This document shows positions 1-64,000 of a stretch of 64,000 bases of DNA, piece after piece. The position numbers were made by a program, and so were the translations under genes. The stretch comes from Rhodobacter sp. (GTDB lineage: Bacteria; Pseudomonadota; Alphaproteobacteria; Rhodobacterales; Rhodobacteraceae): NCBI GenBank assembly GCA_020250125.1, contig JADCEL010000054.1, forward strand, positions 1 to 64,000, read 5' to 3'. The notes under the pieces were generated by a model. It was not told where the DNA came from. It did no database searches and worked only from the letters and a program-made list of their open reading frames with translations. Each line of letters begins with the position of its first letter. Position 1 is the first letter of the stretch.

Positions 1-460
1 GCCCCTGCCACAGCACTGCGCTGGGATCAGGACCAGCCGGGGGCCACAGCCCCCGGCCAGCGCCCGACCCGCCACCGGCGGGCGCTTCCCGCCCGCCGGG
101 TCAGGCGCTGGCCTTTCGTGGTGCCTGGACCGACCGATCTACAGGGCACCGTGCCGCGCGGGCGGGGAAACGCGATGCGTTTCCTGGTCCCGCCCGGAGG
201 GGCGTTCTCCGGGATGCCCGCTCTCTCTGTCCGGGGCCATCGCCCCTGCCACATCGTTACGCGGGACTCAGGGCAGCAGGGGGGGCACAGCCCCCGGCGG
301 GTGCCTGGCCCCCGCCGGGCCGGGTGCCGGCCTTTCTTTGCGCTTGCAGGACGGGTCCTTATGCGCCCGCAACTGCCAGCCGCCTTTCCGGTGGATCAGC
401 GTGATTTTCCCGTCCGGCAGGCGTGCGACCTGCGTTTTCACCACCCCGCCAGGGGGCAAG
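1..460 (+). repeat. Dispersed hairpin-rich repeat, copy A (left end truncated by window)
   Basis: Bases 1-250 align with 46930-47180; bases ~236-455 align with ~47161-47425. Shared blocks include CGCCCCTGCCACA, GGCCAGCGCCCGACCCG, CTGGCCTTTCGTGGTGCCTGGACC, GGAAACGCGATGCGTTTCC and CCCGGAGGGGCGTTCTCCGGG. Confidence 0.85.
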
Positions 461-635
461 CCTGCCTGCCTCGCCGGTCGGAACCGCATCCGGTCCGCCC
501 TGCCGGTGCCCGCTGCGATGGACGCAAACAGACAGGGACCGATCCGGCCGGGCGCGCCCGGCTGCGGTCTGTTTCACATTCGCACCGCTGTTACAGGGGG
601 GATGCGGGGGGGGTGTGCAACCCCCGCTGCGACGG

Positions 636-1511
636 TCACGCCACAAACTCTGCCCGCGCGTAGCCCTGCAGGAACAGCAGTGCCGTCAGATCGCCGTGGT
701 TCACCCGCAGCGCAGATTCCGCCGCAACCGCAGGCTTTGCGTGCAGGGCCACCCCCGCGCCGGCGCGGGCCAGCATGCCGAGGTCATTGGCCCCGTCGCC
801 CACTGCCAGAACCTGATCTTCGCCAATCCCCAGCCGGGCCGCGACCTCTTCCAGCGCCTGCACCTTGGCGGCCCGGCCCAGGATCGGGTCCGCCACCGTA
901 CCGGTCAGCTTCCCGTCGCGGATATGCAGCACATTGGCCCGGCTTTCGTCAAACCCCAGCGCCGCCGCCACGGGTCCGGCAAAGGCCGTGAACCCGCCGG
1001 ACACAAGCACGGCATGACCGCCCTGCGCCTTCATCGTTGCCACCAGCGTCCGCCCGCCGGGCGTGAAGCTGATCCTTGTGTCCAGCACCTCGGCAATCGC
1101 CGATTCCGCAAGGCCGGCCAGCAGCCCCGCGCGCTCGCGCAGCGCCGCTTCGAAGTCCAGCTTGCCTTCCATCGCCCGCGCCGTGATCGCGGCGACCTGC
1201 GGCCCCACGCCTGCCACCGCTGCCAGCTCATCGATGCATTCCTGCCGGATCATGGTCGAATCCATGTCCGCCAGCAGCAGCCGCTTGCGGCGCCCCGCCG
1301 CCGGCTGCACCGCCAGGTCAATGCCCAGGGCCTGCAACCCTTCCCAGACATCCCACAGGTTTCCCGGCACGGCATCCAGCGGAAATTCCGCCGCAACGCC
1401 CGGGTCCAGCCAGCGCGCATCGCCGCCGCCCCAGGCATTGCGCAGCGCTTCGACCGTGGCGCGCTCAAGCGCGGGGGTGGCCGGGTCTGTCAGCAGGGTC
1501 GCGGTGAACAT
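636..1511 (-). CDS. serB: Phosphoserine phosphatase SerB
   Basis: HAD motif [20 protein letters not shown] and [10 protein letters not shown]; divergent from serC-serA. Confidence 0.95.
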
Positions 1512-1577
1512 GGATGTTTCCGATCATGGAACGGGTCGGAGTCTTTTCTGTATGAAACGGCGCTTCAGGGCAAGAAA

Positions 1578-1643
1578 CCCCCTTGTGCCGGAAGGGGGCG
1601 GCCCCTATTCCCGGCGGTGGGACACCCCTCCCCAACGGGGGGC
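1578..1643 (+). ncRNA. Structured serC leader (serC RNA motif-like)
   Basis: Perfect 7-bp hairpin CCCCCTT-gtgccgg-AAGGGGG (1578-1598), then a second C-rich/G-rich hairpin (1625-1643) ending ~20 nt before the serC ATG (1663). Confidence 0.55.
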
Positions 1644-1662
1644 ATTTATCTGGAAGGATACC

Positions 1663-2820
1663 ATGTCTGATCTTCAGGCCCCGGCTGTGCGCCCGGCAAA
1701 TCCGCGCTTTTCCTCTGGCCCCTGTGCCAAGGTTCCCGGCTTTTCCCTTGATCTTCTGGCAGATGCGCCGCTTGGCCGGTCGCACCGGGCCGCTGTCGGC
1801 AAGGCGAAGCTGAAGCAGGCCATCGACCTGACCCGCAGCATCCTGGGCGTGCCTGCCGGTTACCGCATCGCCATCGTGCCCGCATCCGATACCGGGGCTG
1901 TGGAAATGGCGATGTGGTCGCTGCTGGGCGCGCGCCCGGTGGAAATGCTGGCCTGGGAAAGCTTCGGCGAAGGCTGGGTGACGGATGCGGTGAAGCAGCT
2001 GAAACTTGAGGCCACCGTGCGCAGGGCCCCCTACGGCGGGATCGTGGATTTCGGGTCCGTCGATTTCGGCCGCGACGTGGTCTTTACCTGGAACGGCACC
2101 ACCAGCGGCGTGCGCCTGCCGGATGGCAACGCCATTCCCGCTGGCCGCGCCGGCCTGACGATCTGCGATGCCACCAGTGCGGCCTTTGCAATGGACCTGC
2201 CCTGGGACAAGCTTGATGTCACCACCTTTTCCTGGCAGAAGGTGCTGGGCGGCGAAGGCGCGCATGGCATGCTGATCCTGTCGCCCCGCGCGGTGGAGCG
2301 GCTGGAAACCCATACCCCCGCCTGGCCGCTGCCCAAGCTGTTCCGCCTGACCAGGGGCGGCAAGATCACCGAAGGGCTGTTTGAAGGCGAGACGATCAAC
2401 ACCCCGTCAATGCTGGCGGTCGAGGATTACCTGGTTGCCCTGCGCTGGGCGCAGTCCATCGGCGGGCTGCCCGCGCTGATCAGCCGCGCCAGCGCGAATG
2501 CCGCGACCGTGGATGAATTCGTGGCGGCCCGGCCGTGGATCGAAAACCTTGCGGTTGACCCTGCAACAGCCTCTACCACCTCGGTCTGCCTGCGCTTCAC
2601 CGACCCGCGCATCCCCGATGGCGCGGCCTTTGCCAGGGCGGTGGCAAAGCGTCTGGAAAAGGCAGGGGCCGCCTTTGACCTCGGTGCCCACCGCGATGCC
2701 CCGCCGGGCCTGCGCATCTGGTGCGGCTCGACCGTGGAACAGTCTGACGTGGCGGCGCTGATGCCCTGGATCGACTGGGCCTTTCACACCGAGATTGCCG
2801 GGCTTGCCAAGGCGGCATGA
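1663..2820 (+). CDS. serC: Phosphoserine aminotransferase SerC
   Basis: [27 protein letters not shown]; aminotransferase class V features ([16 protein letters not shown]). Confidence 0.95.
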
Positions 2821-2829
2821 CACCAAAGC

Positions 2830-2850
2830 GGTGCCTGCCCCGCAGGCACC
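2830..2850 (+). other. Intercistronic hairpin serC-serA
   Basis: Perfect 9-bp stem GGTGCCTGC-ccc-GCAGGCACC. Confidence 0.6.
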
Positions 2851-2884
2851 ATCCCGGATACATCCCGAACACATGGAGCCCGAT

Positions 2885-4480
2885 ATGGCCCCCAAGGTCC
2901 TCGTTTCCGACGAACTTTCCGAAACTGCCGTACAGATATTCCGCGACCGCGGAATTGATGTGGATTACCTGCCGAAACTCGGCAAGGACAAGGATGCGCT
3001 TGCCGCCGCCATCGGGCGGTACGACGGCCTTGCGATCCGCTCTGCCACCAAGGTCACCGAAAAGCTGCTGGCACAGGCCACCCACCTGCGGGTTGTCGGC
3101 CGCGCCGGGATCGGCGTGGACAATGTCGATATCCCGGCAGCCTCGAAGCAGGGGGTGATCGTGATGAACACACCCTTCGGCAATTCGATCACCACCGCCG
3201 AACATGCCATTGCGATGATGTTCGCCGTTGCCCGCCAGATCCCCGAGGCGAACGCATCGACCCATGCCGGCAAATGGGAAAAGTCCCGCTTCATGGGGGT
3301 GGAGGTGTTCAACAAGACGCTGGGCGTCATCGGCGCGGGCAATATCGGCGGCATTGTCTGCGACCGCGCGCTGGGCCTGAAGATGAAGGTCCTGGCCTAT
3401 GATCCCTTCCTGGGCGAAGACCGCGCCAGGCAACTGGGCGTGACCAAGGTGGAGCTGGATGATCTGCTGGCGCGCGCCGATTTCATCACCCTGCATGTGC
3501 CGCTGACCGACAAGACCCGCAACATCCTGTCCGCCGGGGCGATTGCCCGCTGCAAGCCCGGGGTGCGCATCATCAACTGCGCCCGGGGCGGGCTGGTGGA
3601 TGAGGTGGCTCTGGCCGCCGCGCTGAGCTCTGGCCATGTTGCCGGGGCTGCCTTTGATGTCTTTGCCGAAGAACCCGCCACGGCCTCGCCGCTGTTCAAC
3701 CTGCCCAATGTGGTGGTCACGCCCCACCTTGGGGCCGCCACCACCGAGGCGCAGGAGAATGTGGCGCAGCAGGTGGCCGAACAGATGGCCGATTACCTGC
3801 TGACCGGGGCGGTGCAGAACGCGCTGAACATGCCGTCGGTTACGGCGGAAGAGGCCGCCGTCATGGGGCCCTGGGTCAAGCTGGCGGGGCATCTGGGGGC
3901 CTTTGTCGGCCAGATGACGGATGAACCGGTCAAGGCGATCAACGTGCTCTATGACGGCTCGGTGGGCACCATGAACCTGGCCGCGCTGAACTGCGCCACC
4001 ATCGCGGGCATCATGCAGGCCACCAATCCGGCGGTGAACATGGTGTCGGCCCCGGTGCTGGCCCGCGAGCGCGGCATCCAGATTTCCACCACCCGGCAGG
4101 AAAAGACCGGGGTTTTTGATGCCTATATCAAGCTGACGGTCGTGACCGACAAACGCGAACGATCCGTCGCGGGTACCTGCTTTTCCGATGGCAAGCCGCG
4201 CTTCATCCAGATCAAGGGCATCAACATCGACGCCGAGGTCGGCCGCCATATGCTGTATACCACCAACAATGACGTGCCGGGTATCATCGGCACGCTCGGC
4301 ACGACCATGGGCCAGAACGGGGTGAACATCGCCAACTTCACCCTTGGCCGGTCGGGTGTGGGTAAGGATGCCATCGCGATCCTGTATCTGGACCAGCCGC
4401 TGGACCGGAAGGTGGTGGACACGCTGGAGGCGACGGGCCTGTTCCAGCAGGTCAAACCGCTGGAGTTTGATGTGGCGTAA
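2885..4480 (+). CDS. serA: D-3-phosphoglycerate dehydrogenase SerA
   Basis: Rossmann GAGNIGGIV, NCARGGLVDE, C-terminal ACT-like region; follows serC. Confidence 0.96.
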   Translation: MAPKVLVSDELSETAVQIFRDRGIDVDYLPKLGKDKDALAAAIGRYDGLAIRSATKVTEKLLAQATHLRVVGRAGIGVDNVDIPAASKQGVIVMNTPFGNSITTAEHAIAMMFAVARQIPEANASTHAGKWEKSRFMGVEVFNKTLGVIGAGNIGGIVCDRALGLKMKVLAYDPFLGEDRARQLGVTKVELDDLLARADFITLHVPLTDKTRNILSAGAIARCKPGVRIINCARGGLVDEVALAAALSSGHVAGAAFDVFAEEPATASPLFNLPNVVVTPHLGAATTEAQENVAQQVAEQMADYLLTGAVQNALNMPSVTAEEAAVMGPWVKLAGHLGAFVGQMTDEPVKAINVLYDGSVGTMNLAALNCATIAGIMQATNPAVNMVSAPVLARERGIQISTTRQEKTGVFDAYIKLTVVTDKRERSVAGTCFSDGKPRFIQIKGINIDAEVGRHMLYTTNNDVPGIIGTLGTTMGQNGVNIANFTLGRSGVGKDAIAILYLDQPLDRKVVDTLEATGLFQQVKPLEFDVA

Positions 4481-4487
4481 GGGAAGG

Positions 4488-4512
4488 GGGACGGCGCCCG
4501 CGGCGCCGTCCC
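4488..4512 (+). terminator. Terminator-like hairpin after serA
   Basis: Perfect 11-bp stem GGGACGGCGCC-cgc-GGCGCCGTCCC, no strong U-tract. Confidence 0.6.
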
Positions 4513-4697
4513 ATGAGAGCCAACTTCTTTCCCGCACCCTGGCCGCTGACGCTGGGCCAGAATGCGGTGCCGCCCCAGGCCGTCAGGCGATGGGCACCTT
4601 CTGCACGGGCGGGCAATCGGCGTGCGGGGTGCCCGCGCCGCCCCCTGTCACCTTGCCGCGCCGCCCGGTAAACAGGCCGCATCAGGGGAATGGACAC

Positions 4698-5432
4698 ATG
4701 CGCACCTATGCCATCGGCGATATCCACGGCCAACTTGCGCTGTTGCAGCAGGCGCATGACCGGATTGCGCGCGACCGCATCGCAACGGGCGATACAGTCG
4801 CACCCGTCGTCCATGTCGGTGATCTGGTGGATCGCGGGCCGGACAGCCGGGGCGTGGTGGAATACTTGCGGTCGGGCATCGCACAGGGTCGGCCCTGGGT
4901 CGCGCTGAAGGGCAACCATGACCGGATGTTCGCAGGCTACCTCAGCGCCATCGACTGGCACGATCCCGGCCTGCGGCTGGACCTGAGTTACCTGAACCCC
5001 CGCATCGGCGGGGCGGCGACGCTGGCCTCTTACGGCGTGCGCGCCCCTGCAGACCGCCCGCTGGCCCCGGTCTGGGCCGAGGCGGTGGCGGCCGTGCCCG
5101 CCCTGCACCGCAGCTTTCTGGAAGGGCTGCCGGGCAGTCATCACCGGGGCGAGGTGCTGTTCGTTCACGCGGGCATCCGCCCCGGCGTCGGTCTGGCAGA
5201 GCAGACCGAAACCGATCTTGTGTGGATCAGAAAGGATTTCCTTGATGACCCGCGCGATCATGGTGCCTTGGTGGTGCATGGGCATACCGCACTGGACGCG
5301 CCAAGACACTATGGCAACCGGGTGAACATTGACAGCAGCGCAGGCTATGGTGGCCCGCTGACCGCCATCGTCATTGAAGGCCGCGATGTCTGGGTGCTGG
5401 GGGATCAGGGCCGCACGCCGCTGCGGCCCTGA
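4698..5432 (+). CDS. Metallophosphoesterase (calcineurin-like, Ser/Thr phosphatase family)
   Basis: GDIHGQL, GDLVDRGPDSRGV, GNHD motifs. Confidence 0.9.
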   Translation: MRTYAIGDIHGQLALLQQAHDRIARDRIATGDTVAPVVHVGDLVDRGPDSRGVVEYLRSGIAQGRPWVALKGNHDRMFAGYLSAIDWHDPGLRLDLSYLNPRIGGAATLASYGVRAPADRPLAPVWAEAVAAVPALHRSFLEGLPGSHHRGEVLFVHAGIRPGVGLAEQTETDLVWIRKDFLDDPRDHGALVVHGHTALDAPRHYGNRVNIDSSAGYGGPLTAIVIEGRDVWVLGDQGRTPLRP

Positions 5433-5536
5433 CCGGTTTGCGCACAGCCGCCCGCCGCCCGCGCACAGTGCCGGATGTTGCGGCGGCACCCCTGCGGCAT
5501 TACCTTTGCCCCGATCCCCGATGATGAGGCACCGAA

Positions 5537-6574
5537 ATGACGCTTTCCCTTGGCCTTGATACCTTTGGCGATGTGACCCTTGGCGAAGACGGCAGGCTTC
5601 TGCCCCACGATCAGGTGCTGCGCGATCTGGTCGATCAGGGCACGCTGGCCGACAGTCTGGGCATTGATTTTCTGGGGGTCGGCGAACATCACCGCGATGA
5701 TTTCGCCGTCTCTGCGCCAGAGGTGGTTCTGGCCGCCATCGCCGCCCGGACCGGCCGCATCCGCCTTGGCTCTGCGGTCACCGTGCTGTCTTCGGACGAT
5801 CCGGTGCGGGTGTTCCAGCGGTTCTCGACCCTGAACGCCATTTCCGGTGGCCGGGCCGAAGTCATCCTCGGGCGCGGGTCCTTTACCGAAAGCTTCCCGC
5901 TGTTCGGGTTCGAGCTGAAGGATTACGAACGTCTGTTCGAAGAAAAGCTGGACCTGTTCACGCACCTCGTCCGCGATCCCGTCGTGACATGGTCCGGGCA
6001 AACCCGTGCGCCGCTGGTCAATCAGCGTGTGTTTCCCACGCTTGCACCCGAAGGGATGGCTGTTTCCATCGGGGTCGGCGGCAGCCCGGACTCGGTGGTG
6101 CGCGCGGTGCAGCATGACCTGCCGATGATGCTGGCGATCATCGGCGGCGATCCGCGCCGCTTCCTTCCTTATGTGGACCTGTATCAGCGCGCGGCGCGGC
6201 AGATGGAACGGCCCGTCCGCCCCCTGGGGGTGCATTCCCCCGGCCACATCGCCGCCACGGATGAGCTGGCGCAGAACCAGCTCTGGCCGCATTACCGCAA
6301 GATGCATGACCGCATCGGCGGCGAACGCGGCTGGCCGCCCACCACGCGCGAGGCCTTCCGGCGCGAGGTTGCGCAAGGCTCGCTTTATGTGGGATCACCC
6401 GAAACGGTGGCGCGCAAGGTTGCGGCCACCGTCAGCGCGCTGGGTCTGGGCCGCTTTGATCTGAAATACTCCAACGGGGCCATGCCGCAGGCGCAGATGA
6501 TGGAAAGCATCCGCCTGTACGGAAGCCGGGTCATCCCGATGGTGCGCGAGATTCTGGCGGCCAAGGCCGCCTGA
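5537..6574 (+). CDS. LLM class flavin-dependent oxidoreductase
   Basis: Luciferase-like monooxygenase pattern: FLGVGEHHRDDFAVSAPEVVLAAIAARTGRIRLGSAVTVLSSDDPVRV. Confidence 0.92.
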   Translation: MTLSLGLDTFGDVTLGEDGRLLPHDQVLRDLVDQGTLADSLGIDFLGVGEHHRDDFAVSAPEVVLAAIAARTGRIRLGSAVTVLSSDDPVRVFQRFSTLNAISGGRAEVILGRGSFTESFPLFGFELKDYERLFEEKLDLFTHLVRDPVVTWSGQTRAPLVNQRVFPTLAPEGMAVSIGVGGSPDSVVRAVQHDLPMMLAIIGGDPRRFLPYVDLYQRAARQMERPVRPLGVHSPGHIAATDELAQNQLWPHYRKMHDRIGGERGWPPTTREAFRREVAQGSLYVGSPETVARKVAATVSALGLGRFDLKYSNGAMPQAQMMESIRLYGSRVIPMVREILAAKAA

Positions 6575-6649
6575 TCAGCCGACCAGCGGCAGCGCCATGA
6601 CCAGGGCCAGGATCACGCCGATGGCGATCTTCAGTTTCGGGCTTGTCAT
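6575..6649 (-). CDS. Candidate 24-aa hydrophobic small protein MTSPKLKIAIGVILALVMALPLVG
   Basis: ATG with a GGAG Shine-Dalgarno about 6-9 nt upstream; single predicted TM helix; stop abuts the stop of the LLM gene. Confidence 0.5.
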   Translation of the reverse strand: MTSPKLKIAIGVILALVMALPLVG

Positions 6650-6897
6650 GGCGGGTCTCCATCCTTGGGCAATGTGTTGCACATGGGGCGCAGTTGCCTT
6701 TTGTTCAAGGCAGCGGCTAACCCGGAAAGGCGCGCAAAAGCGGCTTGCGGTGATTGAGGGGTCGGTCGAACCAGGGTTCGGCCATCGAATACCGCGCCCG
6801 GACCGATAAGGTCACGCTCCTGTGGAGCGTGGCCCGGTCCGTTGCCCGAAGGCGCAAGCCGCAGGGCAAGGGGGGTCGGTCCTGGAATACGGCTGAT

Positions 6898-6982
6898 AAA
6901 TCAGGCCGCGCCTGCCTGGGCGGGCGCGAACGCGCCTGCCGGGGGCAGGCAGGCGCGGCCTGATTTGACGCGTGTCAAATCA
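6898..6982. repeat. Nested inverted repeats in a 440-bp intergenic region
   Basis: 21-bp perfect arms AAATCAGGCCGCGCCTGCCTG (6898-6918) / CAGGCAGGCGCGGCCTGATTT (6946-6966) with an inner hairpin, then TGATTTGAC-gcgt-GTCAAATCA (6961-6982). Confidence 0.9.
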
Positions 6983-7086
6983 GGCAAGACGGCGCGAGCG
7001 TCATCCGCGAGCGGAATGAAGACTCCTCTTCCCCTTCATCCAGGATGCGTCCCTGCGTACCCCGCGCGTCACCCTGCTTGACAGCT

Positions 7087-8175
7087 TTACGGGCTTATCC
7101 CCCAATCCGCCGCCTGCATCTCGCGCAGGCGGCTGGCGGTGCGGGCGAATTCGAACGACCCCGCCCCTTCGATATACAGCCGCTCGGGCAGCTCTGCCGC
7201 CGAACAGATCAGCCGCACCTTCGCCTCGTAAAGCGCGTCGATCAGCGTGACAAAGCGTTTCGCCTCGTTGTAATTGGCGGATGACAGCTGCGGCACGTCT
7301 TCCAGGATCAGCACCCTGACCGCCCCCGCAATCGCCAGAAAGTCCGCCGGGCCCAGCGGGCGCGCGCACAGGTCCCAGAAGCTGGCCCGCCCGACGCCGT
7401 TTGCAAAACCCGGAACCTCCACCTTGCGCCCGTTGACCGGCAGCAGCAGCGGCACGGGCTGCGCGCCGCCGGTCAGATCGTTCCAGATGGCCGCGATGGC
7501 CGCCGCCGACTTGTGCCCTGCCGGGGTGAAATAGACCTGCGCCCCTTCCAGCCGGTGCTGGCGGTAATCCGTCGGGCTGATCAGTTCGCGCACCTCCATC
7601 CGGTCGTGCAGCAGCGCGATGAAGGGCAGGAAGGACGCGCGGTTCAGCCCGTCCTTGTACAGGTCTTCGGGCGGGCGGTTCGATGTGGTGACAATCACCA
7701 CCCCGTCCGCCGTCAGCATCCCGAACAGCCGCCCCACGATCATCGCATCGGTGATGTCGGTGATCTGCATTTCGTCCAGGGCCAGCAGCCGCACCCCGGC
7801 CGCCACAGCCTCGGCCAGGGGGGCAAGGGCATCGTCGACATGGCGCTTGCGCGCCTCGTGCATGCCGTGGTGAATCTCCTGCATGAAGGCGTGAAAATGC
7901 ACGCGCCGTTTTGCCCCGGTGTCCACCGCGCCAAAGAACAGGTCCATCAGCATGGATTTGCCGCGCCCGACACCGCCCCACAGATACAGACCCTTCGGCG
8001 GTGCGGGCGGCTTTCTGAACAGGCCGCGCAACCCGCCCTTTGGCCGGCCTGCCTGATCTTCCAGCCAAAGGCGGATCTCCTCCAGCCCCGGCAACACGGC
8101 ATGCTGGGCCGGATCGGCCCGCAGGGTGCCGCCGGCGACGCGGGCTTCGTAGATCTCGGTCAAGGTGGCACGCAT
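7087..8175 (-). CDS. zapE: Cell division protein ZapE (AFG1-like ATPase)
   Basis: GLYLWGGVGRGKSMLMDLFF, HFHAFMQEIH, LALDEMQITDITDAMIVGRLF. Confidence 0.93.
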   Translation of the reverse strand: MRATLTEIYEARVAGGTLRADPAQHAVLPGLEEIRLWLEDQAGRPKGGLRGLFRKPPAPPKGLYLWGGVGRGKSMLMDLFFGAVDTGAKRRVHFHAFMQEIHHGMHEARKRHVDDALAPLAEAVAAGVRLLALDEMQITDITDAMIVGRLFGMLTADGVVIVTTSNRPPEDLYKDGLNRASFLPFIALLHDRMEVRELISPTDYRQHRLEGAQVYFTPAGHKSAAAIAAIWNDLTGGAQPVPLLLPVNGRKVEVPGFANGVGRASFWDLCARPLGPADFLAIAGAVRVLILEDVPQLSSANYNEAKRFVTLIDALYEAKVRLICSAAELPERLYIEGAGSFEFARTASRLREMQAADWGISP

Positions 8176-8338
8176 CCTGTGTTCCTGCTTAGCCTGCGAT
8201 ACCCGGCAGGGAAAGCCCGCCGCGCCCCGACCTGCGGTCACCGGTGGCGCGGGCCTGCATCGCCATCCTGTCTTGACGGCCCGCCCCGACCGCAGCAGGG
8301 TCCGTGCCCCGGCACCTGCCAAACCCAAGGACGCCTGC

Positions 8339-9574
8339 ATGACAAAAGCCCCCCTGATGACGCCCATCCTGATCGGCGGCTGCTGCATTCTGATGCTGTC
8401 CTTTGCCATCCGCGCCAGCTTCGGGATGTTCCAGATCCCGATTGCCGCCGAATTCGGCTGGCCGCGCGCCGATTTTTCCATGGCGATTGCGATTCAGAAC
8501 CTGGCCTGGGGCATCGGCCAGCCGGTGTTCGGCGCGCTGGCCGAACGCTTTGGCGACCGTCGCACCATCATCCTGGGCGCGCTGTTCTATGCAACGGGCC
8601 TTGTGCTGTCCAGCCTTGCGGTCACGCCCGGCGCGCATCAGGTTCTGAACATCCTGATCGGCTTCGGCATTGCCGGAACCGGCTTTGGCGTCATTCTGGC
8701 GGTGGTGGGCCGCGCCGCATCACCCGAGAACCGCTCGGTGGCGCTGGGTGTTGCGACGGCGGCCGGATCGGCCGGGCAGGTCATCGGGGCACCGGCGGCG
8801 GAACTTCTGATGCAGGTCTACCCCTGGCAGACGGTTTTCGTGATCTTTGCGGCCGTGATCCTTTCGGCGATGCTGTTCCTTCCGCTGCTGAGCGCGCCCG
8901 GGCGCGCCACAAGGCATGAGCTGGAGGACAGCCTTGGCACGGTGCTGCGCCGCGCGTTCCGCGACCCGTCCTACACGCTGATCTTTGTCGGCTTCTTTTC
9001 CTGCGGCTATCAGCTTGGCTTCATCACCGCGCATTTTCCGGCCTTCGTCACCGAAGTCTGCGGTGCCATCAGCCCGACCGGCCCGCTGGCGGCGCTTGGC
9101 ATCACCACCACCTCGGCGCTGGGGGCCATTGCGATTTCCTTGATCGGGCTTGCCAATATCTTCGGGTCGCTGGCCTCGGGCTGGCTGGGAAAGCGCTATA
9201 CCAGGAAATACCTGCTGGCGGGCATCTATGCCGGGCGGACGCTTGCGGCGACGCTGTTCATCCTGCTGCCGATGACCCCTGCCAGCGTGATTGTCTTTTC
9301 GCTGGTCATGGGTGTGCTGTGGCTGGCCACCGTGCCGCTGACCAGCGGTCTGGTCGCCCATATCTACGGGGTGCGCCATATGGGCACGCTTTATGGCTTT
9401 GTGTTCTTCAGCCATCAGGTGGGGGCCTTTCTGGGTGTCTGGCTGGGCGGGCGCATGTATGACATCACCGGCAATTACAATCTGGTCTGGTGGGTGGGCA
9501 TCGGGGTTGGCCTGTTTTCGGCCATCGTCCACCTGCCGATCCGCGAACGCCAGATGGTGCCCTCTGCCGCATAG
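8339..9574 (+). CDS. MFS transporter
   Basis: 12-TM hydrophobic profile; GALAERFGDRRTIILGAL motif. Confidence 0.9.
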   Translation: MTKAPLMTPILIGGCCILMLSFAIRASFGMFQIPIAAEFGWPRADFSMAIAIQNLAWGIGQPVFGALAERFGDRRTIILGALFYATGLVLSSLAVTPGAHQVLNILIGFGIAGTGFGVILAVVGRAASPENRSVALGVATAAGSAGQVIGAPAAELLMQVYPWQTVFVIFAAVILSAMLFLPLLSAPGRATRHELEDSLGTVLRRAFRDPSYTLIFVGFFSCGYQLGFITAHFPAFVTEVCGAISPTGPLAALGITTTSALGAIAISLIGLANIFGSLASGWLGKRYTRKYLLAGIYAGRTLAATLFILLPMTPASVIVFSLVMGVLWLATVPLTSGLVAHIYGVRHMGTLYGFVFFSHQVGAFLGVWLGGRMYDITGNYNLVWWVGIGVGLFSAIVHLPIRERQMVPSAA

Positions 9575-9716
9575 GCGTCGCAAACGGACGCGCCGGTCCC
9601 GCCCGCCCGCCTTAGCCTGCACAGCCGGAAGGAACAACATGACCTCTGACACACATCAGATACGGCGGCGCGGCCGGCGCGGTGCATGGCGCACAGGCCC
9701 GGCGGACTGAGCAGCC

Positions 9717-10883
9717 ATGCGCGCCGCCCTTGTCTGTCTGGTCTTCGCCTATGTGCTCAGCCAGTTCTACCGGGCCTTCCTGGCCGTCCTGTCGCCGCTG
9801 CTGACCGCCGATATCGGGGCCACGCCGGAAGACCTGGCGGCGGCCTCGGGCCTGTGGTTCCTGGCGTTTTCACTGATGCAGATTCCGGTGGGCAGCGCGC
9901 TGGACCGGGCGGGGCCGCGCCTGACCACCGCCCTGCTGCTGGCCGTCGGCGCGGCGGGGGCCGGTCTGTTCGCGGCCGCCACGGGGCCGGGGACGGTAAA
10001 GCTGGCGATGGTGCTGATCGGCATCGGCTGCTCTCCGGTGCTGATGGCCGGGTATTTCATTCTTGCCCGGACCTACCCGCCCGCGCTTTTTGGCACGCTG
10101 GCCGGTGCCATGATCGGCTTCGGCAGCTTCGGCAACATCGCCTCGGCCCTGCCGCTGGCCTGGGCGGCGGACAGTTTCGGCTGGCGGGGCACCGTGGGCG
10201 CGATTGCCGTCCTCACCCTGGCCACCGCGCTGGCCTGCCTTGTGCTGGTCCGCGACCCGCCGCGTCTGCCTGCCATCAGGGGATCGCTGCTGGATCTGCT
10301 GCGGCTGCGCGCGCTGTGGCCGATCCTGATCATGATGGCGGTCTGTTATGCCCCCGCCGCCGGGATCAGGGGGCTGTGGGTGGGGCCGTGGTACCGCGAT
10401 GTCTTCGGGGCCGATACCGCGCGCATCGGTCAGGTCACGCTGCTGATGGGGCTGGCGATGGTGGCGGGCAACTTCGCCTATGGCCCGCTGGACCGGCTTT
10501 TTGGCACCCGCAAGGGCGTGGTCCTGGGCGGCAACCTTGCCGCCGCCGCCTGCCTGTTGGGTATGGCACTGCTGCCGCTGTCCGGCGGCTGGGGCAGTGT
10601 CGCGCTGCTGGCGGGGCTTGGCTTTTTCGGCGCGTCCTTTCCCATGGTCATCGCCCATGGCCGCGCCTTCCTGCCGCCGCATCTGATGGGGCGGGGGGTG
10701 ACGCTGTTGAACCTGTTCGGGGTTGGCGCGGTGGGGGTAATGCAGATGGCCACCGGCGCGCTTTACGCTGCCGTTCCCGCCTCTACCCCGGATGCCCCCT
10801 ATGACGCGCTGTTCCTGGCCTTTGCCGGGGTCCTGCTGGCCGGCACGCTGATCTATGCCTTCAGCCGCGACCGCCTGGACTGA
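9717..10883 (+). CDS. MFS transporter
   Basis: Hydrophobic MFS-like protein with FYRAFLAVLSPLLTADIGATPEDLAAASGLWFLAFSLMQIPVG. Confidence 0.9.
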   Translation: MRAALVCLVFAYVLSQFYRAFLAVLSPLLTADIGATPEDLAAASGLWFLAFSLMQIPVGSALDRAGPRLTTALLLAVGAAGAGLFAAATGPGTVKLAMVLIGIGCSPVLMAGYFILARTYPPALFGTLAGAMIGFGSFGNIASALPLAWAADSFGWRGTVGAIAVLTLATALACLVLVRDPPRLPAIRGSLLDLLRLRALWPILIMMAVCYAPAAGIRGLWVGPWYRDVFGADTARIGQVTLLMGLAMVAGNFAYGPLDRLFGTRKGVVLGGNLAAAACLLGMALLPLSGGWGSVALLAGLGFFGASFPMVIAHGRAFLPPHLMGRGVTLLNLFGVGAVGVMQMATGALYAAVPASTPDAPYDALFLAFAGVLLAGTLIYAFSRDRLD

Positions 10884-10919
10884 CGCCGGCCCCTGCGGCG
10901 TTTGCACTTTCCCCGCGCC

Positions 10920-10938
10920 GCCCCTTGCGCTAAGGGGC
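10920..10938 (+). terminator. Hairpin between MFS gene and asd
   Basis: GCCCCTT-gcgct-AAGGGGC. Confidence 0.45.
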
Positions 10939-10964
10939 GCTGTCCGAAGTCAAGGAGTATCCCG

Positions 10965-11987
10965 ATGGGCTACAGGGTCGTCGTCGCGGGCGCCACGGGC
11001 AACGTGGGCCGCGAAATGCTGAACATCCTCGCCGAGCGCGAGTTTCCGGTGGATGAAATCGCGCCGCTTGCCTCGCGCAAGTCGCTGGGCACCGAGATCA
11101 GCTTTGGCGACAAGACCGTCAAGACCAAGGACCTGGACACTTTCGATTTCACCGGCTGGGACATTGCGCTGTTTGCCGTCGGGTCCGAGGCGACCAAGAT
11201 CTACGCGCCCCGCGCCGCTGCGGCGGGCTGCGTGGTGATCGATAACTCGTCGCTTTACCGTTATGACCCCGCGATCCCGCTGATCGTGCCGGAAGTGAAC
11301 GCGGACGCGATCCATGGCTACAAGAACAAGATGATCATCGCCAACCCCAACTGCTCCACCGCGCAGATGGTGGTGGCGCTCAAGCCCCTGCATGACCGCG
11401 CCCGGATCAGGCGGGTGGTGGTGACCACCCTCCAGTCGGTGTCGGGTGCGGGCAAAGAGGGCATTGACGAGCTGTGGGACCAGACCAAGGGTATCTATGT
11501 CCACGGTCAGGAGGTGGCCCCGAAGAAATTCCAGCGCCAGATCGCCTTCAACGTGATCCCGCAGATCGGCAGCTTCCTTGACGATGGCTCGACCCAGGAA
11601 GAATGGAAGATGGTGGCCGAGACCAAGAAGATTCTCGACAAGTCCATCAAGGTCACCGCCACCTGTGTGCGCGTGCCGGTCTTCGTCGGCCACTCGGAAT
11701 CGATCAACATCGAGTTCGAGGACTTTCTGGACGAACACGAGGCGCGCGATATCCTGCGCGAGGCACCCGGCGTGCTGGTGGTCGACAAGCGCGAACCCGG
11801 CGGCTACATCACGCCCATCGAATGCGTCGGCGAATACGCAACTTACGTCAGCCGCATCCGCCAGGACAGCACCATCGACAACGGCATCTCGCTGTGGTGC
11901 GTCTCCGACAACCTGCGCAAGGGTGCAGCGCTGAACGCGGTACAGATCGCCGAAGTGCTGGGCAACCGGTGTTTGAAGAAGGCCTGA
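10965..11987 (+). CDS. asd: Aspartate-semialdehyde dehydrogenase
   Basis: GATGNVGREMLNILAEREFPVDEI; IANPNCSTAQMVVALKPLHD. Confidence 0.96.
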   Translation: MGYRVVVAGATGNVGREMLNILAEREFPVDEIAPLASRKSLGTEISFGDKTVKTKDLDTFDFTGWDIALFAVGSEATKIYAPRAAAAGCVVIDNSSLYRYDPAIPLIVPEVNADAIHGYKNKMIIANPNCSTAQMVVALKPLHDRARIRRVVVTTLQSVSGAGKEGIDELWDQTKGIYVHGQEVAPKKFQRQIAFNVIPQIGSFLDDGSTQEEWKMVAETKKILDKSIKVTATCVRVPVFVGHSESINIEFEDFLDEHEARDILREAPGVLVVDKREPGGYITPIECVGEYATYVSRIRQDSTIDNGISLWCVSDNLRKGAALNAVQIAEVLGNRCLKKA

Positions 11988-12144
11988 CACACGGGGCCCG
12001 CACCGCCGCCCGGTGAGGGCGGCAAGGGCGGGGGCGGCACAGGGACCACAGCCTGTGCCGCCTCTTATGCTTTCGTCGGTCTTCCGGCACCTCGCCCCAT
12101 TTGCCATCGTCGCGCGGATGATGCCCTTGGAAGGTACCCGCGCC

Positions 12145-12905
12145 ATGACCCCGACCCTGCGCCTTGCCGCCGCTGCCTGCCTCTTCGCCCTGCCGGCCTT
12201 TGCGCAGACGCTGACGGCGGACGCAAAGATCACGAGTGTTACGGTTTACGGCAACGGGGCCATGGTGACGCGAAAGGTCGATCTGACCCTGCCGCCCGGG
12301 GTTTCGGAGGTGATCATCCCTGATCTTCCGACGCAATCGGGGTTTTTCGACGCCGAATCCTTTTTTGCGTCTTTGCGGATTAACGCCCCGGACGGCGTTG
12401 CCATCGTGGCGATCAGCGCCGCGCAGGATCTGCCTGCATCCCTGGAGCGACAGCCCGGCGCCGCCGTTCAGGCAGCACAGGCAGAGGTGGACCGGCTGGA
12501 CGCGGCCGTGCGCGAAAGTGCAGCGGCAGCGGAAGCGATCCGGCTGAAGGCAAAGGCGGCACAGGAACAGATTGCCGCCCTGCGCGGCATCGCCCAAACG
12601 CCGCATGGCGACCAAACCATCGACGATCTTCGCGCCCTGTCAGCAACCAGTCCAATGAACTGGTGCAGATCGACCTGAACAACCTGACAGGGCGCGACTG
12701 GCCGGTGCGGCTGCAGGACCGGGTGCCATTTTCGGAACAGGATGATCTGAAGATCAGCTTCACCGCCACGCCCCCCGCCACGACCGAAAACCTCAACCGG
12801 CAGCGTGGCGTGCTGGAATGGCGGTTCGATCTGCCCGCCGGGCAAACCAGACAGGTCACGCTGGAAACCCGGATGCAATGGCCAGAGGGCAAGGAACTGG
12901 AGTGA
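12145..12905 (+). pseudogene. MuiA/DUF4139-family protein with internal deletion and frame change
   Basis: Signal peptide and DUF4140-like N-terminus (ITSVTVYGNGAMVTRKVDLTLPPGVSEVIIPDLP) end at a stop near 12678; the C-terminus (DLNNLTGRDWPVRLQDRVPFSEQDDLKI...RMQWPEGKELE) continues in another frame. The middle of the family is missing. Confidence 0.7.
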
Positions 12906-13706
12906 GGGCCGGATACAGCCGGTCGCAGCCTGCGCCCACGCCGAGTCGTTCTGTCGCCGGATGCCGCGCTGTGTCGCCCTGTCATCGTTGGGATTGAGTC
13001 TCGTCGGCTCCTGTCGGCGCGGTCGCGAACCGCGTACGTTTCCGGACGTGCCCCAACCCGGTGAAAGGCGAATGATCGGTCTGACGGGACTTCGCCATGG
13101 CTGGCGCAGGCACGGTTTTCGCGTTCACACCGATCAGGCCGCCGGGGGACCGGGCATCGGGCTTCGCACATGTCTGCGCCGGAAAAGCCTGCGTGACAGA
13201 ATGCCATGCAACCCCGGCACTTTGCCGGCGGCAAAGCGCAGGCAGAAGGGCTTGAAGCATGTCCTCGCCCTGCGCCCGGACGGCATCGTCATCCCGGACA
13301 TTCGCGGCTTCCGCAGGGCACCAGCCAGCCATCAGGCAATCCGGGCCGCAGGTGCTTTTCCTGCCCGCGTACCCTTCTCACCTCAGGCCCGGCGAGCGGG
13401 TCTTTGCCAGGTTCCAACGCCCGCTGCGAAAGGCAACAGCCTGACGGCGATGCGACCGATCCCCGCTGCGCCCCTGTCCGGGTCAGTGAAGGCCGGTGCC
13501 CCGAACCGGGCATCGGCCAACAGCCGCCCGGCCTGCGCGCGCGCCGCCCGGCCGGCGGGCTGAACCGGACCGTGTCCTTCCGCCAACGGTCTTCTCCGCC
13601 CCCAAACCTGTGCCAGGGTCTTGCGGCGCGCAACCGCAACCCTGCACCGACGCAACCCTGCATCTTCTGTTCGGAAGTATCCTCGGGGGGTGAATTGGCC
13701 GCAGGC

Positions 13707-13727
13707 CAAGAGGGGGGCAGACAGCCC
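13707..13727. terminator. Hairpin at the 3' end of truA (approximate coordinates)
   Basis: GGGGGGcagacaGCCCCCC. Confidence 0.5.
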
Positions 13728-13738
13728 CCCTGCTGCGG

Positions 13739-14512
13739 TCAGGCCCCCGGAAACGGGTCTTCAGGATAGCTTACCCCCACCAGATACAGCCCCTGCGGCG
13801 GGCAGACCGGGCCGCAGGCGGCGCGGTCGCGCGCGGCCAGGGCGCGGGCGACATCCCCCGGGCTCCAGGCGCCGGCCCCGACCCGTTCCAGCGTGCCCAC
13901 GATGGAGCGGACCTGATTGTGCAGAAAGCTGCGGGCGCGCAGGTGAAAGCGGAATTCCCACCCTCCGGGAACGGCCGCCATCTCGATCCGCACCTCGTCC
14001 AGCGTCTTCACCGCCGAGGCCGCCTGGCAGCAGGCCGACCGGAAGGTGGTGAAATCCTGCTTGCCCGGCAGATGCGCCGCACCGGCGCGCATCGCACCGA
14101 TATCCAGCGGGTTAAGCACCTGCCAGACCCGCCCCCGGTCCTGCGTCAGCGGCGCGCGGCGCTGGACCAGGCGGTACAGATAGCGCCGCTCCATCGCCGA
14201 AAAGCGCGCGTGAAAGTCATCCGCAACCCGTGCTGCGGCCAGAATGGCAATCGGGGCCGGGCGCAGATGGGCGTTCAGCGCCTCGGCCAGGCGGAACGGG
14301 TCCCAGTCGCGCGCAAGGTCCGCATGGGCGACGTGGCCCGTGGCATGCACACCTGCATCGGTGCGCCCGGCCCCGGTGATCTGCGGTGCGGCGGGGTCCA
14401 GACGGGCCAGCGCCGCCTCGATGGCCGATTGCACCGATGGCGCATTCGCCTGCCTCTGCCAGCCCGAAAACGGGCCGCCATCATAATCGATCTTCAGCGC
14501 GAATCTGGGCAT
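13739..14512 (-). CDS. truA: tRNA pseudouridine(38-40) synthase TruA
   Basis: [32 protein letters not shown]. Confidence 0.96.
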
Positions 14513-14616
14513 CCTGCCGGGGTAGCCGATGCCCCGCGCGCTGGCAACCGGGGCTTGCCCCTGTCCTTTGCCCCCGTCCCTGCCTATGTTCCCCGGCAGG
14601 CAACAGGGGGCAGGAT

Positions 14617-16029
14617 GTGCTGGGATCGATCACGGACGGGCTGACGCGCGGCGTCGAAGGGGCCTTCGCCAGCCTGTCGGGTGCCTTCTTCGAACCTGTG
14701 ATCCGGCTTGGGGTCACGGGTCTGTCGCGGTCAGGCAAGACCGTGTTCATCACCGGGCTGGTGGCCAACCTGATGGACCGGGGCCGGATGCCACAGCTTG
14801 CCGCCGCCGCCGAGGGGCGGATTTCGGCGGTCTGGATGCAGCCGCAGCCGCATGACACCGTCGCGCGCTTTGATGTGGAGTCGCATCTGGCGGCGCTGGG
14901 CGGCGATGCCCCGCGCTGGCCCGCCTCAACCCGCAGCGTGGCGGAACTGCGCCTGTCGTTCCGGGTGCAGCCTGTCGGCCTTTTTGCCAGCCTGGGCGGG
15001 CCGCGCACCGTGCATCTGGACATCGTCGATTACCCCGGCGAATGGCTGATGGACCTGGCGCTGATGGAGAAATCCTATGCCGACTGGTCCGACGACACGC
15101 TGTCGCGCATTGCCAGACGCCCACAGGCTGCGGCCTATATGGCCCAGGCCAGGGCCGAGGATGGCAGCCTGACGCTGGACGAGGGGCGCGCGCAATCGCT
15201 GGCGGCCGCCTTCACCGCCTATCTTCAGGCGGCGCGCGAGGCGGGCTTTTCCGATTGCACGCCGGGCCGCTTCCTGATGCCGGGCGATCTGGCCGGGTCC
15301 CCCGCCCTGACCTTCGCGCCTTTGCCGATGCCTGCGGCATCGCCGCGCGGCTCGCTCTGGCGCGAGATGGACCGCCGCTATGATGCCTACCGGCGCGGGG
15401 TGGTTCGCCCCTTTTTCCGCGATCATTTCTCGCGCATCGACCGCCAGGTGGTGCTGGTCGATGCGCTCAGCGCCATTCACGCCGGTCCCCAGGCGGTGGA
15501 GGACCTGCGCCGCACGATGGCCGAGGTTCTGCTGGCCTTCAAACCGGGCCGGAGCGCGTTCCTGACCTCGATCTTCACCGGGCAAAGGGTGGAAAAGGTG
15601 CTGTTTGCCGCCACCAAGGCCGATCATCTGCACCACACCCAGCATCCGCGCCTGACCGCGATCATCGACGCCATGCTGCGCGATGCCCGCGACCGTGCCG
15701 ATTTCGCCGGGGCGCAAACCGCCGGCATGGCCATCGCCTCGATCCGGGCCACCGTCGAGGAAGAGGTGATCCGCAACGGCCGGACGGTTCCCGCCGTGCG
15801 CGGGCGGCTGCAAAGCACCGGCAAGATGGCCACGATGTATGCGGGCGAATTGCCCGCCGACCCCGCCCGCCTGATGGCCCCGGCGCGCGAAGGGGCCGAA
15901 CGCTGGCTGGATGCCGATTATCAGGTGATGTCCTTCGCCCCCGCCCGCATGACGCTTGCCCCCGGCGACGGGCCGCCCCACATCCGGCTGGACCGCGCTG
16001 CGGAATTCCTGATCGGAGACCGGCTGTGA
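14617..16029 (+). CDS. YcjX family GTP-binding protein (DUF463)
   Basis: GTG start; [43 protein letters not shown]. Confidence 0.9.
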
Positions 16030-17021
16030 CCGATGCCCCGCCGCTGAAGCCCCTGCTGATCGAACGTGACGAGGATCCGGACGCGCCCACCCCTGCCAGC
16101 GTCCCCCCTGTCCCCGATCCGGACCGCCCCGAGGTGCCGGCCCGTCTGCCCCCGCCGCCCGGATCGGCACTGACGCGGGCCGCGCTGTGGGTGTTCGGGG
16201 CGCTGTTTTCCTTTGTGCTGTCGGTCGCGGCCTGGGATTTTGTGACCGGTCTGCTGACGCGCGACAGCCTGCTGGGCACGGTGGCCCTTGTGCTGGTGGG
16301 TCTGGCGGTGGTGATGGTGCTGGCGCTGGCGCTGCGCGAACTGGCGGGGTTTGCCCGCATGGCGCGCATCGATACGCTGCGCCTGCGCGCCGTCGAGGCC
16401 GCATCAACGGCGGATATCCAAGAGGCGCGCAGCGTGGTCGCAGGGCTGGTGTCGCTCTACAGCGGCCGCCCCGAATTCGCCCCGGCGCGGGCGCGGCTGA
16501 CGGCGCGCGGCGCCGAGGTGTTCGATGCCGATGGTCTTCTGTCGCTGGCCGAGGCGGAACTGATGGCCCCGCTGGATCAATCCGCCCGGCGCGAGGTGGA
16601 AGCGGCCGCACGGCAGGTGGCCACCGTCACCGCCCTGGTGCCCCTGGCACTGGCCGATGTGGCCACAGCCCTTTACGCCAATCTGCGGATGATCCGGCGG
16701 ATTGCCGCGATCTATGGCGGGCGTTCGGGCACGCTGGGGTCACTGCGGCTGATGCGCGGCGTCTTCACCCATCTGGCGGCCACAGGCGCGCTGGCGGTGG
16801 GCGATGACATGATCCATTCGGTCGCGGGCGGTGGCATCCTGTCGCGCATTTCGCGCCGCTTTGGCGAAGGCGTGGTCAATGGTGCGCTGACCGCCCGCGT
16901 CGGCGTGGCGGCCATGGATGTGTGCCGCCCCTTGCCCTTCCGCGCCCTGCCCCGCCCCACGACGACCAACCTTGTCTCCCGCGGGCTGGCCGGGCTGTTT
17001 GCCGAGACCAGGGAAAGCTGA
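16026..17021 (+). CDS. YcjF-like/TIGR01620 family membrane protein (DUF697)
   Basis: Coupled to the YcjX-like gene (4-bp overlap); TM pair and GGILSRISRRFGEGVVNGALTARVGVAAMDVCRPLPF. Confidence 0.85.
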   Translation: MTDAPPLKPLLIERDEDPDAPTPASVPPVPDPDRPEVPARLPPPPGSALTRAALWVFGALFSFVLSVAAWDFVTGLLTRDSLLGTVALVLVGLAVVMVLALALRELAGFARMARIDTLRLRAVEAASTADIQEARSVVAGLVSLYSGRPEFAPARARLTARGAEVFDADGLLSLAEAELMAPLDQSARREVEAAARQVATVTALVPLALADVATALYANLRMIRRIAAIYGGRSGTLGSLRLMRGVFTHLAATGALAVGDDMIHSVAGGGILSRISRRFGEGVVNGALTARVGVAAMDVCRPLPFRALPRPTTTNLVSRGLAGLFAETRES

Positions 17022-17154
17022 CGTCAGGGCGCAGGGACTGCGGGTTCGGGCTGGCAGGGCGACGGTTGCGGCGGGTCCTGCCTTCGGCGGGGCGAACCGG
17101 TTGCGGCGGTGATCCTTGGCACATGCGGGGGACTGTTGGTCTTGCGCCTGGCCC

Positions 17155-17275
17155 TGTGCCCCCGAGGCGGGCCAGGAAACGCACGGCGCTTCCCCCGCCC
17201 GCGCGGGACGGTGCCCCGCAGACCGCCAGGTCCAGGCACAACGGCAGGCCAGCGCCGGCCGGGGGCGTGGCGCGG
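17155..17275 (-). repeat. Dispersed hairpin-rich repeat, copy C (inverted, partial)
   Basis: Reverse complement reads GCTGGCCTGCCGTTGTGCCTGGACCTGGCGGTCTGCGGGGCACCGTCCCGCGCGGGCGGGGGAAGCGCCGTGCGTTTCCTGGCCCGCC, matching copies A and B. Confidence 0.8.
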
Positions 17276-17367
17276 GCGGACGCGCCGCACGCGCACCGCA
17301 GGGCTTGGGCGATGGCCCCGGCCGCAACACGCGGGGCACGCAGGCGGAAAGGTTGCCCGCCTTCCGT

Positions 17368-18396
17368 TCAGGCCGCCCATGCGGCCGGCACGTTGTCTGC
17401 ACCCGCCTGAGCGACCCGCAGCACGATCTTCCCGATATGGCCGGAGCTTTCCATGCGGCGGTGCGCCTCTGCCGCGTCTTCCAGAACGTATTCCGAATCC
17501 AGCACCACCCGCAGCTTGCCGTCCGCGATCATCGGCCAGACGTGCTGTTCCAGTTCGGCGGCATAGCCCGCTTTTGCCAGATCAGACTGCGGGCGCAGGG
17601 TGCTGCCGGTGATGGTCAGCCGCCGCATCATCACCTCGGCAAAGTTCAGTTCCACCTTCGCCCCGCTCAGAAAGGCGATCTGCACCAGCCGCCCGTCATC
17701 GGCCAGCGCCTTGACATTGCGCGGCAGGTAAGTCCCGCCGACCATGTCCAGGATCAGGTTCGCGCCCCCTTCGGCGCGCAGGGTGTCGACGAAATCCTGG
17801 GTCCGGTAGTTGATTGCGCGCTCTGCCCCCAGCGCCAGACAGGCTGCGCATTTGTCATCCGACCCGGCGGTGGCAAAGACCCGCGCGCCCAGGGCGGCGG
17901 CAATCTGGATTGCGGTGGTGCCGATGCCGGAGGATCCGCCATGCACCAGAAACCGCTCGCCCGCCCGCAGCCCGCCGCGCAGCACCATGTTCGACCAGAC
18001 GGTGAAGCAGGTTTCGGGCAGGCAGGCCGCCGCCTTCAGGTCCATCCCCGCAGGAACAGGCAGGGCATGGGCGGCATTCGTGACCGCATATTCGGCATAG
18101 CCGCCGCCCGGCAGCAGCGCGCAGACCCTGTCGCCGATCTGCCAGCGCGCAACGCCCGGCCCCACCTCCACCACCACGCCCGCCGCCTCCAGCCCCGGCA
18201 GGGGCGAGGCATTGGCAGGCGGCGCATAGGCCCCGGCCCGCTGCAGCGCATCCGGGCGGTTGACGCCCGCATAGGCCACGCGGATCACGATCTGGCCGTG
18301 GCCGGGAACCGGCACGGGCAGGATCACCGGCGTCAGGACCTCCGGCCCGCCGGGTTCGGAAATTGCCACGGCGCGCATCGTATGGGACAGGGCCAT
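17368..18396 (-). CDS. NAD(P)H-quinone oxidoreductase (zinc-type alcohol dehydrogenase superfamily)
   Basis: MRAVAISEPGGPEVL; VHGGSSGIGTTAIQIA; NYRTQDFVDTLR. Confidence 0.92.
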   Translation of the reverse strand: MALSHTMRAVAISEPGGPEVLTPVILPVPVPGHGQIVIRVAYAGVNRPDALQRAGAYAPPANASPLPGLEAAGVVVEVGPGVARWQIGDRVCALLPGGGYAEYAVTNAAHALPVPAGMDLKAAACLPETCFTVWSNMVLRGGLRAGERFLVHGGSSGIGTTAIQIAAALGARVFATAGSDDKCAACLALGAERAINYRTQDFVDTLRAEGGANLILDMVGGTYLPRNVKALADDGRLVQIAFLSGAKVELNFAEVMMRRLTITGSTLRPQSDLAKAGYAAELEQHVWPMIADGKLRVVLDSEYVLEDAAEAHRRMESSGHIGKIVLRVAQAGADNVPAAWAA

Positions 18397-18404
18397 GGAA
18401 CCTC

Positions 18405-19100
18405 TCAGAACCGGAACTTGCCGGGAAGGTCATCCGGCACGGTGGGGGCCTTGACCGCTTCCATCAGTTTCAGCGGCCCCGCCAGCAGCGCCTTCGACAG
18501 CGGGTTGTTGCGCAGGCCAGCCTTCGCCTTTTCGATCCGCATGACATCGTCAATCCGCCTGTCCAGAAACTCCCAGGTGGCCTGATGCCCGATGCTGTCA
18601 TCGCCCAGCCAGAACAGCACGGTTGCGGCATAGACCGCAGACAGGGTGGCCCGCTTGGTATACCAGTTCACATCGCGTGATGTGTCCCCCAGCGCGTCCC
18701 AGATCGCGTCTGCCGTGCCCCAGATCGCCTTGGCCCCGTCCGCCGCATGGGTGGGCAGCGCGAACAGCGTGGCACCGCGCCGCACCACTTCCTTGTCAGT
18801 CACCGACTCCAGCCGAAGGCGGATCGCAGCCGCCACCCGGTCACGGTAGCGCATGGCCACAAGGTCTGTCGCCTTCAGCTTTGCCACCATCGCGTCATCG
18901 CCGCGCCGGTGAAAGGCCAGCGCCAGATCAACCGCTCCGCGCGGGAACAGCGCCCGTGCCAGGCCGGGTTCTACCCCCGATGCCGCAATCGCGGCCCGCA
19001 GGGTGGTGTCCGACCACCCATCGAACGGCACATGCGCCAGGGCTGCGTCCAGCACGGCGGTCTTTGCGGCCAGTACGGTGTCGTCCGTTTCGGTGGTCAT
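18405..19100 (-). CDS. COQ9 family protein
   Basis: AALAHVPFDGWSDTTLRAAIAASGV...WYTKRATLSAVYAATVLFWLGD. Confidence 0.92.
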   Translation of the reverse strand: MTTETDDTVLAAKTAVLDAALAHVPFDGWSDTTLRAAIAASGVEPGLARALFPRGAVDLALAFHRRGDDAMVAKLKATDLVAMRYRDRVAAAIRLRLESVTDKEVVRRGATLFALPTHAADGAKAIWGTADAIWDALGDTSRDVNWYTKRATLSAVYAATVLFWLGDDSIGHQATWEFLDRRIDDVMRIEKAKAGLRNNPLSKALLAGPLKLMEAVKAPTVPDDLPGKFRF

Positions 19101-19249
19101 GTCCTGCACTCCTGTGTCGTCGTCAGAAGTATAGCGTTTGCACGCCAGAGGCAAACCGGCAGCGGTGGACAAGCCCCCCCGCTTTTGCTATCGCTCGGTC
19201 CGCCTGCACAATTCGTGCAACTCTAACTTAGGAAGGTGGTGACAACCAC

Positions 19250-19456
19250 ATGCAGGTCAGCGTTCGCGACAACAATGTCGATCAGGCCCTTCGGGCCCTG
19301 AAGAAAAAGCTCCAGCGCGAGGGTGTGTTTCGGGAAATGAAGCTCAAGCAGCATTTCGAGAAACCCTCGGTCAAGAAAGCCCGCGAGAAAGCCGAAGCCG
19401 TGCGCCGTGCGCGCAAGCTCGCGCGCAAGAAATTGCAGCGGGAAGGCGGCCTCTGA
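19250..19456 (+). CDS. rpsU: 30S ribosomal protein S21
   Basis: [33 protein letters not shown]... Confidence 0.97.
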
Positions 19457-19570
19457 GCCTTTTCTGAACTCTGTCGCCGCAAGGCGAAGGGCGGGGCAAC
19501 CCGCCATCCGATCAACCCCCGTGCCTTGGCCCGGGGGTTTTTCGTTGCCCTGTCTGAAGGCACATTGTGC
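19435..19570 (+). repeat. Direct repeat copy 1: rpsU 3' end plus terminator
   Basis: 136 bp matching 21850-21985 with four mismatches. Confidence 0.95.
19514..19542 (+). terminator. Rho-independent terminator of rpsU
   Basis: AACCCCC...GGGGGTTTTT. Confidence 0.85.
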
Positions 19571-19588
19571 GCCGCCGGAATTGTGCCG

Positions 19589-20623
19589 TCAGTTGGCCTG
19601 GAAAAAGTCCGTCACTTCGGCGATGATCTGCCGGTGTTCCGCCCTGCGGTCTTCCCGACCGTCTTCGCAGACATAGACGTCATCGGGTTCTTCCTGTTGC
19701 AGGATTTCAATGGCCCGTTCGGTGCAGACGCCCAGAAAATCGAAGTGGGCCATCGTCGCCGGTTCATGATAGATGGCCAAAGACGCGGGCAATGCCGCAA
19801 CCAGGGCGCGGGACTCCACGTCCAGATCGAGGCCCTCGATAGCGACTGGCGCGCCATAGACCAGCACGGGGCGGGCGATTGCGCCCAGACTTTCCAGAGA
19901 AAGGCTTTGCGTGCCGCCAAGGTCGAAAACAGCAAAGGCACGGATGCGGGGGTCGGACAGATCGCCGGACATTGCCACCCGATCCTCTGGGGTTTTGGCA
20001 ACGCCCCAGTCATTGAAGATGGTACAGACACGGTCATCCGGATGGCTTGTGCAGAAGGCATCGGTCCGCCCCGGATCAAACCGCGCCCCGGCCAGCAGCA
20101 TGGCCGTAAACCCGCCCAGGGAATGGCCTGCCATATAGATGCGGCTTGCATCAACAGAAGGGCCGATTCCCGGGTCATCCAGAACGGTGTCAATCACGCG
20201 GCTGACATCGCGCGGCCGTTCCCACAGTTCCCGCCGCTGATCCTGGTCGCGCTGAAAGGTCGAGGTGCCCGGATGATCGGTGGCGGCAACGATAAAGCCT
20301 GCGGCAACCAGCCCTTCGGCCAGCCACGCCTGATTGCGGGCATTTCCGAACATACCGTGCGACAGGACGACAAGCGGGTATGAACCGGGAACCGGATCTG
20401 CGTCAGGTGCCACGCGGATCGGTTCCCAGACCGCGTTTCCAAGGGCAAGAACCGTGTCCGCCGGATCCGCTGCCGGATACCAGACAAAGCCGGTGGTTGC
20501 GCGCCCACCCGTCGGGTCGGGCAGCGACAACTCCATCAGGCCGGTCTGATCGGCCATGGCGCCCAAGGGCACTAAGGAAAGGATGAGCGAAGACAAGGTT
20601 GTCCGGGTACGTGCGACGGTCAT
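19589..20623 (-). CDS. Secreted alpha/beta hydrolase (dienelactone hydrolase/platelet-activating-factor-acetylhydrolase-like)
   Basis: Signal peptide; PLVVLSHGMFGNARNQAWLAEGLVAAGFIVAATDHPGT; GHSLGGFTAM. Confidence 0.88.
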   Translation of the reverse strand: MTVARTRTTLSSLILSLVPLGAMADQTGLMELSLPDPTGGRATTGFVWYPAADPADTVLALGNAVWEPIRVAPDADPVPGSYPLVVLSHGMFGNARNQAWLAEGLVAAGFIVAATDHPGTSTFQRDQDQRRELWERPRDVSRVIDTVLDDPGIGPSVDASRIYMAGHSLGGFTAMLLAGARFDPGRTDAFCTSHPDDRVCTIFNDWGVAKTPEDRVAMSGDLSDPRIRAFAVFDLGGTQSLSLESLGAIARPVLVYGAPVAIEGLDLDVESRALVAALPASLAIYHEPATMAHFDFLGVCTERAIEILQQEEPDDVYVCEDGREDRRAEHRQIIAEVTDFFQAN

Positions 20624-20684
20624 TGCGTTACTCCATTTGCAAGGTTTCGTGCCTTGACCTTGCGCCCGGACGCACAGCAGGCAA

Positions 20685-20748
20685 CTGTCCGGGACAGGCA
20701 ATCCTGTCCCGGATCGTGATATGGGACAGCAGAAACGCGATACAGGAC
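20685..20748. promoter_or_regulatory. Array of CTGTCCC/GGGACAG half-sites in divergent promoter
   Basis: CTGTCCGGGACAG (20685-20697), CTGTCCC (20704-20710), GGGACAG (20723-20729), AGGACA (20743-20748). Confidence 0.6.
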
Positions 20749-20751
20749 ACC

Positions 20752-21801
20752 ATGGCATCACAAGTCGTCGCCTTTCCCATGCCCTTGATGACCTCGGTTC
20801 TGGGTTTCATTGCCGCCTTCCTTTGCCTGCGGCTTAATCTTGGCACCTCTCCCGCGCGATTCTTTTTCGCGGCCTTCTTTGCGATGGTTGCGGCAGGAAG
20901 CCTTCTTGTGGGCTTGCGCTTCGGTTATGGGATCGACTGGCTGAAAGCGGTGCAGCGCAGTCTTCCCCTGTTCATCGGCCCCCTGCTCTGGCTTGGTTTT
21001 GCAAGCCTCTCTGCGGTGTCCGATAACCTGTTGCGAATCGCATCGGCCCATATCGGGTCCGCCATTGGCCTTGCCCTGCTGACCTTTCTTCCCTTTGGGG
21101 CGCGTCTTCTGCCGGATTTGCTGATCGCAGCCAGCTATGCCGCATATGCCTTCCTGCTTTTGCGGATGTGGAGAAGCGGTCCAAACGCCATGGTCCGCGC
21201 ACCGCTGGAAAACGTGGGCAATATCGCCTTATGGCCGGGTGCCGCCGCCGGATTTCTGGTGCTGGCGCTTATCTTCGACACAATCATTGCCGTGTTCTTT
21301 GCGCGCCGGCAGAATGATGACGCCACAACCCTGATCTCGGCCGGGGCGATCCTGATGATCGTGCTGCTGGCCGGAGTGATCTATGCGTTTTCCCTGCGCC
21401 CGTCGCCGCCACGGGCGCAGTCTTTTCCCAGGGCATCATCCGGGCGTGACCCGGCCCTGATCCTGGCCGCTGCCGAAGACCTGATGATGCGCGACGAGCT
21501 TTTCACAGATACGGGCCTGACCGCAGACCGGCTGGCAAAGCGGTTGCACGTGCCAACGCGTGCGCTGTCGGAAGCGATCAACCAGAACAGGGGGAAAAGC
21601 ATTTCGCAGTTTGTGAACGGCTTCCGGCTGCGTCGGGCCGCTGAGCTTCTTGCCACAACCGACCTCGAGATACCTGACATCATGGCGCGATCCGGGTTCC
21701 TGACCCGCTCCAACTTCTATCGTGGTTTCCAGCTTGAATATGGGGATGGTCCGATTGCATATCGTGCAAAGCATCAAGGGAAAGAGCAGCTTGTGCGGTA
21801 G
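20752..21801 (+). CDS. AraC family transcriptional regulator with N-terminal membrane domain
   Basis: Multiple N-terminal hydrophobic segments; C-terminal ISQFVNGFRLRRAAELLATTDLEIPDIMARSGFLTRSNFYRGFQLEYGDGPIAYR. Confidence 0.9.
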   Translation: MASQVVAFPMPLMTSVLGFIAAFLCLRLNLGTSPARFFFAAFFAMVAAGSLLVGLRFGYGIDWLKAVQRSLPLFIGPLLWLGFASLSAVSDNLLRIASAHIGSAIGLALLTFLPFGARLLPDLLIAASYAAYAFLLLRMWRSGPNAMVRAPLENVGNIALWPGAAAGFLVLALIFDTIIAVFFARRQNDDATTLISAGAILMIVLLAGVIYAFSLRPSPPRAQSFPRASSGRDPALILAAAEDLMMRDELFTDTGLTADRLAKRLHVPTRALSEAINQNRGKSISQFVNGFRLRRAAELLATTDLEIPDIMARSGFLTRSNFYRGFQLEYGDGPIAYRAKHQGKEQLVR

Positions 21802-21849
21802 CAACCCACGGAAGGGGCGATCTGAAGATACATGGTGCTGCGCGAAACC

Positions 21850-21985
21850 GCAGCGGGAAGGCGGCCTCTGAGCCATTTCTGAACTCTGTCGCCGCAAGGC
21901 GAAGGGCGGGGCAACCCGCCATCCGATCAACCCCCGTGCCCCGGCCCAGGGGTTTTTCGTTGCCCTGTCTGAAGGCACATTGTGC
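21850..21985 (+). repeat. Direct repeat copy 2: rpsU 3'-end fragment plus terminator
   Basis: 136-bp near-identical copy of 19435-19570, 2.4 kb downstream. Confidence 0.95.
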
Positions 21986-22275
21986 AAATCAGGGTGCGGA
22001 AGGATCGTCGGGGAAATGGCCATGGGTCCCGGCGCGGCGGTCCATCGCGCCCCGGCCGGAAAATGGCTGTGCCAGCCCGGCCCAATCCAGGGAAGAACCC
22101 TGCCCGCCGACGAAATCCTGCGGACCGGGGTGACAACGCGGCGCTGGGCCCGTGTCGAACCCCGCCCGCCCGACATCACCGACCTGCCGCAAAGGCCGGT
22201 TGTCACCGCCGAGGCCGGTTTCATGACCAGCGCCGTCAGCACCGCGCGCCGGGTGCGCCAAGGCCCGCGCGGCCG

Positions 22276-22674
22276 TCACGCCCCCGGAGTGTCGCCGATT
22301 GCCACGTGCCACCACCGGGGGCGGCGGCTTGCGTAAGAATGGCCGGCAGGCGCAAGCGCCTTGCGGTTCGGCGCATCGAAGCTGCCGATGACCAGGGCGA
22401 CGACCCCGCTGTCATCAAGGGCACCCAGCGTGCTGCCGCAGGTCGGGCAGAAGGCGCGGCTTGACCCCTTGGAAGAGCGCCATGTTGCTGGCGGGCCGCC
22501 GGGGCCGGTCCAGTCCACGTGTCCGGGCGGGAATTCTGCCCAGCACAGGGTCAGCGCCCCCGAATGCCGCTGGCACATCCGGCAGGAACAGGTATGGGGC
22601 GATCCCGCCGGGCCCATGGCCCGGAACCGGATGTGCCCGCACAGGCATCCGCCCTCATATCCGGTGACCGCCAT
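22276..22674 (-). CDS. GFA family protein (glutathione-dependent formaldehyde-activating fold)
   Basis: GGCLCGHIRFRA, CSCRMCQRHSGA, FCPTCGSTL. Confidence 0.9.
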   Translation of the reverse strand: MAVTGYEGGCLCGHIRFRAMGPAGSPHTCSCRMCQRHSGALTLCWAEFPPGHVDWTGPGGPPATWRSSKGSSRAFCPTCGSTLGALDDSGVVALVIGSFDAPNRKALAPAGHSYASRRPRWWHVAIGDTPGA

Positions 22675-22885
22675 CCGACATCCGCCCTTCCAGTGCCTTC
22701 CAAAACGGCACCTATGCGCGGACATATGCCGTTCAAGTGCGCTTCGCCCGATTTCGTAACCTGCAGGCCGGAAAAATTCTTGCCGTCCCTGTTTGCAGAA
22801 CGCAAAGTCTTCGCGCGCTGGAGCAGGATCGGCCTTTCGGGGCGTTCCGGTTCCTTGCGCCGACGCCGGCAGCAGGCAGAGAGCG

Positions 22886-23083
22886 ATGCGCCACGACTGG
22901 ATCTTTGACGTTCTGACCGATCTGCGCAGCTATGCCGTGCAGAACGGACTGCGTGATCTTGCAGAACAGGTCGACATCACCCTGAGCGCGGCGCGGCGGG
23001 ACGTGGCCGCCGCCGACCGGCCCAAGGGCGGTGCGGAGGCCATGCTGCAAGATGAAACACCGGCGCCGCGCCGCAGGCATTGA
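22886..23083 (+). CDS. Small hypothetical protein upstream of helicase
   Basis: MRHDWIFDVLTDLRSYAVQNGLRDLAEQVDITLSAARRDVA. Confidence 0.65.
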   Translation: MRHDWIFDVLTDLRSYAVQNGLRDLAEQVDITLSAARRDVAAADRPKGGAEAMLQDETPAPRRRH

Positions 23084-23131
23084 GGCGCGAAAGCGGTTCC
23101 ACCGCCTGTCCGAACTGCGTAAGGTCGCGCC

Positions 23132-24655
23132 ATGTCCGTGACCCTTCCCATCCTGTCCGAAGATCAGGCCCAAGCCTGGGATCGCCTGTCGCACCAGTTG
23201 CAGGGCATGGGCGTGGACCTGACCGCAGGCACGATCACCCCGCAGGCCGAGGGCAAGGCTTCGGTGCTGGCGGTGGTGGGCAAGGCCGGGTCGGGCAAGA
23301 CGATGCTGCTGGCCAGCCTGTACAAATCCCTGGCTGCTGCGGGTGTCGATATCATTTCCGGCGACTATGAAGGGCGCAGGCGCAAGGACCGCCGGACACT
23401 GGCCATCCTGGCCCCCACGAACAAGGCGGCCTCGGTGCTGCGGCTGCGCGGCGTGCCTGCGACCACGATCCACCGCATCCTTTACACCCCGGTCTACGAC
23501 CCGCAGTACGAACGCATTGCCGAATGGCTGACAGGCAACGGCCCGCGCCCTGCGGTCGAGGGGCTGACCGATCTCGCCCTCGACCGCGCCAAAGCCTTCC
23601 ATGACCAGGTCCCGTCGATTCCGGGTGCCCTGGCCTCGGCGGGCCTGCGCGGATCGGATTTCATCAAGGGCTGGAAGCGCCGGGACGAGCCGCTGGACAT
23701 CGGGCTGGTCGATGAAAGCTCGATGCTGGACGAACGCCAGTTCGACGATCTGCGCGAGATCTTCCCGACGCTGATCCTGTTCGGCGATCCGGCGCAGCTG
23801 GCCCCCGTGGGCCTGTCGGGAGAGATGGTGTTCGACCGCCTGGGGGCCACACGCAAGCTGGCGCTGAAGCGCATCCACCGCCAGGCGGCAGACAACCCGA
23901 TTCTGGATCTGGCCCATGCGCTGGGCAATCCGGAACTTGGCTTTGAGGCCTTCGAACGGATGGTCGAAGAAACCGCAGCCCGTGATCCGCGCGTCATCAT
24001 GGCGCAGCGCGTGAATGCCGATCTGATGGCCCGCTCGCCGGTCCTCGTTTGGCGCAATGTCACCCGCATCCGGCTGATCACCGCCTTTCGCACGGCGCAG
24101 GGCGCGCCGGAGGATCAGCTGATCCCGGGCGAGCCGCTGATCTGCGACGGGATCGAACTGCCCCTGAAACACCGCAAGAAGCGCATCGATCTGGAGGCGC
24201 GCGGCCTGATCAAAGGCGCGCAGGTGATCTACCTTGGCCCCGGCACGCGGGACGGCTTTGCAAAGCTGCATGTGGTGGGCGCGGAAGAACCGCAGGTGTC
24301 CGCCGCATCGATCATCAAGATCGAAAAACCGGATGAAGGTGAGCCTTTCATCCCCTCGGCGGCGCGCATGGGGGCGGTGTTCCTGCACGGGGCTGCGGTG
24401 ACCATCCACAAAGCCCAGGGCAGCCAATGGGAAGATGTGCAGGTCTTTGCCCCCGATCTGTTCGCCGCCGCCCAGGCCGGCCGGGTCGAGGCCGGCGTGC
24501 CCCTGTGGAAACGCCTCGCCTATGTCGCCATCACCCGCGCCGAACAGCGCCTGCACTGGGTGGTGCGCAACCGCCTGGCCCTGCCGGTGGTCCCGCTGGG
24601 GGTGGGCGATTTGCCGCAGAAACCGTCGGCGCTGGCGCTGGCGGCAGGGGATTGA
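23132..24655 (+). CDS. RecD-like ATP-dependent DNA helicase (UvrD/RecD C-terminal domain)
   Basis: Walker A VVGKAGSGKTMLLASL; LVDESSMLDERQF; GDPAQLAPVG; VTIHKAQGSQWEDV; VAITRAEQRLHWVV. Confidence 0.92.
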   Translation: MSVTLPILSEDQAQAWDRLSHQLQGMGVDLTAGTITPQAEGKASVLAVVGKAGSGKTMLLASLYKSLAAAGVDIISGDYEGRRRKDRRTLAILAPTNKAASVLRLRGVPATTIHRILYTPVYDPQYERIAEWLTGNGPRPAVEGLTDLALDRAKAFHDQVPSIPGALASAGLRGSDFIKGWKRRDEPLDIGLVDESSMLDERQFDDLREIFPTLILFGDPAQLAPVGLSGEMVFDRLGATRKLALKRIHRQAADNPILDLAHALGNPELGFEAFERMVEETAARDPRVIMAQRVNADLMARSPVLVWRNVTRIRLITAFRTAQGAPEDQLIPGEPLICDGIELPLKHRKKRIDLEARGLIKGAQVIYLGPGTRDGFAKLHVVGAEEPQVSAASIIKIEKPDEGEPFIPSAARMGAVFLHGAAVTIHKAQGSQWEDVQVFAPDLFAAAQAGRVEAGVPLWKRLAYVAITRAEQRLHWVVRNRLALPVVPLGVGDLPQKPSALALAAGD

Positions 24656-24681
24656 ACCGGGGGAAGCGCCTGACGCGTGTT

Positions 24682-24829
24682 GTGGCTCCCCAGACTCGCC
24701 GTCGCGCAGGATCAGCAGGCCAGCGGCAGGCACGCGCTCGGGCAGCCCGTCACCGCGCAGGGCGGTGACGGGCAACGCCGAAAACCGCGCATGCAGCGCG
24801 GCGAGGATGGTTTCGCGGGGGGTGGGCAT
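24682..24829 (-). pseudogene. N-terminal fragment of phage tail-region gene (often annotated acyl-CoA transferase in Rhodobacteraceae prophages)
   Basis: MPTPRETILAALHARFSALPVTALRGDGLPERVPAAGLLILRDGESGEP, then similarity ends; good SD GAGGGACAG. Confidence 0.65.
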
Positions 24830-24836
24830 CTGTCCC

Positions 24837-25751
24837 TCAAATTCTTAATGCAACCAATTGGCTGTCGGAGTCGGCCTTCTGAGCCTTGACCTCTAGTCGC
24901 AAGCCAATCGATGAAAGCACCTTCAGTACCGTTGTGAATTCTGGATTGCCCTTGGGGTCCAGTGATCGGTAGAGGCTCTCGCGAGCCAGTCCGGTTTCGC
25001 GCGCGACCTGACTCATGCCGTGATCGCGCGCGATCCGGCCTAGCGTTTCTTTCACCGCGGGCGCATCCGAGTGGGCGAGCGCCTCGTTGAGTGCCATGAC
25101 AAGATCGTCGAGCGTCGAAAACTGGGCCGGCGAGGAAGTGTCAGTGTCGTTTGTGCCATCCTTCGCTCTCGGAACGGCGCGCGCATTCTCTATCGTCGAA
25201 AGGAAGTTGGGCTGATCGCTCAGCTCGACCAACTGCCATTCATCTGGCGTCGCGCGTTCCTTTACATCGCGGCGAACCTCGTCGCTGCAATGCGCAATGA
25301 AGGTCCTCCACGCATCCACCGACTTGATGTTAGTGACGTCCTTGGTCGGAACATTGAACAGCACTGCGATCTTTCCGGCAACGGCGAGGCGCAGCACGTT
25401 TAGCACTGTGCCCGGACTCTTTCCGTCCCAGATCATCAGGCCGAAGTCTGCCTCACGCGCCATCTCTCGGTCTTTAGCCGCGTAGAATTGAAACCCCTTC
25501 GCGTGCTTGGGCGCGTCAACGCGACGGGTAAGCCAAGTACCAACATTGTTGCGCGGTGATGCGCCCGAGCAGAAGACAGTGACCCTATCATACTGTTTTT
25601 CGTGAAAGTGTTTCTGGACGGCCTTGTCGGCGCCATTGGCGTCACCGACAATGACGCAATGGCCGCTCGCAACGACATTGTCGAGCCGCTTTTTTACCTC
25701 AAGAGGAAGTTGGGAAACGTGTCGCGAGCCGCCTATGAAAATCGTGTTCAA
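24837..25751 (-). CDS. SLOG-like Rossmann N-terminus fused to addiction-module-antidote-like HTH C-terminus
   Basis: N-term IFIGGSRHVSQL...VIVGDANGADKAVQKHF...ADFGLMIWDGKSPGTVLNV; C-term MALNEALAHSDAPAVKETLGRIARDHGMSQVARETGLARESLYRSLDPKGNPEFTTVLKVLSSIGLRLEV. TTG start overlapping the upstream TGA. Confidence 0.8.
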   Translation of the reverse strand: MNTIFIGGSRHVSQLPLEVKKRLDNVVASGHCVIVGDANGADKAVQKHFHEKQYDRVTVFCSGASPRNNVGTWLTRRVDAPKHAKGFQFYAAKDREMAREADFGLMIWDGKSPGTVLNVLRLAVAGKIAVLFNVPTKDVTNIKSVDAWRTFIAHCSDEVRRDVKERATPDEWQLVELSDQPNFLSTIENARAVPRAKDGTNDTDTSSPAQFSTLDDLVMALNEALAHSDAPAVKETLGRIARDHGMSQVARETGLARESLYRSLDPKGNPEFTTVLKVLSSIGLRLEVKAQKADSDSQLVALRI

Positions 25752-26341
25752 TGGTTGCTCCTTGTCTTCGTAATTGTGACGGCTCGGACGATTAATGCTT
25801 GGCCTGGGCCGAGTAGCTGATCTGTGATGGCGTTCATTGTGGTCCCCGACCTAAAGAGATCGTCGAAAAGCAGAATACTGCGTCCCTTTGTCTGCGTCGC
25901 ATCGATCTGATAAAGGCCGTCCACTTGCTTCCTCCGCTCATCCGGATCGGTCACATTCTTGAGTTGCGTCGTCGGGCGAGTCGTAGTGATGCAAGACAGC
26001 ACCGGAACACCAAGAGCAATTCCAATCCCCACGGCCAAGACAATGACGGGCTGCAATGTGCGCTCGTGCGAAGGCGGTACCGGAACGATACTATCGAACT
26101 TGTCCCGACGTGCAGCGAGATAGTTGGCAACTGTTTCGATGATCGGCCCAGCTGCGTCCTTGTCGGCGCGATTCTTCAGCCGATAGAGAAGCTCGGCGAT
26201 CTCCGGTCGCACGGTGTCGAACTGCATACGTCCAAATTCGTTGTATCCTATCGGCGTGCTGCTGGTCGTGTGAAGATCAAGGGCAACGCCTGACTTCCAG
26301 CGGCCCTCAATTTTGATGGGATTGATCTTTACTATTGCCAT
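25748..26341 (-). CDS. Phosphoribosyltransferase (ComFC/PRTase type I-like)
   Basis: FDSIVPVPPSHERTLQP and PRPP-binding-loop-like SILLFDDLFRSGTTMNA; 4-bp overlap with next gene. Confidence 0.85.
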   Translation of the reverse strand: MAIVKINPIKIEGRWKSGVALDLHTTSSTPIGYNEFGRMQFDTVRPEIAELLYRLKNRADKDAAGPIIETVANYLAARRDKFDSIVPVPPSHERTLQPVIVLAVGIGIALGVPVLSCITTTRPTTQLKNVTDPDERRKQVDGLYQIDATQTKGRSILLFDDLFRSGTTMNAITDQLLGPGQALIVRAVTITKTRSNH

Positions 26342-26363
26342 TCGACCTCCGTAGCCAACGTCA

Positions 26364-26392
26364 ACTGTAGCCTACAGGCTACAGATTGACAA
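26364..26392 (-). promoter_or_regulatory. Promoter with embedded palindromic operator for the PRTase-SLOG/HTH operon
   Basis: Minus strand TTGTCA-N17-TACAGT (-35 at 26387-26392, -10 at 26364-26369); perfect palindrome CTGTAGCC-taca-GGCTACAG (26365-26384) in the spacer and over the -10. Confidence 0.7.
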
Positions 26393-26468
26393 GGCCCGGT
26401 CGCGGCCCAACCCTACGGAGGGTCGAGAGGAGAGCCCGGCCAGTTGTCACGCGGTATCATACCCGTCC

Positions 26469-26945
26469 CTACACCCACCTCGCCACGATCAGACGCAGCA
26501 CACCGTCCACTGCCCGCTCTGCATCCCGCGCCAGATCCAGCCGCTTCGACAGCTTGACCTGCGGCACCAGCAGGAAGATCGACGCGGTAACGACGCCATG
26601 CCCGGTCTTCGACCGCGACGCCACCGCCCGGCCCTTGGTGTTCAACCGCCCCTCGGTGACCAGCAGGCTTGGCCCCCTTCGGCGATAGATGAACCGCAGG
26701 CGCAACCCGGTCCGGCGTTCCCATTCGCCGGGGGTGGTCGAGGCACTGCCTCGACGGCCGCCAAGGGTGGGCTTCCCCGCCGCTGGCGTGGAGATCGCGA
26801 GCCAGAACCCGTTCTTCGAACAGATCAGCGGGCCGGTGTCATGCGCGCCGATGATCACCGGGTCGTTCGACCAGACCAGCGCCGCCGCGTTCAGTCTTTC
26901 GCCGGATTTCGGGAAGCTGGCTGGACCTGCACCGGTTTCGTTCCG
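26469..26945 (-). pseudogene. DUF6441 family phage protein, N-terminally truncated
   Basis: ASFPKSGERLNAAALVWSNDPVIIGAHDTGPLICSKNGFWLAISTPAAGK...WERRTGLRLRFIYRRRGPSLLV...IFLLVPQVKLSKRLDLARDAE. Confidence 0.75.
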
Positions 26946-27013
26946 GTCTTTTGAGGGCGATACTCGCTACCAAGGGTCGGGCCATGCGTCCGGCGGATAA
27001 TGGGCGTTTCTTT

Positions 27014-27092
27014 AAGGCTTCGACCAGCGGGAAAGGCAATTGTCATGACAATGTTGCCGTCGAAAGCGTCTTCAAGTCGCTGAGGGCCGAAC
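27014..27092 (+). mobile_element. IS3-family transposase (OrfB) fragment
   Basis: KASTSGKGNCHDNVAVESVFKSLRAE resembles the catalytic C-terminal GNCxDNAxxESFFxxLKxE signature. Confidence 0.7.
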
Positions 27093-27564
27093 CAGGGCAA
27101 TCGCCAGAAGCGTGTTGCGGGGTCCGGCCCGCGATTTGCGCGATTCATCGGCGCGCGCAATGCCCAACCGTTCCGGCATGTTCCGCGCACCGTTTCCCGG
27201 CCCCTTTCCTGCCCCTGATGATCCGCGCCATCAGGCCGGGGGCCGGATTGGCGGGTGCGACGGCGGGGGTCGGGCGGGGATCAGAGTATGAACGAAAAGT
27301 AAAGGCGCGCCGCCAACCCCTTGATTCCAAACGCCCCGGAGTCTGTCCCACAGTGGGCAGCGTGTTTATCCCTCACCCCGATCCCCCCGGCCAAAGCCTC
27401 CCCGCCTGCCGAAAAGCCGCTGCAAGGGGCAACGGCTCCCTTGGACCACTCCTCACAAGAGTCACCGGACATCTTTCAGGCGATTACCTTGGGGATTGAC
27501 GCCACCCTTGGCATGGCGCCCGTGCCGCCCTATTCTGCCGCCAGTCTGCCGAAAGGAAGCCCCG

Positions 27565-27801
27565 ATGCGCTGCGTCTTTGTCCAGTTCCGCTGCACCCCC
27601 GGCAAGACATATGAGGTGGCGACCGCGATCTATGACCGCGAAGTGGTGTCCGAGCTGTATTCGACATCGGGGGAATATGACCTGATCGCCAAGGTCTATA
27701 TCCCGGAGGATCAGGATGTGGGCCATTTCCTGTCCGCCCGCCTGTTCGACATTCCCGGTATCGTGCGCACCCTGACGACCATGACCTTCAAGGCATTCTG
27801 A
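27565..27801 (+). CDS. Stand-alone Lrp/AsnC ligand-binding (RAM) domain protein
   Basis: MRCVFVQFRCTPGKTYEVATAIYDREVVSELYSTSGEYDLIAKVYIPEDQDVGHFL; no HTH. Confidence 0.88.
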   Translation: MRCVFVQFRCTPGKTYEVATAIYDREVVSELYSTSGEYDLIAKVYIPEDQDVGHFLSARLFDIPGIVRTLTTMTFKAF

Positions 27802-27825
27802 CAGGGTGCCGAAAAGGCAGTCCCG

Positions 27826-29133
27826 CTAACGGCCAAGGCAGGTGGCCAGGCGGCGGAAGCTGCCTTCAATTCCGTCCCGGGCATCCTCTGCCAGAAAACC
27901 GTCCAGCGCGGGCCAGACCTTGATCGCCCGGTCGATCAGCGGGTCCGATCCGGCAACGTAAAGCCCGGCCTGGATCATCAGTTCCGCCCTGTCATAGGCC
28001 CCCAGCAGCTTGCGCGCCTCGGCGATCAGCTGGTTTTCGGCTTCTGACGCCGCCGCAGGCAGGCTGCGCGAGACCGAGCGCAGCAGGTCAACCGCCGGGT
28101 AGCGCCCGCGTTCCGCAATCCTGCGGTCCAGAACGACATGCCCGTCCAGCGCGCCGCGCAGGATGTCGGCCACGGGTTCTTCCATGTCAGAGCCGGGCAC
28201 CAGAACGGAAAACACGCCCGTGATGTCACCGCTGCCTTGCGGACCCGGCCCGGCCCGTTCGGCAAGCGACATGATCAAATGCGCAACCGACGGCGGATAG
28301 CCGCGCAGGCTGGCCTCTTCGCCGGCGGCAAGGGCCACTTCGCGATGGGCTTCGGCAAACCGCGTGACCGAATCCGCCAGGAACAGCACATGCAGGCCCT
28401 GATCGCGAAAGTGTTCGGCCACCGCCATGGCCGCCCAGGCGCAGCGCCGCCGGATCAGCGGCGACTGATCCGAGGTTGCCGCCACGATGACCGACCGCTT
28501 CATGCCCGCGGTCCCCAGCACGGTTTCGGTGAAATCGCGCAGTTCCCGGCCGCGCTCGCCGATCAGGGCAATCACCACCACATCGGCAGCAACGCCCCGC
28601 GCGAATTTGGCAAGAAGCGATGATTTTCCAACACCGGAGCCTGCGAAAAGACCGATGCGCTGGCCCTGCACCAGCGGAAGAAGGGTGTCGAAGGCCGCAA
28701 CCCCGGTGGACAGCCGCGCGCCCAGTCTGCCGCGTGACGCCGCCGGCGGGGCCGCGCCCCGCAGCCCGCGGGGCCGCGACCCGCGCAGCAAAGGGCGGCC
28801 GTCCAGCGGTGCGCCGAAGGGATCAATGATCCGGCCGATCCAATGGTCATCCGGCGCCAGGTCTGCCCGGCCCAGCAGTTCGACCGCGTCACCGATGGCC
28901 AGACCTTCGATCGCGCCATCGGACAGGACAGTGACCTGATCGCGCGCCAGATTAAGAACCTCGCCCCCCACGGGGCCGGTTCTTGCCAGAATCATCACCC
29001 GGTCGCCCAGCGCGGCCACGTCCGACAAACCGCTGACCGACAGGGTTCCACGACCGATCCCGACAACCTGCCCGACACGATAAACCTTTGAAACATAAAT
29101 TATTTCTGCGCGAAGTGGGCTGAATACATCCAT
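27826..29133 (-). CDS. fliI: Flagellum-specific ATP synthase FliI
   Basis: Walker A GLFAGSGVGKSSLLAKFARG; ALIGERGRELRDF; LFLADSVTRFAEAHREVAL. Confidence 0.94.
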   Translation of the reverse strand: MDVFSPLRAEIIYVSKVYRVGQVVGIGRGTLSVSGLSDVAALGDRVMILARTGPVGGEVLNLARDQVTVLSDGAIEGLAIGDAVELLGRADLAPDDHWIGRIIDPFGAPLDGRPLLRGSRPRGLRGAAPPAASRGRLGARLSTGVAAFDTLLPLVQGQRIGLFAGSGVGKSSLLAKFARGVAADVVVIALIGERGRELRDFTETVLGTAGMKRSVIVAATSDQSPLIRRRCAWAAMAVAEHFRDQGLHVLFLADSVTRFAEAHREVALAAGEEASLRGYPPSVAHLIMSLAERAGPGPQGSGDITGVFSVLVPGSDMEEPVADILRGALDGHVVLDRRIAERGRYPAVDLLRSVSRSLPAAASEAENQLIAEARKLLGAYDRAELMIQAGLYVAGSDPLIDRAIKVWPALDGFLAEDARDGIEGSFRRLATCLGR

Positions 29134-29216
29134 GCCGGGCCATTCCTGAGGGCGATTACCGTTTCTAAAGGAATCACTCTTAAGTCTTGGTGAAGCAGAT
29201 CGAGGGAGAAGCCCCG

Positions 29217-29603
29217 ATGTTCGGAAAGCTAGAAGTGACCAGAATGGCACAGGCGTTGGCCGCCCATGCCGGAGCCCGGCAGGGGGTGATTGCGCAGAAC
29301 ATCGCGCATGCCGACACGCCGGGCTATCGCGCGCGGGACCTGACGCCCTTTGAAGACACGTATCGGGCCGGGAACCGGCCCGATGCGCTGATCGCCACCC
29401 GCCCCGGCCATATCCGTGCCGAAGCCTTGGCCGCAGAGGCCGTGGTGCGCCCGGTGCCGGGGGCGGCTTCGCCCAACGGCAACAGCGTGTCGCTGGAAAC
29501 AGAGATGGTGAAAGCCGTCGATGTGAAACAGCAGCATGACATGGCGCTGTCGATCTATCGCAGCGTGTCCGAAATCATCCGCGCCTCGCTTGGCCGGCGG
29601 TAG
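29217..29603 (+). CDS. flgB: Flagellar basal-body rod protein FlgB
   Basis: IAQNIAHADTPGYRARDLTPFE. Confidence 0.93.
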   Translation: MFGKLEVTRMAQALAAHAGARQGVIAQNIAHADTPGYRARDLTPFEDTYRAGNRPDALIATRPGHIRAEALAAEAVVRPVPGAASPNGNSVSLETEMVKAVDVKQQHDMALSIYRSVSEIIRASLGRR

Positions 29604-29614
29604 GGGGCGCGCCG

Positions 29615-29992
29615 ATGTCTGATCTGATCCGCACCCTTTCGCTGTCGGCCTCTGGCATGCAGGCCCAGGCGATGCGCCTGCGCCATGTGTCCGAGAATAT
29701 CGCCAATGCCGATACGCCCGGCTATCACCGCAAGACCATCGCCTTTCGCGAACTGGCCGAAGGTCTGGTTGCCCCCGGGCCGGTGCATCTGGACCGCAGT
29801 GAACTGCGGGACATCTACGATCCTGGCCACCCCCTGGCCGATGAAGCCGGCCATTATCCGGGATCGAACGTCGATCTTGTGATCGAGATCGCCGACGCGC
29901 GCGAAGCCCAGCGCAGCTATGAAGCAAACCTGCGGATGTTCGACCAGGCCCGCCAGATGGCGCAAAGCCTTTTTGAACTTCTGCGCCGATAA
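29615..29992 (+). CDS. flgC: Flagellar basal-body rod protein FlgC
   Basis: VSENIANADTPGYHRKTI...GSNVDLVIEIADAREAQRSYEANLRMFDQARQM. Confidence 0.93.
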   Translation: MSDLIRTLSLSASGMQAQAMRLRHVSENIANADTPGYHRKTIAFRELAEGLVAPGPVHLDRSELRDIYDPGHPLADEAGHYPGSNVDLVIEIADAREAQRSYEANLRMFDQARQMAQSLFELLRR

Positions 29993-30004
29993 GGAGTGTC
30001 CGGC

Positions 30005-30295
30005 ATGGATATCACCTCTGCGTTCGCCGCCCAGACCTATGCAAAAGCCCGCCCGGCCACCGCGCCGCTGCCGGGCGAGGCGGGCAGTTCCAACAGCTTT
30101 GGCCAGCTTGTCGGCAACTTTGCCGACACGCTGGCCAGGGGCGACCAGACCGCCCGCGCCGCGATGACCGGACAGGCCAATCCCCATGCCCTGGTCGAAG
30201 CGCTTGCGGCCAGCTCCCTTGCTGTCGAAACCGCCGTCACCGTGCGCGACAAGGTCGTGGAAGCCTATCAGGAAATCCTGCGGATGCCGGTCTGA
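30005..30295 (+). CDS. fliE: Flagellar hook-basal body complex protein FliE
   Basis: C-term VETAVTVRDKVVEAYQEILRMPV. Confidence 0.92.
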   Translation: MDITSAFAAQTYAKARPATAPLPGEAGSSNSFGQLVGNFADTLARGDQTARAAMTGQANPHALVEALAASSLAVETAVTVRDKVVEAYQEILRMPV

Positions 30296-30299
30296 TCCG

Positions 30300-30566
30300 A
30301 TGTCCGAAGCGATGATCTATGATGTCCTGCGGCAGGCGCTTTGGGTGTCGGTGAAAATCTCGGCCCCGATGCTGGCCATTGCCCTTGCCGCCGGTATCGC
30401 CATCGGCCTGCTGCAGGCGCTGACCTCGGTGCAGGAAATGACCATTACCTTCGTGCCCAAGGTCGGGGCGATGCTGGCGGTATTCTGGATTTCAATGAGC
30501 TTCATGACGGCGACACTGGTCAGCTTCTTCGTTGACACCGTGGTGCCGATGATTGCGGGGGGCTGA
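30300..30566 (+). CDS. fliQ: Flagellar biosynthesis protein FliQ
   Basis: GLLQALTSVQEMTITFVPKVGAMLAVF. Confidence 0.94.
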   Translation: MSEAMIYDVLRQALWVSVKISAPMLAIALAAGIAIGLLQALTSVQEMTITFVPKVGAMLAVFWISMSFMTATLVSFFVDTVVPMIAGG

Positions 30567-30568
30567 CC

Positions 30569-31282
30569 ATGGATGCCAGCGGATATACGGCCCTGACGCG
30601 GCAGGCCGGGCTGATGCGCGAGATGCAGCTTGTCGCGAACAACATCGCCAACGCCTCGACTTCCGGCTTCCGGCGCGAAGGCATGGTGTTTTCCGAACAT
30701 GTCAAGCGCCTGCAGGAGGGGCCGTCGCTGTCGATGGCCAATGGCAATGCGCGTCACATCGATCTGACCCAGGCCGATCTGTCGCAAACCGGCGGCACCT
30801 TCGACTTTGCCATCCAGGGTGACGGGTTCTTTCAGATCGAAACCCCGAACGGGCTGCGGCTGACCCGGGCCGGCAGCTTTACCCCCAATGCTGACGGGGA
30901 ATTGGTTACACCCGACGGCTTTCGCGTGATGGATGAAGGCGGTGGCGCGGTGTTCATCCCGCCGGACGCGGCACAGATCAGCCTGGCGCAGGATGGAACC
31001 CTGTCCGCCGATGGCGAGCCTTTGACGCGGATCGGGCTGTGGCAGCCTGTGGACCGGCAGCAGCTGACCCACGAGGGCGGCACGCTGTTCGCCTCGCCCG
31101 GCGGGCTGGAACCGGCCGGGGGCGGCGTTCTGCTGCAGGGCTTTGTCGAAGGATCGAACGTCAACCCGATTGCCGAGGTGTCGCGGATGATCGAGGTGCA
31201 GCGCGCCTATGAAATGGGGCAGGGCCTGCTGGACCGCGAAGATGACCGCGTCCGCAACGTGATCCGGACCCTGGGCCGATAG
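30569..31282 (+). CDS. flgF: Flagellar basal-body rod protein FlgF
   Basis: VANNIANASTSGFRREGMVF...GDGFFQIETPNGLRLTRAGSFTPNADGELVTPDGFRV. Confidence 0.93.
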   Translation: MDASGYTALTRQAGLMREMQLVANNIANASTSGFRREGMVFSEHVKRLQEGPSLSMANGNARHIDLTQADLSQTGGTFDFAIQGDGFFQIETPNGLRLTRAGSFTPNADGELVTPDGFRVMDEGGGAVFIPPDAAQISLAQDGTLSADGEPLTRIGLWQPVDRQQLTHEGGTLFASPGGLEPAGGGVLLQGFVEGSNVNPIAEVSRMIEVQRAYEMGQGLLDREDDRVRNVIRTLGR

Positions 31283-31294
31283 GAGAATACCGTC

Positions 31295-32080
31295 ATGAAA
31301 GCCTTGCAGATTGCCGCCAGCGGCATGAGCGCGCAGCAGATGCGCGTCGATGTGGTGTCCAACAACCTGGCGAACATGTCGACCAGCGGTTACAACGCCC
31401 GCCGGGCCGAATTCGCCGACCTGCATTACCAGCAGGTCACCCGGCCGGGGACGGTCAACGCACAGGATGGCACCGTGCTTCCGACCGGTGTCCAGATAGG
31501 TCTGGGCGTGCGCCCTGCGGCGGTTTCGGTGATCGTGCAGCAGGGATCGCTTCTGCAGACGGGGGGCGAGCTTGATCTGGCCGTGGAAGGCAAGGGGTAT
31601 ATCGAGGTCACCCTGCCGTCCGGGATTTCGGCCTACACCAGAGACGGCGGGCTGAAACGGTCTGCCGACGGGCTGATCGTGACCTCGGACGGCTACGAGG
31701 TGGCTGCGGGCATCACCATACCCACCGATGCGCGCAGCCTTTCGATCAACGCCGCAGGAGAGGTTTTTGCCTACTTCAACGATCAGGTCGCCCCGCAGCA
31801 GCTGGGCCAGATCACCCTTGCCACCTTTGCCAATGAAAAGGGGCTCGAGGCGATGGGGTCCAACCTGTACCTTGAAACGGCGGCATCCGGGGCAGCCGCG
31901 GTTGCCGTGCCGGGCGAAGACGGCCTTGGCACCCTGCGACAGGGCTATCTTGAGGAAAGCTCGGTCGATCCGGTGCGCGAGGTGACAGAGCTGATCAAGG
32001 CGCAGCGCGGATACGAGCTGAACGCCAAGGTCATCACGGCGGCGGACGAAATGCTTGCCGCCACCACCCAGGTGCGCTGA
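31295..32080 (+). CDS. flgG: Flagellar basal-body rod protein FlgG
   Basis: MKALQIAASGMSAQQMRVDVVSNNLANMSTSGYNARRAEFADLHYQQV. Confidence 0.95.
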   Translation: MKALQIAASGMSAQQMRVDVVSNNLANMSTSGYNARRAEFADLHYQQVTRPGTVNAQDGTVLPTGVQIGLGVRPAAVSVIVQQGSLLQTGGELDLAVEGKGYIEVTLPSGISAYTRDGGLKRSADGLIVTSDGYEVAAGITIPTDARSLSINAAGEVFAYFNDQVAPQQLGQITLATFANEKGLEAMGSNLYLETAASGAAAVAVPGEDGLGTLRQGYLEESSVDPVREVTELIKAQRGYELNAKVITAADEMLAATTQVR

Positions 32081-32508
32081 TGCTGCGCCCTGCCCTTGCC
32101 CTTGCCCTGCTGATCCTGCCCGGCGCGGCGCTTGCCGAAAGCCTTGTGGCGGCCCGCACCATCCGCGCCGAAACCGTGATCGGCCCCGACGATCTGACCA
32201 TGGCCGATACCCCGTTTCCCGGTGCGCTGACCCACCCGTCGGACGCCCTTGGTCTTGAGGCCCGGGTGACGATCTACGCCGGCCGGCCGGTGCGGGCGGG
32301 TGATCTTGGACTGCCCGCCGTGGTGGAACGCAACCAGATCGTGCCGATCAGTTTCCTGTCCGGCGGGCTGGCGATCAAGGCCGAGGGACGCGCGCTTGCC
32401 CGTGGCGGCGTGGGCGATGTGATCCGCGTGATGAATCTTCAATCGCGCACCACCGTTTCCGGGCGCATCGCCCCTGACGGCCAGGTGCTTGTGGGGCTGA
32501 CACCATGA
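32080..32508 (+). CDS. flgA: Flagellar P-ring formation chaperone FlgA
   Basis: SAF-like: AGRPVRAGDLGLPAVVERNQIVPISFLSGGLAIKAEGRAL...VMNLQSRTTVSGRI. Confidence 0.9.
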   Translation: MLRPALALALLILPGAALAESLVAARTIRAETVIGPDDLTMADTPFPGALTHPSDALGLEARVTIYAGRPVRAGDLGLPAVVERNQIVPISFLSGGLAIKAEGRALARGGVGDVIRVMNLQSRTTVSGRIAPDGQVLVGLTP

Positions 32509-33242
32509 CCAAACAAAGGATGCGCCTTGCCTGCCTGCTGGCCCTTGTGCCGGTCGCCGCCTGCGGAAAACTGGCCGATGTCGGCCGCGCGCCGGATTTC
32601 TCGCCGCTGGAAGACACCTACCAGTATCACGCGATGTATTCGAACCCGCTGCCGGACGTCGGGGAATCGGGCGAGCCTTCGGATGCCTCCTCGCTGTGGA
32701 CGGCATCACGGTCATCGCTGCTGGGCGACCGTCGGGCAGGCCAGCGCGGCGATATCCTGACCGTGGTCATCGAGATCGACGAAAGCGCCGAGATCTCGAA
32801 CAAGACGGCGCGGGCACGGACCGCCGACCAGGAGATGAAAATCCCCGATTTCGTGGGCCTGCCGCAAAGCATCGACGCGGGCCTGCCGGAAGGGGCATCG
32901 ATGGCCGATGCGGTTCAGACCTCGTCCGATTCGTCTTTCGAAGGCGATGGATCGGTGCGGCGCAACGAACAGCTGACCTTGCGCATCGCGGTCACGGTAG
33001 TGGAAGAGCTGCCCAATGGCGTTCTGCGCCTGGAGGGCAAGCAGGAGGTCCGCGTGAACAACGAACTGCGCGAATTGCTGGTCACGGGCTATGTGCGGGC
33101 TGCGGACATTTCGCGGCAGAACGAGATCACCTATGACAAGATGGCAGGTGCCCAGATTTCCTATGGCGGGCGCGGCCAGATCACCGATGTGCAGCAGCCG
33201 CGCTACGGCCAGCAGGTCACCGACATCATCCTTCCGTTCTGA
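32505..33242 (+). CDS. flgH: Flagellar L-ring protein FlgH
   Basis: Lipoprotein signal; GDILTVVIEIDESAEISNKTAR; LRLEGKQEVRVNNELRELLVTGYVR. Confidence 0.94.
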   Translation: MTKQRMRLACLLALVPVAACGKLADVGRAPDFSPLEDTYQYHAMYSNPLPDVGESGEPSDASSLWTASRSSLLGDRRAGQRGDILTVVIEIDESAEISNKTARARTADQEMKIPDFVGLPQSIDAGLPEGASMADAVQTSSDSSFEGDGSVRRNEQLTLRIAVTVVEELPNGVLRLEGKQEVRVNNELRELLVTGYVRAADISRQNEITYDKMAGAQISYGGRGQITDVQQPRYGQQVTDIILPF

Positions 33243-33248
33243 GGCATC

Positions 33249-33731
33249 ATGCTGCGCAAGCTTCTTCCGGTTCTTCTTGTTCTTGTCGGATGCGGCGCCG
33301 GTGCTGCGGCCGGTGTCTTCCTGCGGCCCTCTGACCCCCCTGCCGAAGACGCCGCCACCGACGCGCCGGAGGACGCCGAGGCGCATGCCAAAGAGGGTGC
33401 CGGGCCGCTGCATGAATATGTGAAGCTGAACAATCAGTTCGTCGTGCCGGTGATGGCCGAGGGCAGGGTTTCGTCGCTGGTGGTCATGTCGCTGAGCCTG
33501 GAGGTGACGCCGGGTCAGGTCGAGCGTGTCTACGAGATGGAGCCGAAGCTGCGCGATGCGATGCTGCAAGTGCTGTTTGACCACGCCAACAGCGGCGGCT
33601 TCAACGGGTCGTTCACCGACGGGGCCAATCTGGTGCTTCTGCGCGCGGCCCTTCTTGAAACGGCCCTGCGCATCTTCGGCAAGGACGTGACCGATGTGCT
33701 GATCGTCGACATCGTCCGGCAGGACAACTAG
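33249..33731 (+). CDS. FliL-like flagellar basal-body-associated protein (paralogue 1)
   Basis: N-terminal TM; YVKLNNQFVVPVMAEGRVSSLVVMSLSLEVTPGQ...LRDAMLQVLF. Confidence 0.75.
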   Translation: MLRKLLPVLLVLVGCGAGAAAGVFLRPSDPPAEDAATDAPEDAEAHAKEGAGPLHEYVKLNNQFVVPVMAEGRVSSLVVMSLSLEVTPGQVERVYEMEPKLRDAMLQVLFDHANSGGFNGSFTDGANLVLLRAALLETALRIFGKDVTDVLIVDIVRQDN

Positions 33732-34054
33732 CCCCGGTCAGACAGCCGCCGCAGCGCATCCGCCCGGCCGAACGCCCGCTGCGCCTCATCCCGCGCCTCA
33801 ATCCATTCGGCCGTCTGGCGCGCAAGGGTCAGGTTGATCTCGGCCCGGCGCGCTTCGGCCCAGCGTTCGTACAGCAGGCCGGCCTGCGCCGCAACGGCCA
33901 GCGGAAGGTCGGTTGTGCCCGGAGGCTGCGAAAGCCCCGCCAGGCGCGCCTTGCTTTCCTCGCGCGCGGCCGCAACCCGCGTCAGCGCGGCAAGCCTGTG
34001 ATCCAGCATCAGCCGGCTGATCTCCACCAGCGGGCGCAGGGTCCGGGGGCTCAC
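33728..34054 (-). CDS. Small helical flagellar-cluster protein (FliJ-like by length and composition)
   Basis: Alpha-helical, Ala/Arg-rich; 4-bp overlap with flhB. Confidence 0.6.
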   Translation of the reverse strand: MSPRTLRPLVEISRLMLDHRLAALTRVAAAREESKARLAGLSQPPGTTDLPLAVAAQAGLLYERWAEARRAEINLTLARQTAEWIEARDEAQRAFGRADALRRLSDRG

Positions 34055-35133
34055 CGCGGCACCTTCGCTTTCTTCCGCATGGCCTCGGCAAAGCGGATGG
34101 CGGCGGCGACGGCGCGGTAATGCTCGGGGCGGATTTCCTGACCGATGTCCACGGTGGCGAACAGCGCGCGGGCCGTTGGCGGATCGCGGTGAACGGGAAT
34201 TCCCGCCTCTGCCGCCTTTTCCCTGATCCGGGCGGCGACCGCATCAACCCCCTTGGCCACACAGACCGGGGCGGCCCCTGCGGCGCGGTCCCAGCGCAGG
34301 GCAACGGCATAGTGCTGCGGGTTGACGACGATCACATCGGATCGCGGCACGTCCAGCAGCATCCGGTTCGCCGCAATCTCTTCGCCGCGCTGGCGCCGCT
34401 GCGCCTTCATGTGCGGGTCGCCTTCGGATTGCTTGAATTCATCGATCAGGTCCTGGTGCGACATGCGGTTGCGGTGCATGAATTGCGCGCGCTGCCACAG
34501 CAGGTCGATCACCCCGGTCACGGCCGCAATCAGCAGCACGAGGCACAGGAAGGAAACGGACAGGTCCATCAGTTGCGTGGTGGACAGCGCAGGCGAAAGA
34601 TCTGCCGCATGCACAATCTCTGGCAGGCGTGATGTCAGGAACATGCCAAGCACCACCGACACGATGGTCAGCTTGACCGTGCTCTTGGCGAATTCAAACA
34701 GCCCCTCCCGCCCGAACTTGTGGCCCAGGGTCGCCAGCGGGTTCAGCCGTGACAGCTTCGGCTCCAGTTTCTGCGGGGCAAAGGTCAGCGCGTTCTGCGC
34801 CAGCACCGCAAGCACGGCCGCGCCGCCCGGCAGCAGAACGAAGGGTGCCATTGCCCGGGCGGTGTCGGCGATCAGGGCGGCCAGCGGGGCCGCGCCGTTC
34901 CGGGTCATCGCGGTGCTCAGCCGGTCAGCCTCGCCCAGAACCGAAGCACCGATCTGCGCCACCTCCTTCACCGCATCAGGCCCTGCCGAAAGACAGGCAA
35001 GCAGGAAGCCCCCGTAGGTCGCCGCTGTGATCATGTCCTGTGACTGCGGCACCTCGCCGCGCTCGCGCGCGTCCGACAGCCGCTTTGGCGTGGGGTCGTG
35101 GATTTTCTCGCCACTGTCCTCGTCCTCTGACAT
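34051..35133 (-). CDS. flhB: Flagellar biosynthesis protein FlhB
   Basis: EKIHDPTPKRLSDARERGEVPQSQD; VVNPQHYAVALRWD. Confidence 0.94.
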   Translation of the reverse strand: MSEDEDSGEKIHDPTPKRLSDARERGEVPQSQDMITAATYGGFLLACLSAGPDAVKEVAQIGASVLGEADRLSTAMTRNGAAPLAALIADTARAMAPFVLLPGGAAVLAVLAQNALTFAPQKLEPKLSRLNPLATLGHKFGREGLFEFAKSTVKLTIVSVVLGMFLTSRLPEIVHAADLSPALSTTQLMDLSVSFLCLVLLIAAVTGVIDLLWQRAQFMHRNRMSHQDLIDEFKQSEGDPHMKAQRRQRGEEIAANRMLLDVPRSDVIVVNPQHYAVALRWDRAAGAAPVCVAKGVDAVAARIREKAAEAGIPVHRDPPTARALFATVDIGQEIRPEHYRAVAAAIRFAEAMRKKAKVPR

Positions 35134-35909
35134 CAGGGCACCGCGAAAGGTGCGGCAAAAAACCCGTTCAGCGCGGCCAGCCAGACAGCCAGCGCCAGCG
35201 GCGCGCTCAGCGCCAGCAGCACCAGCCCCCCCGCCGTCAGCGCCGGTGCCCCGACAAAGGCCACCATCAGCTGCGGCATGGCCCGGTTGATGACGCCAAG
35301 CGCCAGGTTGTACAGGAAGGACGCAATCACGAAAGGTGCGGCCAGCGAAAAGCCTGTCGCAAATGCGCGGGTGACCTGCGCAAGGCCCCAGTCCGCCATG
35401 TCAGCGGCGTCGGGCAGCCTGCCCACCGGCAGGATGTCATAGCTCAGGATGAAGTATTCGGCACAGCTGACATGCAGATCGGCAGCCATGGCAAGGGCCA
35501 GCCCCGAAATGGTCAGCAGATGGCCGATGGCCGGCTGCGGCTCGGCCCCGGCACCGGCCAGAAGCTGGGCCAGCGACGTGGCCTGGGCCGCGATGGCCCC
35601 GGCAATCTGCAAGGCATGGACAAAAAGGCGCAAGGCCGCGCCCAGCGCCAGCCCTGTGGCCGTTTCTGTCAGGAACACCGCCCAGAACCCCTGATCCATC
35701 GGCGGAATGTCAGCAGCGACAGCGGGAAAGATGACGGCGGTAAAGGCCAGCGCCAGCACCAGCCGGATGCGCTGGGGTACCACAAGCTCTCCGAACGCGG
35801 GCAAAAGCGCCATGGCGGCCCCGACGCGCAGCAGCACGACAAAGCCCGTCCACAGCAGGGTTTCCCCGATGCCCGCAAGCTGGGCAAGCGTTCCGATCAT
35901 CTCTGTCAT
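35133..35909 (-). CDS. fliR: Flagellar biosynthetic protein FliR
   Basis: Multi-TM, between flhA and flhB; FVVLLRVGAAMALLPAFGELVVPQRIRLVLALAFTAVIFP. Confidence 0.92.
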   Translation of the reverse strand: MTEMIGTLAQLAGIGETLLWTGFVVLLRVGAAMALLPAFGELVVPQRIRLVLALAFTAVIFPAVAADIPPMDQGFWAVFLTETATGLALGAALRLFVHALQIAGAIAAQATSLAQLLAGAGAEPQPAIGHLLTISGLALAMAADLHVSCAEYFILSYDILPVGRLPDAADMADWGLAQVTRAFATGFSLAAPFVIASFLYNLALGVINRAMPQLMVAFVGAPALTAGGLVLLALSAPLALAVWLAALNGFFAAPFAVP

Positions 35910-37984
35910 GGCGCGACCAGACCGACCATGGCGGGCCGCGCCTCCATCCCGATTTCCTCGTAAGACAGGACCGGGGCGGTCAGCCCCTTGGCCAGCAACA
36001 CGGTGCGCAGGAAGCGCCGCCGCAGGGTCGATGTGACAAAGGCGGGCTGAACCCCCATTTCCGTGGCGCGGGCCAGTTTTTCGGACAGGGCATTGGCCAG
36101 CCGGTTGAACTGATCGGGGGGCAGGGCCACGTCCCGCAGGCCGCGTTCGCCTTCGATCTGGTATTGCCCGAAGGTGCGTTCCCATTCCGGTGCAAGCTGG
36201 ATCAGCGGAATGGTGCCATCCGCCCGCTTCAGCTCGGCCACCATCTGAAAGCCAAGCCGGTGGCGGACATGTTCGCAGACGGCTTCCGGTGTGGCCAGGG
36301 CCCTTGCCTCGGCCACCGCTTCCAGGATCAGGGGCAGGTTGCGGATCGACACGCGTTCGTCCAGCAACAGCCGCATCACCGCCAGCAGAAGATCAACCGG
36401 CACCTTTTCCGGCACCAGTTCGTCCAGCAGCCGCCGGTTTGCCTCGGCGCGGGCCGTGTCGGACAGGTTGACGAATTCATCCAGCAGCCGGCGCAATCCG
36501 CGCAGGGAAAGCAGGCGGGCCATGTTGGCCTTCAGCACTTCCAGAAGATGGGTTGCCAGAACCTCGGCCGGGGTCACCACGGTCAGGCCGGAGATTGCCG
36601 CATCTTCCTGCCGGTCGGGCGGAATCCATCGCGCCGGCGCGCCATAGACCGGCTCGCGCACGTCCTGGCCTTCGGGGGCGTCCACACCTTCGGACAGAAG
36701 CACCAGCACGCGGTCAGGGACCAGCAGGTCGCGCACCCGTTCGACGCCCTGCAGCCGGATGCGGTAGCAGCCCGGCGGCAGCATCGGATCATCCGTCAGC
36801 CGGATTTCGGGCAGGATCAGACCGAAGGCGGTCGCGACATGCGTGCGCATGTTGGTGATGCGCGCATCGAGGCCCGTTGCCGGGTCCAGCACCATCGCGA
36901 CCAGGGTGGGCGAGAATTCCACGTGGATCTCGTCGAAATCCAGCACATCGCCCAGGGGCCTGCGCCGGGGCGGGGTCTCTGCCGGCATGTCTTCCGGCGG
37001 CGGGGCGGCACCGCGCATATGGGCCAGTACCGCCAGCGCGCCCAGGGCGGCCGCACCCAGCATGAAGGGGATGAAGGGCATTCCCGGCACAAGGGCAAAC
37101 AGCGCCATAAGCACCGCAACCGTGCCCAGCGCCCCCGGATACCGGCCCAGCTGGCGGAAGAAGGCAAGATCGGCCGCCCCTTTCGCCCCGCCGCGCGTCA
37201 GCAGAAGGGCGGTCGCCACGGAAATGATCACGGCGGGTATCTGGCTGACCAGCCCGTCGCCCACGGTCAGGATCGCATAGGTTTCAAAGGCCGTGCCTGT
37301 GGGCATGTCATGCACGAAGATGCCCATGATCAGGCCCATCACGATGTTCAGCGCGGTGATCAGCAGGCCCGCAACCGCATCGCCCTTGACGAATTTCGAC
37401 GCCCCGTCGAGCGAGCCGAAAAAGTTCGTCTCAGCCAGTTCCTGTTCGCGCCGCGCCTTGGCCTCGGCATGATTGATCGCGCCTGCGGACATGTCGCTGT
37501 CGATGGCAAGCTGGCGGCCCGGCATGCCGTCCAGTGCAAAGCGCGCGCCGACCTCGGCCATGCGGCCTGCGCCCTTGGTGATGACGATGAAGTTCACGAT
37601 CATCAGCACGCAGAAAATCACCACGCCCAGCAGCAGGCTGCCGTCCATGATGAAGTTGGCGAAGCCTTCGATCACATGCCCGGCGGCATCGGTGCCGGTA
37701 TGGCCCTGCCCGATGATCAGCTTGGTTGACGAGACGTTCAGCGAAAGGCGCAGCAGCAGGCTGGCCAGCAGAATGGTCGGAAAGGCCGAAAAATCCAGCG
37801 GCCGTTCAATGAACAGCGCCACCGTCAGCATCAGGATCGCCAGCGCAAAGGACAGGGCAAGCCCGATGTCCAGCATCCAGGCCGGCACCGGCAGCACCAT
37901 CATGGCGATCACCGCCATCAGCGCCAGCGCCAGCAGGATGGTGGGCTGGAACACCTCGCGCATGGTCACGGCAGGAAAGATCAC
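35906..37984 (-). CDS. flhA: Flagellar biosynthesis protein FlhA
   Basis: FPTILLASLLLRLSLNVSSTKLIIGQGHTGTDAAGHVIEGF; FVKGDAVAGLLITALNIVMGLIMG. Confidence 0.96.
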   Translation of the reverse strand: MIFPAVTMREVFQPTILLALALMAVIAMMVLPVPAWMLDIGLALSFALAILMLTVALFIERPLDFSAFPTILLASLLLRLSLNVSSTKLIIGQGHTGTDAAGHVIEGFANFIMDGSLLLGVVIFCVLMIVNFIVITKGAGRMAEVGARFALDGMPGRQLAIDSDMSAGAINHAEAKARREQELAETNFFGSLDGASKFVKGDAVAGLLITALNIVMGLIMGIFVHDMPTGTAFETYAILTVGDGLVSQIPAVIISVATALLLTRGGAKGAADLAFFRQLGRYPGALGTVAVLMALFALVPGMPFIPFMLGAAALGALAVLAHMRGAAPPPEDMPAETPPRRRPLGDVLDFDEIHVEFSPTLVAMVLDPATGLDARITNMRTHVATAFGLILPEIRLTDDPMLPPGCYRIRLQGVERVRDLLVPDRVLVLLSEGVDAPEGQDVREPVYGAPARWIPPDRQEDAAISGLTVVTPAEVLATHLLEVLKANMARLLSLRGLRRLLDEFVNLSDTARAEANRRLLDELVPEKVPVDLLLAVMRLLLDERVSIRNLPLILEAVAEARALATPEAVCEHVRHRLGFQMVAELKRADGTIPLIQLAPEWERTFGQYQIEGERGLRDVALPPDQFNRLANALSEKLARATEMGVQPAFVTSTLRRRFLRTVLLAKGLTAPVLSYEEIGMEARPAMVGLVAP

Positions 37985-38682
37985 GGCGCGGCTCCGATCA
38001 GGGCGAACCCGCCTTCGACCTGTGGCACCAGTGACCCAAGGCTGCCCGTGGCACCGGCCTGCAACAGCGGAAAGCGGTTTTCGCGCGTCGCACCGGCCAG
38101 CAGCGGCATCTGCCCCCCTGTGTCCAGCCCGTCATGCAGCTGATTGAAGCGGGCACGGTAGCGGTCGGCATTTTCCGGCGTGCGCGAATGATAGGCTGCG
38201 GCGGCATCCGGCCAGCTTCCGGTTTCGGCGAACAGGCCCAGCAGGAATTGCGCCGCGTAACGTGCATTCGCCGTGGGGTCGAACATCGCGGCCACGTCGG
38301 GAAAGGCCCCGGCGTGCCAGCGGTGGTTGATCTGAAAACAGCCGATGTCGAAATTCGTGCCGCCCTCTGCCTGATACGCGGCCACGGCGCGCCTGGCTTC
38401 GCTGCTGCTGTCGTACCAGGCGCCGTCGCCGCCGAAATTCACCGTCCACGGCCAGGGGCGCTGATGCCCCCCCCGGTTGCGGCCACTTTCCGCCAGGGCG
38501 ATTGCCTGCAGAACGGACAGCGGCACGCCTGTCTCTTCGGCGGCCAGCACCGTGGCGCGTTCGCACAGGGCTGCCGGGTCGGTCGCGCCCTGCGCCATTG
38601 CGCCGCAAAGACCGCAGGCGGCGGCCAGGGCGCCTGCAATCCGCAAACGGTGCCAGAAATGCGCGTGACTCATGGGTTTCAC
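37981..38682 (-). CDS. Flagellar-cluster lytic transglycosylase (SLT fold)
   Basis: AIALAESGRNRGGHQRPWPWTVNF...NFDIGCFQINHRWHAGAF...RYAAQFLLGLFAETGSWPDAAAAYHS. Confidence 0.88.
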   Translation of the reverse strand: MKPMSHAHFWHRLRIAGALAAACGLCGAMAQGATDPAALCERATVLAAEETGVPLSVLQAIALAESGRNRGGHQRPWPWTVNFGGDGAWYDSSSEARRAVAAYQAEGGTNFDIGCFQINHRWHAGAFPDVAAMFDPTANARYAAQFLLGLFAETGSWPDAAAAYHSRTPENADRYRARFNQLHDGLDTGGQMPLLAGATRENRFPLLQAGATGSLGSLVPQVEGGFALIGAAP

Positions 38683-38750
38683 CCTGTTCGGCCCTGAAGG
38701 CGTTCGGCGTGGCCAAGCTGGCGGAAATGTCTTTCGATTCGGTAAGCCGG

Positions 38751-41057
38751 TCAGGGTTGCGGCTGCTCGGGCGCAGGGGTTGCCTCCAGCAGCGACAGGA
38801 TGGCGTCGCGGGTCTTGGCGCTGTCTTCCAGCAGGGCGCGTCCCTGGGCCAGGGGGGCGTTCCCGTCCGGCGGCAGGACCGGTCGATCAGGGGACAGCTG
38901 TTGCAGCGCCGCGCGCACGGCGTCGCTGCCCAGGTCGGCGCTGGCCGCCCAGTCCTGCGCGCGCCACAGGGCTGCGGCCTCTGCCGCCGGATCGCCCGCT
39001 TCGGCAAAGGCGCGCGCCGCTGCGGCTTGGTCGCCCAGTTTCTCCAGCGCTTCTGCCCGCAGCCGGCTGATTTCCGGGCCATCAAGGCCCGCTATGCCGC
39101 GCAGCGCCGTTCGGGCGTCGCCGCGCCGCAGTTCGGCCCGTGCCAGGCTTTCCGCAGTTGACGCATCGGTGGCATCGGGCAGCCAGCGCAGGGCCTCATC
39201 GGCGAAGCCAAGGCCAAGCAGCCGGTCGGCGATGCTTTTGCGCAGGGCGTTGTCCAGCGGGGGCACCGGGCTGTCCTGGGGCAGAACCGCATGGGTCAGA
39301 AGCGCGGAATCCTGCCCCTTTCCGGCCAGCATCGCCCAAAGCCCTTCCACATCGGCTGCGTCGGCCCGGGGACTCCGGCTGAAGGCCGCGTCAAAATCGC
39401 CGGTCGAGGCCAGGGCCAGCATTTCGGCCCGGATGAGCGGCGCTTGCAGTTCCGTGCCCTGGCTTTCATGCAGGTGCGCGCCCAGTTCCACGATGGTCGC
39501 CTCGTCCACGGACTGCCCCAACTCAAGCTGCGTGTCCACAAGGTCAAGCAGGGCAAGGCGGGCGCCCGGGCCACCTGACTCGCGCAAGGTGCCCAGTCTT
39601 TCCGCCGCATCCTGCAGGTTGCCGCGTTCGCGGTCGAGCTGGGCCTGCAGGATTTCGGCGGCGGGGCCCGCCGCACCGGGCGCGCGCCAGATGGCATCGC
39701 GAATCATCTGCGCCGTCGAGATATCGCCGATAGAGAGCATCTTTTCGGCCAAAGGTGCCCCGAGATGCCGGCGCAGGTGCAAGGGAAGCGACGAAAAGGC
39801 CAGGGCCACGCTTTTGGCATCGGGGCCTTGACCCGGTTTCAGGAGAGGCTCGGCCAGTGTTGCCCACAGCGCGACAGAACCGGTGCAGTCAATCTGACCC
39901 GCAAAGGGGCTTCCCGAAGGGGCCGCCTGATCATCCAGAATATGCGCCATTGCCGTCCACAGGGGTGCCTCGGGAAAGTCGGTGCCAAAGCCGGCCAGAA
40001 CATTGCGCGCTTCCGCTCCGAAGCCGAAAAACAGGTTCAGCCGGACAAGACGCGCCAGCGCCTCGGGGTCCGGCCGGTCGAATTCGCCGACAAGGGTGTT
40101 CCGCGCCTCGGTCATCTGCACCACAAAGGGGCGGTCATCGCCCCAGGCCGCTATGTCGAGGTCAGAATCCGGCAGGCACGCGCCGCCGTCCGGTGTCAGG
40201 GCGGGGTCCCCGGTGTTGACAGGGGCGGCCTCTATCCCCGGAATGCCTTCGATGGCCATATGTGCCGTGGCTTCGGTGTCGGGCCCGATCATCCGCGATC
40301 CGGGCCGGTTCGCAGGAAACGACGGATCATCCACATCGATCACACCGGCGGTCGCCGCGCGCCCCAGTTCCTGCAAAAGCCCAAGGCGCAGGCCCTGCAC
40401 GCCGGGGGGCGGTGTTTCTTCCCGGCTCAGACCGAAGGGCACGGCAGGCGCCGAATTCTGCACCTGCGGCACCATCCCCGGCGGGAACGGGGCCGGGGCC
40501 ATGCCCGCTTCGGCGGTTGCGCCGTCGTCCGGCGTCGCCTGCCGGGGGGTGGGGCGGATGGTGGCGGGCAGGATTGCACCATCGCCCGGCGGGTCCGGGC
40601 GATCAGGTGCCGGGCGCGGGCGCAGGGGCGGAACGACCCGGGCGGTCAGCATGGGCTGGGGGCGCCCGTCCAGACCAAGCTCGAACGGCGGGTCGCCCTC
40701 GGGCGGGCCATCGCGCAGATCGATCACGATGATGTCCGGCCGGAAGGCAAAGGGAACGGCATGACAGGCACAGGCGACGCCGATCTGCAGGTTGCCCGTC
40801 TCGGGATCGGCCCAGACCGATGAAAGCCGGTCCTTGGTGATGACGCGGAAGACCTTTGTCAGATCATAGGGCACCGCCCCCCCCGCCAGCCGAAGCTCGT
40901 ATCCGCCCGGTGTGCGGCCAAGCTGCCAGTCGGCCCTGTCGGGAAGATCGACAACCAGCCGGGTAAATCCGGGGTGATCCCCCGCCTTCACGCGTGCCGT
41001 CTGCGCAGACGCAAAGCCGGGGATGACAAGGGCTGCAAGGATCAGCAAGGCCTTCAT
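38751..41057 (-). CDS. 768-aa secreted flagellar-cluster protein, function unassigned
   Basis: Signal peptide; N-terminal AMIN-like region (TRLVVDLPDRADWQLGRTPGGYELRL); long Ala-rich helical-repeat C-terminus; overlaps motA by 4 bp. Confidence 0.7.
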   Translation of the reverse strand: MKALLILAALVIPGFASAQTARVKAGDHPGFTRLVVDLPDRADWQLGRTPGGYELRLAGGAVPYDLTKVFRVITKDRLSSVWADPETGNLQIGVACACHAVPFAFRPDIIVIDLRDGPPEGDPPFELGLDGRPQPMLTARVVPPLRPRPAPDRPDPPGDGAILPATIRPTPRQATPDDGATAEAGMAPAPFPPGMVPQVQNSAPAVPFGLSREETPPPGVQGLRLGLLQELGRAATAGVIDVDDPSFPANRPGSRMIGPDTEATAHMAIEGIPGIEAAPVNTGDPALTPDGGACLPDSDLDIAAWGDDRPFVVQMTEARNTLVGEFDRPDPEALARLVRLNLFFGFGAEARNVLAGFGTDFPEAPLWTAMAHILDDQAAPSGSPFAGQIDCTGSVALWATLAEPLLKPGQGPDAKSVALAFSSLPLHLRRHLGAPLAEKMLSIGDISTAQMIRDAIWRAPGAAGPAAEILQAQLDRERGNLQDAAERLGTLRESGGPGARLALLDLVDTQLELGQSVDEATIVELGAHLHESQGTELQAPLIRAEMLALASTGDFDAAFSRSPRADAADVEGLWAMLAGKGQDSALLTHAVLPQDSPVPPLDNALRKSIADRLLGLGFADEALRWLPDATDASTAESLARAELRRGDARTALRGIAGLDGPEISRLRAEALEKLGDQAAAARAFAEAGDPAAEAAALWRAQDWAASADLGSDAVRAALQQLSPDRPVLPPDGNAPLAQGRALLEDSAKTRDAILSLLEATPAPEQPQP

Positions 41058-41923
41058 GCGGCTTCTTTCTTCAGGGCGCGCAGGGCCTCTTCCAGATCGC
41101 CGAAACTGGGGCGGACATCATGGGGCGTGTTCTGACGCCCGACCTCGATGCAGATATTGGCGGGGTGGTTGTGCAGGTTGGCCACCAGAACCTCACGGAT
41201 CAGCTGGTAGAAATGCGCATCCGCCTCGACCACGCTTTTCACCCGCACCGAGAAGGGTCCGACCAGGCCATAGGCCAGGAAGACGCCCAGAAAGGTGCCG
41301 ACAAGCGCCCCCCCGATCATCTTTCCCAGAATCTCGGGGGGCTGGTCGATCGATCCCATGGTCTTGATCACGCCCAGAACGGCGGCCACGATGCCGAGGG
41401 CGGGCAAGCCGTCTGCAACGGTCTGAAGCGCGTGGCTGGAATGCAGGGCGTGATGCATCTGCGTTTCCATGCGCTTGTCCAGAACCTCTTCCACCTGATG
41501 CGGATCGTCATAGTTCATCGAGGCGGCGCGCAGCGTGTCGCAGATCAGATCGACGGCGTCATGATCGGCCTGGATGCGCGGGTAGCGTCCGAAGACCGAA
41601 GAGCTTCCGGGTTGCTCGATATGTTCTTCCAGCGCCACGGGGTTGGACTTTGCGATCCGGATCAGTTCGAAAAGAAGGCACAGCAGATCGCGGTAGTCGG
41701 ACGTCTGCCAGCGCGGTCCCTTGAAGACCTTGCCCAGGTCGCGCAGCGTTCCCTTGATCGAGGCCGTGTCATTGGACAGAAGAAAGGCCCCAACAGCGGC
41801 ACCGCCGATCATGATCATCTCGAAGGGCAGGGCTTTGAGGATGATGCCCATCTTGCCCCCGGCCAGCATGTAGCCGCCGAAGACCATGATGAAGATCACC
41901 AGGATTCCGATTGCGCCGATCAT
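41054..41923 (-). CDS. motA: Flagellar motor stator protein MotA
   Basis: VLGVIKTMGSIDQPPEILGKMIGGALVGTFLGVFLAYGLVGP. Confidence 0.95.
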   Translation of the reverse strand: MIGAIGILVIFIMVFGGYMLAGGKMGIILKALPFEMIMIGGAAVGAFLLSNDTASIKGTLRDLGKVFKGPRWQTSDYRDLLCLLFELIRIAKSNPVALEEHIEQPGSSSVFGRYPRIQADHDAVDLICDTLRAASMNYDDPHQVEEVLDKRMETQMHHALHSSHALQTVADGLPALGIVAAVLGVIKTMGSIDQPPEILGKMIGGALVGTFLGVFLAYGLVGPFSVRVKSVVEADAHFYQLIREVLVANLHNHPANICIEVGRQNTPHDVRPSFGDLEEALRALKKEAA

Positions 41924-41981
41924 GCCCCACTCCCGCTGCGTGCCGGCACGCTGCCAGACCCCGGTTAAGAAACCGTCTCAC

Positions 41982-42539
41982 TCACTCTGTCGGGGCACCG
42001 GCGTTGCGGCTGGCCAGCAGGATGGTCACGGCATAGGCCTTGTTCGCGGTCATCCCGCCCAGGATGGCCGCCGCCGCATCGGGTTTCATCCGGCCGAGGA
42101 AACCGGCCGCAAATTCCGGGGCCATCTGCTCGAACAGGGGGGCCGCATCCTTTGGCTTCATCGCCTCGTAGACGGTGGTCAGTCTGGCCAGATCCGATTC
42201 GGCGGCTCCGTCGGCCATGGTCAGGGTCGCGGACAGCTTTGCTTCGGTTTCGGTCAGCGCGACGAGCCGCGCCTCGATGGCCTGCCCGGCCAGGGCAAGG
42301 GCGGAAAGCCGGTCATTCAGGGCGTTTTCCTGCGCTGCCACGCGCTGCTCGCGCCTGGTCAGGGCTTCTGCCAGGGCCACGGGGGGCTGCGGACAGACCA
42401 GAGGCTCGGATGATGTTGCAGGCGCATTGGCAACCGCCTCGTTCACGCCCAGCCCAAGACGGATCGCGCCAGAGGCCACAAGGGTCAGCATCAGAAGACC
42501 CAGAATGCCCCGGCCCGGCTGCCTGCGTGTCCGCTTCAT
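41982..42539 (-). CDS. MotE family protein (MgtE-N-like domain)
   Basis: Coiled coil plus YEAMKPKDAAPLFEQMAPEFAAGFLGRMKPDAAAAILGGM. Confidence 0.8.
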   Translation of the reverse strand: MKRTRRQPGRGILGLLMLTLVASGAIRLGLGVNEAVANAPATSSEPLVCPQPPVALAEALTRREQRVAAQENALNDRLSALALAGQAIEARLVALTETEAKLSATLTMADGAAESDLARLTTVYEAMKPKDAAPLFEQMAPEFAAGFLGRMKPDAAAAILGGMTANKAYAVTILLASRNAGAPTE

Positions 42540-42904
42540 TCCGCAGCCTCGACCGAACGTTCCGTGCGCCTGCGGACGAAGCGAAGCCGTTCGTCACGCT
42601 CGACCCGATGGGGTTTCGGATCCGGCAGGTCGTGCATTGACGCCATCAGCAGTTCCATCCGGGCCGCGGCCTGTTCGGCCCGGGCCGTCAGCGCTTCCAG
42701 AGAGGTGGCCGAGGCCGAGGCCGACCCCCGTGCCTTGTCCAGCGCGCGCGTCATGTCATCGACCTGCGCGGACAGGACGGCAATCGCCCCGCCCATTCCG
42801 TTTTCCAGCGTGGTGAACCGCTTCAGCCGCCCGGCAAGGATGTAACAGTAGGCCGCCGCCCCGAATGCACCGACGGCAAGCAGGATATCCGCAATCAAGG
42901 TCAT
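42536..42904 (-). CDS. Membrane-anchored coiled-coil hypothetical protein
   Basis: N-terminal TM, 4-bp overlap with the motE-like gene. Confidence 0.75.
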   Translation of the reverse strand: MTLIADILLAVGAFGAAAYCYILAGRLKRFTTLENGMGGAIAVLSAQVDDMTRALDKARGSASASATSLEALTARAEQAAARMELLMASMHDLPDPKPHRVERDERLRFVRRRTERSVEAAE

Positions 42905-42917
42905 TTCGCCTCTTCCC

Positions 42918-43400
42918 TCAGTTCATGACGAATTCTGTCACCAGCAGATCGCGCACGCGGCCTTCGCCGGTCACGATCTGGATGCGGCGGAGCATTTGCG
43001 CGCGCAGGCGCACCAGCGCTGCGGGGTCTTCCAGTTCTGCCGGGTCAACCGCACGCAGATATCCGTTCAGCACATCAAGGATGCGCGGCTTCAGCATCGC
43101 CACCTCTCCGGCATGGGCCGAAGGCACCTCCACCTGGGCGGTGAACCGAAGGTACCGCCCTTCGGCCGCAGACCCCAGTGACAGCACCATCTGTTCGATC
43201 GGCACAAAGGCGATGTCGGGCAGGGCCCCCGCTTCGGCTTTTTCCGCGTCATGCGTCGCGCCGCCGCCAAGCAGCAGACCGGAATAGGTCGCATAGAATG
43301 CACCACCCCCCAGAAGAAGGGCGGCAACGGCCCCGAAGATCAGCGGCTTCTTCGACCGCGTCTTCGGTTCCTGGTCCAGCGTCACGTTGGCATCGGCCAT
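42918..43400 (-). CDS. fliL: Flagellar basal body-associated protein FliL (paralogue 2)
   Basis: KKPLIFGAVAALLLGGGAFYATYSG...RYLRFTAQVEV...IVTGEGRVRDLLVTEFVMN. Confidence 0.88.
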   Translation of the reverse strand: MADANVTLDQEPKTRSKKPLIFGAVAALLLGGGAFYATYSGLLLGGGATHDAEKAEAGALPDIAFVPIEQMVLSLGSAAEGRYLRFTAQVEVPSAHAGEVAMLKPRILDVLNGYLRAVDPAELEDPAALVRLRAQMLRRIQIVTGEGRVRDLLVTEFVMN

Positions 43401-43503
43401 TCGGGCTCTCCTGCGTTGTGCGACCCGATATAGGCAAAAGGTCATAACCGATTCTTAAGTCCGATCCGCCAAAGGTGGGCCGCACCGGGCAGAAGCCCCC
43501 TGG

Positions 43504-45114
43504 TTGGAGAATCCTGTGCAGAACCTCGTGTCGGTCTGGTCCACGCTTGATCTTCGCCGCCGTGTCGTGATCGTTCTGGCCACTGTGGCCATGTTCGCGG
43601 CAGTGATCGGCGTATCCCGCATGGCGACGGCACCGCAGATGTCCTTGCTGTATTCGGGCCTTGATCCCGCTGCGGCGGGCGAGGTTGTGGCGGCCCTGGA
43701 ACAGCGCGGCGCCCCCTATGAGGTGCGCGGCGGCGCGATCTATGTCGACGGCGGGTTGCGCGATGAGCTGCGCCTGACCCTGGCTTCGGAAGGCCTGCCT
43801 GCGGCAGGGGCCGCAGGGTACGAGCTGCTTGATTCGCTGTCCGGCTTCGGCACCACATCGCAGATGTTCGATGCCGCCTACTGGCGCGCCAAGGAAGGCG
43901 AACTGGCCCGCACGATCCTGGCCCTGCCACAGATCAAGGCGGCGCGCGTACATATCTCGCGCAGTGACGCGCAGCCCTTCCGCCAGCCTGAACGCCAGAC
44001 GGCCAGCGTCACCGTCACGACCGCGGCGGGCACCCTTCCGGTGGCGCAGGCCAAGGCGCTGAAACACCTTGTTGCGTCCGCCGTGGCCGGAATGTCCCCC
44101 GACGACGTCTCGGTCATCGACAGTGCCGGGGGGCTGATCGATGACGCGTCCGGCGACGATCCTGCCATCGCCGGTCACGACCGCGCGGCAGAGATGAAGC
44201 GGAATGTCGAACGCCTGCTGGAAGCCCGCGTCGGGCCGGGCAATGCGGTTGTCGAAGTGGCCGTCGATGTTGTGACCGAGCGCGAATCGATCACCGAACG
44301 GCGGATCGATCCGGAAGGCCGCGTTGCCATCTCGACCGACACCGAAGAGAAATCGGAAAACTCCACAACGCCGGGCGGTGATGTGACGGTTGCCTCCAAC
44401 CTTCCCGAAGGCGATGTCGGCAACGGCGCAAACGGCCAGAGCAGCGCCGCTGAAACGCGCGAGCGGGTGAACTTCGAGGTTTCGGAAACCCAGAGAGAGG
44501 TTCTGCGCAGCCCCGGGGCCCTGCGCAAGCTGAGCGTGGCCGTGCTTGTCAACACCCTGACCGTTACGGCCGATGACGGCACCACAACCTCGGAACCGCG
44601 CCCGCAGGAAGAACTTGATGTCTTGCGCGATCTTGTTGCCTCGGCCGTCGGCCTTGACGAGGCGCGGGGCGATACGCTGACGCTGCGGTCGCTTGCCTTC
44701 GAGCCGCTGCCCCAGGACGGCACACTTGTTGAAGCGGGCATGCTGGACGGACTTGACCTGATGTCACTGATCCGGCTTGCGGTGCTTGCGCTGGTCGCGC
44801 TGGTGATCGGATTGTTCGTTCTGCGCCCGATGCTGACGGCCAAACGCGGCGCGGCAGACCTTCCGCCGGCGGCCCCGCCGCTGTCGCTGCCGGATATGAA
44901 CGGGCTGGAACCCCTGCCGGATCTGCCGCGCTTCCTCGATGGGGAAATCGACATGGGCGGCGATCTGCCGTCGATGCAGGTGATCTCGCACGCAGAGTCC
45001 GACGCCCTGCAGGCGGACCCGGTGGCGCGGCTGCGCCAGCTGATCGAAGCCCGGCAGGCCGAATCCGTTGAAATCCTGCGCGGCTGGATGGACGAGCGCG
45101 AGGAAAAGGTCTGA
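43504..45114 (+). CDS. fliF: Flagellar M-ring protein FliF
   Basis: MSLLYSGLDPAAAGEVVAALEQRGAPYEVRGGAIYV; ARVHISRSDAQPFRQPERQTASVTV. Confidence 0.95.
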   Translation: MENPVQNLVSVWSTLDLRRRVVIVLATVAMFAAVIGVSRMATAPQMSLLYSGLDPAAAGEVVAALEQRGAPYEVRGGAIYVDGGLRDELRLTLASEGLPAAGAAGYELLDSLSGFGTTSQMFDAAYWRAKEGELARTILALPQIKAARVHISRSDAQPFRQPERQTASVTVTTAAGTLPVAQAKALKHLVASAVAGMSPDDVSVIDSAGGLIDDASGDDPAIAGHDRAAEMKRNVERLLEARVGPGNAVVEVAVDVVTERESITERRIDPEGRVAISTDTEEKSENSTTPGGDVTVASNLPEGDVGNGANGQSSAAETRERVNFEVSETQREVLRSPGALRKLSVAVLVNTLTVTADDGTTTSEPRPQEELDVLRDLVASAVGLDEARGDTLTLRSLAFEPLPQDGTLVEAGMLDGLDLMSLIRLAVLALVALVIGLFVLRPMLTAKRGAADLPPAAPPLSLPDMNGLEPLPDLPRFLDGEIDMGGDLPSMQVISHAESDALQADPVARLRQLIEARQAESVEILRGWMDEREEKV

Positions 45115-45707
45115 TGCCGCCGCTGAAGCTGGAAGTGTTCACGCTTGACCATCCCGGCGGGGCCACCGAATCGGCCGAGGCCGCCGCCCGGGAAGAGATG
45201 CGTCTTGCCGCCTATGATCAGGGCTATGGTGCCGGCTGGGATGATTCCACGGCCGCACAGGATGACGAGCAGCGCCGTCTGCAGGCAGAACTGGCCCGCA
45301 ACCTTCAGGCGCTGTCCTTTACCTATCACGAGGCGCGCGGCCATCTGATCCGCGCCATTGCCCCCCTGCTGGAAGAGATATGCACCCGCCTTCTGCCGGA
45401 CCTTGCCCGCGAGGCCATAGCACCGGTGGTTCTTGACGCCCTGATGCCGCTGACCGAAGAACTGGCCGACGCGCCCGTCTGCATTGTCATCAACCCTGCG
45501 GCGCGCCAGGCCGCCGAAATGCTGCTGGGCAAGGCCACCGGTCTGCCGGTGACGCTGCTGGACGAACCGACGCTTGGCGAAGGTCAGGCCTATCTCCGGC
45601 TGGGTGAAACCGAAACGCGCGTGGACCTTGACCGGGCCATTGCACAGATCGTCGCCGCCGTGCGCGGTTTCTTCGACCTCACTGAAAAGGACCGCAAATA
45701 TGGATGA
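45114..45707 (+). CDS. FliH-like flagellar protein
   Basis: AYDQGYGAGWDD N-terminus; between fliF and fliN. Confidence 0.75.
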   Translation: MPPLKLEVFTLDHPGGATESAEAAAREEMRLAAYDQGYGAGWDDSTAAQDDEQRRLQAELARNLQALSFTYHEARGHLIRAIAPLLEEICTRLLPDLAREAIAPVVLDALMPLTEELADAPVCIVINPAARQAAEMLLGKATGLPVTLLDEPTLGEGQAYLRLGETETRVDLDRAIAQIVAAVRGFFDLTEKDRKYG

Positions 45708-45969
45708 CCCCATCGAACCCACCCCTTTCGCGCAGGTCCCCATCGAGATCATGATCTCGGTCGGCAAGGCGCGACCGCAGATCCGCGATCTGCTGCGCCT
45801 GCAACGGGACGCCGTTCTGGCGCTGGACCGCCGTGTCGATGATCCGGTCGAGCTTTACGTCGGCGACCGTCTGATTGCCCGTGGCGAACTGCAGGAACTG
45901 GACGGCGACCAGGCCGGCCAGCTTGCCGTCCGCCTGACCGAAGTGGCCAACCTGCGCGGCGGGCTTTGA
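45700..45969 (+). CDS. fliN: Flagellar motor switch protein FliN
   Basis: PIEIMISVGKARPQIRDLLRLQRDAVLALDRRVDDPVELYVGDRLIARGELQ. Confidence 0.92.
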   Translation: MDDPIEPTPFAQVPIEIMISVGKARPQIRDLLRLQRDAVLALDRRVDDPVELYVGDRLIARGELQELDGDQAGQLAVRLTEVANLRGGL

Positions 45970-46688
45970 TGCGCGCAATTGCGCTTGCCCTGCTGGTGGC
46001 CGTGCTTGCCGGCCCGGTGGCGGCACAGGATATTGCGGTGAATTTCGGTGGCGATGCCAATCTGGCGACGCGCAGCATTCAGCTGATCGCACTGATCACC
46101 CTGCTCAGCCTGGTTCCGGGGCTGGCGGTCATGGTCACCTGTTTTCCCTTCATCGTCACCGTGCTGTCCATTCTGCGTCAGGCGATCGGGTTGCAGCAGG
46201 CCCCCCCGAACATGCTGATCGTCACTCTGGCCCTGTTTCTGACCTGGTATGTCATGGACCCGGTGTTTACCGAGGCCTGGGTCAACGGGCTGGAACCGTT
46301 CACAACCGGCCAGAGCGATCTGGAGGCGGCCCTGCCTGCCACCGTCGCCCCGTTCCGGGTCTTCATGGCGGCCCGGCTGGACCCCGAAACCTTCGCCGCG
46401 CTGCAGGCGCTGCGTCCGGGTCCGGCACCCGGCGCGATGGTGGATGCGCCGCTGTCGGTTCTGGTGCCGTCCTTTCTGCTCAGCGAGATACAGCGGGCGT
46501 TCGAGATCGGCTTCCTGATTTTCCTGCCCTTTCTCATCATCGATCTGGTCGTCGCTGCCGTGCTGATGTCGATGGGCATGATGATGGTGCCGCCGGCCAT
46601 CGTCTCGATGCCGTTCAAGCTTGCCTTCTTCGTTGTGGCAGATGGCTGGAGCCTGATCTCCGGGGCACTTGTCAGAAGCTATCTCTGA
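45969..46688 (+). CDS. fliP: Flagellar biosynthetic protein FliP
   Basis: LALFLTWYVMDPVF; FLIIDLVVAAVLMSMGMMMVPPAIVSMPFKLAFFVVADGW. Confidence 0.95.
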   Translation: MRAIALALLVAVLAGPVAAQDIAVNFGGDANLATRSIQLIALITLLSLVPGLAVMVTCFPFIVTVLSILRQAIGLQQAPPNMLIVTLALFLTWYVMDPVFTEAWVNGLEPFTTGQSDLEAALPATVAPFRVFMAARLDPETFAALQALRPGPAPGAMVDAPLSVLVPSFLLSEIQRAFEIGFLIFLPFLIIDLVVAAVLMSMGMMMVPPAIVSMPFKLAFFVVADGWSLISGALVRSYL

Positions 46689-46699
46689 CAAGGTTCCGG

Positions 46700-47430
46700 A
46701 AAGGCGCCAGCCGCATGGACCGCCGGCCGGAAAACAGGAAACGCTTCCGCCTGCGCACCTTGCGCGCGCCCGCCGCGGTCTGGCCGGGGCGATCGCCCCG
46801 GCCCTGCGCGGCGCGTGCAGCACGCCCGCCGGGGGCCTAAACCCCAGGCCAAGCGCCGACCCCGCCCCCGGCGGGCGCTGCGCCCGCGCTGACGAAAGCA
46901 CCTTCACCGCTTCAATGGCAGGGGCCATCGCCCCTGCCACAGCGCCACGCCGGGATCAGGACCAGCCGGGGGCCAAAGCCCCCGGCCAGCGCCCGACCCG
47001 CCCCCGGCGGGCGCTTCCCGCCCGCCGGGTCGGGCGCTGGCCTTTCGTGGTGCCTGGACCCACCGGTCTGCAGGGCACCGTCGCGCACATGCGGGGGAAA
47101 CGCGGGTCGCGTTTCCTTTTCCCGCCCGGAGGGGCGTTCTCCGGGACCCGGTCTCTCTGGCAGGGGCCATCGCCCCTGCCACAGCGCCACGCTGCCCCTT
47201 GCCCGCCGGGGACCAAAGCCCCCGGCCAGCGCCCGGCCAGCCCTTGGCGGGCGCTGGCCTGCGTTGCGCTTGGGGGAACGGTCCTCATGCGACCGTGGTC
47301 TGTCACCGGGCGGGGAAACGCGGTGCGTTTCCTGATCCGCCCGCAACGGCAAGCCGCTTTTCCGGCAGATCAGGAAATTCTTCCCGTCCGGAAAGCGGCG
47401 GGGAGGCTTTCTCAACACCCTGCCGGGGTC
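46700..47430 (+). repeat. Dispersed hairpin-rich repeat, copy B (best preserved, several units)
   Basis: GGCAGGGGC-catc-GCCCCTGCC at 46917 and again at ~47159; 15-bp perfect stem CCAGCGCCCGACCCG/CGGGTCGGGCGCTGG (46986-47040); homologous to 1-455 and 17155-17275. Confidence 0.88.
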
Positions 47431-47473
47431 TTGACGCCGTGCTGCCCCGGCGGCGGTGCAGGATGGCAAAGGA

Positions 47474-48532
47474 TCAGCGCAGGCGCAGGCCGCTGTCGGA
47501 AAAGAACAAGGCGTCCTTCGGATCAAACCGGATTCCGGTCATGCCGCCCATCTTCACATCGGGGTTGCTGTGCGATTCCACCACCAGCTTTTCGCCGGTC
47601 GGCGCCGTCAGATGGATATAGGACACCCCGCCCAGCGCCTCGGTCATTTCCACCCGGTGTGTCTTGCCGGTTGCGTCCAGTGCAAGATGCTGCGGGCGCA
47701 GGCCAAGCGAGACCTTGGCCCCGCTGCCGGGCAAGGCGACAGTGACGGGCACAGAACCCGACGCAAGCCCGGGTGCGCTGACCGCCCCCTTTTCAGTCAC
47801 CGCCGCCACGAAATTCATCGACGGCGAGCCGATGAACCCGGCGACGAACCTGTTGTCGGGGTCATGGTACAGTTCCAGCGGGCGGCCCACCTGCTCTACC
47901 CGGCCCGCGCGCAGCACCACGATCTTGTCGGCCAGCGTCATCGCCTCGACCTGATCATGGGTGACATAGATCATCGTGGCCCCGATTTCGCGGTGCAGGC
48001 GCGCAATCTCGACGCGCATTTCCACGCGCAACTCGGCGTCCAGGTTGGACAGGGGTTCATCGAACAGGAACACCTCCGGCCCGCGCACGATGGCACGCCC
48101 GATCGCCACGCGCTGGCGCTGGCCCCCGGACAGCGCCTTGGGCTTGCGCGTCAGGTAATCGTCCAGCTTCAGGATGCGGCTGGCCTCCCTGACTTTGCGG
48201 GCGATCTGATCCTTCGGATGGCCGGTCATCTTCAGGCCGAATCCCATGTTTTCGGCGACCGTCATGTGCGGATAAAGCGCGTAGGTCTGAAACACCATCG
48301 CAACGCCGCGTTCCGACGGATCAGCACGGGTCACGTCGCGCGTGCCGATGCGGATCGTGCCTTCGCTGGTTTCTTCCAGCCCGGCGACCATCCGCAGCAG
48401 GGTCGATTTTCCGCAGCCGGACGGGCCGACGAAAACGCAGAACTCGCCGTCCCCGACCGTCAGATCAACGCCATGGATCACCTGCGCATCGCCGAAGCGC
48501 TTGATCACGCGCTGCAAAGTCACTTCCGACAT
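47474..48532 (-). CDS. Sugar ABC transporter ATP-binding protein (UgpC/MsmK family)
   Basis: [60 protein letters not shown]. Confidence 0.95.
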
Positions 48533-48554
48533 GATCCCCCCTTGCCGGCCCGGT

Positions 48555-49349
48555 TCAGGCCCTGTTCTGTTCCGGAAAGCACCAGCTTTCCGCTTCGGCG
48601 GCAATCAGCGCCGCCGTTTCGCCGATTCTGGGCGCAAGTGCCGCCAGCGCGTCAAGCGTGCTGCGCGCCGTGGTTGACGTGACCGACAGTGCGCCCATCA
48701 CCCGGCCGCCACGGGTCAGGATCGGCAAGGCGATGCAGATGATTCCCGGCTCGTGTTCTTCGCTGTCAAAGGCGAAGCCCCGGTCGCGAATCGCCTGCAG
48801 ATCGGCCAGCAGCCTGGCCGGCGTGTCAAGCGTGCGGTCGGTAAAGCGGTGGAACGACTGGCGGTCCAGGGCGCGCGTCAGCTCGTCTTGCGACAGAAAG
48901 GCCAGCATCGCCTTGCCGACGCCGGTGCAATAGGCCGGGCCAACCTTGCCGGCCTGGCTGAACATTTCGACCGGCCTGCGGGCGTTGCGCTTGTCCACAT
49001 ACAGCACCTGGCCAAGGTCAAGCTGGGCCAGGTGTATGGTCTCGCCCACGTCGGCGGAAAGCCTGTCAATAAAGGGCCTTGCCAGCGGCGCGATGGAACT
49101 TTGCGCCCAGGCGGCATGGGCCAGCCGCACCAGCCGCACACCCAGGCCATAGGTCTGCCGGTCCGCATCATAGACCAGCATGCCCTGATGCGTCAGGGTC
49201 TGCAGAAAGCGATAAAGCGTGGCCTTGGGATAGGCACCGTCCGACAGAAGATCGGAAAAGCGCACCGGGCGGCCCGCCTGGGCCACCCTGTCCAGCACGT
49301 CAAGCGCCTTGCCCACTGTCCCGTCGCCGCCACCGTCCACGCCCGTCAT
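48555..49349 (-). CDS. IclR family transcriptional regulator
   Basis: [24 protein letters not shown]...[19 protein letters not shown]. Confidence 0.92.
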
Positions 49350-49448
49350 CCCGTTCTGCCGTCCCTGTTGACAGCTTAGACGACACGCCGCATAGTTTTC
49401 AATATTCAAGACTGAGTTTCAAATAATGGAACCAAAAGGGAGGAAACC

Positions 49449-50696
49449 ATGGTCCATTCAAAGACAGGCGCGCTTGCCGTCGTGGCGGCGCTGCTCATGT
49501 CCACCACTGCAATGGCACAAGACCAGCGCGTGCTGAAGTACAACGCCGATTATGACCCGATCCCGCTTGCCGCGATGGAGGCCCTGATCGCCGATTTCGA
49601 GGCGGCGAACCCCGATGTCGACGTGCAGCTGAACAACTTTGACCACGAAGGCTACAAGACCGCGATCCGCAACTTCCTGACCGCGGATTCGCCTGACCTT
49701 GCAAACTGGTACGCGGGCAACCGGATGGCGCCCTTCGTCAAGGCGGGCCAGTTCATGGATGTGTCCGACGTGTGGGAGGCGAACGGCCTGGGCGAAAGCC
49801 TTGCTTCGGCCAAAGCTTCGATGACCATTGATGGCAAGCAGTGGGGTGTTCCCTATACCTATTACCAGTGGGGCATCTACTATAACCGCGACGCCTACAA
49901 GGCGGCCGGTGTCGATCTGCCGGGACCGGACGGCATCACCTGGGATCAGTTCATCCAGAACTGTGAAAAGTTCAAGGCGGCCGGAATTGACTGCATGACC
50001 ACGGGCAGCAAGGCGCTTTGGCCTGTGGCCGGCATCTTCGATTATCTGTCGCTGCGCACCAACGGCTACGAATGGCACATGGACCTGACTGCGGGCAAGG
50101 TGGAATGGACCGACCCCAAGGTCAGGGATGTATTCGCCCAGTTCGCCCGGCTTCAGCCCTATGTCACCGCGAACCATGCCGCCATCGACTGGCAGGATGC
50201 GGCGGCGCTGATGGTGCAGGGCAAGGCCGCAAACTATGTGATGGGCAACTTTGCCGTCGGCGTCTTCAGGGAAGGCGGCATGACGAACGACACGCTGGGC
50301 TTCATGGTGTTCCCCGAAATCACGCCCGGCATCCCGCGCGCCGAAGATGCGCCGACGGATACCATCCACATTCCCACCGGTGCGCAGAACGTCGCGGACG
50401 CGAAGAAATTCCTGGCCTTCGTCGCCTCGCCCGATGCGCAGACCAAGTGGAACGCGGCTGTCGGCCAACTGCCCACCAACAAGAACTCGACCGTCCCGCA
50501 GGACGATCCGTTCCTGGTTGCCGGGTTCGAGATGCTGTCAACGGCCCATGCCCTGGCGCAGTTCTTCGACCGGGATGCCCCGGCGGAAATGGCCAAGGCC
50601 GGGATGGAAGGGTTCCAGCAGTTCCTGGTGCAGCCCGACCAGCTTGACAACATCCTGGCCCGGCTGGAGCAGGTGCGTCAGCAGGTCTACAAGTGA
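49449..50696 (+). CDS. Carbohydrate ABC transporter substrate-binding protein
   Basis: Signal peptide; extracellular solute-binding family 1 pattern (GKQWGVPYTYYQWGIYYNRDAYKAAG). Confidence 0.93.
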   Translation: MVHSKTGALAVVAALLMSTTAMAQDQRVLKYNADYDPIPLAAMEALIADFEAANPDVDVQLNNFDHEGYKTAIRNFLTADSPDLANWYAGNRMAPFVKAGQFMDVSDVWEANGLGESLASAKASMTIDGKQWGVPYTYYQWGIYYNRDAYKAAGVDLPGPDGITWDQFIQNCEKFKAAGIDCMTTGSKALWPVAGIFDYLSLRTNGYEWHMDLTAGKVEWTDPKVRDVFAQFARLQPYVTANHAAIDWQDAAALMVQGKAANYVMGNFAVGVFREGGMTNDTLGFMVFPEITPGIPRAEDAPTDTIHIPTGAQNVADAKKFLAFVASPDAQTKWNAAVGQLPTNKNSTVPQDDPFLVAGFEMLSTAHALAQFFDRDAPAEMAKAGMEGFQQFLVQPDQLDNILARLEQVRQQVYK

Positions 50697-50700
50697 CCCC

Positions 50701-50736
50701 CGGTCAGGAGAGGCGGCACCCCGCCTCTCCTGACCG
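50701..50736 (+). other. Intra-operon stem-loop between SBP and permease genes
   Basis: Perfect 16-bp stem CGGTCAGGAGAGGCGG-cacc-CCGCCTCTCCTGACCG. Confidence 0.85.
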
Positions 50737-50841
50737 CATTGCCCGGTTGGCCAAAGGGCGCTGACACTGCGGCATGCCCCCTGGAGAACCCCGAAGATTT
50801 CCGCGTGACACAGGGCAACCGGAAGAAGGAAAGTGACCTCG

Positions 50842-51957
50842 ATGCCCCACTTTCTAGGCAGGCCCCTTGCGCGCGTGCTGTTTCCCCTGGTGCTGGCTGC
50901 GCTTGTGGTCTGGATTGCCCGGTGGGTCCTGACCGCTGACCTTGCCCGGTCCGTGACCACAGGCGCAGTGGCGGGCGGATTTCTTTTCTGCGGGTGGGCG
51001 GTGCTTTCAGCGGCCTGGCGCAGGGTGTCAAACCAGCCCGGCCATCCCCTGTACCCGGCGGTCTGTGCCATCAGGGCATACTGGAAAGCAAACCAGCGGC
51101 GGCTGGCCCCCTGGCTTTTCCTTGCGCCCGGGTGTCTGATGTTTGCGGTCTATGTGATCATCCCGATCTTCCAAAGCATCTGGATCAGTTTTTATGACTG
51201 GGACGGTCTGGGCGAGGCGCAATGGATCGGCACCGCCAACTATGCGGAAATGGCCACCGACCCCAATATGGTCACATCCTTTCGCAACAATATCCTGTGG
51301 CTTGTGCTTTACATGCTGGCCCTGCCTGCGGGGCTGTTGATCGCCATTTTCCTGAACCAGACGATCCGGGGCATCCGGCTTTACAAATCACTGTTCTTTT
51401 TTCCCTTCGTCATCAGCCAGGTCGTGGTCGGCCTGATCTTTTCGTGGTTCTACGCCCCCGGCTTTGGCCTGCTTTACAAGGTGATCGAAGGCATCACGGG
51501 GCAAGGCATCGCGATTCTTGCGGACCCCGATCTTGTCACCTTCGGCATTATTGCGGCGGGTCTGTGGCCGCAGATCGCCTATGTCATGATCCTGTATCTG
51601 ACCGGTTTGAACAACGTCGCCCCCGACCAGGTCGAGGCGGCGCGTCTGGACGGCGCAAAGGGCTGGCGGATGCTGTGGTACGTGATTCTGCCGCAGCTGC
51701 GCCCCGCCACCTTCATCGCGGTGGTCGTGACCGTCATCGGCGCGCTGCGCAGTTTCGATCTTGTGTCGATCATGACCTCGGGCGGGCCCTTTGGCTCGTC
51801 CCGGGTGCTGTCCTATTACATGTATGAACAGGCGCTGTCCGAATACGGATACCGCATGGGCTATGGCGCGGCCATCGCCGTGGTGCTGTTCGCCATCATG
51901 ATGATCTTCATTTCGGGCTTCATCTGGAAGATGTGGCGCGACGAGACGGAGCGATAG
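50842..51957 (+). CDS. Sugar ABC transporter permease
   Basis: EAARLDGAKGWRMLWYVILPQLRP (EAA loop). Confidence 0.94.
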   Translation: MPHFLGRPLARVLFPLVLAALVVWIARWVLTADLARSVTTGAVAGGFLFCGWAVLSAAWRRVSNQPGHPLYPAVCAIRAYWKANQRRLAPWLFLAPGCLMFAVYVIIPIFQSIWISFYDWDGLGEAQWIGTANYAEMATDPNMVTSFRNNILWLVLYMLALPAGLLIAIFLNQTIRGIRLYKSLFFFPFVISQVVVGLIFSWFYAPGFGLLYKVIEGITGQGIAILADPDLVTFGIIAAGLWPQIAYVMILYLTGLNNVAPDQVEAARLDGAKGWRMLWYVILPQLRPATFIAVVVTVIGALRSFDLVSIMTSGGPFGSSRVLSYYMYEQALSEYGYRMGYGAAIAVVLFAIMMIFISGFIWKMWRDETER

Positions 51958-51960
51958 GTC

Positions 51961-52806
51961 ATGTTCCCCAGACCGATCCAGCAGGCATCGCCCGGCCTTC
52001 AATGGCTGTACCGCATAGCGCTGCCCATTGCGCTGCTTGTCTGGCTGTTCCCGCTGCTTGGGGTTGCCGTCACCTCGGTTCGGCCCGCCTCGGATCTGGC
52101 GCAGGGCAATTACTTTGGCATCCCGTCCTACCTTGCGTTCGAGAATTATGGCGATGTGTTCCGCAATACGCCGATGGGGCGCTACATCCTGAATTCCTTT
52201 GTCGTGACGATCCCCACCGTCATCGGTGCCGTCGCCCTTTCGCTGATGACAGGCTTTGCGCTGGCGATCTATCGATTCCGGTCGAACCTGTTCCTGTTCT
52301 TCCTGTTCGTCGCGGGCAATTTCGTGCCCTTCCAGATTCTGATGGTTCCGGTGCGCGACCTGACGCTGTCGTTCGGAATGTACAACACCTACTGGGGACT
52401 GATCCTGTTTCACATCGCCTTCCAGACCGGGTTCTGCACGCTGTTCATGCGCAACTTCATCAAGGCGCTTCCCTTCGAGCTGATCGAGGCCGCGCGGGTG
52501 GAAGGGGTCAGCGAAATGCGCATCTTCTGGTACATCGTTCTGCCGCTGATGCGCCCTGCCATTGCCGCCCTGTCGGTCCTGATCTTCACCTTCATCTGGA
52601 ACGACTTCTTCTGGGCCACGGTCCTGACCACCAGCCCGCAAACACAACCGATCACCGCAGGGCTGTCTTCGCTGAACGGCCAATGGGTGGCGGCCTGGCA
52701 TCTTGTTTCGGCCGGGTCGATCCTGGCAGCCCTGCCGCCGGTGGCGATGTTCTTCCTGATGCAGAAACACTTCATCGCGGGCCTGACGCTGGGAGCTGTG
52801 AAATGA
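51961..52806 (+). CDS. Carbohydrate ABC transporter permease
   Basis: EAARVEGVSEMRIFWYIVLPLMRPA (EAA loop). Confidence 0.94.
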   Translation: MFPRPIQQASPGLQWLYRIALPIALLVWLFPLLGVAVTSVRPASDLAQGNYFGIPSYLAFENYGDVFRNTPMGRYILNSFVVTIPTVIGAVALSLMTGFALAIYRFRSNLFLFFLFVAGNFVPFQILMVPVRDLTLSFGMYNTYWGLILFHIAFQTGFCTLFMRNFIKALPFELIEAARVEGVSEMRIFWYIVLPLMRPAIAALSVLIFTFIWNDFFWATVLTTSPQTQPITAGLSSLNGQWVAAWHLVSAGSILAALPPVAMFFLMQKHFIAGLTLGAVK

Positions 52807-54158
52807 CGAAAATCGCCTTCATCGGCGCGGGATCGACCGTGTTCATGAAGAACATCGTGGGCGATGCGCTGCACCGGCCCGCCCTTTCCGGGGCGACCAT
52901 CGCCCTGATGGACATTGACGCAAAGCGGCTGGAGGAAAGCGCGCTGGTGGCGCGAAAGATGGTCGCCTCGCTGGGGGCATCGGCCAGGGTGGAAACCTGC
53001 ACCAGCCAGCGCGCGGCGCTGGACGGGGCGGATTTCGTGATCGCCGCCTTCCAGATCGGCGGGTACAGGCCCTGCACCGTCACCGATTTCGAGGTGCCAA
53101 AGGCCTACGGCCTGCGCCAGACCATTGCCGACACATTGGGGGTGGGGGGCATCATGCGCGGCCTGCGCACCGTGCCGCATCTGTGGAAAATCGCCGAAGA
53201 CATGGCGGCGGTCTGCCCCGATGCGCTGCTGCTGCAATATGTCAACCCGATGGCGATCAACACCTGGGCGCTGTCGGCGCGCTACCCCGCCCTGAAACAG
53301 GTGGGCCTGTGCCATTCGGTCCAGGGCACCGCCGCCGAACTGGCCCGCGATCTGGACATTCCCGAAGGCGACCTGCGCTACCGCGCCGCCGGGATCAACC
53401 ACATGGCGTTCTACCTGAATTTCGAGGCGCGCAATCCCGACGGCACCTTCCGCGACCTGTATCCGGCCCTGCGCGAGGGCTATCGCGCCGGGCGCATCCC
53501 GCTGGAGTCGTCGTGGAACCCGCGCTGCCCCAACCTGGTGCGGTATGAGGCGATGATGCACCTGGGCTGTTTCGTCACCGAAAGCTCCGAGCATTTCGCC
53601 GAATATGTGCCGTGGTTCATAAAAAAAGGCCGCCCCGATCTGATCGAACAGTTCCGCATCCCGCTGGATGAATACCCCAGGCGCTGCGAAGAACAGATCG
53701 CCCGCTGGGCCGCGCAGGCCGAAAGCTACCGCACGGCAGAGCGGATCGAGGTGGCGCAAAGCCACGAATATGCCGCCACGATCATGAATGCGGTCGTCAC
53801 CGGCGAACCGGCGGTGATCTATGGCAATGTGGCCAACCGGGGCTTCATCCCCCAGCTTCCCGAAGGCGCGGCGGTCGAGGTGCCCTGCCTGGTCGACGCG
53901 AATGGCATCCAGCCCACGGTTGTCACCGGCATCCCGCCCCAGCTTGTGGCGCTGATGCGCACCAACCTGAATGTGCAGGAACTGACCGTGGCCGCGCTGA
54001 TGGAAGAAAACCGCGAGCATGTCTATCACGCCGCCATGCTTGATCCGCATACGGCGGCAGAGCTTGACCTGCGCCAGATCCGCGCCCTTGTGGACGACCT
54101 GATTGCAGCGCATGACCAATGGTTGCCGGATTGGCTGCGCGCCCGCAAAGCCGCCTGA
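52803..54158 (+). CDS. GH4 family alpha-galactosidase/alpha-glucosidase
   Basis: MTKIAFIGAGSTVFMKNIVGD; LQYVNPMAINTWA; VGLCHSVQGT; RAAGINHMAFYL. Confidence 0.92.
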   Translation: MTKIAFIGAGSTVFMKNIVGDALHRPALSGATIALMDIDAKRLEESALVARKMVASLGASARVETCTSQRAALDGADFVIAAFQIGGYRPCTVTDFEVPKAYGLRQTIADTLGVGGIMRGLRTVPHLWKIAEDMAAVCPDALLLQYVNPMAINTWALSARYPALKQVGLCHSVQGTAAELARDLDIPEGDLRYRAAGINHMAFYLNFEARNPDGTFRDLYPALREGYRAGRIPLESSWNPRCPNLVRYEAMMHLGCFVTESSEHFAEYVPWFIKKGRPDLIEQFRIPLDEYPRRCEEQIARWAAQAESYRTAERIEVAQSHEYAATIMNAVVTGEPAVIYGNVANRGFIPQLPEGAAVEVPCLVDANGIQPTVVTGIPPQLVALMRTNLNVQELTVAALMEENREHVYHAAMLDPHTAAELDLRQIRALVDDLIAAHDQWLPDWLRARKAA

Positions 54159-54228
54159 CCGTCACATTTCCTGTTCACAAATATCCCCGCTGGAGGCGCC
54201 GACGCTTCCACCACACCGAAGGCCCGAC

Positions 54229-54999
54229 ATGACAGACCAAGCCATCTTCCCCGATCTGAAAGGCAAATCCGTGTTCATCACCGGCGGGGGATCGGGGATT
54301 GGCGCGGCACTGACCGAAGGTTTTCTGCGCCAGGGGGCGAATGTGGCCTTCGTACAGCGCTCTGACGCGCGCCCCTTTTGTGACGCGATGGAACAGCGCA
54401 CCGGCAAGCGCCCGCTGTTTCTTGCCTGCGATGTCACGGATGTCGGGGCGATCCGCACTGCGGTCGCCGAAGCGGCGGCAGCGCAGGGGCCGATCACCGT
54501 CCTGGTCAACAACGCCGCCAACGACAAGCGGCATGACACCCTGGCGGTCACGGAAGAGTTCTGGGACTGGTCGATGGCCATCAACCTGAAAAGCTATTTC
54601 TTCACCGCACAGGCCGTTATCCCCGGCATGCAGGCCGCCGGCGGCGGGTCGATCATCAATTTCACCTCGATCAGCTACATGATGGGCAACGGCGGCTATC
54701 CCGCCTATACCTCGGCCAATTCCGGCATCAATGGTCTGACCCGCAGCCTGGCCCGCGATTTCGGGCCGGACCGCATCCGCGTCAATGCCATCGCCCCGGG
54801 ATGGGTGCTGACGCAAAAGCAGAAGGACCTTTGGGTCACGCCGGAAGGCCTGCAGGCGCATCTCGACCGGCAGTGCCTGAAGGATACCCTGGAACCCGAA
54901 GACATTGTCGGCGGTGTGCTGTTTCTTGCCTCCGCTGCCTCGCGCATGATGACCGGGCAATCGCTGGTGATCGACGGCGGCGTGGTGGTGACGGGATGA
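54229..54999 (+). CDS. SDR family oxidoreductase
   Basis: GKSVFITGGGSGIGAALTEGF; VNNAANDKR; YPAYTSANSGINGLTRSLARD. Confidence 0.93.
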   Translation: MTDQAIFPDLKGKSVFITGGGSGIGAALTEGFLRQGANVAFVQRSDARPFCDAMEQRTGKRPLFLACDVTDVGAIRTAVAEAAAAQGPITVLVNNAANDKRHDTLAVTEEFWDWSMAINLKSYFFTAQAVIPGMQAAGGGSIINFTSISYMMGNGGYPAYTSANSGINGLTRSLARDFGPDRIRVNAIAPGWVLTQKQKDLWVTPEGLQAHLDRQCLKDTLEPEDIVGGVLFLASAASRMMTGQSLVIDGGVVVTG

Positions 55000-55904
55000 T
55001 CCCGGCCGGGTGGATCGCCGTCGACTGGGGCACCACGCATCTGCGCGCCTATGCGATGGGTCCGGGCGGCATCTGCGCCGAGGCGTCGTCGGACGACGGC
55101 ATGGCAACACTGACGCGCGACGGCTATGAACCGGCACTGCTGCGGCTGGCCGGGGCATGGCTGGCACCGGGCCGGACCCTGCCGGTCTTTGCCTGCGGCA
55201 TGGTCGGCAGCCGCCAGGGCTGGCAGGAAGCGCCCTATCGCACCGTGCCCTGCCCGCCGCTGGATGCCGCCCGGCTGGTCGCGGTTCCGACGCGGGACAG
55301 CCGGATTGCCGTCCGGCTGGTGCCGGGGCTGAAACAGGCGCAGCCCGCCGATGTCATGCGCGGCGAGGAAACCCAGATCGCGGGGGCGCTGGCGCTGATG
55401 CCCGGATTCGACGGAGTGCTCTGCCTGCCCGGCACCCATTCCAAATGGGTGCAGGTCAGCGCGGGCGAGGTGGTCAGCTTTCAGACCTTCATGACGGGAG
55501 AGTTGTTTGCGCTGCTTTCGGCCCAGTCGGTTCTGCGCCATGGCATGGCGGCCGAGGGCTGGGACGACGCCGCCTTCGCCGCCGGGCTGTCCGAGACGCT
55601 GTCGCGCCCCGAACGCATCGGGGCCGGGCTGTTTGCGCTGCGGGCCGAAGGCCTGATCGCGGGGCTGAGTGCGCCTGCGGCCAGGGCGCGCCTGTCAGGA
55701 CTTCTCATCGGTCTGGAACTGGCCGGATCGCGGGCTTACTGGCTGGGCCAGCCGGTTGCCATCATCGGGGCAGACCGCTTGTCTGCCCTTTACGCACAGG
55801 CCCTGACGGCGCAGGGGGCATCGCCGCGCCTGCTGCCGGCACGCGATGCCGTCATCGCCGGGCTGACCGCCGTGCGGCGCGGTGCCATGGAGAACACCCG
55901 ATGA
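54996..55904 (+). CDS. dgoK: 2-dehydro-3-deoxygalactonokinase
   Basis: [36 protein letters not shown]; adjacent to KDPGal aldolase gene. Confidence 0.92.
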
Positions 55905-56506
55905 GCCGCAACCTGATCGCCATCCTGCGCGGGATCACCCCGGATGACGCCGAAGCCGTGACAGCCGCGCTGATCGATGCCGGGATCACCCGCATCGAGG
56001 TGCCGCTGAATTCCCCCGACCCCTGCCGCAGCATCGGCCTGATGGCCCGCAGCTTCGGGGCGCAGGCGACCATCGGCGCAGGCACGGTGCTGACGCCCCG
56101 CCAGGTGGCCGAGGTAAAGGCGGCAGGCGGGACGCTGATCGTCTCGCCGAACTGCGATCCGCAGGTGATCGCCGCCACGAAGACGGCGGCGATGCACAGC
56201 TATCCCGGCGTCCTGACACCGACGGAATGCTTTGCGGCCCTGGCCGCCGGTGCCGACGGGCTGAAGATATTCCCCGCCTTTCTGATGGGGTTCGATGGAT
56301 TGAAGGCGATCCGCGCGGTGTTGCCTGCCGGAACACGGGTCTTTGCCGTGGGCGGGGTGGGTGCTGCCAATTTTGCGGATTGGCGCAAGGCGGGCGCAGA
56401 CGGCTTTGGCATTGGAACCGCGCTGTACACGCCCGGACTGTCGGCAACGGACGTGTCCCATCGGGCCCGCGATCTTGTCGCGGCCTATGACGGGGCCTTT
56501 GGATGA
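55901..56506 (+). CDS. dgoA: 2-dehydro-3-deoxy-6-phosphogalactonate aldolase
   Basis: [44 protein letters not shown]. Confidence 0.92.
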
Positions 56507-56825
56507 CATCCGTTCCCGATGACCGCTGCCGCAAAGCGGCCGGGGGGCTGCCGTGGCGTTCGCGCCGCAACCGGCCCTTGCGGCCCAAAACGCCGGGCAA
56601 GGGTCTGCTGACGCGCTTCGACAGCGGCGCGCGGGTGCGGCATGTGCCGGGTGCCGCCGTCCGATCCTTCTGCCCTGTCGTTGGCAGGACTGGTCCTGCC
56701 ACCCTGATTGCAGCCATCGCCCCGCAGGGCAGGGCCGCCGCCGCCCGGCGGGCCGCACCCCGCGCCGGCATTGCCTTTGTCATTTCCGGCGTGGCACCGG
56801 GCCAGGCTGAACATCGGGGGATCCT

Positions 56826-58733
56826 GTGACATTCAAACGAACCCTTGGCGTCTGCTACTATCCCGAACACTGGGACGAGGCACAATGGGCCGGTGACGCC
56901 GCCCGCATGGCGGCCGTGGGCCTGACCTGGGTGCGCATCGGCGAATTCGCCTGGAGCCGGATGGAACCCGAGCCGGGCCGGCTGGACCTGGGCTGGCTGG
57001 ACCGGGCTATTGACACGCTGGGCAAGGCCGGGCTGAAGGTGGTGCTGGGCACGCCCACCGCGACGCCGCCGCGCTGGATGCTGGCGAAACACCCCGACAT
57101 GCTGGCGCTGGACCGCGATGGCAGGCCGCGTGGCTTTGGCTCTCGCAGGCATTACTGCTTCAGCCATCGCGGCTACCGGGCGGACTGTGCGCGGATCGTC
57201 ACGGTGCTGGCCGAACGCTATGGCCAAAATCCCCATATCGCCGCCTGGCAGACCGATAATGAATACGGCTGCCACGATACCGTGCTCAGCTTTTCCGCCG
57301 CCGCCCGCGATGCCTTCCGCGATTGGCTGGCGCAGAAGTATCAAAGCCCGCAGGCGCTGAACCGGGCCTGGGGCAACGTCTTCTGGTCGATGGAATATGC
57401 CGCTTTCGACGACATCGACCTGCCGAACCTGACCGTGACGGAACCGAACCCGGCCCATGTCATGGCTTACCGTCAGTTCGCCTCTGATGAGGTGGCCGCG
57501 TTCAACCGCCTGCAGACCGGGATCATCCGGCGGCACTCGCCCAGCCCCATCGCACACAACTACATGGGCAACGTGACCGAATTCGATCACTTCGCGGTCG
57601 GGGCCGATCTGGATATCGCCAGCTGGGACAGCTATCCGCTGGGGTTCCTGTCGGACCGTCTGGCGGTATCGCCCGAAGAAAAGCTGCGCCACCTGCGCCA
57701 GGGCGACCCCGACATGCAGGCGTTTCACCATGATCTGTACCGGGCCGTCGGCCGGGGCCGCTGGTGGATCATGGAACAGCAGCCCGGCCCGGTGAACTGG
57801 GCCCCCTGGAACGCCGATCCGCTTGCCGGCATGGCCCGGCTTTGGGCGTGGGAGGCCTTTGCCCACGGGGCAGAGGCGGTGTGCTATTTCCGCTGGCGCC
57901 AAGCCCCCTTTGCGCAGGAACAGATGCATGCGGGTCTGCTGCGCCCGGATTCCGTCGCGGCCCCCGCCCATGACGAAGCCGCACAGGTGGCCCGCGAACT
58001 GGCGGCCCTGCCCGATGTCGCCACCGGGCCTGCCCCGGTTGCCCTGGTGTTCGATTACAAAAGCGCCTGGGCCTGGGACACGCAGCCCCAGGGGCGCGAC
58101 TTCAGCTATTTCCGTCTGATGCTGGAGATGTACAAGGGCCTGCGCCGCCTTGGCCTGTCCATCGATATCCTGCCGCCGGACACGGCGGATCTTTCGCCCT
58201 ATGGGCTGGTCCTGGTTCCGGGCATGATGACCCTGCCCGACAGCCTGCTGGCAGCCTTGGCCCGGCATAGGGGCGTGGCGATGGTCGGCCCGCGCAGCAA
58301 TTCGCGCACGCCGGATTTTGCCATTCCGGTGCCCCTGCCCCCCAACCTGCCGGGGCTGGACTGCACGGTTGCGCGGGTGGAAAGCCTGCCGCCCGACGCT
58401 TGCGTTCCTCTGCAGGGGGGTGGCGCGTTCCGCCACTGGCGCGAAAAGCTGGAAGGTACGGCCACGGTGCTGGACCGCGCCGAAGATGGCGTACCCGCCC
58501 TGATGGATGCGGGCGGTCTGCGCTATCTGGGCGGATGGCCCGATGCCGTGGCGCTGGACCGCTACCTGCGCGATGCCTGTGACCGGGCCGGGATTGCAAC
58601 CGAACCGATGCCCGGCAGCCTGCGCTGCCGCGACAGCGGCGGGCGGCGGTTCTACTTCAACTACGGGCCCGTGCCGGTGACGCACCGCGGCACAACGCTT
58701 GGCCCCGCAGGCGTTCACTGGACGGAACTGTAG
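56826..58733 (+). CDS. Beta-galactosidase (GH42)
   Basis: GTG start; LGVCYYPEHWDEAQWAGDAARMAAVGLTWVRIGEFAWSRMEP; WQTDNEYGCHDT. Confidence 0.94.
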   Translation: MTFKRTLGVCYYPEHWDEAQWAGDAARMAAVGLTWVRIGEFAWSRMEPEPGRLDLGWLDRAIDTLGKAGLKVVLGTPTATPPRWMLAKHPDMLALDRDGRPRGFGSRRHYCFSHRGYRADCARIVTVLAERYGQNPHIAAWQTDNEYGCHDTVLSFSAAARDAFRDWLAQKYQSPQALNRAWGNVFWSMEYAAFDDIDLPNLTVTEPNPAHVMAYRQFASDEVAAFNRLQTGIIRRHSPSPIAHNYMGNVTEFDHFAVGADLDIASWDSYPLGFLSDRLAVSPEEKLRHLRQGDPDMQAFHHDLYRAVGRGRWWIMEQQPGPVNWAPWNADPLAGMARLWAWEAFAHGAEAVCYFRWRQAPFAQEQMHAGLLRPDSVAAPAHDEAAQVARELAALPDVATGPAPVALVFDYKSAWAWDTQPQGRDFSYFRLMLEMYKGLRRLGLSIDILPPDTADLSPYGLVLVPGMMTLPDSLLAALARHRGVAMVGPRSNSRTPDFAIPVPLPPNLPGLDCTVARVESLPPDACVPLQGGGAFRHWREKLEGTATVLDRAEDGVPALMDAGGLRYLGGWPDAVALDRYLRDACDRAGIATEPMPGSLRCRDSGGRRFYFNYGPVPVTHRGTTLGPAGVHWTEL

Positions 58734-58822
58734 GTCAGGAAAGATTTATTGACCGGTTTCTGTCACCAAAGCCTTGTCAGGGCCTGATACCCTGATGCCT
58801 GCCGCTTTGGGGGATACATGCC

Positions 58823-60501
58823 ATGCCGTTTCTGTCCTTGCCCTTTCGCCTGCGCTATGTCCCGCTGACCCTGGCCCTTGCAGGTGTCCTGGGCTTTGGT
58901 GCCCTGTGCCTTGCCTTTCCGGGCTGGGGCCTGTTCTACGCGCTTTTGTCGCTGGCCTGCCTGTTTCTGGCGGGTGTGGGCGTGCATGACCTGGTCCAGA
59001 CGCAGCACGCGGTTCTGCGCAACTATCCCATCGCCGGGCATCTGCGCTTTCTGCTGGAAGGGGTGCGCCCGGAAATCCGCCAGTATTTCTTTGAAGGTGA
59101 CAAGGATGGTGCGCCCTTTTCGCGCGACAAGCGGGCGCTTGTCTATCAGCGGGCAAAGCGCGCCCTGGACAAGCGGCCCTTCGGCACGCAGTACGATGTT
59201 TACGGTGATCAGTATGAATGGCTGCACCATTCCATCGCGCCCCGCCCGGTCAGTCCCGACCCCCACCGCGTGATCATCGGGCACAGCGGCCCCTGCACAC
59301 AGCCCTATTCGGCATCGGTCCTGAACATATCCGCGATGAGCTATGGTGCCCTGTCGGCCAATGCGGTGCGCGCGCTGAACCGGGGGCAAAGCTGGGCGGT
59401 TTTGCCCATGACACCGGCGAGGGCGGTGTTTCCCCCTGTCACCGCGAGGCGGGGGGCGATCTGATCTGGGAAATCGGATCGGGCTATTTCGGCTGCCGCA
59501 GGCCCGACGGCAGCTTCGACCCCGATCAGTTCGCCAAAGCCGCGTCGGACCCCCAGATCAAGATGGTGGAGTTGAAGCTGAGCCAGGGCGCAAAACCGGG
59601 CCACGGCGGCGTCCTGCCGGCGGCCAAGGTCACGGCGGAAATCGCGGCGATCCGGGGGGTGCCGATGGGCGAAGACTGTATATCCCCCGCCGCGCATTCC
59701 GCCTTTTCGACCCCGGTCGAACTGATGCAGTTCATCGCCCTGATGCGCGGGCTTTCGGGCGGCAAACCCGCCGGGTTCAAGCTGTGCGTCGGCCACCCTT
59801 GGGAGGTGATGGCGCTGTGCAAGGCGATGCTGGACACAGGGATTACCCCCGATTTCATCGTGGTGGACGGCAAGGAAGGCGGCACTGGTGCCGCCCCGCT
59901 GGAATTCATGGATCACATGGGCATGCCGCTGCGCGATGGCCTGAGCTTTGTCCACAATGCTCTGGTGGGTTGCGGGCTGCGCAATCGCCTGCGGCTGGGC
60001 GCATCCGGCAAGATTGTCAGTGCCTTTGACATGGCGCGCGTCATGGCCCTTGGCGCAGACTGGTGCAACGCGGCCCGCGGGTTCATGTTCGCGGTGGGCT
60101 GCATCCAGGCGCAGACCTGCCACACCGGCCTGTGCCCCACCGGCGTCACCGCGCAGGACCCGTACCGGCAGCGGGCCATCGTGGTGCCCGACAAGGCGGA
60201 ACGCGTGTTCAACTTCCACCGCAACACGGTGCAGGCGCTGGCCGAACTGGTGGCGGCGGCGGGGCTTGACCATCCGGGCCAGCTTGGCCCGCAGCATTTT
60301 CTGCGCCGGGGCGCCGCAGACCGGGTGGTCAGCTACGCCCAACAGTACGAAACGCTGGAACCCGGCCAGCTTCTTGCCGATCCCGGCAGTGCCGGACGCT
60401 TTGGCCAGGCATGGTCCCTTGCCCGGTCCCACAGCTTCGCAAGAGGCGATGGCGATGCCGGCCTGCGGGCCGGTCGCGTGCAGCCTGTCAGGGAACGATA
60501 A
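58823..60501 (+). pseudogene. FMN-binding glutamate synthase family protein, frameshifted
   Basis: N-part in frame of 58823 (NISAMSYGALSANAVRALNRG) and C-part in the next frame (AKLGGFAHDTGEGGVSPCHREAGGDLIWEIGSGYFGCR) join if one G is added in the 5-G run at 59382-59386. Confidence 0.88.
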
Positions 60502-60520
60502 CCGGGGGCCGCGCCTTGAT

Positions 60521-60541
60521 CCGCAGGGGGTGCCCCTGCGG
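60521..60541 (+). terminator. Hairpin downstream of glutamate-synthase-like gene
   Basis: CCGCAGGGG-gtg-CCCCTGCGG. Confidence 0.55.
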
Positions 60542-60786
60542 CCGGTCCCGGAAAGGGTCTGACCCTTCGGCATCCGGGGATTCCGGGCGATGCCGGGGTA
60601 AAGGCCCTTTCGGACCTTCAGACAGGACGAAAGCTTGTCTCGCAGGGGCGGACCTGATGTTTCAGGGTCAGACCGATCAGCCGTCCTGTGTTCTTTCGGG
60701 TGGCTGGCGTTTGCTTGCGGCACTTGACGGCCCCGGTCTTGTCGCCGAAGCAGACCGCGCCGCAGGACCATGGCCCGGCGATGCGC

Positions 60787-60809
60787 GGGGGCCGGGGACA
60801 CCGGCCCCC
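60787..60809 (-). terminator. Hairpin downstream of modA
   Basis: GGGGGCCGG-ggaca-CCGGCCCCC, 7 nt past the modA stop. Confidence 0.6.
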
Positions 60810-60815
60810 CGGGCG

Positions 60816-61574
60816 TCAGTTGAGCGTGCGAAAGCCGGATTCCCTGAACCGCGCGGCGGCATTGTCCGATGACAGGGCCTGGAAGAATGCCCGGTCGGCC
60901 GCGTCGGAGGCACCGCGCAGCAATGCGGCCGGGTAGATGATTGGCGCATGGCTGTCTTCGGGAAAGGTGCCCACCACGGTCACATTGTCATCTGCCGCCG
61001 CATCGGTCGCATAGACGATGCCGAAAGGGGCCTCGCCCGCCGACACCAGGGCCAGGGCCGCGCGGGTGTTTTCGGATTGCGCCACGGCCCCTTCGACCGT
61101 CTTCCATACACCCAGGGCTTCCAGCGCGGCCTTGCCGTACTGGCCGGCGGGAACGGCATCCACCATCGCCATGGAAAGCTTTCCATCCCCCAGCAGCCCC
61201 GCAAGGTCAAATCCCGGCGTGATCGCAACGGCAGGCGCATCCTTGCCGCTGGCGATCAGCACCAGACTGTTTCCCAGCAGATCGCGGCGCGCCAGAACCA
61301 ATCCGCCCTTTTCGACCTCGTCCATCCAGTTGACGGCAGCCGAGATAAAGACATCGGCCGGTGCCCCTTGCAGGATCTGCCTGGCAAGCGCGTTCGAGCC
61401 GGCATAGCTGACCGTCACCTGATGGCCGGTGTCCGCCTGAAAGTCGGCGGCAACCGCATCCAGCGCGTTCTTCAGCGACGCGGCGGCAAACACGACCACC
61501 TCTTCAGCGGCGGCAGGTCTGGTCACAAGCAGCGCAATCAGCGCCACCATGGCAATACGGCGGGACATGGACAC
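60816..61574 (-). CDS. modA: Molybdate ABC transporter substrate-binding protein ModA
   Basis: VVFAAASLKNALDAVAADFQADTGHQVTVSYAGSNALARQILQGAPADVFISA. Confidence 0.94.
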   Translation of the reverse strand: MSMSRRIAMVALIALLVTRPAAAEEVVVFAAASLKNALDAVAADFQADTGHQVTVSYAGSNALARQILQGAPADVFISAAVNWMDEVEKGGLVLARRDLLGNSLVLIASGKDAPAVAITPGFDLAGLLGDGKLSMAMVDAVPAGQYGKAALEALGVWKTVEGAVAQSENTRAALALVSAGEAPFGIVYATDAAADDNVTVVGTFPEDSHAPIIYPAALLRGASDAADRAFFQALSSDNAAARFRESGFRTLN

Positions 61575-61692
61575 TCCCTTGAATATGTTTCAGCCAGAAC
61601 TTTCGGGACAGGGCACGTTCCGGCAGGACCGTCTTCCGGGGTGCCCGGCACCGGACCTGACGGTTGATGCCGTCGGGTCCGGACCCCATCCC

Positions 61693-62835
61693 TCAGGCCA
61701 GATGATCGACCCGCGCCATGTATTGCGCAAGGGTTTTCACCTGGCCCAGCCAGCGCGTCAGAAGTTCCGGGTCATGCGGTGCCGCGTGAACGCCCGGCGG
61801 AATTTCCCGCGCCATCACCGCCTCGACCGCCAGCGACACGGGCACGGACACCAGACGCCCCATCGCCGTGCCGCGCGCGTCGCCCCAGGCATCCATCGCC
61901 CAGGTCTGGTGGAACACCGCGCGCCCGTCCCGTTCCGCCTTTAACGAGACGAACAGGATCACCCGGTCAGGTTCATCGGGGCCATAGGAATTGTCGCGCC
62001 AGAAGGCCGCCGCCATCTCTGCCAGCCGCGCATCGCCCGCCGGGCCTTGCAGCGTTTCAATCTCGGCAAAGACCGGGGCCCAGGCCTGCGACCAGCCGTT
62101 CAGGCGGATGGTGCCGCGCACGAAATCCTTCACCTTCCACGCCGGGTCAAAGCGGTAGTCGGCAAGAAAAGGCAGCGAATCGCGGTTCGGATAAACCTCG
62201 AAGCTTTCCGGCACCGGCAGCGGCGCGTCATAGGCGCTGATCGCATCCCAGGGCCGGTCCACCCGCAGTTCGGTGAAATCGCGCAGGCTGCGCGAGGGCG
62301 ACCGCAGCGCCTTCAGCACACCCAGCGGCGACCAGCTGAATTTGTAGCGGAACGGGTTGGCCACCTTCGGCACCCCGCCGCAATAGGAGGTGAAGGACAG
62401 CACATTCGCCGGGTCACAGGCCGCCGAAGCGCGGTAGCGCGCCACCAGATCATGCGCCATCAGATGGTCAATGCCGGGGTCCAGACCCACCTCGTTCACG
62501 CTGACCAGCCCCGCTGCCCTGAACGCCGTATCCAGGTCACGCATGTCCGGTGCGATGTAGCTGGACGACACGAAATGCGCGCCTTTCGCAAGGCAGGCCC
62601 TGGCGATGGCGACATGCTGATCGGCGGGCAGCATCGAAACGGCCAGGTCGCCCGGTTGCAGCGCGTCGGTCAGCGCCGCAAGCGAATAGGCGCGGATATC
62701 CTGCGTCAGGTCGCCCACCGCATCGCGGGCCTTGTCAACCGTGCGGTTCCACACCGTCACCGGTTTCCCTGCCCCGATCAGCCGCCGCAGACCCGGAACG
62801 GAAGACAGGCCCGTGCCGCACCAATGGATTGTCAT
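61693..62835 (-). CDS. Saccharopine dehydrogenase, L-glutamate-forming (Lys9-like)
   Basis: Rossmann start; VNEVGLDPGIDHLMAHDLV; FTSYCGGVP...NPFRYKFSWSPLGVLKAL. Confidence 0.88.
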   Translation of the reverse strand: MTIHWCGTGLSSVPGLRRLIGAGKPVTVWNRTVDKARDAVGDLTQDIRAYSLAALTDALQPGDLAVSMLPADQHVAIARACLAKGAHFVSSSYIAPDMRDLDTAFRAAGLVSVNEVGLDPGIDHLMAHDLVARYRASAACDPANVLSFTSYCGGVPKVANPFRYKFSWSPLGVLKALRSPSRSLRDFTELRVDRPWDAISAYDAPLPVPESFEVYPNRDSLPFLADYRFDPAWKVKDFVRGTIRLNGWSQAWAPVFAEIETLQGPAGDARLAEMAAAFWRDNSYGPDEPDRVILFVSLKAERDGRAVFHQTWAMDAWGDARGTAMGRLVSVPVSLAVEAVMAREIPPGVHAAPHDPELLTRWLGQVKTLAQYMARVDHLA

Positions 62836-62852
62836 GTTCGGTTACCCCCCCC

Positions 62853-63908
62853 TCAAAGACCTGTCGTGTGGCGCTGGAATTCATCCTTTGCCCGGCCCCA
62901 GACGCCGGTTTCCAGGCTGCCCAGCGTCAAGAGCGATGGCAAAAGCTGTGCCGCATAATCCTGGCTGCTTTCCACCGGCAGCAGCGACGGCAGATTGTCG
63001 ATCGCCGTCACATCGAGCGGCGGCGCATCATGCACGCGCAAGGCAGGCACATCCCAGTCCGTCGCCCGGTCATAGACCTTGACCGGCGAGAAATCCGACG
63101 TCGGATCACAGGCGATGTCGCCGATCACCGTCAGGGCGCGCGGGGCAGTCACCGCACCGGCGGGCACGAAGACCGGGCATCCGGGCCGGGCCAGAATGCA
63201 GTTCAGGAAAATCTCATGTTCCAGCACCTGCGGAAACGGCCCGCCACGGGCGGTTTCCGCCATGTCCCATTTCGTGACCGGCACGCCCGTTGCCGCGCAC
63301 AGGTCCGCCGCCCCGCTGCCCACCCGGCCCAGCGCGCCGATGATGATGGCGCGCGGGCGCTGCGGGCCGACGGCGGCCAGTTCGCGGCCCAGATCGGCCA
63401 GCAAGGCCGTCTTGCCGGGATATTTGCGGACCGGCCCGGCAATGGCGCCCCGCTGCTGCGCCGCCCAGCATTTCAGCGCCACCGCCGCCCCGGCATACCC
63501 CGCCCAATAGCCGAACGCGGCCACGCGCCGCCCGGTTTCATCCACCAGATATTCAAGATCATAAAGCGTGCCGCCCCCGGCCCTGAAGCGGTCCAGCAGA
63601 ACGCGCCCGGCAGGCTGCCCCTTATAGGCATGACCGAACATGATATGGCGATGCGTCAGGGGTGTTCCGTCTTCGGGCAGTTCCTTCAGCCCGAAGATGA
63701 TCGCATCTGCCGGGGCCTTGGGCCACAGGTTTTCCGCCACGATTGCGCAGCCTGCGGCACGGTACCCGTCGATGGGAATGGCGCGGACCTGGCTTTCCTC
63801 GACACTCACGCGGATGCCGGCAGCCACCAGGGCAGCCGCACCCTCGGGTGTCAGACCGACCCGTTCCTCATTCGGCCGCTGTTCCGCCCTGACCCAAAGA
63901 TGTGTCAT
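62853..63908 (-). CDS. Saccharopine dehydrogenase, L-lysine-forming (Lys1-like)
   Basis: LWVRAEQRPNEERVGLTPEGAAALVAAGIRVSVEES; FGLKELPEDGTPLTHRHIMFGHAYKGQ. Confidence 0.88.
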   Translation of the reverse strand: MTHLWVRAEQRPNEERVGLTPEGAAALVAAGIRVSVEESQVRAIPIDGYRAAGCAIVAENLWPKAPADAIIFGLKELPEDGTPLTHRHIMFGHAYKGQPAGRVLLDRFRAGGGTLYDLEYLVDETGRRVAAFGYWAGYAGAAVALKCWAAQQRGAIAGPVRKYPGKTALLADLGRELAAVGPQRPRAIIIGALGRVGSGAADLCAATGVPVTKWDMAETARGGPFPQVLEHEIFLNCILARPGCPVFVPAGAVTAPRALTVIGDIACDPTSDFSPVKVYDRATDWDVPALRVHDAPPLDVTAIDNLPSLLPVESSQDYAAQLLPSLLTLGSLETGVWGRAKDEFQRHTTGL

Positions 63909-64000
63909 GCCCCGTTCCCCCGCGTTGCGGCGCAGCGATAGCAGATTTCACGCCGGGCAACAGGGGCCGCGCTCACTCCCCGCCAAGGTGCTGTGGCAGG

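Follow-up and report, generated by a model that had tools for sequence, protein, structure and literature searches.

Two small overlapping genes on the minus strand of a 64,000-nucleotide stretch of Rhodobacter sp. DNA (the window) raise the question of what a phosphoribosyltransferase (PRTase) and a partner protein joining a SLOG-like domain to an HTH do together. A sequence-only reading of positions 24,837 to 26,392 had proposed an undescribed, nucleotide-centred conflict or regulatory module. Both open reading frames were located there (Table 1), and the overlap that had suggested translational coupling was confirmed as 4 bp (25748–25751, TTGA), in which the TTG start of the SLOG-HTH gene lies over the TGA stop of the PRTase gene. 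The DNA is also less GC-rich than its surroundings, as had been remarked: the operon has a GC content of 0.560 compared with 0.660 for the window, the lowest value among all 625 equal-length sliding stretches. The two genes, with a single predicted promoter upstream, are predicted to form one operon.

Table 1. Positions of the module, its domains and control sequences, and the insertion that carries it, in the numbering of the window.
Feature	Position	Strand	Remarks
PRTase gene	25748..26341	-	ATG start, TGA stop, 197 aa; first in operon; ORF call
SLOG-HTH gene	24837..25751	-	TTG start, 304 aa; proposed antitoxin/autorepressor; ORF call
SLOG Rossmann domain (about residues 1-170)	25242..25751	-	common to all relatives; family alignment
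HI1420/HigA-type HTH (about residues 214-291)	24879..25112	-	PF21716, TIGR02684, phrog_4268
Putative palindromic operator TGTAGCCTACAGGCTACA	26366..26383		5' of PRTase gene
Predicted promoter TTGTCA, 17 nt, TACAGT	26364..26392	-	consensus scan, 9/12; encloses operator
2835-bp insertion carrying the module	24656..27490		empty site in same-genus genome G277
Left 9-bp direct repeat GGGGATTGA	24647..24655		possible target-site duplication
Right 9-bp direct repeat GGGGATTGA	27491..27499		possible target-site duplication
DUF6441 (phage-type family) remnant	26469-26858	-	inside 2.8-kb insert
ORF	26951-27499	+	in 2.8-kb insert region

The PRPP loop noted in the first protein is present as FDDLFRSGTT, with aspartates D160/D161 invariant in 49 family members, and an AlphaFold2 model (pLDDT 92) matched PurF, APRT, H. 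pylori ComF and ShosT (8zvb/c/d) in the PDB, with a Foldseek value of 4e-5 for ShosT 8zvd. The 197-aa product consists of the PRTase only, and no helicase was found in it. The PADLOC models for the PRTase region of PsyrT (2e-15) and for ShosT (2e-4) matched the window protein, and each of the two toxins was matched by 23 of the 23 family members tested. Profile–profile comparison gave probabilities of 99.9% for ComF, 98.2% for the PsyrT PRTase and 72% for ShosT. The closeness to housekeeping ComF, which is not toxic, is a counterpoint to reading this protein as a toxin; it would suit an ordinary ComF-like salvage or competence PRTase that is accompanied by a regulator and has no conflict role, as would the “ComF family” annotation of some family PRTases on plasmids. 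That explanation is nevertheless highly improbable, in view of the score of 37.6 bits against the ComF model TIGR00201 (cut-off, 233.55), the sharp gap between family PRTases (215–284 bits) and housekeeping ComF (≤73 bits) in 387 Alphaproteobacteria, and the sparse distribution, mobile context and decay described below.

For the second protein, an AlphaFold2 model built on an alignment of 63 relatives (pLDDT 88) comprised a Rossmann domain at residues 1–170, a low-confidence linker and then the HTH. Its sole PDB match with E < 0.001 was ShosA of E. coli APEC O1 (8zva, E = 2.5e-4), with DprA, MoCo carriers, LOG proteins and the SLOG domain of ThsA ranking next, so that the “SLOG” label, like the “PRTase” label, is supported by the predicted fold. 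Only fold comparison achieved this: the N-terminus had nothing above cut-off in Pfam (weak DprA PF02481, E = 0.005), PDB sequence searches with the window proteins and profiles returned no useful SLOG match, and PADLOC yielded weak ShosA and PsyrA matches only. Profile–profile probabilities were 24% for ShosA, 2% for PsyrA and 0.1% for DprA, compared with 97–99% for ShosA and PsyrA against DprA (ShosA–DprA, 98.8%); by this measure, the SLOG protein is not detectably of the DprA family. PHROG 289 (“GTP-binding domain”, 500 positions) matched 22 of 23 SLOG members, and the family alignment contained invariant G8, GDA..G.D, RNN, KD, G104, W108, S.G and N118.

SLOG/LOG enzymes are phosphoribohydrolases, and the LOG catalytic motif is PGGxGTxxE, in which the glutamate is catalytic. 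That motif is absent from the SLOG domain, where the corresponding site reads S112-x-G114-T115-x-x-N118; S, G and N do not vary among 63 sequences, and Asn takes the glutamate position. The site bears on a scheme in which the PRTase would convert PRPP into a toxic nucleotide, to be destroyed or sequestered by the SLOG domain, which would not bind the PRTase itself. The known activity of SLOG/LOG proteins, the conserved nucleotide-site-like residues and the lack of a detectable DprA relationship are in keeping with such a metabolite-neutralising antitoxin. It is judged quite unlikely, however, given the invariant Asn and the precedent of RqlI, which restrains RqlH through direct contact (PMC4670107).

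Whether the two genes belong together was addressed by PRTase-anchored searches, which avoid the bias of searching only near SLOG. An intact SLOG gene was positioned directly downstream of 34 of 35 intact family PRTases from several phyla (6/6 in 387 Alphaproteobacteria, 10/11 in 250 Pseudomonas and 18/18 in viral contigs); the Pseudomonas set contained 12 family PRTases, 11 of them intact. The possibility that the pairing is unique to this genome was therefore rejected by its recurrence in several phyla, and, given the complete pairs listed below, the arrangement is not due to chance. Prevalence is low (6/387 Alphaproteobacteria and about 17/250 Pseudomonas), which fits accessory modules. The closest full pairs, with 79–87% protein identity, were found in two other Rhodobacteraceae, pairs with 55–65% identity on plasmids of Xanthomonas, Agrobacterium, Brucella and Rhizobium, and more distant pairs on plasmids of Klebsiella, E. 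coli, Acinetobacter, Sinorhizobium, Roseomonas, Methylorubrum, Sagittula and Listeria. A genome scan recovered 80 SLOG loci, including loci in Acidobacteria, Myxococcales, Eremiobacterota and Firmicutes. GenBank phages contained no full relative of the PRTase or of SLOG-HTH; the HTH only was matched, in three Pasteurella phages. On the plasmids of A. fabrum and B. anthropi (L025 and L026), a few genes separate the module from a CBASS CD-NTase/patatin pair, and the module also adjoins a VapC-type gene there.

The module is mobile, being found on plasmids, in prophages and on chromosomes of many bacteria, and in the window its insertion is recent. In a genome of the same genus (G277), the counterparts of window positions 22233–24655 and 27491–27826 are contiguous and the module is absent. 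The insertion is bounded by 9-bp direct repeats, and no terminal inverted repeats were found at it. Mesobacterium (G153) shares window positions 24686–26922 at 83%, including the DUF6441 remnant upstream of the operon, and the plus-strand ORF on the other side of this remnant presumably contains a transposase-like stretch.

Which gene would be the toxin is indicated by the way in which the pair decays. At 26 SLOG loci, the SLOG gene is intact and the PRTase gene is truncated, frameshifted or missing (19 from the genome scan, 1 viral and 6 Pseudomonas); these loci span at least nine genera, although Pseudomonas contributes disproportionately, its sample may share loci with the genome scan, some frameshifts in MAGs may be assembly errors and the loci do not represent phylogenetically independent events. 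A single Pseudomonas locus (L166:1396–2064) showed the reverse, an intact PRTase with no SLOG gene, and there the family-invariant K128 is lost. Because the PRTase decays while SLOG is kept, and the reverse occurs about once, this one-sided pattern points to a PRTase toxin and a SLOG antitoxin, and the ComF/PsyrT-like PRTase is most likely the toxin. The earlier suggestion of a toxin-equivalent activity in one of the two domains, SLOG or PRTase, is thus upheld for the PRTase and turned around for SLOG. The opposite division of labour, with toxicity or effector action in SLOG and protection by the PRTase, could appeal to the SLOG domains of conflict systems such as ThsA, to which the fold matches. 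We regard it as very improbable, since intact SLOG genes without a PRTase are common and intact PRTases without SLOG nearly absent, and since SLOG carries a DNA-binding domain, as antitoxins do, and in one case is fused to the YhfG antitoxin. In that case, from Thiothrix lacustris (L108:1165–2488), the fusion gene is followed by a Fic/Doc gene and the PRTase is reduced to a 27-aa remnant behind an rve transposase; YhfG is the Fic antitoxin, and the locus looks like a SLOG antitoxin hitched to another toxin–antitoxin system. For PRTase-less SLOG loci of Anoxybacillus, an apparent exchange of partner was rejected, the upstream ORF being antisense to an HsdM gene.

The C-terminal domain is an HTH of the HigA/HI1420 type, as had been recognized, with scores above the curated cut-offs (PF21716, 69.9 bits with a cut-off of 27; TIGR02684, 80.8 bits with a cut-off of 53.7). 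All relatives have the SLOG core, whereas most of them lack the HTH. In a tree of the SLOG core, the HI1420 HTH is confined to one well-supported clade (26/30 of its rows) and the unrelated HTH_37 to another, and on an A. vitis plasmid HTH_37 is a separate third gene. By this distribution, the HTH is a plug-in domain acquired at least twice.

Each type of HTH is accompanied by its own palindrome. In the window, the palindrome is located between the −35 and −10 hexamers of the predicted promoter, has no second exact copy in the 3.28-Mb genome, and is adjoined by a CTTG that is invariant in eight aligned loci. The pattern TGTARCC-N4-GGYTACA (≤1 mismatch) precedes the operon at 25/28 HI1420-HTH loci, 0/12 HTH_37 loci and 1/96 HTH-less loci, and the palindrome ATACAARATTTTGTAT precedes it at 11/12 HTH_37 loci and at none elsewhere, counts that include a few loci fetched twice. 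Since the type of HTH tracks its own palindrome, and the one in the window falls within the predicted promoter and has no other copy in the genome, the likeliest function of the HTH is repression of its own operon, not the reporting of a signal. The sequence-only reading proposed a signal circuit: a nucleotide synthesised or salvaged by the PRTase would be bound or cleaved by the SLOG domain, and the HTH would relay it to the transcription of other genes. This circuit draws on the nucleotide-binding SLOG folds of ThsA, TRPM and LOG and on the fusion of SLOG to the HTH in the clade of the window. It is distinctly improbable: the HTH is absent from most relatives, no exact operator occurs in the genome outside the promoter of the operon itself, and the PRTase is often lost while SLOG is kept, which is unexpected for a sensor of the PRTase product.

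The source of the HTH and its operator was suggested by stand-alone antidotes. Two separate HI1420 antidote genes from the same bacterial family have an exact match to the window operator pattern upstream (L012:1486–2100 and L013:1480–2093), and these are the stand-alone genes with the top HTH scores against the window HTH. In L012, all 18 bp are identical to the window operator and are located directly before a Gp49-type toxin gene, which separates them from the antidote gene. Because a Gp49/HI1420 operon shares the operator and has a top-scoring HTH, the two elements most likely moved together out of a conventional toxin–antitoxin operon; common ancestry within clades explains part of the association between HTH and operator in these comparisons, but not the match to the Gp49 operon. 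The recognition-helix region RESLYRAL is common to the window-type HTH and the L012 and L013 antidotes, and the L014 antidote, which is without the operator, has REALYKAL. As relatives of the whole module, the stand-alone HI1420 HTH matches were rejected, being separate antidote genes, two of which are clearly in Gp49/RelE-like toxin–antitoxin operons.

We conclude that the module is probably a mobile PRTase/SLOG toxin–antitoxin operon in which the SLOG-HTH protein is also a self-repressor, and the earlier designation as a conflict-type module is to that extent correct. By analogy with ShosT and the PRTase domain of RqlH, the unrestrained PRTase would be toxic, most likely through misuse of PRPP and disturbance of nucleotide pools. 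The SLOG domain would restrain it, most likely by direct binding, as RqlI acts on RqlH. The HI1420-type HTH would dimerise on the palindrome and repress the operon, a step for which the comparative evidence is strong. The PRTase would be released once the antitoxin is lost or inactivated, as might happen when a phage infects or a plasmid is lost, and the role of the module may be phage defence or addiction. The mechanism of neutralisation may differ from that of DprA-type antitoxins, because SLOG is unlike DprA by profile and its match to ShosA is weak (24%).

The precedents for these steps come from PRTase systems that have been described. When not restrained by RqlI, the PRTase domain of RqlH is genotoxic, and the two proteins co-precipitate (PMC4670107); a DprA plus PRTase pair blocks T7 and lambda (PMC9122126); and ShosT disturbs purine metabolism (review, PMC12593503). 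ShosTA (8zva–8zvd), a defence pair of P2-like phages (PMC9122126), resembles the module in its stand-alone PRTase toxin, SLOG-fold antitoxin and mobile context, and its structures provide the top PDB fold match to the SLOG protein and a good match to the PRTase. However, the order in Pseudomonas loci is shosA-shosT, whereas in the module the PRTase gene is first; ShosA, at about 310 aa, has a clear relationship to DprA, whereas the SLOG core is about 175 aa and not DprA by profile; and the module has an HI1420 HTH and operator, unlike ShosTA. PsyrTA and RqlHI share with the module a toxin-first order and a homologous PRTase domain (PADLOC, 2e-15; profile, 98%), several PsyrTA loci also have a 4-bp overlap, and RqlI, like SLOG-HTH, ends in an HTH (PMC4670107). 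Their toxin, however, is a RecQ-like helicase plus PRTase, whereas the module PRTase has no helicase, and their DprA-like antitoxin belongs to a family different from the much shorter SLOG. Membership of ShosTA was therefore rejected on antitoxin family and gene order, and that of PsyrTA on antitoxin family and the missing helicase; by these comparisons, the module would work like ShosTA, PsyrTA and RqlHI but belong to none of them.

The type II toxin–antitoxin pair HI1419/HI1420 (Gp49/HigB-type) has the same HTH family, the toxin-first order and, once (L012), an identical operator, but its toxin is a Gp49/RelE-like protein, whereas that of the module is proposed to be a PRTase restrained by a SLOG domain. 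ComF/ComFC is the nearest housekeeping profile to the module PRTase, whose predicted fold resembles H. pylori ComF, and it is set apart by the gap in bit scores and by the partner gene and sparse, mobile distribution of the module. Pfam, PADLOC, NCBIfam and the papers searched contained no named description of the module; a DefensePredictor figure legend names a PRTase system. The term “undescribed” accordingly holds for the SLOG family and the HTH plug-in and not for PRTase/DprA-type toxin–antitoxin pairs, which are known from ShosTA, PsyrTA and RqlHI; what appears new here, as judged from sequence comparison, is the SLOG antitoxin family and the plug-in.

The SLOG half has no Pfam model above cut-off, and the PRTase reaches PADLOC through the PsyrT and ShosT models only. 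With a core of 197 + 175 aa, the module is a compact test case for the killing mechanism of PRTase toxins and their restraint by SLOG folds, a question that also applies to PsyrTA, RqlHI and PRTase retrons. The HTH-plus-operator plug-ins, with one core, two unrelated HTHs and two matching operators, provide a clean natural example of an antitoxin gaining autoregulation as a module. In its widest form, this would make the module a representative of a third widespread PRTase toxin–antitoxin or defence lineage, in which a non-DprA SLOG protein counteracts the PRTase by binding or breaking down the nucleotide that it makes and DNA-binding domains with their operators are swapped in from conventional toxin–antitoxin operons, a generalization that we hold to be unlikely as a whole.

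SLOG genes were also encountered in other settings. Diverged stand-alone genes without a PRTase (L028, L029, L030 and similar loci) are carried by conjugative plasmids of Mesorhizobium, Methylobacterium and Sphingobium, and are possibly orphan antitoxins that counter a resident module. In a Lysobacteraceae MAG (L066:5001–7352), an in-frame fusion (784 aa) joins SLOG to an N6_N4 DNA methyltransferase, and an intact PRTase gene lies upstream; in a Chloracidobacterium MAG (L096:3048–5552), a SLOG gene without a PRTase is located directly behind genes for a D12 methyltransferase and a SacI-like restriction endonuclease.

What the first reader, a model, noticed from the sequence alone, without database searches (positions are those of the whole stretch)
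46700..47430. Repeat copy B: tandem units with stem-preserving variation
Contains at least two full units, each starting GGCAGGGGC-catc-GCCCCTGCC (46917 and ~47159), plus a degenerate GGGGCGATCGCCCC unit near 46790. The GGAAACGC stem varies between units (GGAAACGCG-ggt-CGCGTTTCC, GGAAACGC-ggt-GCGTTTCC, and GGAAGCGC-cgt-GCGTTTCC in copy C) while pairing is kept through extension or G-U. This suggests selection on structure or a transposition mechanism that needs the hairpins.
Basis: partly seen in the sequence, partly recalled or inferred. Interest (0 to 1): 0.72.

Follow-up and report, generated by a model that had tools for sequence, protein, structure and literature searches.

The report
Jumping DNA carrying tandem hairpin repeats
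The repeat is one of some forty or more copies per genome of a small mobile DNA element of Rhodobacter-like bacteria that cannot move by itself: two fixed ends enclose one to six 240-base hairpin-rich units, and it sits mostly just behind genes; its ends stay with their locus while the units inside seem to be swapped between loci.

Summary
In detail: window 46917 and 47159 start two ~240-nt head-to-tail units, preceded by a degenerate unit from ~46785. The interpretation (REP elements, RAYT transposase, selected stems) is mostly not supported.

The repeat is the inside of a larger element, 46689-47422, between convergent fliP and ugpC-type genes: a ~100-nt left end, tandem units and a ~100-nt right end, bounded by inverted repeats CAGGGTGCTGAAA. 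Some 40 loci per genome occur in four related Rhodobacter drafts; three other congeners lack the ends. RAYT is absent from all 12 genomes searched. Decayed IS5-family insertion sequences with the same ~15-nt ends lie in the same genomes, so this is best read as a non-autonomous (MITE-type) element moved by an IS5-family transposase, built like pneumococcal BOX and Porphyromonas BrickBuilt. A gene's stop codon abuts the end exactly in 24 of 73 gene-facing ends.

Covariation is real mainly in hairpin I, not in the GGAAACGC stem cited. Unexpected: between species the ends match their orthologous element (40 of 50 comparisons; 3 expected) but the units do not (11 of 131; 4.4 expected). Units apparently exchange between loci while the shells stay. 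Short-read assembly error is the main caveat.

The parts
46689..47422 (+). whole element (copy B): left end + one partial unit + two full units + right end
   Evidence: ends located by alignment with the ends of other loci; flanked by fliP (stop TGA 46686-46688) and a convergent ugpC-type gene (stop at 47474)
46689..46784 (+). left end (LE); terminal inverted repeat CAAGGTTCCGGAAAGGCGCC, directly after the fliP stop codon
   Evidence: the LE pattern occurs 28, 32, 17 and 37 times in the four array genomes and 0 times in three array-less congeners
46785..46916 (+). partial, degenerate first unit (model positions 3-105) with hairpin I GGCCGGGGCGATCGCCCCGGCC at 46782-46803
46917..47158 (+). full unit 1, hairpins I (46917-46938), II (46965-46986), III (46984-47042), IV (47096-47116)
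47159..47350 (+). full unit 2, terminal shorter type lacking the inner half of hairpin III; hairpin IV 47314-47332
47333..47422 (+). right end (RE), ends ...CTCAACACCCTG, the inverted counterpart of CAGGGTGCTGAAA
   Evidence: homologous ends at many other loci
1..448 (+). copy A of the element, truncated by the contig start; right end at 435-448
17169..17406 (-). copy C: decayed element with part of one unit (model 115-202) and a decayed left end near 17340-17406; its flanking genes are convergent
   Evidence: nhmmer E 1.9e-18 for the unit piece

Best explanation
Copy B is one copy of a family of composite, non-autonomous mobile elements (MITE-type): LE - (about 240-nt four-hairpin unit) 1 to 6 times - RE, bounded by terminal inverted repeats CAGG(G/C)TGCTGAAAA. 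An IS5-family transposase (DUF772 + DDE), whose own insertion sequence has the same ~15-nt ends, most likely moved it in trans; that partner is now decayed in these genomes. Insertions survive between genes, mostly behind converging genes, because the IS5-type target (YTAR, and here also YTGA) contains stop codons and insertion inside genes is not tolerated; hence stop codons abut the ends exactly. After insertion the two ends evolve in place, while the internal units are exchanged between loci (ectopic recombination or conversion), and recombination between copies also rearranges the chromosome. Shown: anatomy, copy number, position, one filled/empty site pair, shared ends with IS5 relics, stable ends versus shuffled units (in draft assemblies). 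Inferred: mobilisation in trans, the target explanation and the exchange mechanism. No host function is needed.
For: Copies: 118 matches in the own genome, 57-80 in three congeners. Ends: conserved LE and RE outside the units with inverted termini; LE pattern in array genomes only, control 0. Empty/filled pair: G000 L059 carries an element behind a tRNA gene, G002 L225 does not. Partner: intact IS in another genus (L280) with ends CAGGCTGCTGAAAAAC / CAGGCCGCTGAAAAAG and a 396-aa IS5-family transposase (NF033581, E 4e-72; PF05598, PF01609); decayed homologues in G000, G001, G002, G005, most with such an end at a near-constant distance from the coding remnant. Target: CTAG on both sides of short elements with the same ends in G059 (L286, L289), TTAG on both sides of L157. 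Stop codons: distance exactly 0 in 24 of 73 gene-facing ends (18 TGA, 5 TAG, 1 TAA), none at 1-7 nt; fliP of array-less G006 ends at the same codon, so the stop is native. Context: 24 of 46 two-sided arrays between convergent genes against 4 of 28 window gaps. Ends versus units: best cross-species match is the orthologous element in 24/30 LE and 16/20 RE (chance 1.6 and 1.4) but 11/131 units (chance 4.4).
Against: No intact autonomous partner was found in the array genomes, and IS and element share only the outer ~15 nt. Target-site duplications are not visible in most elements; flank CTGA/TCAG is more common than YTAR and looks inverted rather than duplicated. A single-unit version in another genus between two convergent genes (L035) could suggest a kept function. 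Most arrays touch contig ends of draft genomes, so interior units may be partly mis-assembled. Genes were called with a home-made codon model.
Confidence: 0.7

Rival explanations
1. REP/BIME-type repeats spread by a RAYT (Y1 HUH) transposase that recognises the hairpins.
For: Hairpin-rich, intergenic, high copy, mostly behind genes.
Against: No PF01797 match in 12 genomes including four that carry arrays, control positive; 240-nt unit with four hairpins inside fixed ends with inverted termini; no GTAG foot in the unit consensus.
Confidence: 0.03
2. A functional 3'-end module (bidirectional transcription barrier, RNA-stability or topology element) kept by selection between convergent genes.
For: Strong convergent bias, stop codons exactly abutting, very stable folding on both strands, compensated changes in hairpin I, a single-unit relative in another genus at a convergent site.
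Against: No U-tract terminators in the region; a site can lack it (G002 at the tRNA site; fliP in G003 and G006); unit number and content vary between orthologous loci; congeners without any copies; convergent bias is also seen for BOX, RUP and IS elements in pneumococcus (PMC3049150).
Confidence: 0.15
3. Same MITE-type element, but the apparent unit exchange is an artefact of short-read assembly joining units of different arrays.
For: Drafts of 90-130 contigs with many arrays at contig ends.
Against: Units are only ~82% identical, so they are not hard to tell apart; the effect holds for the first unit next to the left end (3 of 57), close to unique sequence.
Confidence: 0.2
4. The orthologous loci were hit independently in different species, so unit differences reflect independent insertions.
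For: Stop-codon sites are preferred targets.
Against: Left and right ends of orthologous loci are best matches of each other in 40 of 50 comparisons.
Confidence: 0.07

Closest known systems
BrickBuilt MITE of Porphyromonas gingivalis (PMC4596501)
   Same: Leader - tandem repeats - tail, short terminal inverted repeats matching IS5-family insertion sequences of the host, intergenic, unit number varies between strains
   Different: Unit of 23 nt versus ~240 nt with four hairpins; 19 loci listed versus some 40 or more; sequence relation not tested; here ends and units behave differently between species
BOX elements of Streptococcus pneumoniae (PMC3049150)
   Same: boxA-(boxB)n-boxC architecture, terminal inverted repeats, variable number of central modules, over-represented between convergent genes
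   Different: BOX elements are 67-637 bp, in a low-GC genome and linked to ISSpn2; the present elements are about 250-1300 bp, GC-rich and linked to IS5-family ends
IS5-family insertion sequences of the NF033581 type (e.g. L280)
   Same: Outer ~15 nt CAGGCTGCTGAAAAA and YTAR-like flanks
   Different: They encode a DUF772/DDE transposase; the array elements encode none, and no internal similarity was seen
REP/BIME with RAYT
   Same: Intergenic, hairpin-rich, can be tandem
   Different: No RAYT, long unit, shell bounded by inverted repeats

Membership tests
MITE (non-autonomous DDE-type element) | terminal inverted repeats | tested here: met
   CAGGGTGCTGAAA at both ends in inverted orientation
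MITE (non-autonomous DDE-type element) | no transposase gene inside | tested here: met
   no called gene inside any array
MITE (non-autonomous DDE-type element) | presence/absence at orthologous sites | tested here: met
   L059 filled, L225 empty; one clean pair
MITE (non-autonomous DDE-type element) | target-site duplication | tested here: inconclusive
   TTAG/TTAG at L157; none visible in most of 16 two-ended elements; CTAG/CTAG in same-end elements of G059
MITE (non-autonomous DDE-type element) | ends shared with a transposase-bearing IS of the host lineage | tested here: met
   IS5-family relics with the same ends in array genomes; intact relative L280
REP/BIME-RAYT | RAYT (Y1_Tnp) in the genome | tested here: not met
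   0 of 12 genomes, controls positive
REP/BIME-RAYT | short palindrome with a GTAG-type foot | tested here: not met
   unit consensus has no GTAG at the hairpin feet
BOX element | A-(B)n-C modular architecture | tested here: met
   LE-(unit)n-RE, 1 to 5 units in complete loci, six in one array that reaches a contig end
BOX element | sequence homology to boxA/B/C | not tested
   not compared; the claim is likeness of build, not membership
structured RNA family | match to an Rfam family | tested here: not met
   only a serC leader elsewhere in the window

The most novel reading that the evidence does not exclude
The ends and the inside of one element have different inheritance: fixed shells mark old insertion sites, while the hairpin units are continually shuttled between some 40-50 loci by an efficient exchange process, giving a genome-wide pool of units that evolves as one.
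Probability: 0.3. Interest if true: 0.62.

Novelty: new variant of a known kind. Interest (0 to 1): 0.47.

Why it matters
It names a repeat family that takes up roughly 1% of these genomes (estimate: some 40-50 loci of about 700 bp in 3.3 Mb), sits at many of their assembly breaks and appears to seed rearrangements (the fliP-ugpC neighbourhood is split and inverted in one species). It also gives a rare case where exchange of repeat units between loci can be told apart from transposition, because the ends keep a record of the original insertion.

Tried and rejected
RAYT search: none. Rfam: nothing at the repeat. Intrinsic terminators: none, so a simple terminator is not supported. Autonomous partner with the full 27-nt left end: nearly every hit looked at leads into an array element, none into a transposase. 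Ends searched by BLAST in 298 family genomes: only weak short matches outside the genus. Selection on hairpins II-IV: too little covariation to claim. Local tandem duplication as the source of the units: rejected because units of one array are no more alike (0.817) than units of different arrays (0.822). Literature searches for a named repeat of this kind in Rhodobacter or Rhodobacteraceae gave none; only open-access papers are held. A direct look for duplicated target sites was mostly negative.

Full report
OBSERVATION. A unit profile finds one partial and two full units in 46785-47350. The unit folds far better than shuffles on both strands. The own draft genome (3.28 Mb, 99 contigs) holds 118 matches. 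Three congeners hold 57-80 matches of one unit; three others hold none or one weak match. The congeners are Rhodobacter sp. genomes assembled from metagenomes (record titles). After removing duplicates, 39, 48, 26 and 42 distinct array loci were sampled in the four genomes. Copy A lies at window 1-448, and copy C, decayed and on the minus strand, at about 17169-17406.

ANATOMY. Units repeat head to tail, mostly with a period of 235-251 nt. Complete loci mostly hold 1 to 4 units; the longest array seen, which reaches a contig end, has six. Each unit has hairpin I (GGCAGGGGC-catc-GCCCCTGCC), II (GCCGGGGGC-caaa-GCCCCCGGC), III (long, GGCCAGCGCCCG...CGGGCGCTGGCC) and IV (GGAAACGC-ggt-GCGTTTCC inside CGGGCGGG...CCCGCCCG). 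Outside the units most well-preserved loci have a fixed left end and a fixed right end that stop sharply. The termini are inverted copies of CAGG(G/C)TGCTGAAAA. Copy B therefore runs 46689-47422. No gene was called inside any array.

POSITION. Of 46 arrays with called genes on both sides, 24 lie between convergent genes, 14 in tandem and 8 between divergent genes; in the window 4 of 28 gaps of 50 bases or more are convergent. Gene calls are from a codon model trained on the window. Where a gene points at an end, its stop codon abuts the terminal repeat exactly in 24 of 73 cases (18 TGA, 5 TAG, 1 TAA), with no case at 1-7 nt. For fliP the stop codon is native: array-less G006 ends at the same codon. 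FliP and the UgpC-type ATPase were confirmed by NCBIfam.

MOBILITY. At a tRNA-Arg locus G000 carries an element (L059) and G002 does not (L225). The left-end pattern occurs 28, 32, 17 and 37 times in the four array genomes and never in three congeners without arrays; the reversed control pattern never occurs. No RAYT is found. A shorter end pattern led to an intact insertion sequence in another genus (L280), whose 396-aa protein is an IS5-family transposase. Decayed relatives of that protein lie in G000, G001, G002 and G005, most with an end such as CAGGCTGCTGAAGAAGTCGG about 60-80 nt before the first or 95-125 nt after the last matched codon. Short elements with the same ends in G059 are flanked on both sides by CTAG, and L157 by TTAG. 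IS5-type targets of this form contain TAG/TAA. In the window YTAR is rare (62 sites on both strands, 15 inside genes). This offers a reason for the stop-codon abutment. TGA is explained less well: it may be a substituted stop codon or part of the terminal repeat, and is left open.

ENDS VERSUS UNITS. In orthologous loci, defined by shared flanking proteins, the best cross-species match of an end lies in the orthologous element in 24 of 30 (LE) and 16 of 20 (RE) comparisons, against 1.6 and 1.4 by chance. For units it is 11 of 131 against 4.4 by chance, and the best orthologous unit is less similar (0.821) than the best unit elsewhere (0.875), although the latter is a maximum over more candidates. 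The first unit next to the left end behaves the same way (3 of 57, 1.5 expected). Within a genome, units of one array are no more alike than units of different arrays, and interior units are the most uniform class. The simplest reading is exchange of units between loci with the ends left in place. The caveat is assembly from short reads.

REARRANGEMENT. In G000, G002 and G005 the element sits between fliP and ugpC with different unit content. In G001 fliP with a left end, and ugpC with a right end, lie about 11 kb apart in inverted order, as expected from recombination between two copies. In a genus outside the four genomes a single-unit element (L035) sits between two convergent genes, with the right end clear and the left end decayed. 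Hairpin III alone recurs in several other genera.

COVARIATION. On 60 diverse units, 91.2% of cells pair, and 25 cells have changes on both sides against 9.1 in shuffles. Eighteen of these lie in hairpin I (columns 3-5), one in hairpin IV. Part of the hairpin I signal is a subtype (CCGGGGC...GCCCCGG) that may be one event. Palindrome repair within a strand could also keep arms matched, so this does not prove selection on RNA.

VERDICT. A real, abundant, composite non-autonomous element, new as a family as far as the searches reach, of a kind already known from BOX and BrickBuilt. Its most interesting feature is the contrast between stable ends and shuffled units, which needs long reads to confirm.

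Noticed in passing
window 19429-19570 and 21844-21985: A 142-nt direct repeat, 96% identical, made of what looks like a gene's last codons plus an intrinsic terminator (CCCCCGTGCC...GGGGGTTTTT), 2.4 kb apart.
   Followed up: partly
window 1615-1666 +: serC leader RNA (RF00517), 68.8 bits.
   Followed up: no
window 27802-27826: A lone terminal-repeat-like sequence CAGGGTGCCGAAAAGGCAGTCCC directly after a stop codon, in a 25-nt gap between convergent genes: possibly a deletion remnant of the same element.
   Followed up: no
own genome G000, many contigs: A large share of contig ends lie inside these arrays, so the repeat probably causes much of the fragmentation of these assemblies.
   Followed up: partly
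L286, L288, L289 (G059): Another genus has 18 hits to the same IS5-type ends and short 200-310-bp elements, two of them with CTAG on both sides: apparently a separate MITE family without these units.
   Followed up: partly
L150, L184 (G001): A different insertion sequence, whose transposase by eye resembles the ISAs1 family (not tested), abuts or interrupts arrays.
   Followed up: no
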